DNA of 49,925 bases from the IMG/VR virus record IMGVR_UViG_3300021962_000164, positions 1 through 49,925 of that record, one strand, 5' to 3'. The translations under genes were made by a program, and so were the position numbers. Below the pieces are notes generated by a model. The model had not been told where the DNA came from. It did not search any database and was given only the letters and a program-made list of their open reading frames with translations. This DNA is from a virus. Shown piece by piece: positions 1 to 49,925 of this stretch (its first letter is position 1; each line of letters starts with the position of its first letter).

Positions 1-138
1 ATTCTTTATGTTATCCCCAAGTTCTTTAACAAATGACACATAATCTTTTTTAAGAATTGATTTCAATTCGTCTTGTGCCTCATCTTCATGGAGTTTTACT
101 TTAACTTCATTTACTAAATTCTTTAATGAATTTTTCAT
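1..138 (-). CDS. Hypothetical protein, N-terminal part (runs off left edge)
   Basis: The first 46 codons are present and open to the window edge; the 3' end is missing. The ATG at 138-136 follows a purine-rich GAGAGAA stretch and lies just after the stop of the hydrolase gene. The visible peptide starts MKNSLKNLVNEVKVKLHEDE and is predicted to be helical and charged. Its beginning resembles other short amphipathic N termini in this window (for example those of the hydrolase and the small protein at 1394-1708). No domain can be recognised from this fragment. The start is well placed, but the function is unknown. Confidence 0.6.
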   Translation of the reverse strand, partial: MKNSLKNLVNEVKVKLHEDEAQDELKSILKKDYVSFVKELGDNIKN

Positions 139-149
139 CCGTATTCTCT

Positions 150-794
150 CTAAATTGTATTAACAAATTCTTCTTGTGTTTGTAGTTCTTCTGCCGATGC
201 TTGACCGGTTTTTCCCCAATCTGGAAGAACTGCCATAATATGAAATGCCTTAGCACTCATAACATCTTTCATCCATTTTCCTGATGTTGGGTTGTCTTTG
301 TTTTTCAATATGTTTACATGATTTGCACCTGGAAAAACATACAGAGGCATACCACTTGCTTTTGCTAACATTACCGAATGTTTCAATGGAACGATGTTAT
401 CACTACCACCGTGAATAATTGCACCGTTACCACTAATTTCAGAACCAGTTAATGTTACAGTTGGCCATTGTCTATTCCATGCTGGAGCAACAAGGTAAAC
501 TGTATCTGGCTTCTTAGCACCCATTGATAGAGCTTGTAAAAGTATTGCTCCTCCACGCGAATATGCAATCAATGTTTTGGGACTTTCTTCATTCAAATAT
601 AAAATTGCCTTTTCAATATCTTCGGTTGTTATACTTGTTGAGTCAGAAAACGCAGGACATCCAGTATCTTGTTCCGGGCTTGTCCATTCTACATTACAAG
701 CATCAACTCGCATATCTTTTGGTTTCATACCAAAACCGTGAAATGCTCCCTTATCTATTCCAACTTCTTTTAATAAATCAACCAACTTAATCAT
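150..794 (-). CDS. Alpha/beta-hydrolase-fold protein
   Basis: This 214-residue protein has the layout of a small alpha/beta hydrolase. The nucleophile elbow is AYSRGG (Ser79), the acid is likely Asp132 in HGGSDNIVPL, and the base is His159 in PGANHVNIL. This Ser-Asp-His order and spacing is typical of esterase, lipase or peptidase members, but nothing fixes the substrate. No signal peptide is visible. The N terminus MIKLVDLLKEVG is a short amphipathic helix with an L-x-E site, resembling T4 capsid-targeting peptides, so it may be packaged in the head (inference). The first Gly of the usual GxSxG is Ala. It sits at the end of a run of small unknown genes behind the baseplate module. The fold is fairly sure; the role is not. 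Confidence 0.7.
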   Translation of the reverse strand: MIKLVDLLKEVGIDKGAFHGFGMKPKDMRVDACNVEWTSPEQDTGCPAFSDSTSITTEDIEKAILYLNEESPKTLIAYSRGGAILLQALSMGAKKPDTVYLVAPAWNRQWPTVTLTGSEISGNGAIIHGGSDNIVPLKHSVMLAKASGMPLYVFPGANHVNILKNKDNPTSGKWMKDVMSAKAFHIMAVLPDWGKTGQASAEELQTQEEFVNTI

Positions 795-796
795 TT

Positions 797-1384
797 TTAT
801 CTTCTGTTGTTTGATATTAAATGTGTCCTAACTATTTCTTTTATCTTTTTACGAAGTTTATTTTTCAATCTTTCATTAACAACAACTTCGTTTTTTTCTT
901 CTTTGCTAGCCATATTTTCTATTTGAGTATCTATTTTTTTTGACAAATTTTCAGCAACGGAATTTAATCTAGATAAAACAATTTCCAATACTTCAAAGTC
1001 TTCATCGGTCAATCTTTTTTTGATAAATAATCCAATTTTTTCTATTACCTTTCTTATATCAGCTTCATGTGCTTCCTTCTCCTCAGCAGTGTAAGCATTT
1101 GATTTCAGTGTATCAAGTGATTTATACAATACTTTTAATGTTGGGTTTCCAGAAAATCTTGATGATATTGATTGTAATTTTTCAGAAGTTTGTTTGTATT
1201 CATCTGAATCGGCAAATTTATTGAACCAAGAACGAATTGTATTTGCATTTTCATTTGGAAAGATAAATTGTAATAAATTTTTATTACGTTCTATCACGTT
1301 AGAAACATCAACAAGAACAATGTAGCTCATTGGACTTATTGCCGATACAGTTATTGATTCCTTTATTAATTTCTTTGATTTCAT
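797..1384 (-). CDS. Hypothetical helical protein
   Basis: I do not recognise this 195-residue protein. It is Lys/Glu-rich and probably almost all helical, with a short hydrophobic stretch near residues 18-28 (SPMSYIVLVDV) that is too polar for a clear membrane span. The N terminus MKSKKLIKESI has an I-K-E site within ten residues, as in several neighbours. The C-terminal half from about residue 110 looks like a coiled coil and the tail is very basic. The start has an AGGT ribosome-binding site and lies 9 bases after the preceding gene's stop, so the two are probably co-transcribed. Confidence 0.65.
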   Translation of the reverse strand: MKSKKLIKESITVSAISPMSYIVLVDVSNVIERNKNLLQFIFPNENANTIRSWFNKFADSDEYKQTSEKLQSISSRFSGNPTLKVLYKSLDTLKSNAYTAEEKEAHEADIRKVIEKIGLFIKKRLTDEDFEVLEIVLSRLNSVAENLSKKIDTQIENMASKEEKNEVVVNERLKNKLRKKIKEIVRTHLISNNRR

Positions 1385-1393
1385 TTTATTTAC

Positions 1394-1708
1394 CTACGGC
1401 ATTAATGTTATATTCAATGTATTCTGTATAAGATATAAACTAACACTTGTCTTTTTATTAAAAAAATGTAACTTTCCAGATATTGGTTTTTTATATTGAA
1501 AACCTATTTTTTTCAACCCATCAACGATTTCATGTTCTTTATACATACTAGCATCAATAACATTATCCGGAAGTATGTTTATCTTTTCCAATATTTTTTT
1601 TAATTCTTCATAAATAGTATCAAACCCACTTCCTTCGGAAATAGATTTCATACTCAATTCATTCATAACTCTATTTGTTATTTCATCTAGTATTGTTTTT
1701 AATTTCAT
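1394..1708 (-). CDS. Hypothetical small protein
   Basis: This 104-residue protein has no recognisable family. Residues 1-60 are predicted helical; the C-terminal 40 residues look like a small beta-rich unit (SGKLHFFNKKTSVSLYLIQN). The N terminus MKLKTILDEITNRV again has an L-D-E site in an amphipathic helix. An ATATTTAT element 37 bases upstream of the start suggests it opens a short transcript that also covers the two following genes. No strong Shine-Dalgarno sequence is visible. Confidence 0.6.
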   Translation of the reverse strand: MKLKTILDEITNRVMNELSMKSISEGSGFDTIYEELKKILEKINILPDNVIDASMYKEHEIVDGLKKIGFQYKKPISGKLHFFNKKTSVSLYLIQNTLNITLMP

Positions 1709-1745
1709 GGAATTAACTTAAATAGTTATACATAAAAATACTCAT

Positions 1746-1753
1746 ATAAATAT
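1746..1753 (-). promoter_or_regulatory. ATATTTAT element
   Basis: The coding strand reads GTGATATTTATATGAGTA, 37 bases before the start at 1708. The flank GATATTTATATGAGTA is nearly the same as in two other copies. Confidence 0.5.
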
Positions 1754-2142
1754 CACCAGCTATACACTTTTACCAAAAATATTTTAACTACTCGAAATCC
1801 ATCTTTGTTTTTGAGAAGTGCACAATTACGGTATCTTTCCCATTCTATCGGATATGTTTTATCTAATACGCCATTGTTTAAGTTCATTATGAGTTCGTTA
1901 AGAGCATTTATGGTGTATATTGTATTTGTTTCACGTTTTTGGTGAACCATTATTGAATTTGGGAGGAATTTTTTGTAACTATCCATTATTACATTATAGG
2001 ACAATAATGAATCTTCTTTGGTTTCCAAAGACTTAAATAAAAATACTTTATTATTTAAAATGGAAAAATTTTCTTTTATGGTATCTATCGTCTCAGCTAC
2101 GCTGTGTTTTCTCGTAAATGTACATACTAATTGTGTCTTCAA
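1753..2142 (-). CDS. Hypothetical phage protein
   Basis: This is a 129-residue protein of unknown function. The middle part (MVHQKRETNTIYTINALNEL) followed by a Trp/Arg-rich stretch (IEWERYRNC) has the feel of a compact folded domain, and I believe similar short proteins occur in other large T4-like phages, but I cannot name a family. It has no membrane segment or signal. An ATATTTAT element lies 35 bases before the ATG, within the short gap after the polymerase-like gene. Confidence 0.6.
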   Translation of the reverse strand: MKTQLVCTFTRKHSVAETIDTIKENFSILNNKVFLFKSLETKEDSLLSYNVIMDSYKKFLPNSIMVHQKRETNTIYTINALNELIMNLNNGVLDKTYPIEWERYRNCALLKNKDGFRVVKIFLVKVYSW

Positions 2143-2177
2143 TATTTCTCTCTCATTTTTTCAAATATCTACTCAAT

Positions 2178-2185
2178 ATAAATAT
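2178..2185 (-). promoter_or_regulatory. ATATTTAT element
   Basis: The coding strand reads GATATTTATATTGAGTA, 35 bases before the start at 2142, in the gap behind the polymerase-like gene. Confidence 0.5.
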
Positions 2186-2189
2186 CATC

Positions 2190-3401
2190 TTAAATTTGCA
2201 GAATACTACCAAAAGTGTCACCCGTATAAATTTTTACTGACATATTATCAGTTTCAAATGCAGACTGTAATACATCTATCAAATCCGTTTCATCTGGATG
2301 AATATCAAAAATGAAAGCATCATAAAGATACATCATAAACACCGACTTCTTATTCTGCAAATGTGGTAATATACTCTTTATCTTACGAACATTATATTCG
2401 GTTTCCAATGATTGAAGAATATAATTGAATACTTTATTTGGTGTAGCGTCTTGAATATCTCTAAATAGTTTTTCATAAAACCAAGATTTAACCACACTAT
2501 CCGTCTGATACCTCTCATATAATTCATCTATGAGTGCTTGAACGGAACGGAAAAATGTATGGTTCATAAACTCTGGAGTTATCATCCCATATATGTTCTG
2601 AAATACTTTACCTTTGAATTGGTCATAGTCCATATCTATTCCCAAATCATTTTGTATTTGTTCGTATGGGTGATATTCAAATTTATAGTCTAATATCTTT
2701 GCCAATAATTTTATATGGAAAGCATCGTAGTCAAACTGAACAATCTTTCCTCCATCAAACCGTGAACGAATTTTATCTCTACTACCATCTTTCTTATTAA
2801 TTGCAGAGAAGTTAAATCCGCTCCAAGCATTACTTGGTCTGCCTGTTGCCGTATACCACATATAATTTTGTTTCTTCCATTCCTCACCAACAAGAATATC
2901 GTTTTTTTCAATCTCATGGAATATGTTTATGAAATCATTGCAATAATCTATACAACTTTGAGTAATTGGATTATCCTCATAAATCTTCATAACATATCTT
3001 GCAATTCTTCTTGCCCATTCCAATTGTTTTGAAAGTGGTATTACTTGACCTAAATCTTCTATCTTGTAAAATTTATTTGCAAGTATTTCCATTCCTTTCG
3101 GATAAAATTCTTTTGGATTGATATGGTCTGATGTATGGTAATGTAGGTATGAATTTATATCAATACCATCGGTCATACCGTTATACACCAATACCTTTTT
3201 ATTGAACACAAGGGTTTTGGGATGTAAACGAATATCGTGTAAACCAATATCACTATGGATTTCATCTGGATGTGTAAAGTTAATATATTGTTCTTCACCA
3301 TCCGTAAAAAGAAAATACATACCGATAACGCCAACTGCAGATTGGTGTTTGTTTGGATTAGTTGTAATTGGAATGCAAACCGAAGGTTTTTCTTGAAACA
3401 T
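2190..3401 (-). CDS. Divergent family-A DNA-polymerase-like protein
   Basis: The 403-residue product carries, in order, diverged versions of the family-A polymerase motifs. TGRPSN at 186-191 and NFSAINK match the TGR...PNLQ region. VQFDYDAFHIKLLAKI (Asp224) matches motif A (DYSQIELR). KGKVFQNIYGM (Lys263 or Lys265, Tyr271-Gly272) matches the O-helix motif B. NYILQSLETE resembles the N-x-P-I-Q-G segment, and YLYDAFIFDIHPDE (Asp361) matches motif C, with HDE changed to YDA. Both metal-binding Asp positions appear kept, while the motif B Arg and motif C His/Glu are not. The N-terminal 110 residues could be a reduced exonuclease-like part, but I see no exonuclease motifs. It lies among baseplate genes, 3 bases after one of them. 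Activity is uncertain; the homology looks real. Confidence 0.72.
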   Translation of the reverse strand: MFQEKPSVCIPITTNPNKHQSAVGVIGMYFLFTDGEEQYINFTHPDEIHSDIGLHDIRLHPKTLVFNKKVLVYNGMTDGIDINSYLHYHTSDHINPKEFYPKGMEILANKFYKIEDLGQVIPLSKQLEWARRIARYVMKIYEDNPITQSCIDYCNDFINIFHEIEKNDILVGEEWKKQNYMWYTATGRPSNAWSGFNFSAINKKDGSRDKIRSRFDGGKIVQFDYDAFHIKLLAKILDYKFEYHPYEQIQNDLGIDMDYDQFKGKVFQNIYGMITPEFMNHTFFRSVQALIDELYERYQTDSVVKSWFYEKLFRDIQDATPNKVFNYILQSLETEYNVRKIKSILPHLQNKKSVFMMYLYDAFIFDIHPDETDLIDVLQSAFETDNMSVKIYTGDTFGSILQI

Positions 3402-3404
3402 AAG

Positions 3405-4079
3405 TTAGACTAATTTTAAAGTAGTATCATAAATTGTAAATTGTCTTGGATTGTTTACTATACTACCAAATATACTAACTTTTTTTGTAATTCGCAAAAT
3501 AATTCTATTATTTGTATCAACAACGCCTGGATTTACTAAATAACCATTACTATCCAATTGATCATACTCTGGACCGTTTATTTTCCAAGGAACATCTATC
3601 ATTTCATATAAATATCGGTTTATACCAGTGTGGTCTCTATAATAGTCTATGGTTTGATTTGGTGATATTTCAACAAAAAATATATTTGGTTCGTTTCTCT
3701 TGTATACAAAGTGTCTTGTCATTTTTCCTTCATTTAATTCGTCTTCTGTTGGTATTCTTACAATAGGAATTGGTTTTGTATACAAATCAAATTTAGCAAG
3801 AGGATTCAGTTTTGGTTTTCTTGTGCCATCTGGATTTTTTGCATAGTTTTTTTGTTGAACATATTTAAAATACGATGGTCCACGATCTTTATATTTAACA
3901 AGTCTTACTGATTTTCTTGGATCCCATTCCGTTTCCGAATATGTTTCTCCCGTAACATATTGGTGGTATGGTCCGATATATTCTTTCCAGTTTTCAAGTA
4001 TCATCCATTCTTTTCCGTTTGTAAAAAGATTAGTTTTAACTTGACTTGGGTGATAATATGTTCTTGATCTAAATGCCAT
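3405..4079 (-). CDS. Baseplate-region structural protein, unknown
   Basis: This 224-residue, Tyr/Pro-rich protein has no family I can name. Its start (MAFRSRTYYHPSQVKTNLFT) and the aromatic-rich body suggest a compact beta-rich virion protein. It starts 2 bases after the stop of the hub protein and is followed by the polymerase-like gene after 3 bases, so it belongs to the baseplate operon and is probably a wedge, hub or tail-associated component. There are no membrane segments or coiled coils. Confidence 0.65.
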   Translation of the reverse strand: MAFRSRTYYHPSQVKTNLFTNGKEWMILENWKEYIGPYHQYVTGETYSETEWDPRKSVRLVKYKDRGPSYFKYVQQKNYAKNPDGTRKPKLNPLAKFDLYTKPIPIVRIPTEDELNEGKMTRHFVYKRNEPNIFFVEISPNQTIDYYRDHTGINRYLYEMIDVPWKINGPEYDQLDSNGYLVNPGVVDTNNRIILRITKKVSIFGSIVNNPRQFTIYDTTLKLV

Positions 4080-4081
4080 TA

Positions 4082-6232
4082 TTATCCACCCATATTAACT
4101 CTTGCTTTTGTATTCAGTGTTGTTGTCCAACCACCTGCATCAATTTTATGACTAACTTTTGTTATAGTAAAACTTACATTCCAAGGAGCTTGATTATATC
4201 TTGCTGGTATCGCCATGCATTCGATAGCATCACCAAACTTAAAACCCATTACACCGTCTATTGTTAGTGTTAAATCTATCGGATAAACCGCTTTATTCAT
4301 CCAATGACCATGACCATTTGCACCACTCATTCCAGTTGATGTTTCTAAACTTTTTTTCCATTTTGTTATCAAACCACGAACTTGCTCACCCCAAGCATTA
4401 TTAAATCCATCCGTTAAAGCGGCAGCATATTTAGCGGTTAGTTCAGTTGCAGCATCTCTTGCATTAACACCCATTGCAGGATCGGGTGTACTTGCTGGGG
4501 TGCCTCCTGATGTTGGTGCGGCTTTAACATCAGAATTTGTTGGTTGAGTGCTTCCTCTATCTTCTCCTCTAGCGGCGGTGTAAGCGGCAGCTGCTGATGC
4601 GGCTGGCGGTTTGCATGTTATAGATGCGGTTCTAACAATAGCACGGTAAATGTCAACTCCAAATTGAAAAGGTCTAACTGTATCAATAATTTCTCTTGCT
4701 AAATTTGTATCTTCTATACTCAATATTGCCTGAGTAGGCGGTGCTGATGCTCCAGTTGCTCCGCCACCAGGAGGAGACATATTTTCGGTTTCATACAATG
4801 TTGGTGTTATTTGATATATGTCACCTGATGCATAATTTATTCTCTTTGATATTGTTTCAAAGAAACTTGTTAAATTTTTATGACTTATATTTGCCGCATT
4901 TTCTGCAACAAATTCTTTATACGTTTTTTTAATAAAATCTGTACCAATTAGTATATTACCTATTGCTATATTATTACCATTTATGACTCCGGGAGGAGAT
5001 ATTTGGTATGCATCTGATCTTAAATAATTTTGTGGAGCGGCAAAAGCAGTTGATCCACCATATTCACCCATTACATCATCTGGAAAAAAAACATCCACAG
5101 GAAATGCAGATTTTATTAATTGATACCATGCTGTAAAATTCCCTTCGACTTGTATTCTAAACAACCTACCCATTGTTGTTGCTGGACCTGCCGCTGCCAG
5201 AGCAGATCCTGCTTCTAATTGATTTATTGCCTTATTGATAAAACCAACCAGTTCATAGTATTTAATATAGTAAAAGGGTTTTTGTATAGGTGGTGGTGGT
5301 GGTGCCGTTGCTATTTGAGCTGCACCTTGGTTGGCAACGGCTGGATCAGTATTTCCTGTTGACTCGGGTTCAACCGGTTGAAATGGTAGACCAAGAGGTT
5401 GATAACCGACCATTCGCATATTAGTTGCCCCCGCAACAATATATCCAGGACTCGTCATTGGTGCTAATGTATATGATGCGGCAAAAGGTCCGCCCGCAGC
5501 CATATCCCTATCTATAACTGCAGCAATATTTGGTCCAGGTAAAGGATTTGCTCCGATAGTTACAGGTGCTGCACCAGGATCGGTTCCAGTATTGACATCA
5601 CCGGACATACCAGTTGATACAGTAGCTGCAGAAACAATAGAACAATCTGCCGTTATAGATAAATCGGGATTTACACTCCAATTAAAATTGTATATTATAC
5701 CGGTAAATCTTCCAGAACATGGACCTGGATTTGCAGCAGCTGTACTCCAACCCCAAGAAACATTTACTTCTGCTCCTGGAGTAAAAAATGCATCTTCTAT
5801 GTTACCAAGTTGAAAACCACTCGTTGTTATACTAGGGTATATGGTAAAAGTAAATTTACCTTTTAGCAAAGATCCCATTGTACCTTCATTACTTATATCC
5901 AAACCTTGCAATAATGGCATATTTGGAACATTTCTTGCAGCACTATACATTGTAAGGTTTCCATCACGATTACTCATAACAGGAGATCTTGCGGATCCTA
6001 AAACAATACCAGTTCTAGTTGACACTATTCTAGCCCAAGATTTTTTTCCATATGCCCAAGTTAAATTTCTAGCCGCATCACCACCTCCAGTACCGGGAGT
6101 TGCTGCCCTAGCACCCCTAACTCTTTGTCCGTGAATTGCTCCTCTTGCATTTAATTCACCGGTTGTGAGTGGATCAGGTGTTCTATAAAATGGGCTTTGA
6201 TATGGTGCCGGTGCTACGCTTGGCCTTGGCAT
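4082..6232 (-). CDS. Baseplate hub protein (gp27 / late-control-D-like)
   Basis: This 716-residue protein looks like a contractile-tail hub. The C-terminal 75 residues contain LTLTIDGVMGFKFGDAIEC followed by WNVSFTITKVSHKI and GGWTTTLNTKARV, the ending seen in many myovirus hub proteins of the gp27/gpD type. The N-terminal 200 residues contain beta-rich segments (KFTFTIYPSITTSGF, EVNVSWGWS) typical of the tube-like hub domains. It is longer than T4 gp27 because of Ala/Pro/Gly-rich linkers near residues 215-320 and 545-600. It is transcribed directly after the LysM/gp53-like gene and before an unknown baseplate-region gene. The hub would join the tail tube to the spike and cell-puncturing device. 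Confidence 0.75.
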   Translation of the reverse strand: MPRPSVAPAPYQSPFYRTPDPLTTGELNARGAIHGQRVRGARAATPGTGGGDAARNLTWAYGKKSWARIVSTRTGIVLGSARSPVMSNRDGNLTMYSAARNVPNMPLLQGLDISNEGTMGSLLKGKFTFTIYPSITTSGFQLGNIEDAFFTPGAEVNVSWGWSTAAANPGPCSGRFTGIIYNFNWSVNPDLSITADCSIVSAATVSTGMSGDVNTGTDPGAAPVTIGANPLPGPNIAAVIDRDMAAGGPFAASYTLAPMTSPGYIVAGATNMRMVGYQPLGLPFQPVEPESTGNTDPAVANQGAAQIATAPPPPPIQKPFYYIKYYELVGFINKAINQLEAGSALAAAGPATTMGRLFRIQVEGNFTAWYQLIKSAFPVDVFFPDDVMGEYGGSTAFAAPQNYLRSDAYQISPPGVINGNNIAIGNILIGTDFIKKTYKEFVAENAANISHKNLTSFFETISKRINYASGDIYQITPTLYETENMSPPGGGATGASAPPTQAILSIEDTNLAREIIDTVRPFQFGVDIYRAIVRTASITCKPPAASAAAAYTAARGEDRGSTQPTNSDVKAAPTSGGTPASTPDPAMGVNARDAATELTAKYAAALTDGFNNAWGEQVRGLITKWKKSLETSTGMSGANGHGHWMNKAVYPIDLTLTIDGVMGFKFGDAIECMAIPARYNQAPWNVSFTITKVSHKIDAGGWTTTLNTKARVNMGG

Positions 6233-6234
6233 AT

Positions 6235-6570
6235 TTATCTCTCATCATTGAATATACGAATAAGTGCTCCGATACCTGAGTATTCAGCATATCTTGGTAT
6301 TCTTACTATCATACCGGCAGGTACGTTTAATGTGCCTCTACCCAAATTATTTGAAATAGCTATAACGTGCCAAAAAGTTTCATCACCATAAAACTCTTTT
6401 GCCAATAAATCAAGTCTATCGCCAGGTTGTGATATAATTATAGTATCGCTTGTAGTGTCTAAATTTGGATAAAATGTTGAAGACAATCTGCTAACTAAAT
6501 GAGTATCACCTTTTGAATCTACTTTTCTAGATCCAGTAACGATAGTACAAACACTATATCTATTTTGCAT
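6235..6570 (-). CDS. gp53: LysM-like baseplate wedge protein (gp53 / tail protein X type)
   Basis: This 111-residue protein has a LysM-like core at about residues 45-95: IISQPGDRLDLLAKEFYGD, then WHVIAISNNLG and VPAGMIVRIPRY. T4 gp53 and phage P2-type tail protein X carry such a fold and sit in the baseplate, here between two large baseplate genes. In T4, gp53 closes the wedge ring around the hub; the same role is inferred. The ATG lies 40 bases after an ATATTTAT element. Whether it is gp53 proper or a tail-X relative cannot be decided by eye. Confidence 0.75.
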   Translation of the reverse strand: MQNRYSVCTIVTGSRKVDSKGDTHLVSRLSSTFYPNLDTTSDTIIISQPGDRLDLLAKEFYGDETFWHVIAISNNLGRGTLNVPAGMIVRIPRYAEYSGIGALIRIFNDER

Positions 6571-6610
6571 TTAGTATTCCAATCGTATGTAGAACAATAA
6601 CCAATCAACT

Positions 6611-6618
6611 ATAAATAT
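6611..6618 (-). promoter_or_regulatory. ATATTTAT element
   Basis: The coding strand reads TTATATTTATAGTTGAT, 40 bases before the LysM baseplate gene. Confidence 0.5.
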
Positions 6619-6632
6619 AAAAAATATAAAAA

Positions 6633-9600
6633 TTATGGTGTTGGTGCACCCAGTAAAGCAGGACCTGGAATGTTTCCTTCTTCACCAGGAGCGATAGCAA
6701 GGTATTCAATAGCATCGGAATCACCAGCAGGAGTACCCGTTGCTGTTATACCTGGCGATGGTATATTATCAAATGGGTTAAACCAGTTGACTTTCGGTGT
6801 ACCAATCGGAATAAGACCGGTTTCAATTGTTCCAGCAGGTTCTCTATCATCATACAATGGATAAAATACACCATATCTCTCTGGACGATATACGCCAATT
6901 GGTACAAATCCAACAGAAACTTGTATTGTTTTTGGTAATTGTAATACTCCTGGTGCAGACTCATATACTATGGTTGGATCCGTAGCTGCATTATATCTAT
7001 CTCCTTCTAAATGTGCGGTTTCCCATGTACCATTTGTATTATCAAACGTATAGCTTAAATTACTTATGTATCCTGGCATTTTTCTAAATAAATTACCAAT
7101 GTTTAATCTACAAAGTGGTGCACGCATAAAACCTGCACTTGTATATTCAGGTGCAGTCCATCCTGCTAAATAGTTTAATTTACGCCATGATGCCTTCATT
7201 TCATCGCGCGATCCAATATGAACTGTAAAATTAAAGCTGACATCTCTTTCGTATCCATCATAAGTATAGAGTGGATCCCCTCTACCCATATATTTTACAG
7301 CAGACCATGATGGTTTATGATTATCTGTTATACTATCAAATATTGCACGAAATACTATTACTTCTGAAGGGCAATAGTCGTGACCATCCAACACTATACT
7401 TGAAAAATAAAATTCTATAAGGTCATCCACACCTGGATTATTTATGTTATTATATGCACCTTTTTCATAAATTAATTCATTATTTAAACGAACATTTGCA
7501 CGCTTGTAATCAATTATATTTATTCTGTCTCCTCTAAATTCAAATTGTGATATTCCGGGTCCCGCAACTGCTGCTCGTTTTGGTACTGCAACAGGATAGG
7601 TACGAAATGCCGCTGGACCTCTACCACCAGGACCTCCAGCTAATGTAGGTAAAAGACCCGCTGGTGCAGCACCCCTTGGTATACCTGGTATAGCAGTTTG
7701 TATTTTTTCATATTGTATAGTTGTTACTCTTGGATTTCCTCTATCTGATCCAGGATTACCATGAGTTCCTAAACCAAATTTTCTTTCCAAGTTATTTTGA
7801 GCATAATTCACTATCGCAGGATGTGTTGAAAACTTAAAAGACATAACACCCGGCCAAGCTGCAGTATTTCTTGGAGATGCAGTCCCAGCATTTGTTGCAT
7901 CATAATCGTCAATATCCCATCTAAAATCATTCCATTTTTCACTTCTAGATGGAGTCCAACTTGGATTAAAGTAATTTACTCCAGGATTTAGTTTAGTTGC
8001 AGGTACTGGTGGTCTGGATGAGGCAGGACTAGTTGATCCAAATTTATTTTTGCTGTACCATGGAGATGTTTTAAAATGTTTAACATTATCAGTAGAAATA
8101 CCATTTATATTTATATTAATAGTGTCCATTGTACTATTTGTTTTCGTCCTAAATCCATTTAATTCTTCAACAGTGGAATTTCTTAATCTATTTGGCGATG
8201 ATTCATATGGAAAATTAAATGTATCCATTGCATTTATTTTTCTCAAAGTTATCGGTTGTATGGTTACATTTTCGCCGATGAAAGGGTGCTTATCATCATC
8301 AGGTGCATATGCATTAGAAACCTGAAATATACCATCTAATCTATCTTTGTTTTTTGTTGCCAAACCAGTTGTTATTGCATATAAATCACCACCCAACTCA
8401 CTTTTAGGAACTTGATTTGTTTTTCCTAAATGTTCTTGAACTTTTAACAATCTGTCTTTATATGTTGCATAAAAATCTATTGCGAAGAATGTTTCTCGTT
8501 GTTTACCTTCAAAGATACCATCCCGTGTTAATGCAGGACCCGCTGTTGTATAAAAACCTAGTAATTTATGGCTAGATTTATGTATAGTTGTTCCACCGAT
8601 ACCAAGAAATGATGATGGACCTCCAAAATTGGATGATATTCTTATTATTTCCCCATCGCTTAATCTACGTATATGAGTTCCTATTAATGCATTACTACTT
8701 TTTACACGCTGGTCTGATGTAGGATCAGTTGGTTGAGGTACTGTTGTTGGATTGTTTGAGGTTTGATAAGTTGAAGATGCATTTGCTCTATTAGCAACTG
8801 GTCCAGGACCGTTTGTTGATAGACTTATATCACTAAAATCGAAACCACCACCTGCAACTTCTACCTCCATAGAATTATCAAATCCTTGTGTCTGAACATT
8901 TGGTGTTCTATACAAAATAGGTGAAAATGAAGTTGGTAATAATTCTTTCATAAGACCTATTAAACGATTATATCGTCTCTGACGCGTTATTGGGTTTCTT
9001 CTTGTTGGTTCTTCAAAATAATCCAATGCCTCTGCAGTTCCTTGTGAGAGCTGATTACCTGCATTTTGTCTTCCACTAATACTACCCTCTGTATCTATAT
9101 CATGATCAGCACGTATTGTGTTCCAATTTGATAGTTCTTCAGCCGGAATAAGCCAGTCGCCATTAGCTCTTCTATGAAAAGACCTTTTTAAATAGTTTAT
9201 ACCCGCTATATTTTGATCTATAAATCCGGTTTTATTTCTATAAGTTGTCTGTGCCTCATAGTGTTGGTTTAAGTCTCTTGGTACATTTTGTCTTACATTT
9301 GGATCACCTGTGATGTTTGAAATTGTTGGGCGATATGCAAGTGGATTGTTTGCCTGTGTTACACTTTGTGGTTCACCTACTCCTGCAGTAACGGAGTATT
9401 GTGTTGTAAACAACAATTCTCTATAATCGGGAGGTTGTTGCATTACACCATTGAAACCAAATCCAGTTGAACCCCAATGTCTTTGCCAATGTAAACCGAT
9501 TCCTTTTCCAACAGCACTTATTATTGTTGAGAATGGATTATACAACATTGTTGGTGCGGGCATGAATATATTTGGATCAGTGCTTCTTACCATATCCGGA

Positions 9601-12600
9601 TTGTCAGATCCGTCACCAAATCCAGGCAATATTGAATTGCCCAAACTATATGTTTGTCTTTGGCCACCAACATCGGTTGATGAACGAGATTGAAAAACAT
9701 CAAACGGTTCATTCCATGAGTCCATAAACGGATTCATAAATTGTAACCCAAATTGTTTTACCACCCAAAGTAATCCTTTTCCGGAAGTCATCCATTTACC
9801 AATCCTTTGAAGATCAGCAAGACTTCTATCCAAAAGTGTTGTTGGACTATTTCTACCACAAGCCAATACACCCCAACCCCAATTTGCACCTATGTTAGAT
9901 GTGTAATATGGTTGATCCCATATTAAATCTGGATTGTAAGAGTCTTTTCGTAAATCAAATTTATTATATTGTTTTTCCAAAGCACCAGATTTTATCGCCC
10001 ATCTAGCAATAAATCCGTAACTTCTTACTAAATTAGCACTCTCATTATCTTCTATCGCAAATCCTATTTGATCAGTAATATTTTGCGAACCATTATTGGT
10101 TATATTTTTTAACTTTGCCTCATCGTTATCAACTGGTTGAGACCACCAACCATTTTTTAATTGTTGTTCGTATGGTCCTCCTATAAATTTTTGTCCATTT
10201 GCATTGTCACCCTGTAAGTTTTTAAAGTAGGTGGTTGGTCTTCTATATCCATAAAATTTATTAGTTTTATCTGCGGAATATGCGGGATATTGATTTGCCA
10301 TCGTAGCAAAAAGTAAATTACCCATTTGACTAGACCAAGGTCTTTTTCCTAATGAATCTGGTAAATATGTATTTAAAAACTCTTGCTCATCGCTTAAACC
10401 GTATCCATTTCCGGACAGATGACCGTGTGCAACAGAATAAACAGTTCCTGATATTAAAGCTTCACGTGTAAATCTTTGGTCAGCTGCTATATTTTTACTT
10501 TGTAACATAGCATCATAATTTTCTATACTTGGAAATACTATTGGATATTTTGTTCCATAAAACATAGTCATGTGTGGTAAAAATCCATCAGTCTCTCTAA
10601 ATGGTTCTGTTCTTCCTGGTCTTACTGATTTTGCGGTGTTAGAAAAGAAACTAAAAAATCTTGTATATTTTTCTCTAGCATCATTTAAAGAGTATTTTGA
10701 TCCAAGACTATCAGCATAGAGTTTATTATTTGCACCAACTCTATTGATTAACCGTAGCAAAAATCGTGTAGTTTGTAAACTTTTATCATTAGGATCAAAT
10801 GTAGGTCTATTTAATGTGCCTAAAAATGGAACAAATCCTCGAACTCCTTGAATTAATCCAGATGAATTGCCAAGTCTTCCTGGATCTCTACCTGATTTAT
10901 CAAAATCTAACGGATATGCAAATCCATTTGGAGCTGGAAAAAAGTTTGTATATGGATCTGCAGTTGCAAGTACAGACAATTCAGAAAGATATGGTGAATA
11001 TGCAGTCTGTGTTTTATTTATGAAAAATGTTCTAAATCCTGGATCAAGTCCACTTTTCTTAAAAAGTTCAGGTAGAATAACTTGATCACGCCCTATTCTT
11101 ACAGTTGGTTCATTCTGTATACTAAATAAAACTATCTTTCTTGCATGGTCAGTTTTTGGTTCTATTTGTGGAAAGAATGTGACTGCTGGCGCGTTTGTTC
11201 TGACACCATTCCAATCAAATCTTGATGAATCTTCAATATATTTTGAATCCAATCCTTGAGCAAATATATGAAATCCTGCTCGTGTAAACAAATTATTTCT
11301 ATCAAAATAATCTACATTAGGAGCATTTAATTTATGTCCATCATAATCAAATATAGATGAGTCTGGAACGTATTTTGAATCATACAATTTTGCTAATATA
11401 TGAAATCCTGCGGTAGTTTTATGTATGTATGGATCTTTAGCTCCAATCTTTCCTATTTGATTCAGTATACCGCCTATATTCAATTGATTCGAATTATTAT
11501 TGCGTTGTCCATTTATTATGGTTGGTGTAGCAGTTGTTGTTCCGGGTTTTGAATTACCATCGTTGTTATCAGACGATGTTCCTAATCCCTCAATAGTTAC
11601 TGATGCAGGGTTATCAAAGAAATTAACTCCCTTTGGATTTTTATATGTTAATCTATCAACATTTCCAACCCAACCATACATATCGGTATTCATAATATAT
11701 TGGGTATCATACTTTTGAGCAAAAGTATGAAATCCTTTATGGGTTACTCCAAACAGAGAATTTTCAAACCGTCTTTCTACTCCACCAACTGTTGTAAACA
11801 CAGGATATTTTGCATTTGCTACCATAAGTCCACGTGCATAATCTCCGCCACCAAGAGTAAATCTATAAAACGAATCATATCCACGAGCACTATCAAAGTA
11901 ATCTACTGCTGGAGCATTATCTCTAGATCCATCCCAATCGAATCTTGATGCACCTGGAATATATTTTGAAATATAATGTTCTGCAAATATATCAAAACCA
12001 GACAAAGTTTTTTTAATGTATGCGTCTTTTGTACCAATAGTTTTTAAATAACTAAATCCTCCAATCGGCGATCTTAAATTGTATGCCTCATAATTTTGTG
12101 TTGTTCCAGGATTGTCTAAAAAACTTTCCCCACCAACATTGAATCTTGCACGATAACGATTAATTGATCTAAATGCATCAAAGAAATCCACTCCAATTGG
12201 ATTTGTAAAGTCTCTTCGATCCGCTCCACCATCCCAATCGTAAATTGAAGAATCTTTAATATACTTTGTGTCATACTTTTGAGCAAATATATGAAAACCA
12301 GCAGTAGTTTTTGCAATAAAATCTTTTGGTCTATTAAATGCGGCTAATAATGAATTTGCTTCAGACGTTGTTCTGTTTGATTCTAGAGTATCAAAATAAT
12401 CTACTGGTATAGGATTTTTAAAATTAGTTTTGTCAGGAAGCCCATCCCAATCATACAAAGAAGCATACTTAATGTACTTTGTGTCATACTTTTGAGCAAA
12501 TATATGAAATCCTGCAGTTGTAGTTGCATAAAACTGTCTAGGTATATTTGGATTAACGAGTAATGAATTTAACTCCGATGTTGTTCTATTTGTTTTTGCA

Positions 12601-15563
12601 GTATCAAAGTAATCTACTGCCGGTGCCTTATATTTTGTACCATCCCAATCAAAACGTGAACTTTCCGGAATGTATTTTGAATCATATAATTGAGCAAATA
12701 TATGAAAACCACCAAAAGTTTTTGCAATAAATTTATCTTTTATACCGACTGTCATTATACCTGCACGATAATCATTTGGTGTATTTATGATAAATTGTGT
12801 TCCAAATCTTCTAGCATTAGCATTTGGATTATCAAAGTAATCTACTGGTATTGGATTTGTAAAATTCTTTCTGTCTGGTTTTCCATCCCAATCGTATCGT
12901 GAAGAATTACGAATATACTTTGTATCATACAGTTGAGCAAATTTATGAAACCCTGCAGTTGTAAATGAAATGAATCCATTTGTAAATTCTGATGTAGTTC
13001 TATTTGTTTGAGCAATATCAAAATAATTAACAACTGGTGCTTGATCTCTCGAACCATCCCAATTATATTCCGATGATTCTGTAATGTATTTCGTATCATA
13101 CTTCTGTGGAAATGTATGAAATCCGCCACGTGTATTTGCAACAAATGATCTTGGGATATTAAATTGAGCAAGTAAAGAATTTTGTTCAGTTGCAGTTCTA
13201 CTTGTTCCCGCAACATCAAAATAATTTACAGAAGGAGCAACTTGTTTGTCACCATCCCAATCATATATCGAAGAACCACGAACATATTTTGTATCATATA
13301 TTTGTGCAAACTTATGAAAACCTGCAGTTGTTTTGGGGACAAAGCCACTAGGAAATTCTGATGTAGTTCTATTTGTACCAGCAACATCAAAATAATTTAC
13401 AGTTGGTGCATCTATTCTATTTCCATCCCAATCAAATCTAGATGTTTCTTCTATAAATTTAGTGTCATATAATTGTGCAAACGTGTGAAAACCAGTTGTT
13501 GTGTTTTCAGCATACAAGTCAAAATAATTTACAGCAGGTGCCTTATCACGTGTACCGTCCCAATCAAAGAATGATCTTTCTGGAATATATTTTGAGTCAT
13601 ATTTTCTAGCAAATGTATGAAATCCGGTTGTTGTAAAATCTTTACTCAAATCAAAATAATTTACAGCAGGTGCTTTTCTACGTTCACCGTTCCAATCAAA
13701 TCTAGATCTTTCCGGAATATATTTTGTATCGTATGTTTGTGCAAATGTATGAAAACCCGTTGAAGTAAATTGACCTTTTATATCAAAGTAATTTATAGCA
13801 GGTGCATTTACCCCGATACCATCCCAATCAAATTCTGATGAGTCTTTTACAAATTTACTATCGTATTTTTGTGCAAATACATGAAACCCGGTTTTTGCAT
13901 TTTTTAAATCAACATCAAAATAATTTACAGAAGGAGCATTTTTTCTTTTACCGTCCCAATCAAATATAGAAGCACCCCTAACATACTTACTATCGTAAAT
14001 ATCTGCAAGTCTATGAAATCCTTTTTTTGTATATGTAGAATTTATATCAAAGAAATTTGTTTCTGGAGATTTTGTTCTTTTTCCATCCCAATCATATATT
14101 GATGCCTGATTGATGTATTTTGTATCGTATGTTTGTGCAAAGGTATGGAAGCCTGCATTGCTCTTTTCTTTATTTACATCAAAATAGTTTACATTAGGTG
14201 CTAGTGGTTTTTTTCCTTTCCATGTAAATCTAGATATATTATCAATATAATTTGATGTCAATGCCCTTGCAAATAAAGTAAAACCTGCATTTGTGTGTTG
14301 ATTTGTTACATCAAAATAATTGACACTACGAACTGTTACAAATGAATAGTCAGAACTATCAGTATTATACAGAGTTTCTCTTGGTTGTGCAAATGTTTTG
14401 AAACCTTTTGCATGTTCGTCTATAATAAAATCAACGGATGGTGGAGTTTTTTTAACACCAGGCCAACCAAAAATTGAACTAAATTTATTAACTAAATCAG
14501 TAGACTTTTGATTTATACTAAACCCTCTGAAAAATCTATCATCAAAATTATTTACACCGGTTGGATTATTGAATGAATGTCTGGAATTTCTTGGGTTTTC
14601 ATTTCTACCAGCAGGATTTGTTCTAATAACATCATCAACATTATAGATACTATTATCTTTATCTTGTAAAGTTTCACCGCTATATCTAATCAAGTCTGGT
14701 TCTTGTATTGGTCTTCTACTTTCAAGCATAGAATTTGAAATAAACTCTATTGTTTTTCCTTTTGGATTTAATTCGCTTTCATCGGTAAAATGATTTGTAC
14801 CGGATTGTATTCTGAAAACCTTTGTGTTTGGATCCGTAATTAGACCTTCCTTAATTGTATCTTTAACAATGTTTGGCGTTGTATTTTCTTTTTTTGTTGG
14901 TTTAAATACTTTATTTAATGCAACATTTGGATTAACAACATTATTCATAGGAGAAAACAAGTTTTTATTTATTATTACCGATTGTTTTTCTCTGTTTATT
15001 GTAAGCGGTTTTCCGTCTATTTTTATTTCAGGAATAATAATGTTATTAGTTTCTTCTCCATTGTCTGTTAATATATTCGGTGTTTGTTGTATTCTATCAA
15101 CTGTTTGTTTAAATATTTCCGGATTTATACCAGATTGGTTGTTATTTGTTCCATTTTTTGATTTTACTATCAGTGTATTTGAAGAATTTAAGTTATTTAC
15201 AATTTCCTCTTGTTTTATTTCTCCAAATTTTGAAGTAACGTTTTCAATTGAAGATACTCCAAGATTGTATGTATTTACGTCTATATTTTTTGGGGATAAA
15301 CCAGAAACCGAATTAACCATCATTTCATCAAAATCTTTACGAACAATGTCATCAAGTTTAGTTTGTTTTAGTCTTTCATCAATTGGTATTTGTTTTGGTT
15401 TTTTTATTTCAGGAATAGATTTTAATAATCTATCAGTAATAGGTTGATTAGTTGCAAAACCTTTACTACTTTTTGCAACAGATGTTTGTGGACCTTCTTT
15501 TTCTTCAATGGAAGTTTCGGCTCTATATTTTGATAAGTCTGATTTTAGATCTAACAAAGACAT
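6633..15563 (-). CDS. Giant repeat-containing baseplate/tail protein with gp48/54-like C terminus
   Basis: At 2976 residues this is the largest gene in the window. Residues 1 to about 400 are Asn/Ser/Thr/Lys-rich and probably disordered. Residues from about 410 to 1460 hold about 17 copies of a unit with the pattern P-x-V-N/D-Y-F-D, then G-F-H-x-F-A-Q-x-Y-D-T-K-Y-I, then SS-x-F-D-W-D-G; some copies have 20-50-residue insertions. A central region of about 1100 residues has no recognised domain. The last 300 residues (FRAIFDSITDNHKPSW, YMGRGDPLYTYDGYERDV, LAGWTAPEY, RLNIGNLFRKMPGYI) resemble the tail-tube/baseplate junction proteins of myoviruses (gp48/gp54 type). It follows the tape measure gene and precedes the LysM baseplate gene. 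An ATATTTAT element lies 20 bases before the ATG, with a GGA-type site between. The repeat family is unknown to me. Confidence 0.85.
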   Translation of the reverse strand: MSLLDLKSDLSKYRAETSIEEKEGPQTSVAKSSKGFATNQPITDRLLKSIPEIKKPKQIPIDERLKQTKLDDIVRKDFDEMMVNSVSGLSPKNIDVNTYNLGVSSIENVTSKFGEIKQEEIVNNLNSSNTLIVKSKNGTNNNQSGINPEIFKQTVDRIQQTPNILTDNGEETNNIIIPEIKIDGKPLTINREKQSVIINKNLFSPMNNVVNPNVALNKVFKPTKKENTTPNIVKDTIKEGLITDPNTKVFRIQSGTNHFTDESELNPKGKTIEFISNSMLESRRPIQEPDLIRYSGETLQDKDNSIYNVDDVIRTNPAGRNENPRNSRHSFNNPTGVNNFDDRFFRGFSINQKSTDLVNKFSSIFGWPGVKKTPPSVDFIIDEHAKGFKTFAQPRETLYNTDSSDYSFVTVRSVNYFDVTNQHTNAGFTLFARALTSNYIDNISRFTWKGKKPLAPNVNYFDVNKEKSNAGFHTFAQTYDTKYINQASIYDWDGKRTKSPETNFFDINSTYTKKGFHRLADIYDSKYVRGASIFDWDGKRKNAPSVNYFDVDLKNAKTGFHVFAQKYDSKFVKDSSEFDWDGIGVNAPAINYFDIKGQFTSTGFHTFAQTYDTKYIPERSRFDWNGERRKAPAVNYFDLSKDFTTTGFHTFARKYDSKYIPERSFFDWDGTRDKAPAVNYFDLYAENTTTGFHTFAQLYDTKFIEETSRFDWDGNRIDAPTVNYFDVAGTNRTTSEFPSGFVPKTTAGFHKFAQIYDTKYVRGSSIYDWDGDKQVAPSVNYFDVAGTSRTATEQNSLLAQFNIPRSFVANTRGGFHTFPQKYDTKYITESSEYNWDGSRDQAPVVNYFDIAQTNRTTSEFTNGFISFTTAGFHKFAQLYDTKYIRNSSRYDWDGKPDRKNFTNPIPVDYFDNPNANARRFGTQFIINTPNDYRAGIMTVGIKDKFIAKTFGGFHIFAQLYDSKYIPESSRFDWDGTKYKAPAVDYFDTAKTNRTTSELNSLLVNPNIPRQFYATTTAGFHIFAQKYDTKYIKYASLYDWDGLPDKTNFKNPIPVDYFDTLESNRTTSEANSLLAAFNRPKDFIAKTTAGFHIFAQKYDTKYIKDSSIYDWDGGADRRDFTNPIGVDFFDAFRSINRYRARFNVGGESFLDNPGTTQNYEAYNLRSPIGGFSYLKTIGTKDAYIKKTLSGFDIFAEHYISKYIPGASRFDWDGSRDNAPAVDYFDSARGYDSFYRFTLGGGDYARGLMVANAKYPVFTTVGGVERRFENSLFGVTHKGFHTFAQKYDTQYIMNTDMYGWVGNVDRLTYKNPKGVNFFDNPASVTIEGLGTSSDNNDGNSKPGTTTATPTIINGQRNNNSNQLNIGGILNQIGKIGAKDPYIHKTTAGFHILAKLYDSKYVPDSSIFDYDGHKLNAPNVDYFDRNNLFTRAGFHIFAQGLDSKYIEDSSRFDWNGVRTNAPAVTFFPQIEPKTDHARKIVLFSIQNEPTVRIGRDQVILPELFKKSGLDPGFRTFFINKTQTAYSPYLSELSVLATADPYTNFFPAPNGFAYPLDFDKSGRDPGRLGNSSGLIQGVRGFVPFLGTLNRPTFDPNDKSLQTTRFLLRLINRVGANNKLYADSLGSKYSLNDAREKYTRFFSFFSNTAKSVRPGRTEPFRETDGFLPHMTMFYGTKYPIVFPSIENYDAMLQSKNIAADQRFTREALISGTVYSVAHGHLSGNGYGLSDEQEFLNTYLPDSLGKRPWSSQMGNLLFATMANQYPAYSADKTNKFYGYRRPTTYFKNLQGDNANGQKFIGGPYEQQLKNGWWSQPVDNDEAKLKNITNNGSQNITDQIGFAIEDNESANLVRSYGFIARWAIKSGALEKQYNKFDLRKDSYNPDLIWDQPYYTSNIGANWGWGVLACGRNSPTTLLDRSLADLQRIGKWMTSGKGLLWVVKQFGLQFMNPFMDSWNEPFDVFQSRSSTDVGGQRQTYSLGNSILPGFGDGSDNPDMVRSTDPNIFMPAPTMLYNPFSTIISAVGKGIGLHWQRHWGSTGFGFNGVMQQPPDYRELLFTTQYSVTAGVGEPQSVTQANNPLAYRPTISNITGDPNVRQNVPRDLNQHYEAQTTYRNKTGFIDQNIAGINYLKRSFHRRANGDWLIPAEELSNWNTIRADHDIDTEGSISGRQNAGNQLSQGTAEALDYFEEPTRRNPITRQRRYNRLIGLMKELLPTSFSPILYRTPNVQTQGFDNSMEVEVAGGGFDFSDISLSTNGPGPVANRANASSTYQTSNNPTTVPQPTDPTSDQRVKSSNALIGTHIRRLSDGEIIRISSNFGGPSSFLGIGGTTIHKSSHKLLGFYTTAGPALTRDGIFEGKQRETFFAIDFYATYKDRLLKVQEHLGKTNQVPKSELGGDLYAITTGLATKNKDRLDGIFQVSNAYAPDDDKHPFIGENVTIQPITLRKINAMDTFNFPYESSPNRLRNSTVEELNGFRTKTNSTMDTINININGISTDNVKHFKTSPWYSKNKFGSTSPASSRPPVPATKLNPGVNYFNPSWTPSRSEKWNDFRWDIDDYDATNAGTASPRNTAAWPGVMSFKFSTHPAIVNYAQNNLERKFGLGTHGNPGSDRGNPRVTTIQYEKIQTAIPGIPRGAAPAGLLPTLAGGPGGRGPAAFRTYPVAVPKRAAVAGPGISQFEFRGDRINIIDYKRANVRLNNELIYEKGAYNNINNPGVDDLIEFYFSSIVLDGHDYCPSEVIVFRAIFDSITDNHKPSWSAVKYMGRGDPLYTYDGYERDVSFNFTVHIGSRDEMKASWRKLNYLAGWTAPEYTSAGFMRAPLCRLNIGNLFRKMPGYISNLSYTFDNTNGTWETAHLEGDRYNAATDPTIVYESAPGVLQLPKTIQVSVGFVPIGVYRPERYGVFYPLYDDREPAGTIETGLIPIGTPKVNWFNPFDNIPSPGITATGTPAGDSDAIEYLAIAPGEEGNIPGPALLGAPTP
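11190..14335 (-). repeat. NYFD/GFHTFAQ/FDWDG repeat tract in giant protein
   Basis: About 17 coding units of 130-290 bases each encode the pattern (V/I)(N/D)YFD ... GFHxFAQxYD(T/S)KYI ... SSxFDWDG. The earlier units are short and regular (about 44 residues); later ones hold insertions between YFD and GFH, some of which share TNRTTSE-type starts. Confidence 0.88.
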
Positions 15564-15583
15564 TAGTTTTCCTATTATTTCAT

Positions 15584-15591
15584 ATAAATAT
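15584..15591 (-). promoter_or_regulatory. ATATTTAT element
   Basis: The coding strand reads CATATTTATATGAAATA, 20 bases before the giant baseplate gene. This is the shortest spacing of the likely functional set. Confidence 0.5.
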
Positions 15592-15610
15592 GATATAATT
15601 CAAAATGTTA

Positions 15611-18600
15611 TTACATAGAACGACCATATGTATTATCCGTACCGATTTGATATGTTTTCTTAAAATCACCCTTTCCATTTATTTCTTCTACCGTTTTATC
15701 ACCAATTTGAATTATAGTTGGTGTACTTGCCATTGAAGATATAATTGATATAAGTTGATCCATTTTTTGTTCTAGACCTCCACCTCCGCCACCAGCAGTT
15801 GCACCAGCAGCACCACCTGAAGCAGCCGCTCCACCGGCACCACCTGTACCAACTGATTCGGTTGTTTGTCCTACGGTGGATATTCCACCAGCTTTTGCTG
15901 GAGCAGCAGATGCACCACCTTTTTCTTCTCCGCCGCCTCCAAATAGAGAACCAATACTACTTACAATAGAACCAATTTTACTTCCACCACTAGCTTTATC
16001 AACAGCAGACATTACTTCTTCTAATTTATCAAAGTTTACATTTTGAAGTGTATTTGAAAGTGCAGTCATAGCAGCAGAAAGTTCTACTATTGCCTTAGCG
16101 ATACCAGATAATTTTTCCGGCTGAATATCTTTCATTATAGTTTGTAATTGACTCAATGGACTTTCACCACCTAATAGTCCACCAATTGCACTTCCTATAC
16201 CATCTGCAATAGCACCTGCACCGGAACCACCACCAAAACCGGCAAGTGCAAGACCTAATGCAGTTATACCCCCAGCAATCTTCAATAGATTGTCACCATC
16301 AAGTGTAGTTAATCCCATGAGTTTATCTATTACTTGTGTTATACCACCTGCAACAGCTTCTATTATTTTAACAATAGCATCACCTATTGTAGTTATTATA
16401 GAGTTTATGCCTTCAAATGCAACTTGCATTAAAGGAACGACCTCTTTCATTGCTTTACCCAGCACCCACATGGCACCCGCAAACACTATTAGTGCAAGAC
16501 CTAAAATAGCTAATACAGCAGCACCAACTACAAATAGTGGAGCAAAAGTTCCAAGTAATGCTGCAATACCAACTAATGCAAGAAGTGCAATACCGGCTTT
16601 TGCCATATCTTCCCAACTAATTTTTGTAAAAAATTGTAAAGCTAAACCTATTACATAAAGAGCTGCACCAAGAATTAACATAGCAACTGCACCTTTTATC
16701 ATTTCTGTACTTGCCTTCCCCATTAAGTATGCAATACCAGCAAGTGCAAGAAGTGCAACACCAGCTTTTGCCATAGCAGCCCAATCTACTTTCATAAATT
16801 CTTGAACTGCCTTTGCAGTAACCCATAGAGCAGCGGCAATTATCAACAAAGCAGCTGCACCAGCAAGCATTTTTTTAGCATCCATTTTATTAAATGCCTC
16901 AACTAATGTATCCAAAAACCCACCACCTTTACCACCGGCAGCTTTTCCACCAGGCATTTTTGGTGTTTTTGGTGCCTTTCCTTTTTTGCCACCAAGACCT
17001 AATAGTTTTTTACCCATATCGCCAGCTGCATCTTTTATTTTATCTTGTACTTTTTCTTTGATAGTATCCCCAAAGTCTGATGCCTTTTCTTTCAACATAT
17101 CAATACCTTTACCAATGGCAGCTTTACCAGCAAAAAGTCCACCAATAAGTGTAACTGATTTTAATATTCCACCAAAACCGGCTTGACTTGACTCTGCCGC
17201 CTTTCCGGCTTCGGTTACACCGCCTGTTATATCCTTTGTTTTATCCTCTACTCCACCAAAGAAACCTAAAACTGATGAAACAGGTCCTATCAATGATGAT
17301 AATACACCAAAAAGAGTTTTAACTATTGGTATTATACCTTTTATTACACCAGAAACGGATTCAACTATATTATCAAAATCTCCACCTGCATCAGCGGCAT
17401 CCAACATACCATGCACCATTTCAAGAATAGGTGATAACAATTTAGATAGTTTTTCTTGTAATTTTTGAACAATGTTTGCCATTCTCTCTTTAATAGCTGC
17501 AGATTCTTTTTCTTTTGCCATTTTTTCAATTTCTGCTTTTAATGCACCGTCTGCAGTTTCACCTGCAATTTTCTTTAATTCTTCAGCATTTTTAGACTGT
17601 AATTCATCCATTCGTTGTTGTGATATACCCAACTTTTGTAGTTTGTCTGCATTTGTAAGCATCGTGGTCATTTCTTCAACAGACATACCCATGGCATCTG
17701 CCATTGCCTTTTGTTGAATACGATTCATCTTTGTAAAGTCTTCAAGACCACCGGCTTGTTTTAACAATTCATCTTGTAATCCTGCAATATCACCATTCAA
17801 TGCAAGTTCACGAGCTTTATCTAATTGAAGATTTTTACCGGTCAATACTCTTGCTTCCATTTCTTTTTCAAGTGATTGTTCGATGTCTAACATACCATCA
17901 CCAATATCTTGAACTTTCTTCAAATCGTGTCCAAGTAATTTTGCCTTCTGAGCAGCAGCAGCCAACTGTGCAGGTATTCCTTTGAAAGCAACTGCAACTT
18001 CTTTTGGAACACTTGCAAGTGCCTTCATTGCTTGTTTACTTGTCATCAATCCACCACCCATTTTAGCGGCTGTTCCTGCAAGTTCACCCATACTTTTGCC
18101 GGTTATAGATGAAAGTGTATGCATTGATTCAACTTCTTCTTTGGACATTTGGAATTTTTCTGTTAGCAGTGTTGCATCTTTTACAAGTTGTTTCGCTGCG
18201 GGATTCCCACTAGCAAGTTGAGCACCAATATCCAACCCACCCATCATATCGGAAACCATACCTATGTTTTTAACAACTTCTTTTGAGTTTACACCAACAA
18301 CACCCATTTCACCGGCAATATCAACTGATGTATCTCTTAAAGCTGATGCCTCTTTTCTTGTATACCCAAAATCCTTACCTATTTCAGAAACTTGTTCATC
18401 AACTGCACTAAATGCACCTACCAAGAAGTTTACGGCACCGGTTAAAAGACCCAATCCCAACCCAGCCATCAATTTTGGAGCCATTGAAATCATACTACCT
18501 AATGCAGAACCAGCATCCTTAAATGCCTCAGCAGGACTATTTTTTCCTTTTATTGCTCCTAATGCAGAAGTAAATGCAGTAGACATTTTTTTGTTTACAT

Positions 18601-19522
18601 TATCTGCAGTTTTATCGATGTTTATTATTTTAGCAATGTTATCGCCACCAGGAACTTTTCTTATCCACCCCCCCATTGTATCACCAACTTTACTACTCAT
18701 AGCGTTTAAGGTAGCCATACTATCATTTTGTTCTTTTATTTTTTCATTTACCGTACCCATTTTATTGACTTTTTCCAAGAGAACACCCAAGGCATCCATT
18801 TGAAGTTTCTTTTCTTCTCTTGTTAAACTGCTGTTACTATTTTCTATTTCATACATTTTGACAAGTATTGCCTCGCGTGTTTTTTCTGTATCAACAATGC
18901 TTGCCTTCCCTTTCATTGCGTCCGCTGATGATTTTACCATTGCCGCTTCCATTTTCTCAACGTCTGATGCTAAGTCTACTGTATCGGAAAGTGAATCTGC
19001 AAAATCTTCTGTGTATGTTCCGCCTTGTTGTATATGTACTTTTACAGTTTCAAGAGTTTTACCAAATTTTTCCGCAATGTTTACGGTTAAACCCATATTA
19101 GCTGCATTTTTTTGTGCGTCTGCTGGTAATGTTGATAGTATGGCTTGTGTTTGAAATGAAGTTTTACTAAAATCCTTCATTAAATAACCAATGGTTGCTA
19201 GATTTTTTGAATAATCATCTACTAAACTTACTTGACCATCCAATCCCTTTCTTGTTTCATCTTGTGCTTTTTGTGCCTTTTCTGTTCTTTTTTCGGTATC
19301 TTTATCTATCTTCTCAATTTTTTTGCGTATTTCTTCTTCCTTCTCTACACTATCAAGACGCAAAGTTTCCAATTTTATTATTTTTTCTAGATTAGCAACA
19401 GATTTTTTTTCAGTTGACTCTATTTTAGTTTTTAAGTCAAGAATGGCCGTTTCAATTTTTTTTCTTTCTTCTGAAAGGGCTCTTATCTGTTCTTCTAATT
19501 TTTTTTCATTGTCAGTTGCCAT
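15611..19522 (-). CDS. Tail tape measure protein
   Basis: This 1303-residue protein sets tail length and is probably injected through the tube. Residues 1-110 form a charged coiled coil. The middle is Ala/Gly/Met-rich and helical (repeated MGMSVEEM, AGTAAKMGGGL). Residues from about 880 to 1030 contain several hydrophobic segments (GAAALLIIAAALWV, AGVALLALAGIAYLM, AVAMLILGAALYVIG, VLAILGLALIVFAGA), as is usual in tape measures. The Gly-rich C terminus ends with a small folded tail (IIQIGDKTVEEINGKG). The ATG has an AAGG site five bases upstream. It sits directly after the gp26/gp51-like pair, the usual place for a tape measure gene behind frameshifted chaperones. Confidence 0.93.
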   Translation of the reverse strand: MATDNEKKLEEQIRALSEERKKIETAILDLKTKIESTEKKSVANLEKIIKLETLRLDSVEKEEEIRKKIEKIDKDTEKRTEKAQKAQDETRKGLDGQVSLVDDYSKNLATIGYLMKDFSKTSFQTQAILSTLPADAQKNAANMGLTVNIAEKFGKTLETVKVHIQQGGTYTEDFADSLSDTVDLASDVEKMEAAMVKSSADAMKGKASIVDTEKTREAILVKMYEIENSNSSLTREEKKLQMDALGVLLEKVNKMGTVNEKIKEQNDSMATLNAMSSKVGDTMGGWIRKVPGGDNIAKIINIDKTADNVNKKMSTAFTSALGAIKGKNSPAEAFKDAGSALGSMISMAPKLMAGLGLGLLTGAVNFLVGAFSAVDEQVSEIGKDFGYTRKEASALRDTSVDIAGEMGVVGVNSKEVVKNIGMVSDMMGGLDIGAQLASGNPAAKQLVKDATLLTEKFQMSKEEVESMHTLSSITGKSMGELAGTAAKMGGGLMTSKQAMKALASVPKEVAVAFKGIPAQLAAAAQKAKLLGHDLKKVQDIGDGMLDIEQSLEKEMEARVLTGKNLQLDKARELALNGDIAGLQDELLKQAGGLEDFTKMNRIQQKAMADAMGMSVEEMTTMLTNADKLQKLGISQQRMDELQSKNAEELKKIAGETADGALKAEIEKMAKEKESAAIKERMANIVQKLQEKLSKLLSPILEMVHGMLDAADAGGDFDNIVESVSGVIKGIIPIVKTLFGVLSSLIGPVSSVLGFFGGVEDKTKDITGGVTEAGKAAESSQAGFGGILKSVTLIGGLFAGKAAIGKGIDMLKEKASDFGDTIKEKVQDKIKDAAGDMGKKLLGLGGKKGKAPKTPKMPGGKAAGGKGGGFLDTLVEAFNKMDAKKMLAGAAALLIIAAALWVTAKAVQEFMKVDWAAMAKAGVALLALAGIAYLMGKASTEMIKGAVAMLILGAALYVIGLALQFFTKISWEDMAKAGIALLALVGIAALLGTFAPLFVVGAAVLAILGLALIVFAGAMWVLGKAMKEVVPLMQVAFEGINSIITTIGDAIVKIIEAVAGGITQVIDKLMGLTTLDGDNLLKIAGGITALGLALAGFGGGSGAGAIADGIGSAIGGLLGGESPLSQLQTIMKDIQPEKLSGIAKAIVELSAAMTALSNTLQNVNFDKLEEVMSAVDKASGGSKIGSIVSSIGSLFGGGGEEKGGASAAPAKAGGISTVGQTTESVGTGGAGGAAASGGAAGATAGGGGGGLEQKMDQLISIISSMASTPTIIQIGDKTVEEINGKGDFKKTYQIGTDNTYGRSM

Positions 19523-19550
19523 GACCTTCCGAATAAATTAAAAACAAAAT

Positions 19551-19577
19551 GGTCTACACAGTATAAATATGTAGACC
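19551..19577 (-). terminator. Hairpin with U-rich tail after the gp51-like gene
   Basis: An 8-base stem GGTCTACA / TGTAGACC encloses the loop TATTTATACTG. On the coding strand it is followed by ATTTTGTTTTTAATTT. It looks like an intrinsic terminator whose loop holds the ATATTTAT element. Confidence 0.5.
19563..19570 (-). promoter_or_regulatory. ATATTTAT element inside a hairpin
   Basis: The coding strand reads CATATTTATACTG, 40 bases before the tape measure start. It forms the loop of the hairpin described at the same place. Confidence 0.5.
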
Positions 19578-19583
19578 ACGAAT

Positions 19584-19835
19584 TTATCGTCTTGATTGCG
19601 GTTTAGTAAATTTTGGAACTTTTGATTGTGACTTTGAAATCTCTGCTTGTTCCGCTTTATTTTTTTCATCAACCGCTTTCTGAATTTGTTTAAGATAATA
19701 TCTTCTTAAATGTATTGGTAAATCATAAACTTCGTTCCAAGTAAAACCACCTTTACCATAATAACAGACAGAAAATATTTCTTCATGTAAACCGATTTTA
19801 TACTCAGGTGTTAGGCCAAAAAAATGACACCTCAA
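19584..19835 (-). CDS. gp51: Small gp51-like tail assembly protein, probably made by frameshift from gp26
   Basis: This 83-codon frame reads FFGLTPEYKIGLHEEIFSVC, then YGKGGFTWNEVYDLPIHLRR, resembling T4 gp51-type baseplate/tail assembly factors, followed by a charged tail. Its only upstream start is a TTG at 19835-19833 with no Shine-Dalgarno sequence. It overlaps the last 32 bases of the gp26-like gene in the +1 (equivalently -2) frame, with a run of seven T in the overlap. I therefore infer that it is translated as a gp26-gp51 fusion by ribosomal frameshifting, as with other tail assembly chaperone pairs just before tape measure genes. Independent initiation at TTG remains possible. Confidence 0.78.
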   Translation of the reverse strand: MRCHFFGLTPEYKIGLHEEIFSVCYYGKGGFTWNEVYDLPIHLRRYYLKQIQKAVDEKNKAEQAEISKSQSKVPKFTKPQSRR

Positions 19836-20670
19836 GCGGTATATCCATCTCCTTTACCTCACCTGTTATGTCAGAGACAAACGTAAAGGTCATATCTAAA
19901 TCCGGTGAAAACTCTTTAATAAATTGTCTTAATGCCCGTGAATCAGATGCAAATAATTCATTATCAACAAAATTATCAACGGTTGCTCTACCACGTTCTC
20001 CATCAACCGCAACTATAACATATTTGAGTCTCGTTGTTAATTCCTTATCAATTCCAGTTTTAACTAGAGCTTTATTCATTGACTTTAATTCATTCTTGAT
20101 TTGTTTCTCAATATCGTGTGTCAAAAGTCTGAATGTAACGGTTCTATTTGAAATTGGAAGTGTATAATCAAATTCGGTTGCTCTGCTCTCAAACGGCGAA
20201 TAATCGACCTCCTTGTGCTCAATTTGAGTTAAATCTATTGTTAGTTTTTGTTTATTACCAGGTGAGAATGGATCATCAATTTCTACTGTGTATTCCTTAC
20301 CATAACCCAAAACTCTGGCTGCAACCATTATTGCGTTCTTATCACCTACATATAAATCACCGTAATTCATTGGAGTAACAATCAAAGACTCAAATAATTT
20401 ATCCAAAACTACGCCTTGTTTAATCAAATTCTGTGAAGTTAAAATATCTTCTTCTCTTGCGGTCATGTATTTCATTTCAATTACACCATCTGCAAGAGGA
20501 TGTCCTTCAGGATAAACCAATCCCTTTGAAGGCAAAGGAACCATTTCTGTTGGAAAGTTTGATTTTTTAACATTAGTTTGTTTGTGTTCGGCTACCAATC
20601 GTGCCTTTAAATCTGCATCAGACATACCGTTGTCTATGGGTACATCGTAACCTGTTGGAATTTTTGTCAT
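19804..20670 (-). CDS. gp26: T4 gp26-like baseplate hub / tail assembly protein
   Basis: The 288-residue product has the conserved start LPSKGLVYPEGHPLADGVIE followed by MKYMTAREEDILTSQNL, the hallmark of the T4 base plate protein family that includes gp26. It is predicted soluble and mixed alpha/beta. The 3' end reads VSFFWPNT and overlaps the following small gene at a T7 run, so a fraction of ribosomes may shift frame and produce a longer fusion. By position, directly before the tape measure gene, the pair fits the tail assembly chaperone arrangement. An ATATTTAT element lies 48 bases before the ATG. Confidence 0.9.
   Translation of the reverse strand: MTKIPTGYDVPIDNGMSDADLKARLVAEHKQTNVKKSNFPTEMVPLPSKGLVYPEGHPLADGVIEMKYMTAREEDILTSQNLIKQGVVLDKLFESLIVTPMNYGDLYVGDKNAIMVAARVLGYGKEYTVEIDDPFSPGNKQKLTIDLTQIEHKEVDYSPFESRATEFDYTLPISNRTVTFRLLTHDIEKQIKNELKSMNKALVKTGIDKELTTRLKYVIVAVDGERGRATVDNFVDNELFASDSRALRQFIKEFSPDLDMTFTFVSDITGEVKEMDIPLEVSFFWPNT
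19815..19827 (-). other. Candidate +1 (or -2) ribosomal frameshift site
   Basis: On the coding strand the gp26 frame reads TCA TTT TTT TGG CCT. The downstream frame reads TTT TTT GGC CTA, one base later. A P-site tRNA on TTT can re-pair on the T7 run after a +1 slip, giving VSFFGLTPEY. A -2 slip would give one more Phe. The downstream gene has only a TTG without a ribosome-binding site, which supports recoding. Confidence 0.6.
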
Positions 20671-20718
20671 AACTAATCCTATAACATTGTTTGTAATAAA
20701 ACGTTTTAATTTACTAAT

Positions 20719-20726
20719 ATAAATAT
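20719..20726 (-). promoter_or_regulatory. ATATTTAT element
   Basis: The coding strand reads CCCATATTTATATTAGTA, 48 bases before the gp26-like start and directly after the 3' arm of a hairpin. Confidence 0.5.
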
Positions 20727-20753
20727 GGGTATACCGAAAAAATCAGTATACCC
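20727..20753 (-). terminator. Hairpin after the tail tube gene, possible terminator
   Basis: An 8-base stem GGGTATAC / GTATACCC with an 11-base loop is followed on the coding strand by ATATTTATATT. The tail is U-rich but also contains the promoter-like octamer, so the hairpin may terminate or only separate the two transcripts. Confidence 0.5.
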
Positions 20754-20794
20754 GTATTTTTTATTTCATTCTTAATATAACAATACAAATTGTA

Positions 20795-21283
20795 TTAGTA
20801 TTGTAGGATAGCATAATCGTAGGCGAGTGTGAGAGAAATCTCAACAAACGCATCGTTTGCCCAATCCATTTCACCGAATGTTGTTGCAGTAATGAAAGCA
20901 CCTTTAAGTGTCCATTCTTCAACTTTATCACCAACAGGACCAAGAATGTGTAGCGTTATGTCTTTCTTGTAGAAGTCAGAATAACCATCACGACCTGTTA
21001 CAGATTCGTGTGATAGACGTACCCATTCCATTGTTGCCTGTGCTGCCGACGGCACAATTGGATCATACAATTTAATTGTAATATCTTGCCACTCTCCTTT
21101 ACCTTTTACCTTACGTTTAATGTTAATATGATCCAAAGTAATCGGATTAAAATTTATATTTGGGCGGCCTGAACCTTTTACCAGGTAAGCGGGGACACCT
21201 TCAATGTACATAATAAATCGATTTTGTAACTTTGGCTCAAACGGGGTAAAAAACACTTCCGTGGGATCAAGTAATTCAGCCAT
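20795..21283 (-). CDS. gp19: Tail tube protein (gp19-like)
   Basis: At 162 residues it matches the T4 tail tube length. The sequence has the family pattern: N-terminal QNRFIMYIEGVPAYLVKGSG, central NIKRKVKGKGEWQDITIKLYD, and the C-terminal GAFITATTFGEMDWANDA then VEISLTLAYDYAILQY. Such proteins stack as hexameric rings to form the inner tube. It follows the sheath gene, as in T4. A GGAG site lies just before the ATG and an ATATTTAT element lies 31 bases upstream, so it can have its own late promoter, in keeping with the high amount needed. A hairpin follows the gene. Confidence 0.95.
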   Translation of the reverse strand: MAELLDPTEVFFTPFEPKLQNRFIMYIEGVPAYLVKGSGRPNINFNPITLDHINIKRKVKGKGEWQDITIKLYDPIVPSAAQATMEWVRLSHESVTGRDGYSDFYKKDITLHILGPVGDKVEEWTLKGAFITATTFGEMDWANDAFVEISLTLAYDYAILQY

Positions 21284-21314
21284 TTATTTCTCCAAATTTA
21301 AAATACCTTTAAGT

Positions 21315-21322
21315 ATAAATAT
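21315..21322 (-). promoter_or_regulatory. ATATTTAT element
   Basis: The coding strand reads ACTATATTTATACTTAAAG, 31 bases before the tail tube start and downstream of the sheath terminator, so the tube gene can be transcribed on its own. Confidence 0.55.
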
Positions 21323-21339
21323 AGTAATTTCAAAAAATG

Positions 21340-21363
21340 TGGGGAGAGTATTTCATCTCCCCA
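21340..21363 (-). terminator. Terminator of the tail sheath gene
   Basis: On the coding strand an 8-base stem TGGGGAGA / TCTCCCCA with an 8-base loop is followed by CATTTTTTG, 12 bases after the sheath stop. Confidence 0.75.
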
Positions 21364-21374
21364 TTTTATATCAA

Positions 21375-23816
21375 TTAAGCACCTGGGAATGCCGCACCTG
21401 TTGATTGAATGTTGAAATCAAGAATGATAAATTCAGCAGTCTTTGCAGGTTGTAGATAAAGTTGTCCGTAAAGAATGTTACGGTCAATAATATCCGGCGT
21501 ATTATTACTTTCATCCATGATAACACGGAAGGCATACAAACCTTGACGTTGTTGGATTGATTCAAGATATGGATTCACAATGTTCAAGAAACGAGTTCTT
21601 GTTTGTGATGTATTTTGTTCAAACACAAGGTATCTTGTAGAAGAAGCAATAAACTTCTTAGCAGCAATCAACAAACGGCGAACATTTATACGGTCAAGTG
21701 CAGACGGGCGACCTTGAAGTGTCTTTTGTCCCCATACACATACACCTGATGCAGGGAATACTGCAATAGGATTTATTCTACCTTCGTATAATTGGTCTCT
21801 TTCAGCTTGTGTTAATCTTGTTTTTACTTCAATTACTTCTGTTAAACCACCACGATTCAAACCAGCAGGCGCAAACCATTCAGCGGCAACACGGTCATTG
21901 AACGCAATTACACCAGGAAGAACTACTGATGGTGGAACCCATACAGGTTTATTTCTATCCAAATCAACAATCTTAACCCAAGGATAATATGTTGCGGCAT
22001 AATTTGTATCTAAACCTTCCATTGCAGATACCGCAGTTGTTATATTATCATCTATACCAACGGAATCCATTACATAGAAAGCATCACCACGGGCTTCACA
22101 CATTTCAAAGGCATAAGAAGTAATTCCAGAGTGTAATGAATGAACAACACCAGGAGTTACAACCATATTTACATCAAATTCATCCGCATTTGAAATAGTA
22201 TCAAGTGCCTTTTTGTAAGCAACGTATCCACTTGCGGCCTGATTTGATAAGTCAAATCCTTGTGTATTTGATGCCAACATATGTGTTCCTGTTTTCTTTT
22301 GAAGATTCGGCTTGTGTCCGTCAAATCCTCCTTGGAATGGAATCATGAATTTACGAGTGTCTATTGAAGTGTTACTTGTTAATGTAATTGATCCACTATA
22401 AGGACTTGTTGGAGTTGGGAAATTAGCAGCAGCATGTTGTGTGTAATCACCCAAATAGAAATCCACGTTAGATCCAGTAGATCTGTTAGCAGCAACAGGA
22501 AGTGGTCTTAAATAGTTAAAGTTATCAGTATTTGAGAAATCATAACTAAACCCATAATAAACTCTCTTATTGTAAGCAGAACCAACAGTTTGTGAACTGA
22601 CATAAGTTGCAGCAGCAGGTTGTGTAAATCCATCAGGAATTGGAGTATTGAGTGAACGGAAACCAAACGGTACTAAATTAGGCGATACCGCACCATTCTT
22701 AACTGCCTCTGTTACTTCAACTCTAATAAATTTTGATTTATTTGAATAATCGCCATTTACAACAACTTTACCTTCATCTGTAATCGTGACATATCTATCA
22801 CCGATTACACGAGCAATATATCTCGGTGAATTTGGATCAAGTGTACACTTAAATGATTCAATTGTTGCTGGTCTTATATCTTCATCTTGCCATCCAAACG
22901 GTGTTTGTGGAAGTTTTGATTGATCAACATATCTTACAACAATATCAAAATCTCCGTATTCGGAACCTGCAATTGTTCCAGCAGGACGAATATTTGCAAC
23001 ACCAATTTTAATTTCATAGTTTGAATGAATACCGTGAGAAATTGTTTCAAATCTAAACAAGTCTACTGTATTGGCACCAACTTTTTGGGATGTAACCCAA
23101 GGAGTTTGAGCGGCCAAATAATCATCTGTGAAATCCCATTCTGGTGAATTTAATGAACCACTTTCAATTATTAACTTTGTTGCACCATCTGCAGCAAGTG
23201 ACGCCGATGCCTGTTGTGTAAAACAAACATAATTGTAAACTGCATTTGTTCCATACGGGTTATATCCAAAAAGATTTCCTATAAATGATGCATTATTTGG
23301 ATCAATAGATGAACTAAAAGATTCACCGTTTTGATCCAAAGCATTTGTAAATGTTGATTGATCGGTTTCCATAGCACCGGATATTGTAAGCACAAAACTA
23401 CCACTATTATTTGATGTTAGTGTAGATTTTGCAAACATACTTTCATCATCGTCATTTCCAATAGCAAACGTTGGATGTAAAAATGATATTAACTTTTTAC
23501 CCCATGAACCAGTTGCAACAAGAGCAAGAGGATGTGTAAGTGTATAACCACCTGATCCTAATACTCTAACAATAGTTGCACCACCTGCATTATTTAAATA
23601 ACTTTTTGCAGTATATGGCAAGTATGATTGTTCATACAAACTACCAAATTGAGCAACAAAATCTTGATAGCTGCTCACTGCAACCGGAACAAAAGCCGGT
23701 CCTTTAATCGTGGGTCCTATAAGTGCAGCACCAATAGCCCCCACACCTGTTTGGAGGAAGGACAAATCTTTTTCATTGGTAAATACACCAGGACTTATTA
23801 TTCTTTCACTAGCCAC
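21375..23816 (-). CDS. gp18: Tail sheath protein (gp18-like)
   Basis: The 813-residue product starts ASERIISPGVFTNEKDLSF, the typical phage sheath beginning, and ends with the conserved helical core: VFPASGVCVWGQKTLQG, LDRINVRRLLIAAKKFI, and FRVIMDESNNTPDIIDRN. It is larger than T4 gp18 (about 660 residues) because of extra middle domains that likely face outward. The start codon is GTG at 23816, chosen because a GGAG sits eight bases upstream. A stem-loop terminator follows. The protein polymerises around the tube and contracts at infection. Confidence 0.95.
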   Translation of the reverse strand: MASERIISPGVFTNEKDLSFLQTGVGAIGAALIGPTIKGPAFVPVAVSSYQDFVAQFGSLYEQSYLPYTAKSYLNNAGGATIVRVLGSGGYTLTHPLALVATGSWGKKLISFLHPTFAIGNDDDESMFAKSTLTSNNSGSFVLTISGAMETDQSTFTNALDQNGESFSSSIDPNNASFIGNLFGYNPYGTNAVYNYVCFTQQASASLAADGATKLIIESGSLNSPEWDFTDDYLAAQTPWVTSQKVGANTVDLFRFETISHGIHSNYEIKIGVANIRPAGTIAGSEYGDFDIVVRYVDQSKLPQTPFGWQDEDIRPATIESFKCTLDPNSPRYIARVIGDRYVTITDEGKVVVNGDYSNKSKFIRVEVTEAVKNGAVSPNLVPFGFRSLNTPIPDGFTQPAAATYVSSQTVGSAYNKRVYYGFSYDFSNTDNFNYLRPLPVAANRSTGSNVDFYLGDYTQHAAANFPTPTSPYSGSITLTSNTSIDTRKFMIPFQGGFDGHKPNLQKKTGTHMLASNTQGFDLSNQAASGYVAYKKALDTISNADEFDVNMVVTPGVVHSLHSGITSYAFEMCEARGDAFYVMDSVGIDDNITTAVSAMEGLDTNYAATYYPWVKIVDLDRNKPVWVPPSVVLPGVIAFNDRVAAEWFAPAGLNRGGLTEVIEVKTRLTQAERDQLYEGRINPIAVFPASGVCVWGQKTLQGRPSALDRINVRRLLIAAKKFIASSTRYLVFEQNTSQTRTRFLNIVNPYLESIQQRQGLYAFRVIMDESNNTPDIIDRNILYGQLYLQPAKTAEFIILDFNIQSTGAAFPGA

Positions 23817-23853
23817 TTATTATCTCCATAAAATTATAGAATGAAATCTGCAT

Positions 23854-23861
23854 ATAAATAT
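23854..23861 (-). promoter_or_regulatory. ATATTTAT element
   Basis: The coding strand reads ACGATATTTATATGCAGA, 37 bases before the GTG start of the sheath gene. Confidence 0.55.
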
Positions 23862-23881
23862 CGTGCAAAAAATCAAAACTA

Positions 23882-24241
23882 TCATTCAGTTGGTATAAAT
23901 TTGCCGGAATCCAAATCTAAAACACCATCACCGTATTTTTCATTCAATGATTTAACCAAATCCGTTTCTTCGGTTTGTAAATCAGAATATTTTGTAAACA
24001 AATCTTCTCTGATTTGTTTTACTTGATCCAATCTCTTATTAAGCAAATGTAACTCAATTTCAATTTGACCAATTTGTGCGGTTGTGATTGCATATGCAGA
24101 CTGTAAACCTTTTACCCTTTCAATATCAGACTCATTAAATTCTTTTGATATTTGTTCACCCGCAGAATTTTCATTGTTTTCCGATACTGATTCGTTTGGC
24201 AAAACTAAATCATCTGATGACTTTTCACTAAAACTAGACAT
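23882..24241 (-). CDS. Small coiled-coil structural protein, unknown
   Basis: This 119-residue acidic protein has a disordered Ser/Glu/Asn-rich N-terminal third, then a coiled coil (ITTAQIGQIEIELHLLNKRL onwards), and a short conserved-looking end LNEKYGDGVLDLDSGKFIP. I recall similar endings in small genes of other large phages, without a known role. The ATG at 24241 was preferred over an upstream TTG because a GAGG site lies six bases before it. It lies between the tail terminator and sheath genes, so a virion or tail-assembly role is likely. An ATATTTAT element precedes it. Confidence 0.7.
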   Translation of the reverse strand: MSSFSEKSSDDLVLPNESVSENNENSAGEQISKEFNESDIERVKGLQSAYAITTAQIGQIEIELHLLNKRLDQVKQIREDLFTKYSDLQTEETDLVKSLNEKYGDGVLDLDSGKFIPTE

Positions 24242-24276
24242 AAAAAACCTCAATTAATTATTGTTAAATTACTCAT

Positions 24277-24284
24277 ATAAATAT
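24277..24284 (-). promoter_or_regulatory. ATATTTAT element
   Basis: The coding strand reads TTGATATTTATATGAGTAA, 35 bases before the small coiled-coil gene. The flank repeats that of the copy at 1746. Confidence 0.5.
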
Positions 24285-25264
24285 CAATCAATTTCATCTG
24301 GATATACTCCAGGCGAATTATTTAATGATATATCTGTGAATTTTTTTTCTTTACGATCTCTTTCTTTTGATTGTTCAGTCACATCTTCATTTATTGGTTT
24401 GTATACTATTCGGTTGTAATCATCAAAAAAATCACTACTTACCGTTCTATCAACCAATTTTACTTGATTAGGACCAACAACTCTCTTTGTTGTTGTTTGC
24501 ATTGCAACTTCTTTTGGAAGTAAATATCCATGAACTAATAATTGAAAAGATGCTCTAACCGTTCTATCTTGACCGGTTGTATTGTTATCTTCAACTGTAA
24601 ATCCGTCTATGTGTGTTGCAAACTTAAAATAATTTTTATCACCAAATGATTGACCACCAAAGTAAATAAAATTCTCTATAACATAATTTAATTGATTTTG
24701 ATATTCACACCAAATTATGAAATCATATGTTACATCAACATAATCAGGAATTGGAGTTAAAAAATATTCATTTGATTTATTTGCACTATACAAATTGCTA
24801 AACTTATCATATGGATTTAGTGTATTATATTTTTGTTTAATTGCGTATGATACATGATATTGATTTGCAACTTTATTTCTACGCAATTCATTTTTTACAG
24901 TAACACCTGAACGTCTAAATGTAATAAGTGGAACTATGGTTTTACCTTTCTTATCTTTTAGAAAACCATCTTTTTGAATTGATGCCCATTTTTCTGCATT
25001 TGCATAGATAGTTGGAACGGTAATAAATTCACCATTATCTTCAACTTTTAACTGTATTTTTTTGTCTATAAAGTTTTTTATAGCATAATCAATATCATAT
25101 AGTGTAATACCAAAACTACGAACTTTATCTTTATCCCTACGAACTTGTCTATGTCTATTACTTCCAATATCGTGAATTGGATTTGCCTTCAAATTTGTAT
25201 TATCAATAAAACTATCTTGTGTTCTACTGATTGGTGGTTTTCTATATTTACTTGAATTACGCAT
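24284..25264 (-). CDS. gp15: Tail terminator / sheath stabiliser (gp15-like)
   Basis: The 326-residue protein matches T4 gp15 in the order of its signatures. GEFITVPTIYANAEKW corresponds to the gp15 'FIRVPITYAS' segment. VTYDFIIWCEYQNQLNYVIE corresponds to 'YELSIFTRYEDDMFQIVE'. RASFQLLVHGYLLPKE corresponds to 'WSLTFEVNGWMYPP'. T4 gp15 forms the hexameric ring that closes the tail and joins it to the neck. The gene lies directly after the gp14-like neck gene and before the sheath. The charged C-terminal tail (about 50 residues) looks disordered. Confidence 0.85.
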   Translation of the reverse strand: MRNSSKYRKPPISRTQDSFIDNTNLKANPIHDIGSNRHRQVRRDKDKVRSFGITLYDIDYAIKNFIDKKIQLKVEDNGEFITVPTIYANAEKWASIQKDGFLKDKKGKTIVPLITFRRSGVTVKNELRRNKVANQYHVSYAIKQKYNTLNPYDKFSNLYSANKSNEYFLTPIPDYVDVTYDFIIWCEYQNQLNYVIENFIYFGGQSFGDKNYFKFATHIDGFTVEDNNTTGQDRTVRASFQLLVHGYLLPKEVAMQTTTKRVVGPNQVKLVDRTVSSDFFDDYNRIVYKPINEDVTEQSKERDRKEKKFTDISLNNSPGVYPDEID

Positions 25265-25788
25265 TATATGTTACCTGGCAAATCATTTGCATCATTTATT
25301 ATTTGTGGTCTAAATTCTTCTATGTGTATTCTCGACCTTCTTGTTAAGTGAGTATTAGCTACAATAGAAACATTATGTCCCCATTTTTCAGTAGCAAAAG
25401 AATAATCAGGATTTTTACCACCAAAAAATTGATTTTCTTGAATAGCATCAACTTCCCAATAATCACCATTATATTCAATAACGTCACCAACTTCTATAAA
25501 GATTTCTACTTCCTTTAAATACTCACGTATAAACGCAAATATTGCAGACTGTTGGTAATCTTGACCAAATTCAGTTCCTTCATATGTTTGTGCCTGATAA
25601 TCTATTCTTGCAGGAACTTTTACCGGACTATGATAAATCTTTTTATCAGACTCATTGTATAGGTTTGTTTTTGTATTTTCTATTGAAAGTTTGTAAATAG
25701 CAACTTCCGTATCAATTATGTCATTTAGTAATTCCATATTGAATTTGTGAATAATACCAGCATCTCTTTGTCCATGAAATAGTGGCAT
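25264..25788 (-). CDS. gp14: Neck protein, gp14-like (head completion)
   Basis: This 174-residue protein carries GTEFGQDYQQSAIFAFIRE, GDVIEYNGDYWEVDAIQENQ and FFGGKNPDYSFA, a combination I associate with neck proteins of T4-like phages placed between gp13 and gp15. It probably joins the portal-side neck ring to the tail. It begins 4 bases after the gp13-like stop and its stop overlaps the gp15-like start by one base, so the three are translated from one transcript. The exact equivalence to T4 gp14 rests on position and a remembered family pattern. Confidence 0.7.
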   Translation of the reverse strand: MPLFHGQRDAGIIHKFNMELLNDIIDTEVAIYKLSIENTKTNLYNESDKKIYHSPVKVPARIDYQAQTYEGTEFGQDYQQSAIFAFIREYLKEVEIFIEVGDVIEYNGDYWEVDAIQENQFFGGKNPDYSFATEKWGHNVSIVANTHLTRRSRIHIEEFRPQIINDANDLPGNI

Positions 25789-25792
25789 TGTA

Positions 25793-26923
25793 TCATCCTA
25801 TGTAAATTGATAAGGGAGTTCCATTCAAACTTGCACCAAGTGCTTCTGTTTCCAATCTTTTTGCTTCCAATAATTTACTTCTTGTCATTGTGTCTAACAT
25901 AGTTCTTAATTGTTCTACTAATGTCTGTTTTTCAGCTGTTGCAGCAGAAAGTAAATCAGCAGCATTTAATGTAGTCTCACCATTTGGTATTGGTATACTT
26001 CCATATTTACCGCGAATATAACCAAGCATTTCTTTAGCGAGTGCAAGACCAAATGAATATATCCAAGTTTTTCCAGGAGAATTTATATTTGAGTATGTCA
26101 TATGATTGTAAGGAGCGTTTGACATATCAGAAACTTGTCCATTTGGATATTTTAATGGATTGCTTCTTTCTTCCTTAACAATATACTCAATCCACAATTT
26201 GAAGTCTTTTGTTGGAACTGGAAATATACGAAGTTCATTATTGATAAGTTCAAATGTAAATGCCGATTTACGCATCATATCGTTAAATTCTATTGCCTGT
26301 ACACGTAATAAATCTGCATACATAGGCATTAACATAAATGAAACACCGGTTGAATAAGCACCAAATCCAAATGTATCTAACATTGCTTGATTACCCAAAT
26401 ACGGATCGTAAAAACGAATAGACGCTGGTGGTGAATAGTGATGAACTCTTTTTATTTCTATTGAACCAGTTGGAACCTTTATATCACGAATTAATGTATC
26501 AAGATTATATTTTTGTTTACCTGAAGAAATATCAATTGAAGATGAATGAAACTTTACATTACCATTTGTAAATGTTTCACTACCATATTCTGTTGCAAGT
26601 TGAACAAGTCCACCCATGTTTGTTGATATATTTCGTTGTGTTACGTTAGATCCAGTAGATGAACCAATTAAACTTAAAAGATTTTGTTGTATATTAAATT
26701 GATTTACATGATAAGAATATTCATATACCGCTTCTTCTAGACAAGTATAAAAATTTACGTCTTGTAATTCAACATCAACTATTGGATAACCTAATCTTTT
26801 AGCACACCAATCTGCAAATGAATCTGCATCATTTTGAAATTGATTATCGCTATCAAATGTTCCAAACGGTGTACTACCAGTTGTAAAACTGGAACTACCA
26901 GGCCAAATAGGAATTTCTACCAT
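25793..26923 (-). CDS. gp13: Neck protein, gp13-like
   Basis: The 376-residue product has DSFADWCAKRLGYPIVDVEL followed by CLEEAVYEYSYHVNQF, the N-terminal pattern of gp13-type neck proteins in T4-like phages. The C-terminal part (WIYSFGLALAKEMLGYIRGK, then a long helix with TRSKLLEAKRLETEALG) also fits. It would bind the portal after packaging and hold DNA in the head. Its ATG directly abuts the PhoH stop codon (TAAATG), so translation may be coupled. Its size is somewhat above T4 gp13. Confidence 0.78.
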   Translation of the reverse strand: MVEIPIWPGSSSFTTGSTPFGTFDSDNQFQNDADSFADWCAKRLGYPIVDVELQDVNFYTCLEEAVYEYSYHVNQFNIQQNLLSLIGSSTGSNVTQRNISTNMGGLVQLATEYGSETFTNGNVKFHSSSIDISSGKQKYNLDTLIRDIKVPTGSIEIKRVHHYSPPASIRFYDPYLGNQAMLDTFGFGAYSTGVSFMLMPMYADLLRVQAIEFNDMMRKSAFTFELINNELRIFPVPTKDFKLWIEYIVKEERSNPLKYPNGQVSDMSNAPYNHMTYSNINSPGKTWIYSFGLALAKEMLGYIRGKYGSIPIPNGETTLNAADLLSAATAEKQTLVEQLRTMLDTMTRSKLLEAKRLETEALGASLNGTPLSIYIG

Positions 26924-27673
26924 TTACTTCTCTGATTTGTTTTCTTCAAAATACTTCAATATATCATCAACAATAGGATGACGGTGGTTTGTTTTTAATT
27001 CATAAACCCCTAATCCGTTTATTTTATCTTTCATATTAAATAAATATGGCAATCCAGAATCTTTTTTCTGTTTTAAGTCTATTTGTGATATGTCACCGGT
27101 TAGCATCATTTTTGAATTGATACCAAGACGAGACAATATCATTTCCATTTGCGCTTTAGTAACATTTTGTGATTCATCTACTATTACACATGCATTTACA
27201 AATGTTCTACCACGAAGAAAACTGATAGGAGCAATTTCTATCTTATCTTCCATCATCAACTTTTCAATCTTTTCCTTATGATAAAGCTGGAACATATTTG
27301 CCTGTATAGGAGACAACCAAGGATCCATTTTTTCTTTTATATTACCTGGAAGAAATCCTAAATCCTCGTTTGATACGGTTGGTCTTGTAATTATTATCTT
27401 TTCCACTTCACGATAGAAAAAACATTCAAGAGCAATTTGAGTTGCCAATAATGTTTTACCTGAACCAGCTTTACCAACAAACACCGAAATAGTATCACGG
27501 AGAGCATCCGCTTTTATTCTCTTTTGTTCTTCATTCAGAGTAAGTTGAAATTGTATTTTATTTTTAATCGTTTTTCTTCCTTTTTTTATACCAGTTGTAT
27601 TAAGACTTGAAACTTCTTCTTCACTCAACAATTCTTTGTTGTTATCGTTTTCCTCGTTATGTTCAGAACTCAT
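26924..27673 (-). CDS. phoH: PhoH-like P-loop ATPase
   Basis: The 249-residue protein has a clear PhoH domain: Walker A GKAGSGKT at 67-74, ITRPTVSNEDLGFLPG, the Walker B region VIVDESQN at 163-170, and LTGDISQIDL. PhoH proteins are ATPases, probably RNA-linked, often found in marine and other phages; their phage role is unsettled. The first 45 residues are charged and probably disordered. A GGAG site lies 6 bases before the ATG. It sits between a membrane protein and the neck genes, an unusual place for what is usually taken as a metabolic gene. Confidence 0.93.
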   Translation of the reverse strand: MSSEHNEENDNNKELLSEEEVSSLNTTGIKKGRKTIKNKIQFQLTLNEEQKRIKADALRDTISVFVGKAGSGKTLLATQIALECFFYREVEKIIITRPTVSNEDLGFLPGNIKEKMDPWLSPIQANMFQLYHKEKIEKLMMEDKIEIAPISFLRGRTFVNACVIVDESQNVTKAQMEMILSRLGINSKMMLTGDISQIDLKQKKDSGLPYLFNMKDKINGLGVYELKTNHRHPIVDDILKYFEENKSEK

Positions 27674-27681
27674 AATGGCTC

Positions 27682-28281
27682 CTATAATAATTTAGAAAGG
27701 GTGTCTCCCATTGATTTTACGTCAGCTTCAATTTCAGATAATATATTATCCAATTTCTCAACTTTATGGGTCCATTCAAAACCTACAATAGCGATAAATT
27801 CCGATCCTTTTCGTATCGGATAAACCACTGCTGATTTAGACCCTCTCTGTGAAAAAAATGCTTTGGTAATTAAGTCCTCTATATTATCTACAACAGGATA
27901 TACCGCCTTGTGATTTACTACATCTTCAACGAAGTTTGAGTAAAGAGACATCGGTAAGTTCTGATATTGCTTAAACTCCGTGCTAACCCCTTCTTCGAGT
28001 GATTCAAATGAGGTTGAGAGTTTGGTCATGGATTTGCCTGTGTTGTATTTACCACCGTTGTGTCTTTGAAGAATGAATGCACGCTGACATTTATATTCTT
28101 CTAACAGTTGGTCTAATATGGTTTGGATTAGTTTGGAATGAGAAATCTCTCGGTCAATCTTTTTTTGTTTGTATTCACCGTATTTGTATTTGAGGAACCA
28201 AGATAAGAAAACACCAAGAAGTGTGGCCATACTTGATACCGCCAAAGAGATGATGTCCATGTATTGAATTTGAGTTTCCAT
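27682..28281 (-). CDS. Membrane-anchored GAF-like domain protein
   Basis: The 199-residue protein has one N-terminal membrane segment (about residues 9-31, IISLAVSSMATLLGVFLSWF), a short coiled stretch, and then a compact alpha/beta domain. That domain has CQRAFILQRHNGGKYNTGKS, NHKAVYPVVDNIED and GSKSAVVYPIRKGSEF then AIVGFEW, which has the layout of a GAF-type sensor fold. The ligand, if any, is unknown. It starts a few bases after a terminator and lies 8 bases before PhoH, so the two may be co-expressed. There is no clear Shine-Dalgarno site, but TATTTATT just before the ATG resembles the window's promoter element. A holin-type membrane role cannot be excluded. Confidence 0.6.
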   Translation of the reverse strand: METQIQYMDIISLAVSSMATLLGVFLSWFLKYKYGEYKQKKIDREISHSKLIQTILDQLLEEYKCQRAFILQRHNGGKYNTGKSMTKLSTSFESLEEGVSTEFKQYQNLPMSLYSNFVEDVVNHKAVYPVVDNIEDLITKAFFSQRGSKSAVVYPIRKGSEFIAIVGFEWTHKVEKLDNILSEIEADVKSMGDTLSKLL

Positions 28282-28310
28282 TTGTAATAAATAGCAAAGT
28301 GATAATAAAA

Positions 28311-28332
28311 AAGGGTGACAAATATCACCCTT
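28311..28332 (-). terminator. Terminator after the membrane protein gene
   Basis: On the coding strand an 8-base stem AAGGGTGA / TCACCCTT with a 6-base loop is followed by TTTTATTATC, between the membrane protein at 28357 and the GAF-like gene. Confidence 0.82.
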
Positions 28333-28356
28333 GATGAAAATTTATTTTATAGTATT

Positions 28357-29103
28357 TTAAGCAAACAATTTTGATATTGTATCTGTTAAGAATTTACCAA
28401 CACCAACTTCACCAGCTTTCACAGCAGTTAGAGCACCTTCAATTCCAGCCATAACACCTGATCCTTTAGACACAGCATCTATTGCACCTGCACCAGATAC
28501 AACAGCAAGTGAAGCAACAATAACAGTATGAACAACATTAGCAACTTTTTGTTGTTTATCTGCCGGCAATTGTTTAAATCCAGGAATGAATGTCAAACCT
28601 TTAAGAATTAGTGATGTTATTTTACCATGCCATTTGTGTCCTGCATGAATAAGTTTTTCACCAGCTTTACCACTTCCACCTAAAAGTAATGAAAGACTTT
28701 TGACAATTTTACCAATAAGTTCTACTATTGCAGGAATAGCCATTGCAAGCGATACTATGAATAAAGTTGTTATTTCTTCATTCATAGCTTGACGAGTTTT
28801 TCCTTCTGTTAATGCCTTCTTTTTTCTTTTTATTGACTCATTTGCAACTTTAGCAAGTGCAGGTTGTTTTTTGAGAGCATCTTCAACTGCCTTTTCATCG
28901 TCATTTTTTTTATCAACGTCTCCACCAATTTTTGAAAGACCAGCTTCCATATCTTTAGCAGCTTTTTCAAAAGCAGCCATAACATCTTTTTCATCTTGTG
29001 GGTTAACCTCGTCTTCTTCTTTGAGATAACGCAAAACTTCATTTCTGATAATACGTTTTAACTCCGATTCTGTTAAGGTTGCAATTACTTTTTTTTGTTT
29101 CAT
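28357..29103 (-). CDS. Membrane protein with capsid-targeting-like N terminus, unknown
   Basis: The 248-residue product begins with an amphipathic helix (TLTESELKRIIRNEVLRYLK) followed by a charged coiled region to about residue 105. It then has two or three hydrophobic segments (LFIVSLAMAIPAIVELIG, SLILKGLTFIPGF, TVIVASLAVVSGAGAI) and a Gly-rich end. The downstream ATG at 29103 was preferred because GGAG lies seven bases before it. The gene follows the major capsid gene and has its own terminator. L-T-E sites in the N-terminal half would suit cleavage by the prohead protease, so a packaged, membrane-active ejection protein is one possibility; a holin-like role is another. Both are inference. 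Confidence 0.6.
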   Translation of the reverse strand: MKQKKVIATLTESELKRIIRNEVLRYLKEEDEVNPQDEKDVMAAFEKAAKDMEAGLSKIGGDVDKKNDDEKAVEDALKKQPALAKVANESIKRKKKALTEGKTRQAMNEEITTLFIVSLAMAIPAIVELIGKIVKSLSLLLGGSGKAGEKLIHAGHKWHGKITSLILKGLTFIPGFKQLPADKQQKVANVVHTVIVASLAVVSGAGAIDAVSKGSGVMAGIEGALTAVKAGEVGVGKFLTDTISKLFA

Positions 29104-29148
29104 CGAATACTCCATCCATATATTTCAAATTAAATTATTTGCTTTAGA

Positions 29149-29156
29149 ATAAATAT
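29149..29156 (-). promoter_or_regulatory. ATATTTAT element
   Basis: The coding strand reads TACATATTTATTCTAAAG, 45 bases before the membrane protein gene and just behind the major capsid terminator. Confidence 0.55.
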
Positions 29157-29170
29157 GTATTAAAAATAAA

Positions 29171-29198
29171 AAAGGAGTGAGAAAAATCTCACTCCTTT
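29171..29198 (-). terminator. Terminator of the major capsid gene
   Basis: On the coding strand a 12-base stem (AAAGGAGTGAGA / TCTCACTCCTTT) with a 4-base loop is followed by TTTATTTTTAATA. This is a strong intrinsic terminator about 20 bases after the stop. Confidence 0.88.
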
Positions 29199-29220
29199 AT
29201 TTTCATCAACCCAATACGGT

Positions 29221-30864
29221 TTAGATGTCACCGAGAGAATCTATTTGGATAAGACCATAGAACTCAGGACGAACAATCTTCTTCGCATAACGAGTCATCA
29301 CGCCTTTTCTTGGTGTGAAGTTCGTTGGGTCGTATACTAACGGTGTCATTACGAGTGGAATGTATGGAGCATACACAGCACCAGTTTCGAGGAATTGTGT
29401 TCCACGGAAACCTACAAGAACTTGATTTTCAAGCATGTAAGGATTCTTGTAAACTGTGATACGGCCATTCAATTGACCAACTTTTTGAACACCCATTGCG
29501 AATTTCATACCTTCACCATCAACTGCATAGCCAGGCATTGATTCAAGTATTGTAGCAACTTGTGGAGAACATACGAGGAAGTTTGCACCACCACGAAGTG
29601 TTTTCTGATGAATTGTGTTTGATACTTTTTGAATCTTTGTGCCAAGTGTTTGGAACCATGTTTGTTGGTTAAACGCAGAAGCAGCAGCTTGGTTTGTAGC
29701 ATAGTCACCGAATGTGCTTGTAGCAGCATCATATGTGCGACCGATGCGAGCAGACCATCTTTCTGTTGTTTGTGCATTCTTAATCAACATATCAAGAATT
29801 TCCAAATCAATTTCTTGTGAAATGTATTCGGACAACATTGATGTCAATTCAGCTTCAGCATCGATTGAGTGATATGCATTCAAATCTTGTGCAAATTCAG
29901 GTGTCCATACTGCCTTCAACTTACGTGTTTTAGCAACAATAGATTCTGAACGCAATTCTAGATTGATTTCTGGAATGTCAAGACTTCCACCAGCCAAACC
30001 ATCTTCAAAGTCACCACGACTTGTAGCAGTTGGTTGTTTTTCATAAGAAACAACTGCATTAACAGGAACTGCAGAAGCAGATACTACAAATGTAATTTGT
30101 GTATTTGTTGTATTTGAAGTTGTATATTGTGGGAAATAACCCAAAATATTTGAACCAGAAATCTTAAAAGCACGGATTGCCTCTGAATCATGATCAGTCA
30201 TTGATGCAGAAGAAACTGTGATTGTAAAGATTTTACCAGCTGCAAGTGATGCGGAATAAGCATTTTGAAACTCTGTGTCATACTGATATACAGATGGTGT
30301 TGAGTGTGATACTGAACCAGTAGCCGCATTTCCATTATTAACAGTTGATACTGTTATAGTTTGAGCAGCTGTTGTTGCCTCATTGATTGAATAACCGAAA
30401 CGACCTGCACCATAAAGACCGCCTGAAGGATCAGCGTCTTTTGCGTCTTTACCGGTTATACCAAATACTGAATCAGCTTGTGAATCTTTACCAGCATTTG
30501 CTGTAAAGCCAGGTTGTGCTGTTCCATATTTGAAATCCAAGAAGAACACAAGACCAGAAGGCAAGTTCATTGGTTGAACAGAAACAAAGTCTTTCGCAGC
30601 AATTTCAGAGAAAATACGGCGAACCAATGGAAGTGCAACACCAGCCCATTCTTCTGAACCAGCTGCTGTACCTGTTCTGTTTGATTCTTCGATAAGTTGT
30701 TTTGCTTGATTTTCGAGAAGAACTGCAATAGAGTTCTTTTCATATTCGTTTTTCAAATTATCAAGAAGACCAGTTTTTGCCCATTTATTGACAATCTGCT
30801 TGTTTTCTTTGATAAGTTGCTTATGGGGATTACCCGAAGTATTTAATAAATTTTGTATACTCAT
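29221..30864 (-). CDS. gp23: Major capsid protein (gp23-like)
   Basis: The 547-residue protein has the gp23 N-terminal pattern: IAVLLENQAKQLIEESNRTG, then EEWAGVALPLVRRIFSEIA, and the C-terminal TPLVYDPTNFTPRKGVMTRY. A probable prohead protease site lies at L57-I58-E59 (or I58-E59-E60), close to the T4 cleavage point at residue 65. The body contains an insertion rich in Ser/Thr (about residues 165-290), likely a surface domain. The ATG has AAGGA eight bases upstream. A strong terminator follows directly, as expected for the most abundant late product. Confidence 0.96.
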   Translation of the reverse strand: MSIQNLLNTSGNPHKQLIKENKQIVNKWAKTGLLDNLKNEYEKNSIAVLLENQAKQLIEESNRTGTAAGSEEWAGVALPLVRRIFSEIAAKDFVSVQPMNLPSGLVFFLDFKYGTAQPGFTANAGKDSQADSVFGITGKDAKDADPSGGLYGAGRFGYSINEATTAAQTITVSTVNNGNAATGSVSHSTPSVYQYDTEFQNAYSASLAAGKIFTITVSSASMTDHDSEAIRAFKISGSNILGYFPQYTTSNTTNTQITFVVSASAVPVNAVVSYEKQPTATSRGDFEDGLAGGSLDIPEINLELRSESIVAKTRKLKAVWTPEFAQDLNAYHSIDAEAELTSMLSEYISQEIDLEILDMLIKNAQTTERWSARIGRTYDAATSTFGDYATNQAAASAFNQQTWFQTLGTKIQKVSNTIHQKTLRGGANFLVCSPQVATILESMPGYAVDGEGMKFAMGVQKVGQLNGRITVYKNPYMLENQVLVGFRGTQFLETGAVYAPYIPLVMTPLVYDPTNFTPRKGVMTRYAKKIVRPEFYGLIQIDSLGDI

Positions 30865-30882
30865 TGTTTTTTCCTTAAAAAA

Positions 30883-31953
30883 TTATTTCAAACCTGCTAA
30901 TTTACGTAAACGATTTGCCATATCATCACCTTCATTTAAGATTGGTTTTGATGGGCGTGTGCTTGCGGTTGGTTTAGACGCAAAAGATTCTTTAATTTGT
31001 TTAATCTTTGTTGTTCTTAACGATTCGCAAAGTGTAGCATAAACTAATTTGACTTCACGAAGACTTGATGCACGATCAAAGTTTTCTATAACAGTCATTT
31101 TTTGTTTTTCATTCAGTGAATGCTTACGGAATAATTTGTTTGAGAAGAGCAATTTAGAGTTCAAAAGATTGACTTCATTAATTTTTGAACGTAAGAAAGA
31201 AATTACAGCATATGCCTCACGAAGTTTAGCTTCTGCCATTTCTTTTTCCTTTTCTTCTTCCGCTTCTTCAACTTTTTCTTCTTCTTCTTCCTCACGAAGA
31301 GCACGCAAAACTTCTTTGATGTCTACTTCTTCTTCGTCTTCACCTTCTTCAACTTTTTCTTCAGCTTTTTCACCTTCTTCTTCTTCACGAAGAGCACGGA
31401 GGATTTCTTTGATTTCAGCAACTTCTTCGGAGTCTTCATCTTCTTCTTCAACAAGTTGAACAAGTTTTTCACCCTTATCTTCTGTGCTGTCATCAGACGC
31501 TACTGCTGATGGTTTCTTATTGTCACCGGTTCCAATTTCAGATGAATCAATGTCTTCTTCTAATTGACGTATAATTTCCATCAATTCTTCATCCATTGGT
31601 TCTTCTTCATCTTCACCTTCTTCAACAGGTGCTTCTTCTTCTTCAGCTTCCTCAACGGGAGCTTCTTCTTCTTCGGCTTCTTCAACCTTTTCTTCTTCGC
31701 CTTCGCCTTCTTCCATAGCAGGTTCTTCATCTTCACCTTCGCTATAGAATCCGTATTCTTCTACGGGTGCTTCTTCTTCACCCTCGCCTTCCTCAACTGG
31801 CTCCTCGGCTTCTGCCTCCTCTGCCAACTTTTGGGAAAGCATAGACTGCAAACGCGGAGTGAATGCTTCTTCCAATGCCAATTTAGCGTTTGCCAATGCT
31901 ACTTCCTTAACAGCTTTAGCATCTGCAATTGCTTCTTTCAATAAATCATTCAT
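30883..31953 (-). CDS. gp22: Prohead core scaffold (gp22-like)
   Basis: The 356-residue product is extremely acidic, with long Glu-rich runs (EEEAPVEEAEEEEAPVEE and similar) between a helical N terminus (MNDLLKEAIADAKAVKEVAL) and a helical, more basic C terminus ending DDMANRLRKLAGLK. This fits the T4-type core scaffold that fills the prohead and is cut up by the prohead protease. Its place directly before the major capsid gene supports this. The ATG at 31953 was chosen because GGAG lies six bases upstream. The acidic blocks are imperfect tandem repeats of PVEE/EE units and may vary in copy number. Confidence 0.85.
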   Translation of the reverse strand: MNDLLKEAIADAKAVKEVALANAKLALEEAFTPRLQSMLSQKLAEEAEAEEPVEEGEGEEEAPVEEYGFYSEGEDEEPAMEEGEGEEEKVEEAEEEEAPVEEAEEEEAPVEEGEDEEEPMDEELMEIIRQLEEDIDSSEIGTGDNKKPSAVASDDSTEDKGEKLVQLVEEEDEDSEEVAEIKEILRALREEEEGEKAEEKVEEGEDEEEVDIKEVLRALREEEEEEKVEEAEEEKEKEMAEAKLREAYAVISFLRSKINEVNLLNSKLLFSNKLFRKHSLNEKQKMTVIENFDRASSLREVKLVYATLCESLRTTKIKQIKESFASKPTASTRPSKPILNEGDDMANRLRKLAGLK

Positions 31954-31971
31954 AAAAATCTCCAACTATTT

Positions 31972-32035
31972 TTAGTGTTATTTGAAACACTAATTGCAAT
32001 AAAAAAATAATATCGGACTCTATAACGGATAGAGT
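31972..32035 (-). other. Two hairpins in the leader of the scaffold gene
   Basis: Within the gap before the scaffold gene, TTAGTGTT (31972-31979) can pair with AACACTAA (31986-31993), and ACTCTAT (32017-32023) with ATAGAGT (32029-32035). The second is followed on the coding strand by a T-rich stretch and may be a weak terminator. The first lies in the mRNA leader and may affect stability. No ATATTTAT is present here. Confidence 0.4.
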
Positions 32036-32062
32036 ATTTCGTAAGTATAAGTATGTAAAAAA

Positions 32063-32191
32063 TTATTTTTTTTCTATTTTCTGTGTAGAATTTTGGGTAG
32101 GACCATACTGAAAAATTGATTTTGCGTCATTTTCAGTATAAATGTATCTTTTATCTCTGTCTACTGTGTCAATTTTTTTTTCATCGGCCAT
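32063..32191 (-). CDS. Small 42-residue protein of the head core region
   Basis: A short frame MADEKKIDTVDRDKRYIYTE, then about 22 more residues ending QKIEKK, has a GGAG site eight bases before its ATG and overlaps the last 11 bases of the ADP-ribosyltransferase gene. This spacing is the same as for other real genes here. It lies just before the scaffold gene, where T4 has small prohead core genes (gp67/gp68), although no similarity can be claimed at this length. It is highly charged and likely unstructured. It could be a core peptide or a regulatory leader. Confidence 0.5.
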   Translation of the reverse strand: MADEKKIDTVDRDKRYIYTENDAKSIFQYGPTQNSTQKIEKK

Positions 32192-33434
32192 AGTTCTGCT
32201 CCACTAATATCTTGTAGATATTTCTTGTATCATTAAAACCCTGTATTGTATATCTACAATTTCTTGGCAATGTTACTTCTGTTTCGTGACAATAATCATT
32301 TGAATGACACGGTAGAGTCAATATAGAAGTTCCAGCAGGAATAAAAAATTCAAAAAGTGGTAATCTTTTTTTTCCGGTTCCTTCGGATATAAGAGGATTT
32401 AATGATGTAGTTACGAAAGATTTATCAATCCATTGACCTTCATCTACAAACATTTGTAATACTTTATTATTTTCTACTGAACGATATGTTACTATGTTAT
32501 ATTGTAAAGTTTGTGGTTCTTCTAAAAATGCATAATCCATTTCATATATTGTAAATGCATTCATTGCACTATTATATTTTTTTTCTCTTTCATCGCCTTC
32601 TTTGGGTTTACCCAATTTTATTTGAGTTTCAATTTCTTTTTTACTCACCGATGGTTTGGAAAAACGTATTATATTGTTTATTTTATTGGAATTTATGTAG
32701 TAATACTGCAAAGCCATTATTGTCTGTGTGTCCAATTTTCCCTTACTTATTAAACTGTGTTTTGATACTGCTATTGATTCTATTTTTTTATACAATTTTG
32801 AAAATTTTATTTTATCATCACCAATGGATAAATCATACATATCTAGTATATCTTCATAATCATAATTCAATAAGTGTTCGCGAGTTTTTGGGTATAGATT
32901 ATCAGTTTTTATATCTAATTTCTCTGTATCAACTTTATTTAAAAAACCAACCGTTTTCAATCCAGTTTTTTCTTCGTTTGGTTCTTTTGGTTTTTCTTCA
33001 GGTTTTTTTTCTGCATCATCATCTTTTGGTTTTTTTTCATCAGTTTTTTCTGATGAATCAGTTGAAGGTTCTTCTTCTGGTGTTTCCTCCGAGGGTTCAG
33101 CATCAGGTTCAACGGAAGTTTCTGCGGGTGTCTCTGTTGGAGTTTCAGCTGCGGGTTCAACAGGAGTTTCTGCTGGTGTTTCAGCTGCGGGTTCTTCTTC
33201 CTCTTTTTTTGGTGCCTTTTCTTTGGGCGCAGATTTTTGATGTTTTGCCGGATCAAAACTTTTTTTGCTTATGTAATAAGATTTTCCACTTTCTTTATTA
33301 ACAACAAGCATTTTATCTGGATCTTGACTTGCAGGTTTTTCATCTTCTTCTGATAAAGAAAAAGACCTTTCCAGGTTTTCAACAACTTTCCGCACTTCTT
33401 TACGGATTAGTTTTTCAATACTAGCAAAGGTCAT
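32181..33434 (-). CDS. Mono-ADP-ribosyltransferase (R-S-E class), probably head-packaged
   Basis: The 417-residue product has three parts. Residues 1-22 form a basic amphipathic helix (IEKLIRKEVRKVVENL). Residues 35-160 are a Pro/Glu/Thr linker with repeats such as PAETPVEPAAETP. The C-terminal 250 residues are an ADP-ribosyltransferase fold: Arg318 in NIVTYRSV, the S-T-S equivalent TTS at 342-344 (SFVTTSLNP), and the E-x-E loop ETE at 384-386 (CHETEVTLPRNC). This order defines arginine-type enzymes. T4 Alt and related injected enzymes modify host RNA polymerase and other proteins; a like role is inferred here. The ATG at 33434 has GGAG seven bases upstream. Its place between head genes suits packaging. 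Confidence 0.82.
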   Translation of the reverse strand: MTFASIEKLIRKEVRKVVENLERSFSLSEEDEKPASQDPDKMLVVNKESGKSYYISKKSFDPAKHQKSAPKEKAPKKEEEEPAAETPAETPVEPAAETPTETPAETSVEPDAEPSEETPEEEPSTDSSEKTDEKKPKDDDAEKKPEEKPKEPNEEKTGLKTVGFLNKVDTEKLDIKTDNLYPKTREHLLNYDYEDILDMYDLSIGDDKIKFSKLYKKIESIAVSKHSLISKGKLDTQTIMALQYYYINSNKINNIIRFSKPSVSKKEIETQIKLGKPKEGDEREKKYNSAMNAFTIYEMDYAFLEEPQTLQYNIVTYRSVENNKVLQMFVDEGQWIDKSFVTTSLNPLISEGTGKKRLPLFEFFIPAGTSILTLPCHSNDYCHETEVTLPRNCRYTIQGFNDTRNIYKILVEQNYGR

Positions 33435-33444
33435 TTTATCTCCA

Positions 33445-33672
33445 TTAAATATTTTCCGAATCAAGTTTACGTTGTCTCCTTACAGCCGCATTTCTTTTTT
33501 CAGATTTTCTTTTTGATGGTTTGATATATTCCATACGATTTTTATATTCTTCAAGAATACCAGCTTCTTTAACTTTACGTTTAAAAACCTTAATCATTGT
33601 ATCTACATTCATTCCACCTGCCTTTACTTTTACATGAGCAGGTTTTGAACTGGTATAAACTCTGTCTGACAT
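33445..33672 (-). CDS. rpsU: Phage-encoded ribosomal protein bS21
   Basis: The 75-residue protein is a bS21 homologue. Residues 23-70 (VDTMIKVFKRKVKEAGILEE, then NRMEYIKPSKRKSEKRNAAV and RRQRKL) align along their length with bacterial bS21 (FDVALRRFKRSCEKAGVL, then FYEKPT...RKRAKASAVKR). bS21 binds the small subunit near the anti-Shine-Dalgarno end of 16S rRNA and affects initiation. Phage-borne bS21 genes are known from marine and huge phages. The extra N-terminal 20 residues (SDRVYTSSKPAHVKVKAGG) are not usual. An AAGGA site lies eight bases before the ATG. The gene lies in the head cluster, 14 bases after a core-region gene, so it is probably made late. Confidence 0.85.
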   Translation of the reverse strand: MSDRVYTSSKPAHVKVKAGGMNVDTMIKVFKRKVKEAGILEEYKNRMEYIKPSKRKSEKRNAAVRRQRKLDSENI

Positions 33673-33686
33673 AACATATTCCTTAT

Positions 33687-34283
33687 TTATTTTTTTATTT
33701 CGTAAAACGTTCCGAGTTGTTTACCTATATTCTCGTAGATAGACTCCAAGGTTCTTTGTAACTTAACTATTTTTTCTGATATTTTTTGAAATTCATTTAC
33801 CGATTCTTTCAATCGTTTTGAGTTTCTTCTGTGTGATACACCTTCAAACCAATCACCAGATTCCTCAACCATATTCTTACTTGCAAACTCAACTATTCGT
33901 TTAATCTCTGAAACAATTTCTGGAAGTGCCTTCGATCGATGAACAACTGAACGATATTCATTATATCTTGAAATTGCCTCAATATATTGTTGTTTTTGTT
34001 CAGAAGTTAATACTTTTGTACTAAAACGTTCAGACATTACTTCTTGAACCGCATCAGAAACCAATTTATTTATTTCTTCCCTTGTCATTGTTGTTTTTGT
34101 TTCACCTACTTTTTTAGGAAGACCAGCATGTTTTGTGCTTGCAAATTTTTCCAATTCCTTTTCAGACATTGATGATGCCAAATCTTTTACGGATTTACTA
34201 ACATCACTTGAAGCAACTTTACCTCTTTTGTAAGAAAGAGCTAATCCCATTAACTTTTGTTGCTGTTGGCTGAGAGCAGGCAT
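33687..34283 (-). CDS. Head-region protein with DUF3008-like N terminus
   Basis: The 198-residue protein begins MPALSQQQQKLMGLALSYKR, then DLASSMSEKELEKFASTKHA and GLPKKV. This is the pattern of a short phage domain of unknown function that I associate with DUF3008. The rest is helical, with TREEINKLVSDAVQEVMSE and a C-terminal coiled coil. Its start shares a base with the stop of the prohead protease gene and has GGAG nearby, so the two are coupled. A structural or core role in the prohead is likely from position. Confidence 0.72.
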   Translation of the reverse strand: MPALSQQQQKLMGLALSYKRGKVASSDVSKSVKDLASSMSEKELEKFASTKHAGLPKKVGETKTTMTREEINKLVSDAVQEVMSERFSTKVLTSEQKQQYIEAISRYNEYRSVVHRSKALPEIVSEIKRIVEFASKNMVEESGDWFEGVSHRRNSKRLKESVNEFQKISEKIVKLQRTLESIYENIGKQLGTFYEIKK

Positions 34284-34954
34284 TATTTATCTCCAAATAT
34301 GCATTCGCAGACATTACCTATTTCACAAATAATGTTTGTTATGTTATTATGAATACGATTTATCTTGGGATCAATTTTAGCAATAGTGGATGTGGAAATT
34401 CCTTCTATAATTAAACCTTCATGTAAACCTTCTTCCATTCCTTGTGGGTACATGAATGCACCATGTGTTGAAGGATTAGATACAAAATCCCAACCGATCA
34501 ATTCAAAGTCATCCTGTACTTCTACTGTGCTTTCATTTACTTCTTCTACTGAACCCAAACCTCTTGATGATATTCCAAGACGAATACCTGCACCAAGAAG
34601 TTGTTTTAATATATTTCCAGAAGGTGTTGGTAGTATTTCAACCGTTCCAACAACATCATTACCTTTCCAATCTACACCAAGAACATTGTGAGAAACATTA
34701 CGAAGATTGATTACAGATGAATCCGGATGGTCAAGTTCTCCAAGAGCACGGTTTTCTTTTATTTGATTTTCGGCATACTTTTTAACCTCACGCATCAAAA
34801 TTTTTTTTGGATATACTCTACCGTTTTGATTTTTTGCTTCAGCTCTCTGTAAAACACCCGAAACTATAACTTTACCATTATTTTTTTTTTCGGATTCTGC
34901 AATTAATTTTGGACTTGCAGAAAAAAGTATAGTATCTACGAGTAGTTGTTTCAT
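34283..34954 (-). CDS. gp21: Prohead core protease (gp21-like)
   Basis: The 223-residue serine protease has the gp21 signatures: VSGVLQRAEAKNQNGRVYPK, catalytic His76 in ALGELDHPDS, and catalytic Ser129 or Ser130 in LGISSRGLGSV. The family cuts scaffold, capsid and packaged proteins after [L/I]-x-E during head maturation and removes itself. The internal methionine at 34954 was taken as start because AGGTG lies just upstream and the preceding stop (TAA) is one base away; a GTG three codons earlier is less likely. The L-I-A-E near residue 20 may be a self-cleavage site. Confidence 0.93.
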   Translation of the reverse strand: MKQLLVDTILFSASPKLIAESEKKNNGKVIVSGVLQRAEAKNQNGRVYPKKILMREVKKYAENQIKENRALGELDHPDSSVINLRNVSHNVLGVDWKGNDVVGTVEILPTPSGNILKQLLGAGIRLGISSRGLGSVEEVNESTVEVQDDFELIGWDFVSNPSTHGAFMYPQGMEEGLHEGLIIEGISTSTIAKIDPKINRIHNNITNIICEIGNVCECIFGDK

Positions 34955-34955
34955 T

Positions 34956-35459
34956 TTATGCACCTAATTCGTGAATCTTTTTTGTAATTCTGTTTATTCT
35001 TTCTGATATTTTACGCAATCTACTCATTGATTCACCCCAAAGAGTTCTTTGATCAACATTCATTTCTGTTTTTAGTCTTAATGCATGTTCAACAACTCTT
35101 TCAACTTCGTAAATTGTTCTGTTTATGTTCTTAATAGAATCATTTATTTTTCTATTTGAGCTTCGGGTTTCGTCAGTTCTAAACTCTTTATACGTTCCTT
35201 CATTTATCACGCCCATCGCCTGTTTGTATACAGACTCATAATTTTTCTTTTTTGTTTTTGGAACAATTTTATATCCATAAACTTCAGCAGTTTCTTTATT
35301 GTGTTCTTCAAAATCTTCTTCACTTTTAGCAAAAGCGTTAGGAGTTTGATATCCAGGAACAGAAGCAGTCGTGCTCATTTCATCCAAAGATAATTCTTCG
35401 GTAAACTCACGGTATTCTTCGGACTCTTTAAGTTTTTTTATGAAAGATTCAACATTCAT
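34956..35459 (-). CDS. Head core-region protein, unknown
   Basis: The 167-residue protein carries EMSTTASVPGYQTPNAFAKS near residues 27-46, a phrase I have seen in phage head-region proteins of unknown role. The C-terminal half is a coiled coil with regular hydrophobic spacing (INDSIKNINRTIYEVERVVE). The N terminus MNVESFIKKLKESEEYREF is charged and helical with L-K-E. The ATG has AGGT nearby and follows the previous stop by three bases. A prohead core or scaffold-associated role is the best guess. Confidence 0.65.
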   Translation of the reverse strand: MNVESFIKKLKESEEYREFTEELSLDEMSTTASVPGYQTPNAFAKSEEDFEEHNKETAEVYGYKIVPKTKKKNYESVYKQAMGVINEGTYKEFRTDETRSSNRKINDSIKNINRTIYEVERVVEHALRLKTEMNVDQRTLWGESMSRLRKISERINRITKKIHELGA

Positions 35460-35462
35460 ATA

Positions 35463-35771
35463 TTACCTAATAACTTGATTACGAATTAAAATATACGAAT
35501 CAGCTGCATCTGTAACGTGTTCGATTGATAGTTCATGGATATATCCTTTTGCCAATTTACTTATATCTATACTACCACCATTTGAAAGATATACAGTTCC
35601 AGCTGCACTAGTATGTGGAATAATAGCACCTGCACCATATTCAGAACCAGTAAACCACATTGTTCCAGTTGCTGGTATTGATTTCAGCCACTTGCCGGGA
35701 TGTCCCTTTTTTTCAAATTCGTTTGCCTGTGATGCAGGAAAATTATATGGGTGTATTTCATTGACTGACAT
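35463..35771 (-). CDS. Small beta-rich structural protein, unknown
   Basis: The 102-residue protein has the look of a small virion decoration or fibre-like beta domain: IPATGTMWFTGSEYGAGAII, GTVYLSNGGSIDISKLAKGY and SYILIRNQVIR. No family can be named. GGAG lies a few bases before the ATG, whose first base is the last base of the previous gene's stop (TAATG). It lies in the head module between portal and protease, so a capsid decoration role is possible. Confidence 0.62.
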   Translation of the reverse strand: MSVNEIHPYNFPASQANEFEKKGHPGKWLKSIPATGTMWFTGSEYGAGAIIPHTSAAGTVYLSNGGSIDISKLAKGYIHELSIEHVTDAADSYILIRNQVIR

Positions 35772-36613
35772 TATTTACTCCATGATAAATCGTCTATTAA
35801 ACTATAATAACGAAGTAAAGCAGATATATGATTTTCTTCTACTTTCTTTATATTTTCATATTCATCCAAAAGACCTGCAACTTCTTGTAATTTTATCTTC
35901 AAAGATTTGTCCTTTACTCTATGCATATTTTTAGTGAACAATCTTTTAATAGTTATCGCTTCTGTTTGAACGAGTGACTTTAAATTATTCGTATTGCTTA
36001 CATTTTCAATATATTCTCTCAATAATACTTTTTGTGATTCGGAAAGATTGCTATATTTTGCATTAAATTTTTCTACTAAATACTTGTATGCCATCAATCT
36101 AACTTCTTTTGGTTCTTGTGCAATAGCAACATCCTCGGTCATTACAGACATATTTGGTTTTGATGTTATATTTTCAAGTATAGTTATACGAGATTTTGTA
36201 ATCTCAACTGGATTATCTAATTCATTGTACTCAAAAACTTTGTATAATGAAGCAAGAAGTTTGTAATTTTGAACTTTTGTTTGAAAAAATACATCAATGT
36301 CAAAGTTTTCTTTGATTGATTTTATCAATTCATACTTTTCACTCTGTAATTTGTGTCTATTTAACCCGCGTCTTGCCTTTAATACGGCCTCTATTAACAT
36401 ATTTGCCTTTGTTTCTGACTTTAATTTTTCGTCACAAAGTGTTTTATAGAGTTTATATTCCTTAATAAGTTCTGTATTCTTATTAAAGTATTTTTTAAGA
36501 ATCTGAATTGCAACAGATTCATTGGAAGAAATAATATCTGATGTTATTTGACGAGTCAATAACTCAAACAACATTGCAGTATTTTTAAATTTGGAATGTT
36601 TTATTTTCTTCAT
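35771..36613 (-). CDS. Head-region helical protein, unknown
   Basis: The 280-residue, Lys-rich, all-helical protein begins MKKIKHSKFKNTAMLFELLT then RQITSDI, a beginning I have seen in proteins that follow portal genes in large T4-like phages. No catalytic motif is visible. It may be a scaffold or portal-associated assembly factor. AAGGA lies three bases before the ATG, and an ATATTTAT element 35 bases upstream suggests that it begins a transcript through the core genes. Confidence 0.68.
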   Translation of the reverse strand: MKKIKHSKFKNTAMLFELLTRQITSDIISSNESVAIQILKKYFNKNTELIKEYKLYKTLCDEKLKSETKANMLIEAVLKARRGLNRHKLQSEKYELIKSIKENFDIDVFFQTKVQNYKLLASLYKVFEYNELDNPVEITKSRITILENITSKPNMSVMTEDVAIAQEPKEVRLMAYKYLVEKFNAKYSNLSESQKVLLREYIENVSNTNNLKSLVQTEAITIKRLFTKNMHRVKDKSLKIKLQEVAGLLDEYENIKKVEENHISALLRYYSLIDDLSWSK

Positions 36614-36648
36614 TGTTCCTTATACCTGTTTATGTGCACTTTCATAGA

Positions 36649-36656
36649 ATAAATAT
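36649..36656 (-). promoter_or_regulatory. ATATTTAT element
   Basis: The coding strand reads CCTATATTTATTCTATGA, 35 bases before the helical protein that begins the prohead core genes. Confidence 0.5.
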
Positions 36657-36664
36657 AGGCAATT

Positions 36665-38533
36665 TTACAATTCATCTAATAAATTGTTCTCATTTAGTAA
36701 ATTTGATTCATTTTCTTCTTTAATAGATGGTTTTAAACTCTCTGATATTATTTTTTTTGTCTTAACTTTTATACCAGACATACTATCTATCAACTTACCT
36801 ATATCACGATTTTCAAGAGATAACGGAGAATTTCCTTTGTAGTTAGCTTTTGGCGAATTATTAACTTTAAGTGTATTACCAACATCTTTTTTGCCAAGTG
36901 GATCTCTTCCAAATGGACTACTATCTGTTGAATAACTTAAATTCTTAGCAGGTCTACCTGCACCTGGCCAACCACCTTCTGGAACTTCATTGTCATTTAT
37001 CATTTTGTACCCACTTCCACGAATTTGCATACTTGCAATATCATGTGGAGTGCCAAACGATTCCTTTGTTACAGCAGGATCATTACCTTCGTTCTCAATT
37101 TGTTTTTGACGGAATGCATGTTTAATATCTTCAAGAACTTCATTCTTTTCAAATTCTGCCTGGTCTTCTGAAAGGTTAAATAAATTTGAATAGATATATT
37201 TCATTGAGAGTAATTTTTTCTCTATTAGTGTTCCCGCCAAATCTACCTTTTCTTTCATCAAAGCAACTTTTTCTTGTTCATATATTATTGAAGGACCCGT
37301 TAAACCTAATTCAAAGTTTACCAAATCTGCATTCTCATATCCCTGTGAATAAAGATGAACAATAGCAATTTTTGTTAATTCGGAAACAACAATTCTTTGA
37401 ACTCTCTCTATTGTTCTGGCAAAACGAATATCAAGAGCAGCAAGTGTTGCCTTTCCTTCTATACTTTCATCATAGCCCAAATATGGTTTGGGAACTTTAA
37501 GTGCAGCAAAAATTTTACTTTTAAGATATTCAATATCTTGAATTGAATCATATTGTAATCCAGCAAGAGTTTCAATAGATGTACCGGATTGACCGCCACG
37601 AACAGGAAGATAAAAGTCTTCCAAAAGATTTTGCATATTAAATCGAAGATTGTAGTCACCCGTTTGTTCATTGATAACAGGTGTCTTCTTCATTCTGTTC
37701 ATAAGATTATTCATATATTGATCAACTTCAGCAGGAGGTATATTTCCAATATCAACTTTAAATATACGTTTTTCCGGTGCACGCATGATACGGTGTATCA
37801 GCATAGCATCTTCCATAAGAAGAAGTTGTTTAAAAAGTTTTCGTGCTCCCTCTAGCATAGATTTACCATACGGTAAAAAGTTCGTATCACCGAGTAAACG
37901 AAAATGTGCTATCTCATAATTTTGAAATTCACCTTTACCAAGTGGACCTTCATAAATAAATTTTGTCATGTAGATATGTTCAGGATCAGTTCCTTCTTCT
38001 CTTTGCATTTCGTATGGTGAAAAGGGAACAACATTTGTTACACCCAATTCATCTTTTACATCCAGATACAAATAAAAGTCACCATACTTACAAAGATTAC
38101 GTATCCATGGCCACAAATTATATTCTATATTGAGAACATCATAAAAAAGGTTTCGTAATATCTTACGAATATTATCATTATCCGTTTTTATAGTAAGAAC
38201 ATCACCTGTATCATTTTTTAGAGTGCTTTCATCGGCATATATGTCAAGTGCAGATGATATAATCGCATCAGTGTCCATTGCCTCATAATCTGTATAAAGA
38301 TCTATTTTTGTTGCTGAGAATGAATTGTATTGATTGTATACGGATATTGGTGTTCCCTTTGTTCCATGCAATCTGCCGTAACGGTCAATAACTTTCGATG
38401 TATGTGGGTTTCCATCACCTTGATAACGAGCAGTATCAACAACTTTTAATTTTTTTCCACCAACATTACGAACAACAACATTGGTAGAAAAAAGTGTTTT
38501 TAACCTATCAAACAATGATTTATTTTGAGCCAT
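36665..38533 (-). CDS. gp20: Portal protein (gp20-like)
   Basis: The 622-residue protein matches T4-type portals: DYEAMDTDAIISSALDIYAD near residue 80, then NLWPWIRNLCKYGDFYLYLD, AHFRLLGDTNFLPYGKSMLE and RIMRAPEKRIFKVDIGNIPP. It forms the dodecameric ring through which DNA is packed. It is somewhat longer than T4 gp20 (524 residues), mainly from a disordered C terminus rich in Ser/Asn/Lys. A GGTG site precedes the ATG and an ATATTTAT element lies 32 bases upstream. Confidence 0.95.
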   Translation of the reverse strand: MAQNKSLFDRLKTLFSTNVVVRNVGGKKLKVVDTARYQGDGNPHTSKVIDRYGRLHGTKGTPISVYNQYNSFSATKIDLYTDYEAMDTDAIISSALDIYADESTLKNDTGDVLTIKTDNDNIRKILRNLFYDVLNIEYNLWPWIRNLCKYGDFYLYLDVKDELGVTNVVPFSPYEMQREEGTDPEHIYMTKFIYEGPLGKGEFQNYEIAHFRLLGDTNFLPYGKSMLEGARKLFKQLLLMEDAMLIHRIMRAPEKRIFKVDIGNIPPAEVDQYMNNLMNRMKKTPVINEQTGDYNLRFNMQNLLEDFYLPVRGGQSGTSIETLAGLQYDSIQDIEYLKSKIFAALKVPKPYLGYDESIEGKATLAALDIRFARTIERVQRIVVSELTKIAIVHLYSQGYENADLVNFELGLTGPSIIYEQEKVALMKEKVDLAGTLIEKKLLSMKYIYSNLFNLSEDQAEFEKNEVLEDIKHAFRQKQIENEGNDPAVTKESFGTPHDIASMQIRGSGYKMINDNEVPEGGWPGAGRPAKNLSYSTDSSPFGRDPLGKKDVGNTLKVNNSPKANYKGNSPLSLENRDIGKLIDSMSGIKVKTKKIISESLKPSIKEENESNLLNENNLLDEL

Positions 38534-38565
38534 TTGTCACCTATTTTATGTAATATAAACTTAAT

Positions 38566-38573
38566 ATAAATAT
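38566..38573 (-). promoter_or_regulatory. ATATTTAT element
   Basis: The coding strand reads TACATATTTATATTAAG, 32 bases before the portal start. Confidence 0.55.
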
Positions 38574-38592
38574 GTAGGAAAAATTAGAAAAG

Positions 38593-40176
38593 TTATTTTA
38601 TTAACCATGTGAGGTCTTCATTACTACCATTAACGGTCATATTCCATCCATTTTTATCGTCACCATATTGATATGACGGTTTGAGTGGTGTGGTTGATTT
38701 TCCCATATAATCCAAACTCATTCTTGTTTTCATCAATCCCTCTTGACGAAGTTTTAGTGCAGTATCTCTAACCCAAAGACCAATTGCAAATGACATAACC
38801 AAATCGTCATTATATCCTTGTTGTGCTTCCGCCTTTGCACCATTCCAAACAAAAACATAAAGTTCTTGAACTAATCTTGATGATTTTATTATTGGTAATC
38901 TTTCACGAAAATATGTTTCTAACTTTGAAATAAGAAGTGGTCTTGTTTTAGCACTTGTAGTGAAACCCGGAACCATTTGGGATTTATCTTTTAAGTCATA
39001 TCCTTTTGGAATATGAACGGATGGATCAGTATACCCATCTTCTTTGTATGTATAATAAAGATTTGGATAACCTCTATCAATAATTTGTTGAATTGCTGCC
39101 CAACCGATGTTAGCATTTTCAACTACAAGAAGAGCATCATTGTATTCTGTTGCAACTGATACCAACATATTACCATAAGTTTTTGTATCAAGTTTACCTT
39201 TATATTCTGCAACTTGTTCCATGTTTTCAACATCAATTACATGGAATGCCGAATTGTCATTTCCATCACCACGAGCAACGTCAGCAATAACCATATATGT
39301 TTTATTCGGTTCTGGATAATCCCAAATCCAATAAGCGTCTTCTGCACCACGTCTTTCTTTTGGTTCACATACATAAGTTTGTTCATACCATTGGACAAGT
39401 TCACCATCAATAACTGCTCGACCAGAGGCAAGAAAATTTCCATCACACTCTTGTTTTGCCATATCAGGACCCAATAGTATGTCTTGTTCATCACGCCATT
39501 TTTGGTCACGGTCTGGATGAACTTGCCATAATAATTCTATTGGATTAAATGCACTCTCTTTGTTTATCGCCTTTACCCATTGCTTGTGATAAAAGTTACC
39601 AACTCCATTAGGTGTAGAGTTAATTATTGCAGTTCCACCTGTAGCGAGTGTTTGTTGTGCGGATGCCCATATCTTATCTATGTCATCAATAAAGGCGGCC
39701 TCATCTATGATAAGAAGTGAAAGTGCTTCAGAACGAGCAGAGTCGGCGGCAGCAGAAACGGCTTTTATTTGTGAGCCGTTCTTAAATCGAAGTGAAAGTT
39801 TATTATCTTCTTGAACACCTGTCTTTAACCAACTTGGCATATTGTCATACATAACACGAACTTTTGTTACCAAGTTTTTTGCAGTCTCCTGTTTAGTAGC
39901 AATAACAAGAATGTTTTTATCTTGATTGAATAACATTAACCAAAGTGAATAACCCGCAATAACAGTAGATATACCCAACTGACGAGACTTTAATACAATG
40001 TTCCATCGATTAGTATTAAATTTATGAAGAACATCTTCCTGAAATGGGTATAGGTCAAATAGAATTTTGCCACGGGTTGGGTGTTGTATTTTGGCATACC
40101 TTTTCATAAAGTATACCGGATTTGAAGCACACTTTGCGTATTCTTCTTTGATAATATCTTTTAAGTTCTTACTCAT
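38593..40176 (-). CDS. gp17: Terminase large subunit (gp17-like)
   Basis: The 527-residue packaging motor has an N-terminal ATPase with Walker A SRQLGIST (64-71) and Walker B LLIIDEAAF (155-163). Its C-terminal nuclease has acidic residues Asp300 (YMVIADVARGDG), Glu354 (LLVVENANIG) and Asp458/Asp459 (GYNDDLVMSFAIGLW). No intein or insertion is seen. The ATG overlaps the preceding stop as ATGA, so translation is coupled to the upstream membrane protein. I see no small terminase next to it. Confidence 0.96.
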   Translation of the reverse strand: MSKNLKDIIKEEYAKCASNPVYFMKRYAKIQHPTRGKILFDLYPFQEDVLHKFNTNRWNIVLKSRQLGISTVIAGYSLWLMLFNQDKNILVIATKQETAKNLVTKVRVMYDNMPSWLKTGVQEDNKLSLRFKNGSQIKAVSAAADSARSEALSLLIIDEAAFIDDIDKIWASAQQTLATGGTAIINSTPNGVGNFYHKQWVKAINKESAFNPIELLWQVHPDRDQKWRDEQDILLGPDMAKQECDGNFLASGRAVIDGELVQWYEQTYVCEPKERRGAEDAYWIWDYPEPNKTYMVIADVARGDGNDNSAFHVIDVENMEQVAEYKGKLDTKTYGNMLVSVATEYNDALLVVENANIGWAAIQQIIDRGYPNLYYTYKEDGYTDPSVHIPKGYDLKDKSQMVPGFTTSAKTRPLLISKLETYFRERLPIIKSSRLVQELYVFVWNGAKAEAQQGYNDDLVMSFAIGLWVRDTALKLRQEGLMKTRMSLDYMGKSTTPLKPSYQYGDDKNGWNMTVNGSNEDLTWLIK

Positions 40177-40544
40177 TGTACCGCAAACATTATTCCAAGA
40201 ACAGTACCAACACCACTAAAAAACCAAAGGAATTTATTATCATACCAACGAGGTTGAAGTTCTTGTATTATTTTTTCTAATTCTACCGTTCTTTTTTGAC
40301 AAGCATCAATAACTTGTTCACGGTTTCGCAATTGTTGATGATACAAGTCAAATCTTGTTTGATGAAACTCAATTAAAGTATCTTGTGCATTTACAACTGC
40401 GGTGAGATATTCTACTGAATCACGAATGAGTTGAATTTTATTTGCCAAAGATACTACTTCGGATTTCTTAAAACATATAACTGAATCCTTTTCAGTAGCA
40501 AGCATTGATGTTACTGAAAATAATAGTGCAACTAAATACTTCAT
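40173..40544 (-). CDS. Coiled-coil membrane protein, candidate spanin partner
   Basis: The 123-residue protein begins with a hydrophobic signal or anchor (MKYLVALLFSVTSMLAT), followed by a coiled coil (residues 25-95) and a C-terminal hydrophobic segment (FLWFFSGVGTVLGIMFAV). The pair of end segments would leave the coiled coil in the periplasm. There is a Cys at residue 24 but no clear lipobox. It lies next to another single-span coiled-coil protein, so the two may act in the spanin step of lysis. The stop overlaps the terminase start. Confidence 0.55.
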   Translation of the reverse strand: MKYLVALLFSVTSMLATEKDSVICFKKSEVVSLANKIQLIRDSVEYLTAVVNAQDTLIEFHQTRFDLYHQQLRNREQVIDACQKRTVELEKIIQELQPRWYDNKFLWFFSGVGTVLGIMFAVQ

Positions 40545-40547
40545 AGG

Positions 40548-40886
40548 TTAGTCTTTCAAAAAGTTGATAATATATTTTGTGGCTTCATCCGGATTTTTTA
40601 TCTCTTTATCACGGTAAACATAGAATTTCTTTCTAATGATAAGAATACTATCCTTACGAATTTTGATAAGTGAGTCTAATTCATTTGCATGATTTTTCAA
40701 TACCGTATAATCAAATTCATACTTGTTTATTAGAGCTTCCAAACTATCTGCAGTTTTTGTTGATTGTTTTAATTGTTCTTTTGAACGATTATTTTCATAA
40801 ACATTGTAAAATAACAGAATAGAAAGAACTGCTATGGCAAATAACTTTATGTAATTGCCAATCTTTTGTGTCAAAACATCTTCCAT
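40548..40886 (-). CDS. Rz-like inner-membrane spanin candidate
   Basis: The 112-residue protein has one N-terminal membrane span (about residues 12-28, KLFAIAVLSILLFYN) and then a charged coiled coil (SKEQLKQSTKTADSLEALIN onwards). It ends with DEATKYIINFLKD, similar in style to the ends of Rz-type proteins. The topology, size and a paired membrane gene 3 bases downstream suit an i-spanin that helps fuse inner and outer membranes. The assignment is by topology only. Confidence 0.6.
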   Translation of the reverse strand: MEDVLTQKIGNYIKLFAIAVLSILLFYNVYENNRSKEQLKQSTKTADSLEALINKYEFDYTVLKNHANELDSLIKIRKDSILIIRKKFYVYRDKEIKNPDEATKYIINFLKD

Positions 40887-40888
40887 AA

Positions 40889-41233
40889 TTAACCTTTTGT
40901 ATAAGTTGAAACCATTTTTGCTTTACCACGGCGAGTTGCACCGTGTTTTCTCTTTCTCGTTACAGCACTACGCTTTTGTTTTGAAGACATTGAAGCGGCT
41001 TTTGCTGCAGGAACACATTTGGGATATGCCCTCTTACCACCTTTTCGTGATTTACTTCCTGCAGAAGCGCCGCATGGTGGGTGTCCTCCACTTTTTTTCT
41101 TACGAGAAATATCTACCCACTTTTCTCTAAACCAGCCAGTAAGACCACCACTGGGTTTCTTACCTTCACGAACATATTGTGCAATATATTCTCTTATTAT
41201 TTCTTTAACTATATTTTCAGTTGTTTTGTTCAT
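40889..41233 (-). CDS. Basic Cys-containing phage protein, unknown
   Basis: The 114-residue protein begins with an amphipathic helix (NIVKEIIREYIAQYVREGKK). It then has a very basic domain, GGLTGWFREKWVDISRKKK, GGHPPCGASAG, RAYPKCVPAAKA and SAVTRKRKHGATRRG, which resembles a small phage protein family of unknown function with conserved Cys in HPPC and YPKC contexts. It may bind nucleic acid. An ATG six codons earlier (41251) is possible; neither start has a good Shine-Dalgarno site. It precedes the spanin-like genes. Confidence 0.65.
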   Translation of the reverse strand: MNKTTENIVKEIIREYIAQYVREGKKPSGGLTGWFREKWVDISRKKKSGGHPPCGASAGSKSRKGGKRAYPKCVPAAKAASMSSKQKRSAVTRKRKHGATRRGKAKMVSTYTKG

Positions 41234-41237
41234 ACTG

Positions 41238-41245
41238 ATAAATAT
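41238..41245 (-). promoter_or_regulatory. ATATTTAT element, odd spacing
   Basis: The coding strand reads TTATATTTATCAGTATG. It lies only 4 bases before the ATG at 41233, or inside the gene if the earlier ATG is used, so it may be a chance copy or mark a leaderless start. Confidence 0.3.
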
Positions 41246-41263
41246 AATCATTTTACATTTTAA

Positions 41264-41377
41264 TTAGCCTTCCCAAGACAAAACCGTTGAAACCGCTTTA
41301 CAAAATTCTCCTTCTGCTTTATATGCATTTGTAGCTTCATAATCAAGTATATTTAATATTATTTGATTTGATTCCAC
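41264..41377 (-). CDS. Possible 37-residue protein (GTG start)
   Basis: A short frame reads ESNQIILNILDYEATNAYKA followed by EGEFCKAVSTVLSWEG, beginning at a GTG (41377-41375) with a weak AGAGAA purine stretch upstream. Its composition looks like a small helical protein rather than random AT-rich sequence, and it fills most of an otherwise empty gap of about 160 bases. No family is recognised, and it may not be translated. Confidence 0.35.
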   Translation of the reverse strand: MESNQIILNILDYEATNAYKAEGEFCKAVSTVLSWEG

Positions 41378-41410
41378 TTTTATTCTCTATTTGTTTTCAT
41401 ATAATTATAT

Positions 41411-43036
41411 TTACCAACCTATTACAGCACCAACAGGTCTATTATCTTTTTCATTTTTTACCCATTTTGAAACTCCATTTACAAATAATTGTTGAGATCC
41501 ACCACCATCTCCACAATCAGCCCATTCAACTTTTTTGCCTCTTTTTTTGAAAAAATCGATTAACCTATCGCCAAGTGTATACATATCAATACCAACACCC
41601 GCAAAATATGTACCATCATTAAGTTTTCCAAAAAATGGATTTGCTTTACCATAACCCGTACCTGGACTTTTGGATTTTCCATTTTCAACAATTGATCCTG
41701 CACATGTAATTGCAACTTGTATATTTTCAAGAAAATCTGCTTTAAAATCGTATTCAATTGTTCTTCCTGGTTTTGCTTTAAAAATTTTACCACTAGTTGT
41801 TCTTTTCATATCATCATCACCTTTTAAATAATAATAAGTTGGAGCCCAAGTTCTACTATGAGTTTTTGCACCATAATGTTTACCGTCATATACAGTAGCA
41901 CCATTTAACTGAACAGAGCCCCATCGATACTCTGATTCATCGCCTCTACCACGACCTTGTTGATTTTCAAAATAACTCATGTTAATCCAATTTTTAAAAT
42001 TTATGTTAGGATCACCCCAACCACTGTAACCTTCAGGTGGCGGACCACCACTGTAATTGATTTGTCTGCCTGTTTTATGTGGACCCTTATATCCCAATCT
42101 TTGTTTGAAAAACCCGTGAGTCGGTTGTCCGTTTCCCCAAGAATTATATCCTGTAAGTTCAAAACCAAATACAGGTCTTTTTATATTTACAACCATTTTT
42201 ACATTTCCAAATTCAACGTAATCTTCAGGATCTACAGTTTCATCGGTTGGTGGTATGTTTTCATCAATTTTATTTAAGTATTTTATACTATCCCATTCTA
42301 ACTTTAAAACTTTTTTCTTGTCTCTAATATCAAAACCATAATACTCACCAGAATAACCATTAAAATGTTTTTCTAATGATTGTGATAATTCCCTCAAAAT
42401 AGCAAAAAGTATTATTTCCCTTTCTGCTTTGTAAGAATGTCTTGGTGTAAAAAATCTAGTAAATGCCTTTTTTAATTCTTCTTTTGATTCATCCGTATTG
42501 CCGTTTACTATTAATTTTGGCGTATCTTCAAGGTTATCACATTGACCACATTCAACGGTATGTACTTCTGATTTCGATGTTCCATCAACAACATCATCAG
42601 ACCATTCAGATTTTTCCCAAAAAATTTGAAACCCATCTATTATATCTTGAAGACCTTTAGGTCCGTCTGCACCAGCAGGACTTCGCATTGATGAATTTTT
42701 TTTAAAACCAGTAGCAACTTTACTCAAAGGCAATGGTATTATTTTTTTTGTTCCGTCATTTAGTGTAAACTCCACACATTCGCAATTTCCGGAAACAAGT
42801 TTAACATTACTAATTTTATCTGAAAAGGATATTCGTGCATTATTGACTAGTGATTTTTCATAGGAATCCATAAACAATTCTGCCATATTATACGGCTCTG
42901 CGTATTTTTGTGATGGGGCTTTCAATGCATTGTATGTGCGTTCTATAAAATCTTCCATAAATGGAGTAATCTCTACGTCTGGAAATTGAACTCCATATTG
43001 TAAATATATTTTTTTAATATCATCAATAAATGCCAT
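41411..43036 (-). CDS. Large orphan protein, unknown
   Basis: This 541-residue protein has no recognised domain. The N-terminal 110 residues are mixed (MAFIDDIKKIYLQYGVQFPD), a Cys pair lies in VECGQCDN near residue 163, and the central part has a helical segment (REIILFAILRELSQSLEKHF). The C-terminal half is rich in Gly, Tyr, Trp and Asn, with phrases such as INYSGGPPPEGYSGWGDPNI and TWAPTYYYLKGDDD that look like a beta-rich virion or enzyme domain. It lies upstream of the lysis-like and terminase genes. A peptidoglycan- or surface-active role cannot be excluded, but there is no motif to support it. Confidence 0.7.
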   Translation of the reverse strand: MAFIDDIKKIYLQYGVQFPDVEITPFMEDFIERTYNALKAPSQKYAEPYNMAELFMDSYEKSLVNNARISFSDKISNVKLVSGNCECVEFTLNDGTKKIIPLPLSKVATGFKKNSSMRSPAGADGPKGLQDIIDGFQIFWEKSEWSDDVVDGTSKSEVHTVECGQCDNLEDTPKLIVNGNTDESKEELKKAFTRFFTPRHSYKAEREIILFAILRELSQSLEKHFNGYSGEYYGFDIRDKKKVLKLEWDSIKYLNKIDENIPPTDETVDPEDYVEFGNVKMVVNIKRPVFGFELTGYNSWGNGQPTHGFFKQRLGYKGPHKTGRQINYSGGPPPEGYSGWGDPNINFKNWINMSYFENQQGRGRGDESEYRWGSVQLNGATVYDGKHYGAKTHSRTWAPTYYYLKGDDDMKRTTSGKIFKAKPGRTIEYDFKADFLENIQVAITCAGSIVENGKSKSPGTGYGKANPFFGKLNDGTYFAGVGIDMYTLGDRLIDFFKKRGKKVEWADCGDGGGSQQLFVNGVSKWVKNEKDNRPVGAVIGW

Positions 43037-43060
43037 AACAAATTTACCAAATTTTAAATA

Positions 43061-43636
43061 TCATGTTTTATCTATTGCACCTTTGCCACTTGAAGGCCAT
43101 CCAAAACGGCATGACCAATATCTTGCTTTGTGTCTTGGTCCAGGTGATTGACAATTATGACGAGCACGAAAAGAACGCCTACGAGCAGCATTACTCTTTT
43201 TAATTTTCATAGTTTTTTTTCCACCTTCACCTTTATGACCAAAGTTTACTTTTACAACATTACCATTTGGTTTTTTAACATAAACAGAAAACTTTTTTGG
43301 ACCACCTGGAGTTCTAAACGGTTTACCTAAACTAACTTTTCTTCCACGATATTCGGCTTCATTCATCATGTTTGGTTCACTTTCTTGAAGTCTAAAATGT
43401 AATTCCGTAATTTTACCACAAGGATTTGTAGCATACCCTTCGAGTTGATAACCAGGATTGATAATAGTTTCTTTTACATTACGATAACTTCCACCAGCGG
43501 CTTTATATGCCTTCACAAGAGCACCGGATGCATAAGCACTTGGCCATACTTTATATTTACTTTTAATTCTAGATTTAATTCTATTGTAAAGTTTTTTGTT
43601 TGTTGGGACTGCCCTCTCAACTATTATTGACTTCAT
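43061..43636 (-). CDS. Basic phage protein with C-terminal RHNC...YWSC signature
   Basis: The 191-residue protein has an N-terminal helical region (YNRIKSRIKSKYKVWPSAYA, then GALVKAYKAAGGSY) that resembles a small domain of unknown function found in many viruses. It has a very basic C terminus with ARRRSFRARHNCQSPGPRHK then ARYWSCRFGW, an ending I recall from diverse phage proteins. The Cys/His pattern may bind metal. The ATG at 43636 is preferred because GGAG lies eight bases upstream; it overlaps the preceding gene by 20 bases. Nucleic-acid binding or packaging in the head is plausible. Confidence 0.68.
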   Translation of the reverse strand: MKSIIVERAVPTNKKLYNRIKSRIKSKYKVWPSAYASGALVKAYKAAGGSYRNVKETIINPGYQLEGYATNPCGKITELHFRLQESEPNMMNEAEYRGRKVSLGKPFRTPGGPKKFSVYVKKPNGNVVKVNFGHKGEGGKKTMKIKKSNAARRRSFRARHNCQSPGPRHKARYWSCRFGWPSSGKGAIDKT

Positions 43637-43883
43637 CCGTTTCTCCGTTTTCAATTTTTGTAAATTTATTGGCAAATTGTTCCGATGCTACTGAAAATAG
43701 ACTACCAACTACTATGTAAAGAAAACCATCAAAAATAAATTGTTCTACCTTCTTTTCGTAAAAAGTTGATACTATTGCCATAAATATCATAACAATAAAA
43801 GAAAAAAACATCATTACTCTTTTTGATGATATTCTGCCACTCAAACCACTAAAAGTTTCTGCGATAGCATTAAATTTTCGCAT
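43617..43883 (-). CDS. Small two-span membrane protein, holin-like
   Basis: The 88-residue protein has two hydrophobic segments: VMMFFSFIVMIFMAIVSTFY near residues 23-42, and FIFDGFLYIVVGSLFSVA near residues 49-66. They are joined by a short charged turn and flanked by charged ends, the layout of a class-II-type holin. The ATG at 43883 is preferred to upstream codons because GGGAG lies eight bases before it; an upstream extension would only repeat the neighbour's sequence in another frame. It overlaps the previous gene by 14 bases. A holin role is inferred from topology only. Confidence 0.6.
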   Translation of the reverse strand: MRKFNAIAETFSGLSGRISSKRVMMFFSFIVMIFMAIVSTFYEKKVEQFIFDGFLYIVVGSLFSVASEQFANKFTKIENGETDEVNNS

Positions 43884-44493
43884 CCTTTTCTCCCAAATCA
43901 TTTTCCAATTTTTCAATAAAATTTTTTCTAAACTCTGAAAATTCTTTTTCAATTTTTTCCAACAGTTCTTCTTTATTGAATGGCGTGTTCCATTTTTCAT
44001 TATCACCAAAATCATTTGTAAACTCCAAACGAGATAATTCTTCTGCAACTAAATTTTTATCACGTTCTGCGTCTTCTAACCAAGCAAGTGCATTTTGTTT
44101 TAATTTTGTTTTTTCATATTCATCCCATTTTCCTTCAAGACGAATTTTATGTTCCATATCAACAACACAATCAAAACACATACCATGTATTTTTTTCATC
44201 TTTTGGTCAAGTCTTTTTGGCATTCCACAAGTGCAATTTTCTTTTGGACAATTTGGAAATGTATTCAAATAATGATGTAACTCTTGTTGCCACTCTTTTC
44301 CTAATTTTACTTTATATCCATTTTTTTGTTCCCACTCATTTCCATCTTCATCAAACCACTTGTCACCAATTTTACGAATTTCGTTATCTTCTTTTTTATC
44401 TGCAGAAAAACCAACTTGAACTTTTTGCTGACTATCGTGTTCTCCCGCAAGAAGTTTTTTTACATCTTGTATACTATCAATTTTAATGTCCAT
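43870..44493 (-). CDS. Cys-rich probable zinc-binding protein, unknown
   Basis: The 207-residue protein has a short N-terminal part with KIGDKWFDEDGNEWEQKNGY and then a Cys cluster: FPNCPKENCTCGMP followed 20 residues later by HGMCFDCVVDMEHK. Two CxxC-like pairs of this kind usually hold a zinc ion. The C-terminal half is a charged helical stretch. I have the impression that related proteins occur in many T4-like phages without an assigned role. AAGG lies a few bases before the ATG. Confidence 0.68.
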   Translation of the reverse strand: MDIKIDSIQDVKKLLAGEHDSQQKVQVGFSADKKEDNEIRKIGDKWFDEDGNEWEQKNGYKVKLGKEWQQELHHYLNTFPNCPKENCTCGMPKRLDQKMKKIHGMCFDCVVDMEHKIRLEGKWDEYEKTKLKQNALAWLEDAERDKNLVAEELSRLEFTNDFGDNEKWNTPFNKEELLEKIEKEFSEFRKNFIEKLENDLGEKDAKI

Positions 44494-44504
44494 AACATAA
44501 CCTT

Positions 44505-45248
44505 TTATTTTATTATTTCATTGTAAACTTTATTCCAAAATTTTCTTGTTATCATGTGAAGTGGTCTCAATTCACCTTTTTTCTTTTCAACTTCTTTTAA
44601 CTTTCCACGTTTTGTATTGAACTTGGAAACAATCATATTAAATATATCAACATCAAACCAACCAAATATAGAAATGAAACGTGATTTTAATTCTGCCAGT
44701 TTAGCACTTCTGTCACCTAAAGCAGCAGAAATACTTTTTGATGTCATTTCGCCAAAACTTGGAATATCATAACGAACATGATTAACAACCATATAATAAA
44801 CATAGGGATTTTGAATATCTTTATATGGCAACTGACTTGTTCCATTCCATTTCATCAATCTTTTGTAATCTTTCAATTTTGAAACATGATCTTTATCTAC
44901 CGCATAAATTACAATTGTGCTATCACTATCAAATTGTTCAATGACATTTGTTGCATGAAAAGGTGTATTTGATTGCATAATACGTTTAACATTATGTCTT
45001 TTCATTATCATAGACTTTTCATCAAATGTTAGTGGTTTTTCTATCGGATCAGTGATGTCATCAGTAACTATAAAAACATCTTCTTTATCAAATTTACGGC
45101 AAATTCTATCATATTCTTCTTTGTGATACATTGCCATGGGTTGAAATTTACCAGGATAAATAACAAGAACATCCTTATCTACCAAATCATTTTCATTGAA
45201 TATGGCAAGGTTCATTTCTTTTATCAATTTAGTAATTGGATTATTCAT
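44505..45248 (-). CDS. Nucleotidyltransferase-like protein (cytidylyltransferase/NMNAT fold), diverged
   Basis: The 247-residue protein has VLVIYPGKFQPMAMYHKEEY at residues 28-47, resembling the GRFQPFHxGH start of the nucleotidyltransferase fold. The second His of the usual HxGH is kept (Tyr-His) but the first is replaced. VFIVTDDITDPIEKPLTFDE and KSMIMKRHNV fit the next strands, and FGEMTSKSISAALGD may correspond to the ISxTxxR loop, without its Arg. The fold is thus likely but activity is uncertain. The N terminus MNNPITKLIKEMNLAIFNE has an I-K-E site in a helix. Its start overlaps the previous gene by 8 bases. Confidence 0.65.
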   Translation of the reverse strand: MNNPITKLIKEMNLAIFNENDLVDKDVLVIYPGKFQPMAMYHKEEYDRICRKFDKEDVFIVTDDITDPIEKPLTFDEKSMIMKRHNVKRIMQSNTPFHATNVIEQFDSDSTIVIYAVDKDHVSKLKDYKRLMKWNGTSQLPYKDIQNPYVYYMVVNHVRYDIPSFGEMTSKSISAALGDRSAKLAELKSRFISIFGWFDVDIFNMIVSKFNTKRGKLKEVEKKKGELRPLHMITRKFWNKVYNEIIK

Positions 45249-45702
45249 TTTCTGTTCCAGGTTTAATAGGCCAATTTATATTAAAAGGATCCGTTTGTAA
45301 AGTTATATCACGCAATGCCTGACGGTAAATTTGCCATTCGGTTTGTTTTTGGTTTGTTAATGGCGAATCGGGTAACTGTGTCCAATCGGTTTCTGATAAA
45401 AGTTCATTTCTTCTATCGCGAATCGCGCGCCACATCCCTTCTGTTTCTTCTGTTATTTCCTGTTGAGTTTTATCCTTAACTTTTTGATATTCAACTACTT
45501 CGTTTTCTTCTATAACAAAGTCACTCCCATCATAGTATTGATTTTCATTTTTTTGAGCTTCAACAAATCTATAAGAATACCAACCGTATTCTTTTAATTT
45601 TTCAGTAGGTAATAAATAAAAATTTGAGATATTTGCCCAATTTTTAGGAAGTTCCGTTGGTCTTCCAACTATTTTTTCATTTTCTACTAATATGTAATTC
45701 AT
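45241..45702 (-). CDS. Tail fibre assembly chaperone-like protein
   Basis: The 153-residue protein ends with RDRRNELLSETDWTQLPDSP, then EWQIYRQALRDITLQTDPFN and INWP, the clear pattern of the phage tail assembly chaperone family (PF16778 type) often found downstream of fibre genes. The N-terminal 90 residues (MNYILVENEKIVGRPTELPK) may fit the fibre. It would help fold or attach the fibre or propeller proteins made just upstream. An ATATTTAT element lies 36 bases before the ATG. Confidence 0.82.
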   Translation of the reverse strand: MNYILVENEKIVGRPTELPKNWANISNFYLLPTEKLKEYGWYSYRFVEAQKNENQYYDGSDFVIEENEVVEYQKVKDKTQQEITEETEGMWRAIRDRRNELLSETDWTQLPDSPLTNQKQTEWQIYRQALRDITLQTDPFNINWPIKPGTENE

Positions 45703-45738
45703 ATACTAACTCAACACACTTAAAAAATAATACTACAT

Positions 45739-45746
45739 ATAAATAT
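45739..45746 (-). promoter_or_regulatory. ATATTTAT element
   Basis: The coding strand reads ATATATTTATATGTAGT, 36 bases before the fibre chaperone gene. Confidence 0.5.
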
Positions 45747-45757
45747 ATTTTATATTT

Positions 45758-46765
45758 TTATTTAGTAGTTGTATTGACAAAATCGGTTAATTCTTTTCTT
45801 ATTTCGTCAAAAACTTCATTCCATTCACCATATTTTTTCTGTCTAAAAAGTCTGACTGAATTATACCAATCTGATTTTTCACCAGCAACCGCCCATGTGT
45901 AATAAGGCATTATTGGTGTTACTATCCAAGTTGGTATACCCATTGCACCTGAAAGATGAGCTATTGAAGTACATGATGTAATAACTAAATCCAATCCTGC
46001 AATTATGTTTACTGTATCATCCCATGTTTTCATTTGTTCACGCATATCTGCAAAAGGAAGTCCATCAACACAATTTTCATCTCGTTGTAGTGAATAAAAT
46101 GTTGTGTTTGGTGTTTCGTGTAAATCTATCATTAGCTCAGGTGGAAATCTTCTATGTTGTTCATCTTCAAATTCGGGATTACCACTCCAACGTATTCCAA
46201 CTTTTAATGTATCTTTTTTTGAAAATAATTTTGTTGGACTTTTTGAAAAAATATATGGTGTTCCATCCAAATTCTCAAACTCTAATCCCAAAATATAAGC
46301 AGCTGACATGGCGGGAATCCAATAGTCATAGTAAGCGGAATTTACTGAATCGTTATCTATACATATAAATCCATGACGAGAAAATAATTCTTTTAATTCT
46401 TCGGCACATGATATTAAAATTCTTGCACCCATTTCTTGAAATACTTTAGCAAAACGAAAATTCAGTATTTGATCTCCATATCCACCTTCACATCGAAAGA
46501 GAAGTGTTTTATTTTTTAATTCTTCATCTTTCCATATTTTACCGGGTATCGCGGGTAATCCAAAAACATTTATGTATCTACCATAATTAAGATGTTCAAA
46601 TCCTTTTTTAAGATTACCATGACGCATTTCGTGCCATCCTAAATTAAAAAGAACCCGTAAATCATCTTGCGGTTGATTACGAAGTATATCCTCGCCCATA
46701 TTTGGATTCCCGTTGATATTACATTGTAATGCCACATCTAATGGGTGTATTTTATTATTTTGCAT
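45758..46765 (-). CDS. Glycosyltransferase-like protein (GT9/TPR-linked type)
   Basis: The 335-residue protein has a short TPR-like N terminus (LRVLFNLGWHEMRHGNLKKG), then KTLLFRCEGGYGDQILNFRF. The GT-B-type C-terminal half has LKVGIRWSGNPEFEDEQHRR, TTFYSLQRDEN, WDDTVNIIAGLDLVITSCTS and IAHLSGAMGIPTWIVTPI. The same layout occurs in bacterial TPR-glycosyltransferase proteins related to heptosyltransferases (GT9). It may glycosylate a phage fibre or the host surface. It sits between the propeller protein and the fibre chaperone. Donor and acceptor are unknown. AAGG precedes the ATG. Confidence 0.78.
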   Translation of the reverse strand: MQNNKIHPLDVALQCNINGNPNMGEDILRNQPQDDLRVLFNLGWHEMRHGNLKKGFEHLNYGRYINVFGLPAIPGKIWKDEELKNKTLLFRCEGGYGDQILNFRFAKVFQEMGARILISCAEELKELFSRHGFICIDNDSVNSAYYDYWIPAMSAAYILGLEFENLDGTPYIFSKSPTKLFSKKDTLKVGIRWSGNPEFEDEQHRRFPPELMIDLHETPNTTFYSLQRDENCVDGLPFADMREQMKTWDDTVNIIAGLDLVITSCTSIAHLSGAMGIPTWIVTPIMPYYTWAVAGEKSDWYNSVRLFRQKKYGEWNEVFDEIRKELTDFVNTTTK

Positions 46766-46827
46766 AACAAAACCTTTGTGATAATAAATTAACTACCAAT
46801 ATACAAAATTTATTCTAATTTTCAAAA

Positions 46828-49014
46828 TTATTGTGTTAAAAATAAAGAAGAATTTGTCAGAGTTGATCCCGATGCCCATGTAGTTAATGTTCCTATTTGA
46901 ACGGGTGATGATCTAGTTACAGCGGTTCCATCACCTAATCCACCAAAACTATTAGATCCCCACACCCAAACTGTTCCATCGGTTTTAATTGCTATAGTAT
47001 GGCTAACTCCAGCCTTAACAGATTTCCAATCAGTTAATGCTCCTATTTGAATAGGTGATGATTTAGATACACCGGTTCCATCACCTAATAGACCTTGACC
47101 ATTTTGCCCCCATGCCCAAAGTGTTCCATCTGTTTTAATTGCCATGGTGTAGCTTGAACCCGCTGATACATATTTCCAATTAGTTAATGCTCCTATTTGA
47201 ACAGGTGATGATCTAGCCAGAAGGGTTCCATCACCCAATTGACCAGAACTATTATTTCCCCATGCCCAAAGTGTTCCATCTGTTTTAATTGACATCACAA
47301 AATTTATACCTTGTGATATGTATTTCCAATTCGTAAGAGAACCTATTTGAATAGGCGATGATGTGTTTACAACAGTTCCATCACCTAATCGACCTTGAGT
47401 ATTATTTCCCCATGCCCAAAGTGTTCCATCTGTTTTAATTGCAAAGGTGCGGGATACACCCGGTGATACATCTTGCCAATCAGTTAATGCTCCTATTTGA
47501 ACGGGTGATGATTTAGCCAGAACGGTTCCATCACCCAATTGACCATTACTATTAGTCCCCCATCCCCAAAGTGTTCCATCTGTTTTAATTGCCATAGTAA
47601 CCTGCGATCCACCAGGTATTGAACCCATTGCGATATATTCCCAATTCGTAAGAGAACCTATTTGAATAGGCGATGTTTTAATCACTGTTGTCCCATCTCC
47701 CAATTCACCCTGTGAATTTCTGCCCCATCCCCATAGAGTGCCATCTGTTTTTATGACCATTGAACTATTATCACCAGATCCCATTGAAGATATGGCTGAT
47801 ATATTAGATATTTGTATCGGTGAAGAATATGCATGACATCTTGCCACATTTCTAGTACCGTTTGCAGATCCCCAACTCCATAGAGTTCCATCATTTTTTA
47901 TAGCAATAGAACCATTTGATACTCCCGTTATGCGTAAATTAACTAAATTAACCGCATCATATCCCCAATCAGTTGATGTTCCTAATTGAATAGGTGATGA
48001 TTTAGTTACACCGGTTCCATCACCCAATTGACCTTCACCGTTACTTCCCCATACCCAAAGTGTTCCATCAGTTTTAATTGCCATGGTGTGGTTTGTACCC
48101 GCTGATACATATTTCCAATTAGTTAATGCTCCTATTTGAACAGGTGATGATTTAGCTACATTAGTTCCATCACCCAATGCACCACCAGTATTACCCCCCC
48201 ATGCCCAAAGTGTTCCATCAGTTTTAATTGCCATAGTATGGCCTGAACTTGCATAAACCTGTTGCCAATTAGTTAATGCTCCTATTTGAACGGGTGAATT
48301 TCTTTCCGTTCTTGTTCCATCACCTAATTCACCACTACTATTGTTCCCCCATCCCCAAAGTGTTCCATCTGTTTTAATTGCCGTGGTGTGGTTTCCACCC
48401 GCTGATACATATTCCCAATTAGTTAATGCTCCTATTTGAACGGGTGATGATTTAGCCACATTAGTACCATCACCCAACCAAGTACCTTGCCCCCATGCCC
48501 ATAGAGTTCCATCTGTTTTAATTGCAAAGGTTCGGGATCCACCCGCTGATACATGTTGCCAATCAGTTAATGCTCCTATTTGAACAGGTGATGATTTAGA
48601 TATAACAGTTCCATCACCCAATTGACCATTACTATTAAATCCCCATCCCCAAAGTGTTCCATCTGTTTTAATTGCCATGGTGTGGTTTCCACCCGCTGAT
48701 ACATATTGCCAATCAGTTAATGCTCCTATTTGAACGGGTGATGATTTAGATCCCGTAGTTCCATCACCCAATGAACCAATACTATTTTCTCCCCACCCCC
48801 AAAGTGTTCCATCTGTTTTAATTGCCATGACACGATTACCTTTTGAAGATACTATTGACCAATCAGTAAGTGTACCAACTTGTGCTGGAAGAAAGAGTGT
48901 TTCACCATTAGCCAACTCCCCATGTGAAACTCTACCAGCACCCCACAGATAAGTTTGTGGTGGAACATATGGATTATATGATCTAGAAGCTTGTAGTAAT
49001 ATATTCTTTATCAT
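46828..49014 (-). CDS. RCC1-type double beta-propeller protein
   Basis: The 728-residue protein is almost wholly RCC1-like repeats of about 50 residues: IKTDGTLWGWG, then GQLGDGT, SSPVQIGALTDW and VSAGGNHTMA. I count 13 IKTDGT units plus an N-terminal half unit (YLWGAGRVSHGELANG) that would be closed by the last strands, i.e. 14 blades, enough for two seven-bladed propellers. The central unit (about residues 345-405) is the most diverged and would fall at the boundary. There is no anchor or signal. Next to a collagen-like fibre and a chaperone, it is likely a fibre-tip or adhesin component. AAGG lies 7 bases before the ATG. Confidence 0.88.
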   Translation of the reverse strand: MIKNILLQASRSYNPYVPPQTYLWGAGRVSHGELANGETLFLPAQVGTLTDWSIVSSKGNRVMAIKTDGTLWGWGENSIGSLGDGTTGSKSSPVQIGALTDWQYVSAGGNHTMAIKTDGTLWGWGFNSNGQLGDGTVISKSSPVQIGALTDWQHVSAGGSRTFAIKTDGTLWAWGQGTWLGDGTNVAKSSPVQIGALTNWEYVSAGGNHTTAIKTDGTLWGWGNNSSGELGDGTRTERNSPVQIGALTNWQQVYASSGHTMAIKTDGTLWAWGGNTGGALGDGTNVAKSSPVQIGALTNWKYVSAGTNHTMAIKTDGTLWVWGSNGEGQLGDGTGVTKSSPIQLGTSTDWGYDAVNLVNLRITGVSNGSIAIKNDGTLWSWGSANGTRNVARCHAYSSPIQISNISAISSMGSGDNSSMVIKTDGTLWGWGRNSQGELGDGTTVIKTSPIQIGSLTNWEYIAMGSIPGGSQVTMAIKTDGTLWGWGTNSNGQLGDGTVLAKSSPVQIGALTDWQDVSPGVSRTFAIKTDGTLWAWGNNTQGRLGDGTVVNTSSPIQIGSLTNWKYISQGINFVMSIKTDGTLWAWGNNSSGQLGDGTLLARSSPVQIGALTNWKYVSAGSSYTMAIKTDGTLWAWGQNGQGLLGDGTGVSKSSPIQIGALTDWKSVKAGVSHTIAIKTDGTVWVWGSNSFGGLGDGTAVTRSSPVQIGTLTTWASGSTLTNSSLFLTQ
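46850..48960 (-). repeat. RCC1 repeat tract
   Basis: Thirteen units of about 150 bases encode RCC1-like blades. Several share long identical DNA stretches around the IKTDGTLW and SPVQIGAL codons, so unequal recombination between blades is likely. Confidence 0.85.
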
Positions 49015-49023
49015 AATAAAACC

Positions 49024-49925
49024 TTAAAGATTTTGAGCACCAACAAAACCATACCAATTTGTACCTTGATTGTATGATATAAAACCATAAATATCTTTTT
49101 TACCATTTGTAGAAGTAACAGACGGTGGCGTTCCTCCAGGCCAACTAACAGAAGCAGGCCATGTAATAGGATACGCAACCCCATTACCAACGGTTATCAA
49201 TGTTATGTTACCAATGTTGCCATCAAATGGTGGATTACTAAACGTAAAATTAGTTATTGCAGCATTTATTGTTACTACAAATATATTACCATTGTCTAAA
49301 TTCAAATCTAAATCTCCAGGAGGACTAACAATAGTTGCTGTTGTGTATTTTTCTTGATAATCAACAAAAGTTGGTGTGTATACGAATGAACCACTACTAT
49401 GATAAACACTGCCGGATATTATTAAGTTTCCTGTATTTGGTCTTATTTTTTGAACAGCAAGAACTTCATTTACCGTTGTAGCATTTAAGTCCGTTGTTCC
49501 TGATACTATTAAACTTCCTGTAACCATTAAATTATGACCAAAAGTTGCTTCTTTTTCAACATTCATACTTGCTGAAACTACAAATCGTGTAGGACCAGTT
49601 TCTAAATATAAATTAGCAGATGCAGTAGCTGCATTTGTTGTACCGTCTGAAAGAAGTATTCTTCCCGTTGATGGACTGTTTATTGTAGAAAATCCTGCAC
49701 CAGTAGCACCAGATGAACCAGATGTTCCCGGATTTCCTGTGGCACCAGATGAACCAGATGTTCCCGGATTTCCTGTGGCACCAGATGAACCAGATGTTCC
49801 TGTATCTCCGGATGAACCAGATGTTCCCGGATTTCCTGTGGCACCAGATGATCCTGATGTTCCTGTGGCACCAGATGAACCAGATGTTCCCGGATTTCCT
49901 GTGGCACCAGATGCACCAGATGTTC
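49024..49925 (-). CDS. Collagen-like tail fibre protein, C-terminal part (runs off right edge)
   Basis: At least 300 codons are open to the window edge. The upstream part is a Gly-X-Y run built from the 12-residue unit GTSGSSGATGNP. It passes in frame through GFSTINSPSTGRILLSDGTT and SANLYLETGPTRFVVSASMN into a beta-rich domain. The C-terminal 90 residues (NFTFSNPPFDGNIGNITLIT, YPITWPASVSWPGGTPP, YGFISYNQGTNWYGFVGAQN) match an ending common in phage fibre proteins and likely bind the receptor or host surface. The in-frame ATG at 49566 is internal. It overlaps no neighbour and lies 9 bases before the propeller gene. Confidence 0.85.
   Translation of the reverse strand, partial: TSGASGATGNPGTSGSSGATGTSGSSGATGNPGTSGSSGDTGTSGSSGATGNPGTSGSSGATGNPGTSGSSGATGAGFSTINSPSTGRILLSDGTTNAATASANLYLETGPTRFVVSASMNVEKEATFGHNLMVTGSLIVSGTTDLNATTVNEVLAVQKIRPNTGNLIISGSVYHSSGSFVYTPTFVDYQEKYTTATIVSPPGDLDLNLDNGNIFVVTINAAITNFTFSNPPFDGNIGNITLITVGNGVAYPITWPASVSWPGGTPPSVTSTNGKKDIYGFISYNQGTNWYGFVGAQNL
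49693..49925 (-). repeat. Collagen-like tandem DNA repeat (36-base unit)
   Basis: Near-identical 36-base units encode GTSGSSGATGNP, with shortened variants between them, and run to the edge of the window. The high identity at DNA level indicates recent expansion, and copy number may vary between strains. Confidence 0.85.

Follow-up and report, generated by a model that had tools for sequence, protein, structure and literature searches.

We propose that the 403-residue protein encoded at positions 2190-3401 of the window (the whole 49,925-nt stretch of viral DNA analysed here, IMG/VR record IMGVR_UViG_3300021962_000164) is probably a second, catalytically competent DNA polymerase of the divPolA1 family, which would lack proofreading and be accessory to the main replicase of the phage. 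DivPolA1 was described by Yutin et al. 2024 (Virol J 21:200; PMC11348598) as having a palm with catalytic residues, an inactive exonuclease domain, a regular polymerase alongside it and replication genes downstream; the family criteria also include a truncated thumb. These authors independently judged divPolA1 to be active. In our literature search the name occurred only in that paper and its preprint.

A short branch of the divPolA1 family

2190..3401, minus strand: divPolA1-family DNA polymerase, 403 aa (ORF with ATG start; AlphaFold2 model; KlenTaq match; relatives match PF00476)

Single-sequence searches of Pfam and PHROGs with the window protein alone gave nothing convincing. A tblastn search against phage records identified homologues in Microcystis phage Mel-JY01 (46% identity), in Flavobacterium phage immuto (29%, E 2e-26, 92% of the query; annotated "DNA polymerase family A"), whose protein is a divPolA1 member named in PMC11348598, and in the uncultured phage LR756508. 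At the family level, 38 of 62 members matched PF00476 (DNA_pol_A) at E<=0.01, the immuto homologue matched it above the curated cut-off, and the family profile retrieved Taq and Klenow from the PDB. The window protein is encoded at 63-99% identity by 51 loci in an IMG/VR scan, and a profile search of IMG/VR yielded at least 562 confirmed relatives; the immuto protein as query gave 312 matches, and the LR756508 protein retrieved no further IMG/VR relatives. Because a search of 84,980 cellular genomes found only 9 relatives, each on metagenome-assembled contigs, divPolA1 looks phage-specific. Gene context was analysed in a representative set of 65 loci with <85% identity to one another, and conservation in an alignment (A2) of 61 relatives and the window protein, from which two sequences from annotated records and one further locus (L093) were left out.

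An AlphaFold2 model built from a 62-sequence alignment (pLDDT 94.5, pTM 0.90) had Klenow, KlenTaq and Bst polymerase as its best structural matches (Foldseek, VIA-align). The KlenTaq match (Z 27.9, rmsd 3.6, 338 residues) spanned residues 1-402, so that we are confident of a predicted Klenow/KlenTaq fold over the whole length of the protein. As an indirect answer to the earlier note's question of whether Asp224 and Asp361 meet in the palm, both occupy the positions of the Klenow motif A and motif C strands. Since the fold match begins at residue 1, the N-terminal part is most likely a remnant of the exonuclease domain. Within residues 1-120, D81 was the sole acidic residue conserved at >=90%, consistent with the published loss of exonuclease acids (PMC11348598), and the profile alignment to Pol I started at the palm. 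The earlier note on this DNA had read the protein as a compact family-A polymerase without visible exonuclease motifs and had suggested structure prediction as a check; the model contains the polymerase palm, and conserved exonuclease acids appear to be absent.

Judged by sequence, the window protein forms, together with the Mel-JY01 protein, a new and shorter branch of divPolA1. Its proteins fall ~40 residues short of the immuto divPolA1 members, and the Fig. 4 legend of PMC11348598, which lists 14 genomes, does not include it; a literature search on the Mel-JY01 genome found nothing. The earlier note's remark that no role had been described for such a protein holds for its function but not for the family, which had already been described as divPolA1. 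The likeness to Klenow and KlenTaq extends to the whole-length fold and to motifs A, B and C in order, and Taq has an inactive exonuclease domain, as the window protein probably does. However, the window protein is ~150-200 residues shorter than the Klenow fragment, and it lacks the Pol I 5′ nuclease domain, a separate 5′-3′ exonuclease being encoded a few genes on.

An active site with fixed departures from Klenow

2838..2840, minus strand: Arg188 codon, TGR motif (T186-G187-R188), Klenow Arg668 position; invariant in A2
2730..2732, minus strand: Asp224 codon, motif A (DYDAFHIK) metal-binding Asp, Klenow Asp705 by profile alignment to Pol I; invariant
2715..2717, minus strand: His229 codon, position of the Klenow steric-gate Glu710; His invariant in A2
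2625..2627, minus strand: Tyr259 codon, position of Klenow Arg754 (motif B) by Klenow mapping; Tyr invariant
2613..2615, minus strand: Lys263 codon, Klenow Lys758; invariant
2589..2591, minus strand: Tyr271 codon, Klenow Tyr766; invariant
2319..2321, minus strand: Asp361 codon, motif C metal-binding Asp, Klenow Asp882, with YDA instead of HDE; invariant in A2

Eight Klenow positions were retained in the profile alignment: Asp705 (D224), Asp882 (D361), Arg668 (R188), Lys758 (K263), Phe762 (F267), Tyr766 (Y271), Asn845 (N326) and Gln849 (Q330). Residues invariant in A2 were T186, R188, N191 and N197 on the N-terminal side of motif A; D224, D226, H229, Y259, K263, F267, Y271 and G272 from motif A to motif B; and N326, Q330, E333, T334, Y360 and D361 in the C-terminal part. 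Conservation of the catalytic set held down to members at 23-31% identity. In the wider set D361 was kept in 64 of 65 proteins, the exception being L093, in which motif C reads YTMP and the 3′ end is apparently frame-shifted. Every motif in the order given by the earlier note (TGR, motif A Asp, Lys...YG, N-x-x-x-Q, motif C Asp) was present, and its residues were invariant in A2 apart from the Gly of TGR. The gene appears to be under purifying selection, with dN/dS of 0.08-0.15 between the window gene and 48 close relatives. Together, the predicted fold and this conservation argue for an active enzyme.

The same positions include departures from Klenow that are fixed in the family, namely Glu710 to His229, Arg754 to Tyr259, Ser707 to Asp226 and HDE to YD[A/S]; the change of HDE to YDA and the loss of the motif B Arg had been recognised earlier, and it is Tyr259 that occupies the Arg754 position. 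In Klenow, Glu710 is the steric gate and Arg754 is a dNTP ligand. As both are replaced in every divPolA1 member, nucleotide binding must differ and activity is not a given. The canonical residues of a replicative, proofreading PolA (DxxxxE/RxxxK/HDE) were not found in the window protein. The full-length PolA of immuto-like phages retains DYTSLE, RxxxK, HDQ and an intact exonuclease, and the active-site changes thus belong to divPolA1 and not to the PolA of such phages generally. The published divPolA1 text (PMC11348598) mentions neither these fixed non-canonical residues nor the partner linkage and promoter-like element described below.

Gene neighbourhood and a linked partner gene

6235..6570, minus strand: baseplate wedge-like / Phage_tail_X-like protein, 111 aa (phrog_7145 baseplate wedge subunit, E 4.8e-10)
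4082..6232, minus strand: tail/baseplate-block gene, 716 aa (homologue in 57 of 65 loci)
3405..4079, minus strand: preceding tail/baseplate-block gene, 224 aa (homologue immediately before divPolA1 in 47 of 65 loci)
1753..2142, minus strand: partner gene, 129 aa, TTG start (conserved divPolA1 neighbour; alpha/beta fold predicted, ferredoxin-like in its N-terminal half)

DivPolA1 is placed at the boundary between structural and replication genes. L001, a 99%-identical relative, has the tail/baseplate genes first, then divPolA1, the partner, four further genes, ssb, recA, 5′-3′ exonuclease and dnaB, and the same order was found in Mel-JY01 and immuto, with functions backed by PHROGs on the Mel-JY01 copies. 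The replication genes (ssb, recA, 5′-3′ exonuclease and dnaB-type helicase) share the orientation of divPolA1 in the relatives. Over the 65 loci, the neighbours counted were the partner (63), the tail-block genes (58 and 57), ssb (57), recA (48), the exonuclease (39) and dnaB (24), with the last counts limited by flank length. The earlier note had put the gene inside the baseplate operon, transcribed with tail and not with replication genes. It is instead the last in a run of baseplate genes, the four replication genes follow it in relatives, and its promoter-like element is of the ssb type; the contrary impression came from the window edge, where the sequence stops short of ssb. Read-through from the baseplate genes into divPolA1 may occur in the window across the 3-bp gap that separates it from the preceding tail-block gene.

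Several other genes were noted in and around this region. An alpha/beta-hydrolase-like protein is encoded at 150-794 of the window, between the partner region and ssb. Marine clades have large genes inserted between divPolA1 and the partner (L118:7251-9476, L113:7272-8567, L110:6903-9137), often with a 4-bp overlap with the divPolA1 stop and belonging to no Pfam family. At 46828-49014 of the window, adjoining tail-fibre-like genes, lies a gene for a 728-aa RCC1-type repeat protein (PHROG "regulator of chromosome condensation", E 1e-100).

The partner gene lay 1-3 genes downstream of divPolA1 wherever it was counted in the 65 loci, and in the phage collection it occurred only in the six records with divPolA1. 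A scan with the partner profile added 78 new loci, of which 52 had divPolA1 upstream on the same strand; the other 26 had <=2.85 kb of contig upstream, compared with a spacing of up to 3.8 kb elsewhere, and no counter-example to the linkage was found among the 78. The AlphaFold2 model of the partner (pLDDT 93.3) had no confident solved relative by Foldseek or VIA-align (best Z 6.8, half-length), BFVD gave one sequence-family match, and the partner profile returned only chance-level rows against solved structures, one of them (E 0.2) for a Tc toxin subunit. It is probable that the ~130-aa partner assists divPolA1, either as a subunit or as a DNA/accessory factor, and we infer physical contact between the two. 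It is possible, though we think it rather unlikely, that divPolA1 and the partner depend on each other as the two parts of one polymerase, its nucleotide site altered by the His at the steric gate and the Tyr in place of the dNTP-binding Arg. Such an enzyme would carry out a synthesis step of its own that no main phage replicase provides, such as primer extension that tolerates ribonucleotides or synthesis primed by recombination.

A second polymerase in the same genomes

The search of related phages for a second replicative polymerase, also suggested by the earlier note, was positive: a separate PolB or full-length PolA was found in 13 of 15 divPolA1-carrying records of >=100 kb (G001-G003, G007-G013, G015, G016, Mel-JY01, immuto and LR756508). 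The two records with neither, G003 and G016, are both metagenome contigs and perhaps fragments. Companions were PolA in the immuto clade (full-length, ~780 aa) and PolB elsewhere (~840-900 aa where unbroken). For the window, whose record is a fragment of 49.9 kb, the companion was judged by proxy from relatives; PolB is present in the record of its 90%-identical relative (L003, G004) and also in G001 and G006. PolC was absent from 13 of 14 records, with one match in LR756508. In two records PolB is in two separate frames (L068/L069 in G002, L062/L063 in LR756508), possibly through an insertion or frame change. A DnaG-type Toprim primase (Toprim_2) was encoded in 10 of 14 records tested, so priming is covered; a search for the DnaG zinc ribbon gave weak matches below the cut-off.

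These companions led us to reject the idea that divPolA1 is the split catalytic half of an only replicase. A comparable case is the split T7-like polymerase of Synechococcus phage S-SRP01, whose polymerase ORF is likewise short and contains no exonuclease; there the annotation makes it the polymerase of the phage, a 3′-5′ exonuclease being encoded by another gene, and its match was weak (E 0.05). In barbaviruses, divPolA2 (PMC11348598) also accompanies a regular polymerase as a divergent second one of family A, but by that paper's account its N-terminal domain is different and its gene neighbourhood variable.

Could divPolA1 itself be the main replicative polymerase, with the full-size PolB or PolA as the accessory? 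DivPolA1, not the regular polymerase, heads the conserved ssb-recA-exonuclease-dnaB block, regular polymerases have a less telling gene context (PMC11348598), and divPolA1 stays constant where the regular polymerase changes. However, divPolA1 appears to lack a proofreading domain and has a shortened body, the PolB of Mel-JY01 is placed with clamp-loader genes, and the exonuclease of the companion PolA is intact, and we consider the exchange of roles improbable. The constancy of divPolA1 while the main replicase is PolB in some clades and PolA in others argues instead for a job that the main replicase does not do.

The His that replaces the steric-gate Glu in every member also bears on whether divPolA1 makes or extends RNA, as a primase or an RNA polymerase-like enzyme. 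The superfamily also includes the single-subunit RNA polymerases, and divPolA2 has been suggested as a possible RNA polymerase (PMC11348598). On the other hand, the best structural matches of the model are all DNA polymerases, there is no extra promoter-binding N-terminal domain, and the Toprim primase is already encoded in most records tested. RNA synthesis is therefore an unlikely role, and we rejected the narrower proposal that divPolA1 serves as primase for want of another. A catalytically dead polymerase kept for a structural or regulatory role, as the loss of the Arg754, Glu710 and His881/Glu883 equivalents in all members might suggest, is equally doubtful: both metal-binding Asp residues, Arg188, Lys263, Tyr271 and Gln330 are invariant across very wide divergence, which would be surprising if catalysis had been lost.

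Promoter-like elements

3469..3497, minus strand: TTG-N20-TATATT, promoter-like element before divPolA1, lying within the 3′ end of the gene ahead of it
2177..2184, minus strand: TATTTATA motif, putative late-promoter motif of the phage, 42 bp before the partner gene

Of 63 loci, 29 had an element of the form TTG-N19/20-TANATT before divPolA1, compared with 2.2 expected from shuffles; before ssb the figures were 31 of 57 and 1.6. Such elements were found before tail-block/baseplate genes in 1 of 56 and 0 of 45 cases, before the partner in 3 of 63 and before recA in 0 of 48. This pattern and the one that follows were both partly chosen after some sequences had been seen, so the counts are partly post hoc. 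The second pattern, TATTTAT, has 13 of its 24 copies in the window 20-60 bp before gene starts, a zone equal to 3.4% of the sequence. In Mel-JY01 it occurred solely within the 2.5-62 kb block, where 11 of 21 gaps had it, against 0 of 14. The whole-window count of TATTTATA was unremarkable (13 versus 7.8 expected), and it is position alone that is unusual. When promoter classes were compared by block in the relative G001, intergenic gaps were few.

Other promoter-related observations were made. A ATATTTAT(A) motif lies 27-55 bp before many gene starts on the minus strand (for example at 6610-6617, 15583-15590, 21314-21321 and 23853-23860) and, judged by sequence and position, is probably the late promoter of this phage group. 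The T4 late promoter TATAAATA, considered as a candidate, had one copy only on the coding strand and was rejected; the enrichment is seen for TATTTATA, the reverse complement. In Mel-JY01, TTG-N19/20-TAnATTTG elements (L071, 62.7-98 kb) resemble the Bacteroidota promoter type, yet the host given in the Mel-JY01 record is Microcystis elabens. Its relative immuto infects Flavobacterium, and the host assignment may deserve a check.

The earlier note's suggestion of a polymerase that is produced late, along with the baseplate, and packaged into the virion is very improbable: the 3-bp gap in the window and the late-type motif ahead of the cluster of genes at 6610 would fit, but divPolA1 has its own ssb-type promoter-like element, a hairpin and T-run separate it from the last baseplate gene in immuto-like phages, and replication genes come next after it.

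Proposed function

We thus return to divPolA1 as a probable second polymerase, accessory to the main replicase. Its probably vestigial, inactive 3′-5′ exonuclease domain and shortened build would give synthesis without proofreading, and this template-directed synthesis would take place alongside the main replicase. DivPolA1 would act together with the adjoining ssb, RecA, 5′-3′ exonuclease and helicase. Candidate steps, suggested by the gene neighbourhood, are gap filling, replacement of RNA primers, in which primer ends would be filled after the neighbouring 5′-3′ exonuclease has acted, and extension of recombination intermediates, in which synthesis would proceed on RecA-made intermediates.

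Many large aquatic phages carry divPolA1 besides their main polymerase, and it is a standing question why a large phage should retain two DNA polymerases. Because divPolA1 is common in aquatic metagenomes and stays constant while the main replicase is swapped, it probably does something that the replicase does not. The linked partner and the fixed non-canonical active-site residues reduce the question to a few direct biochemical tests.
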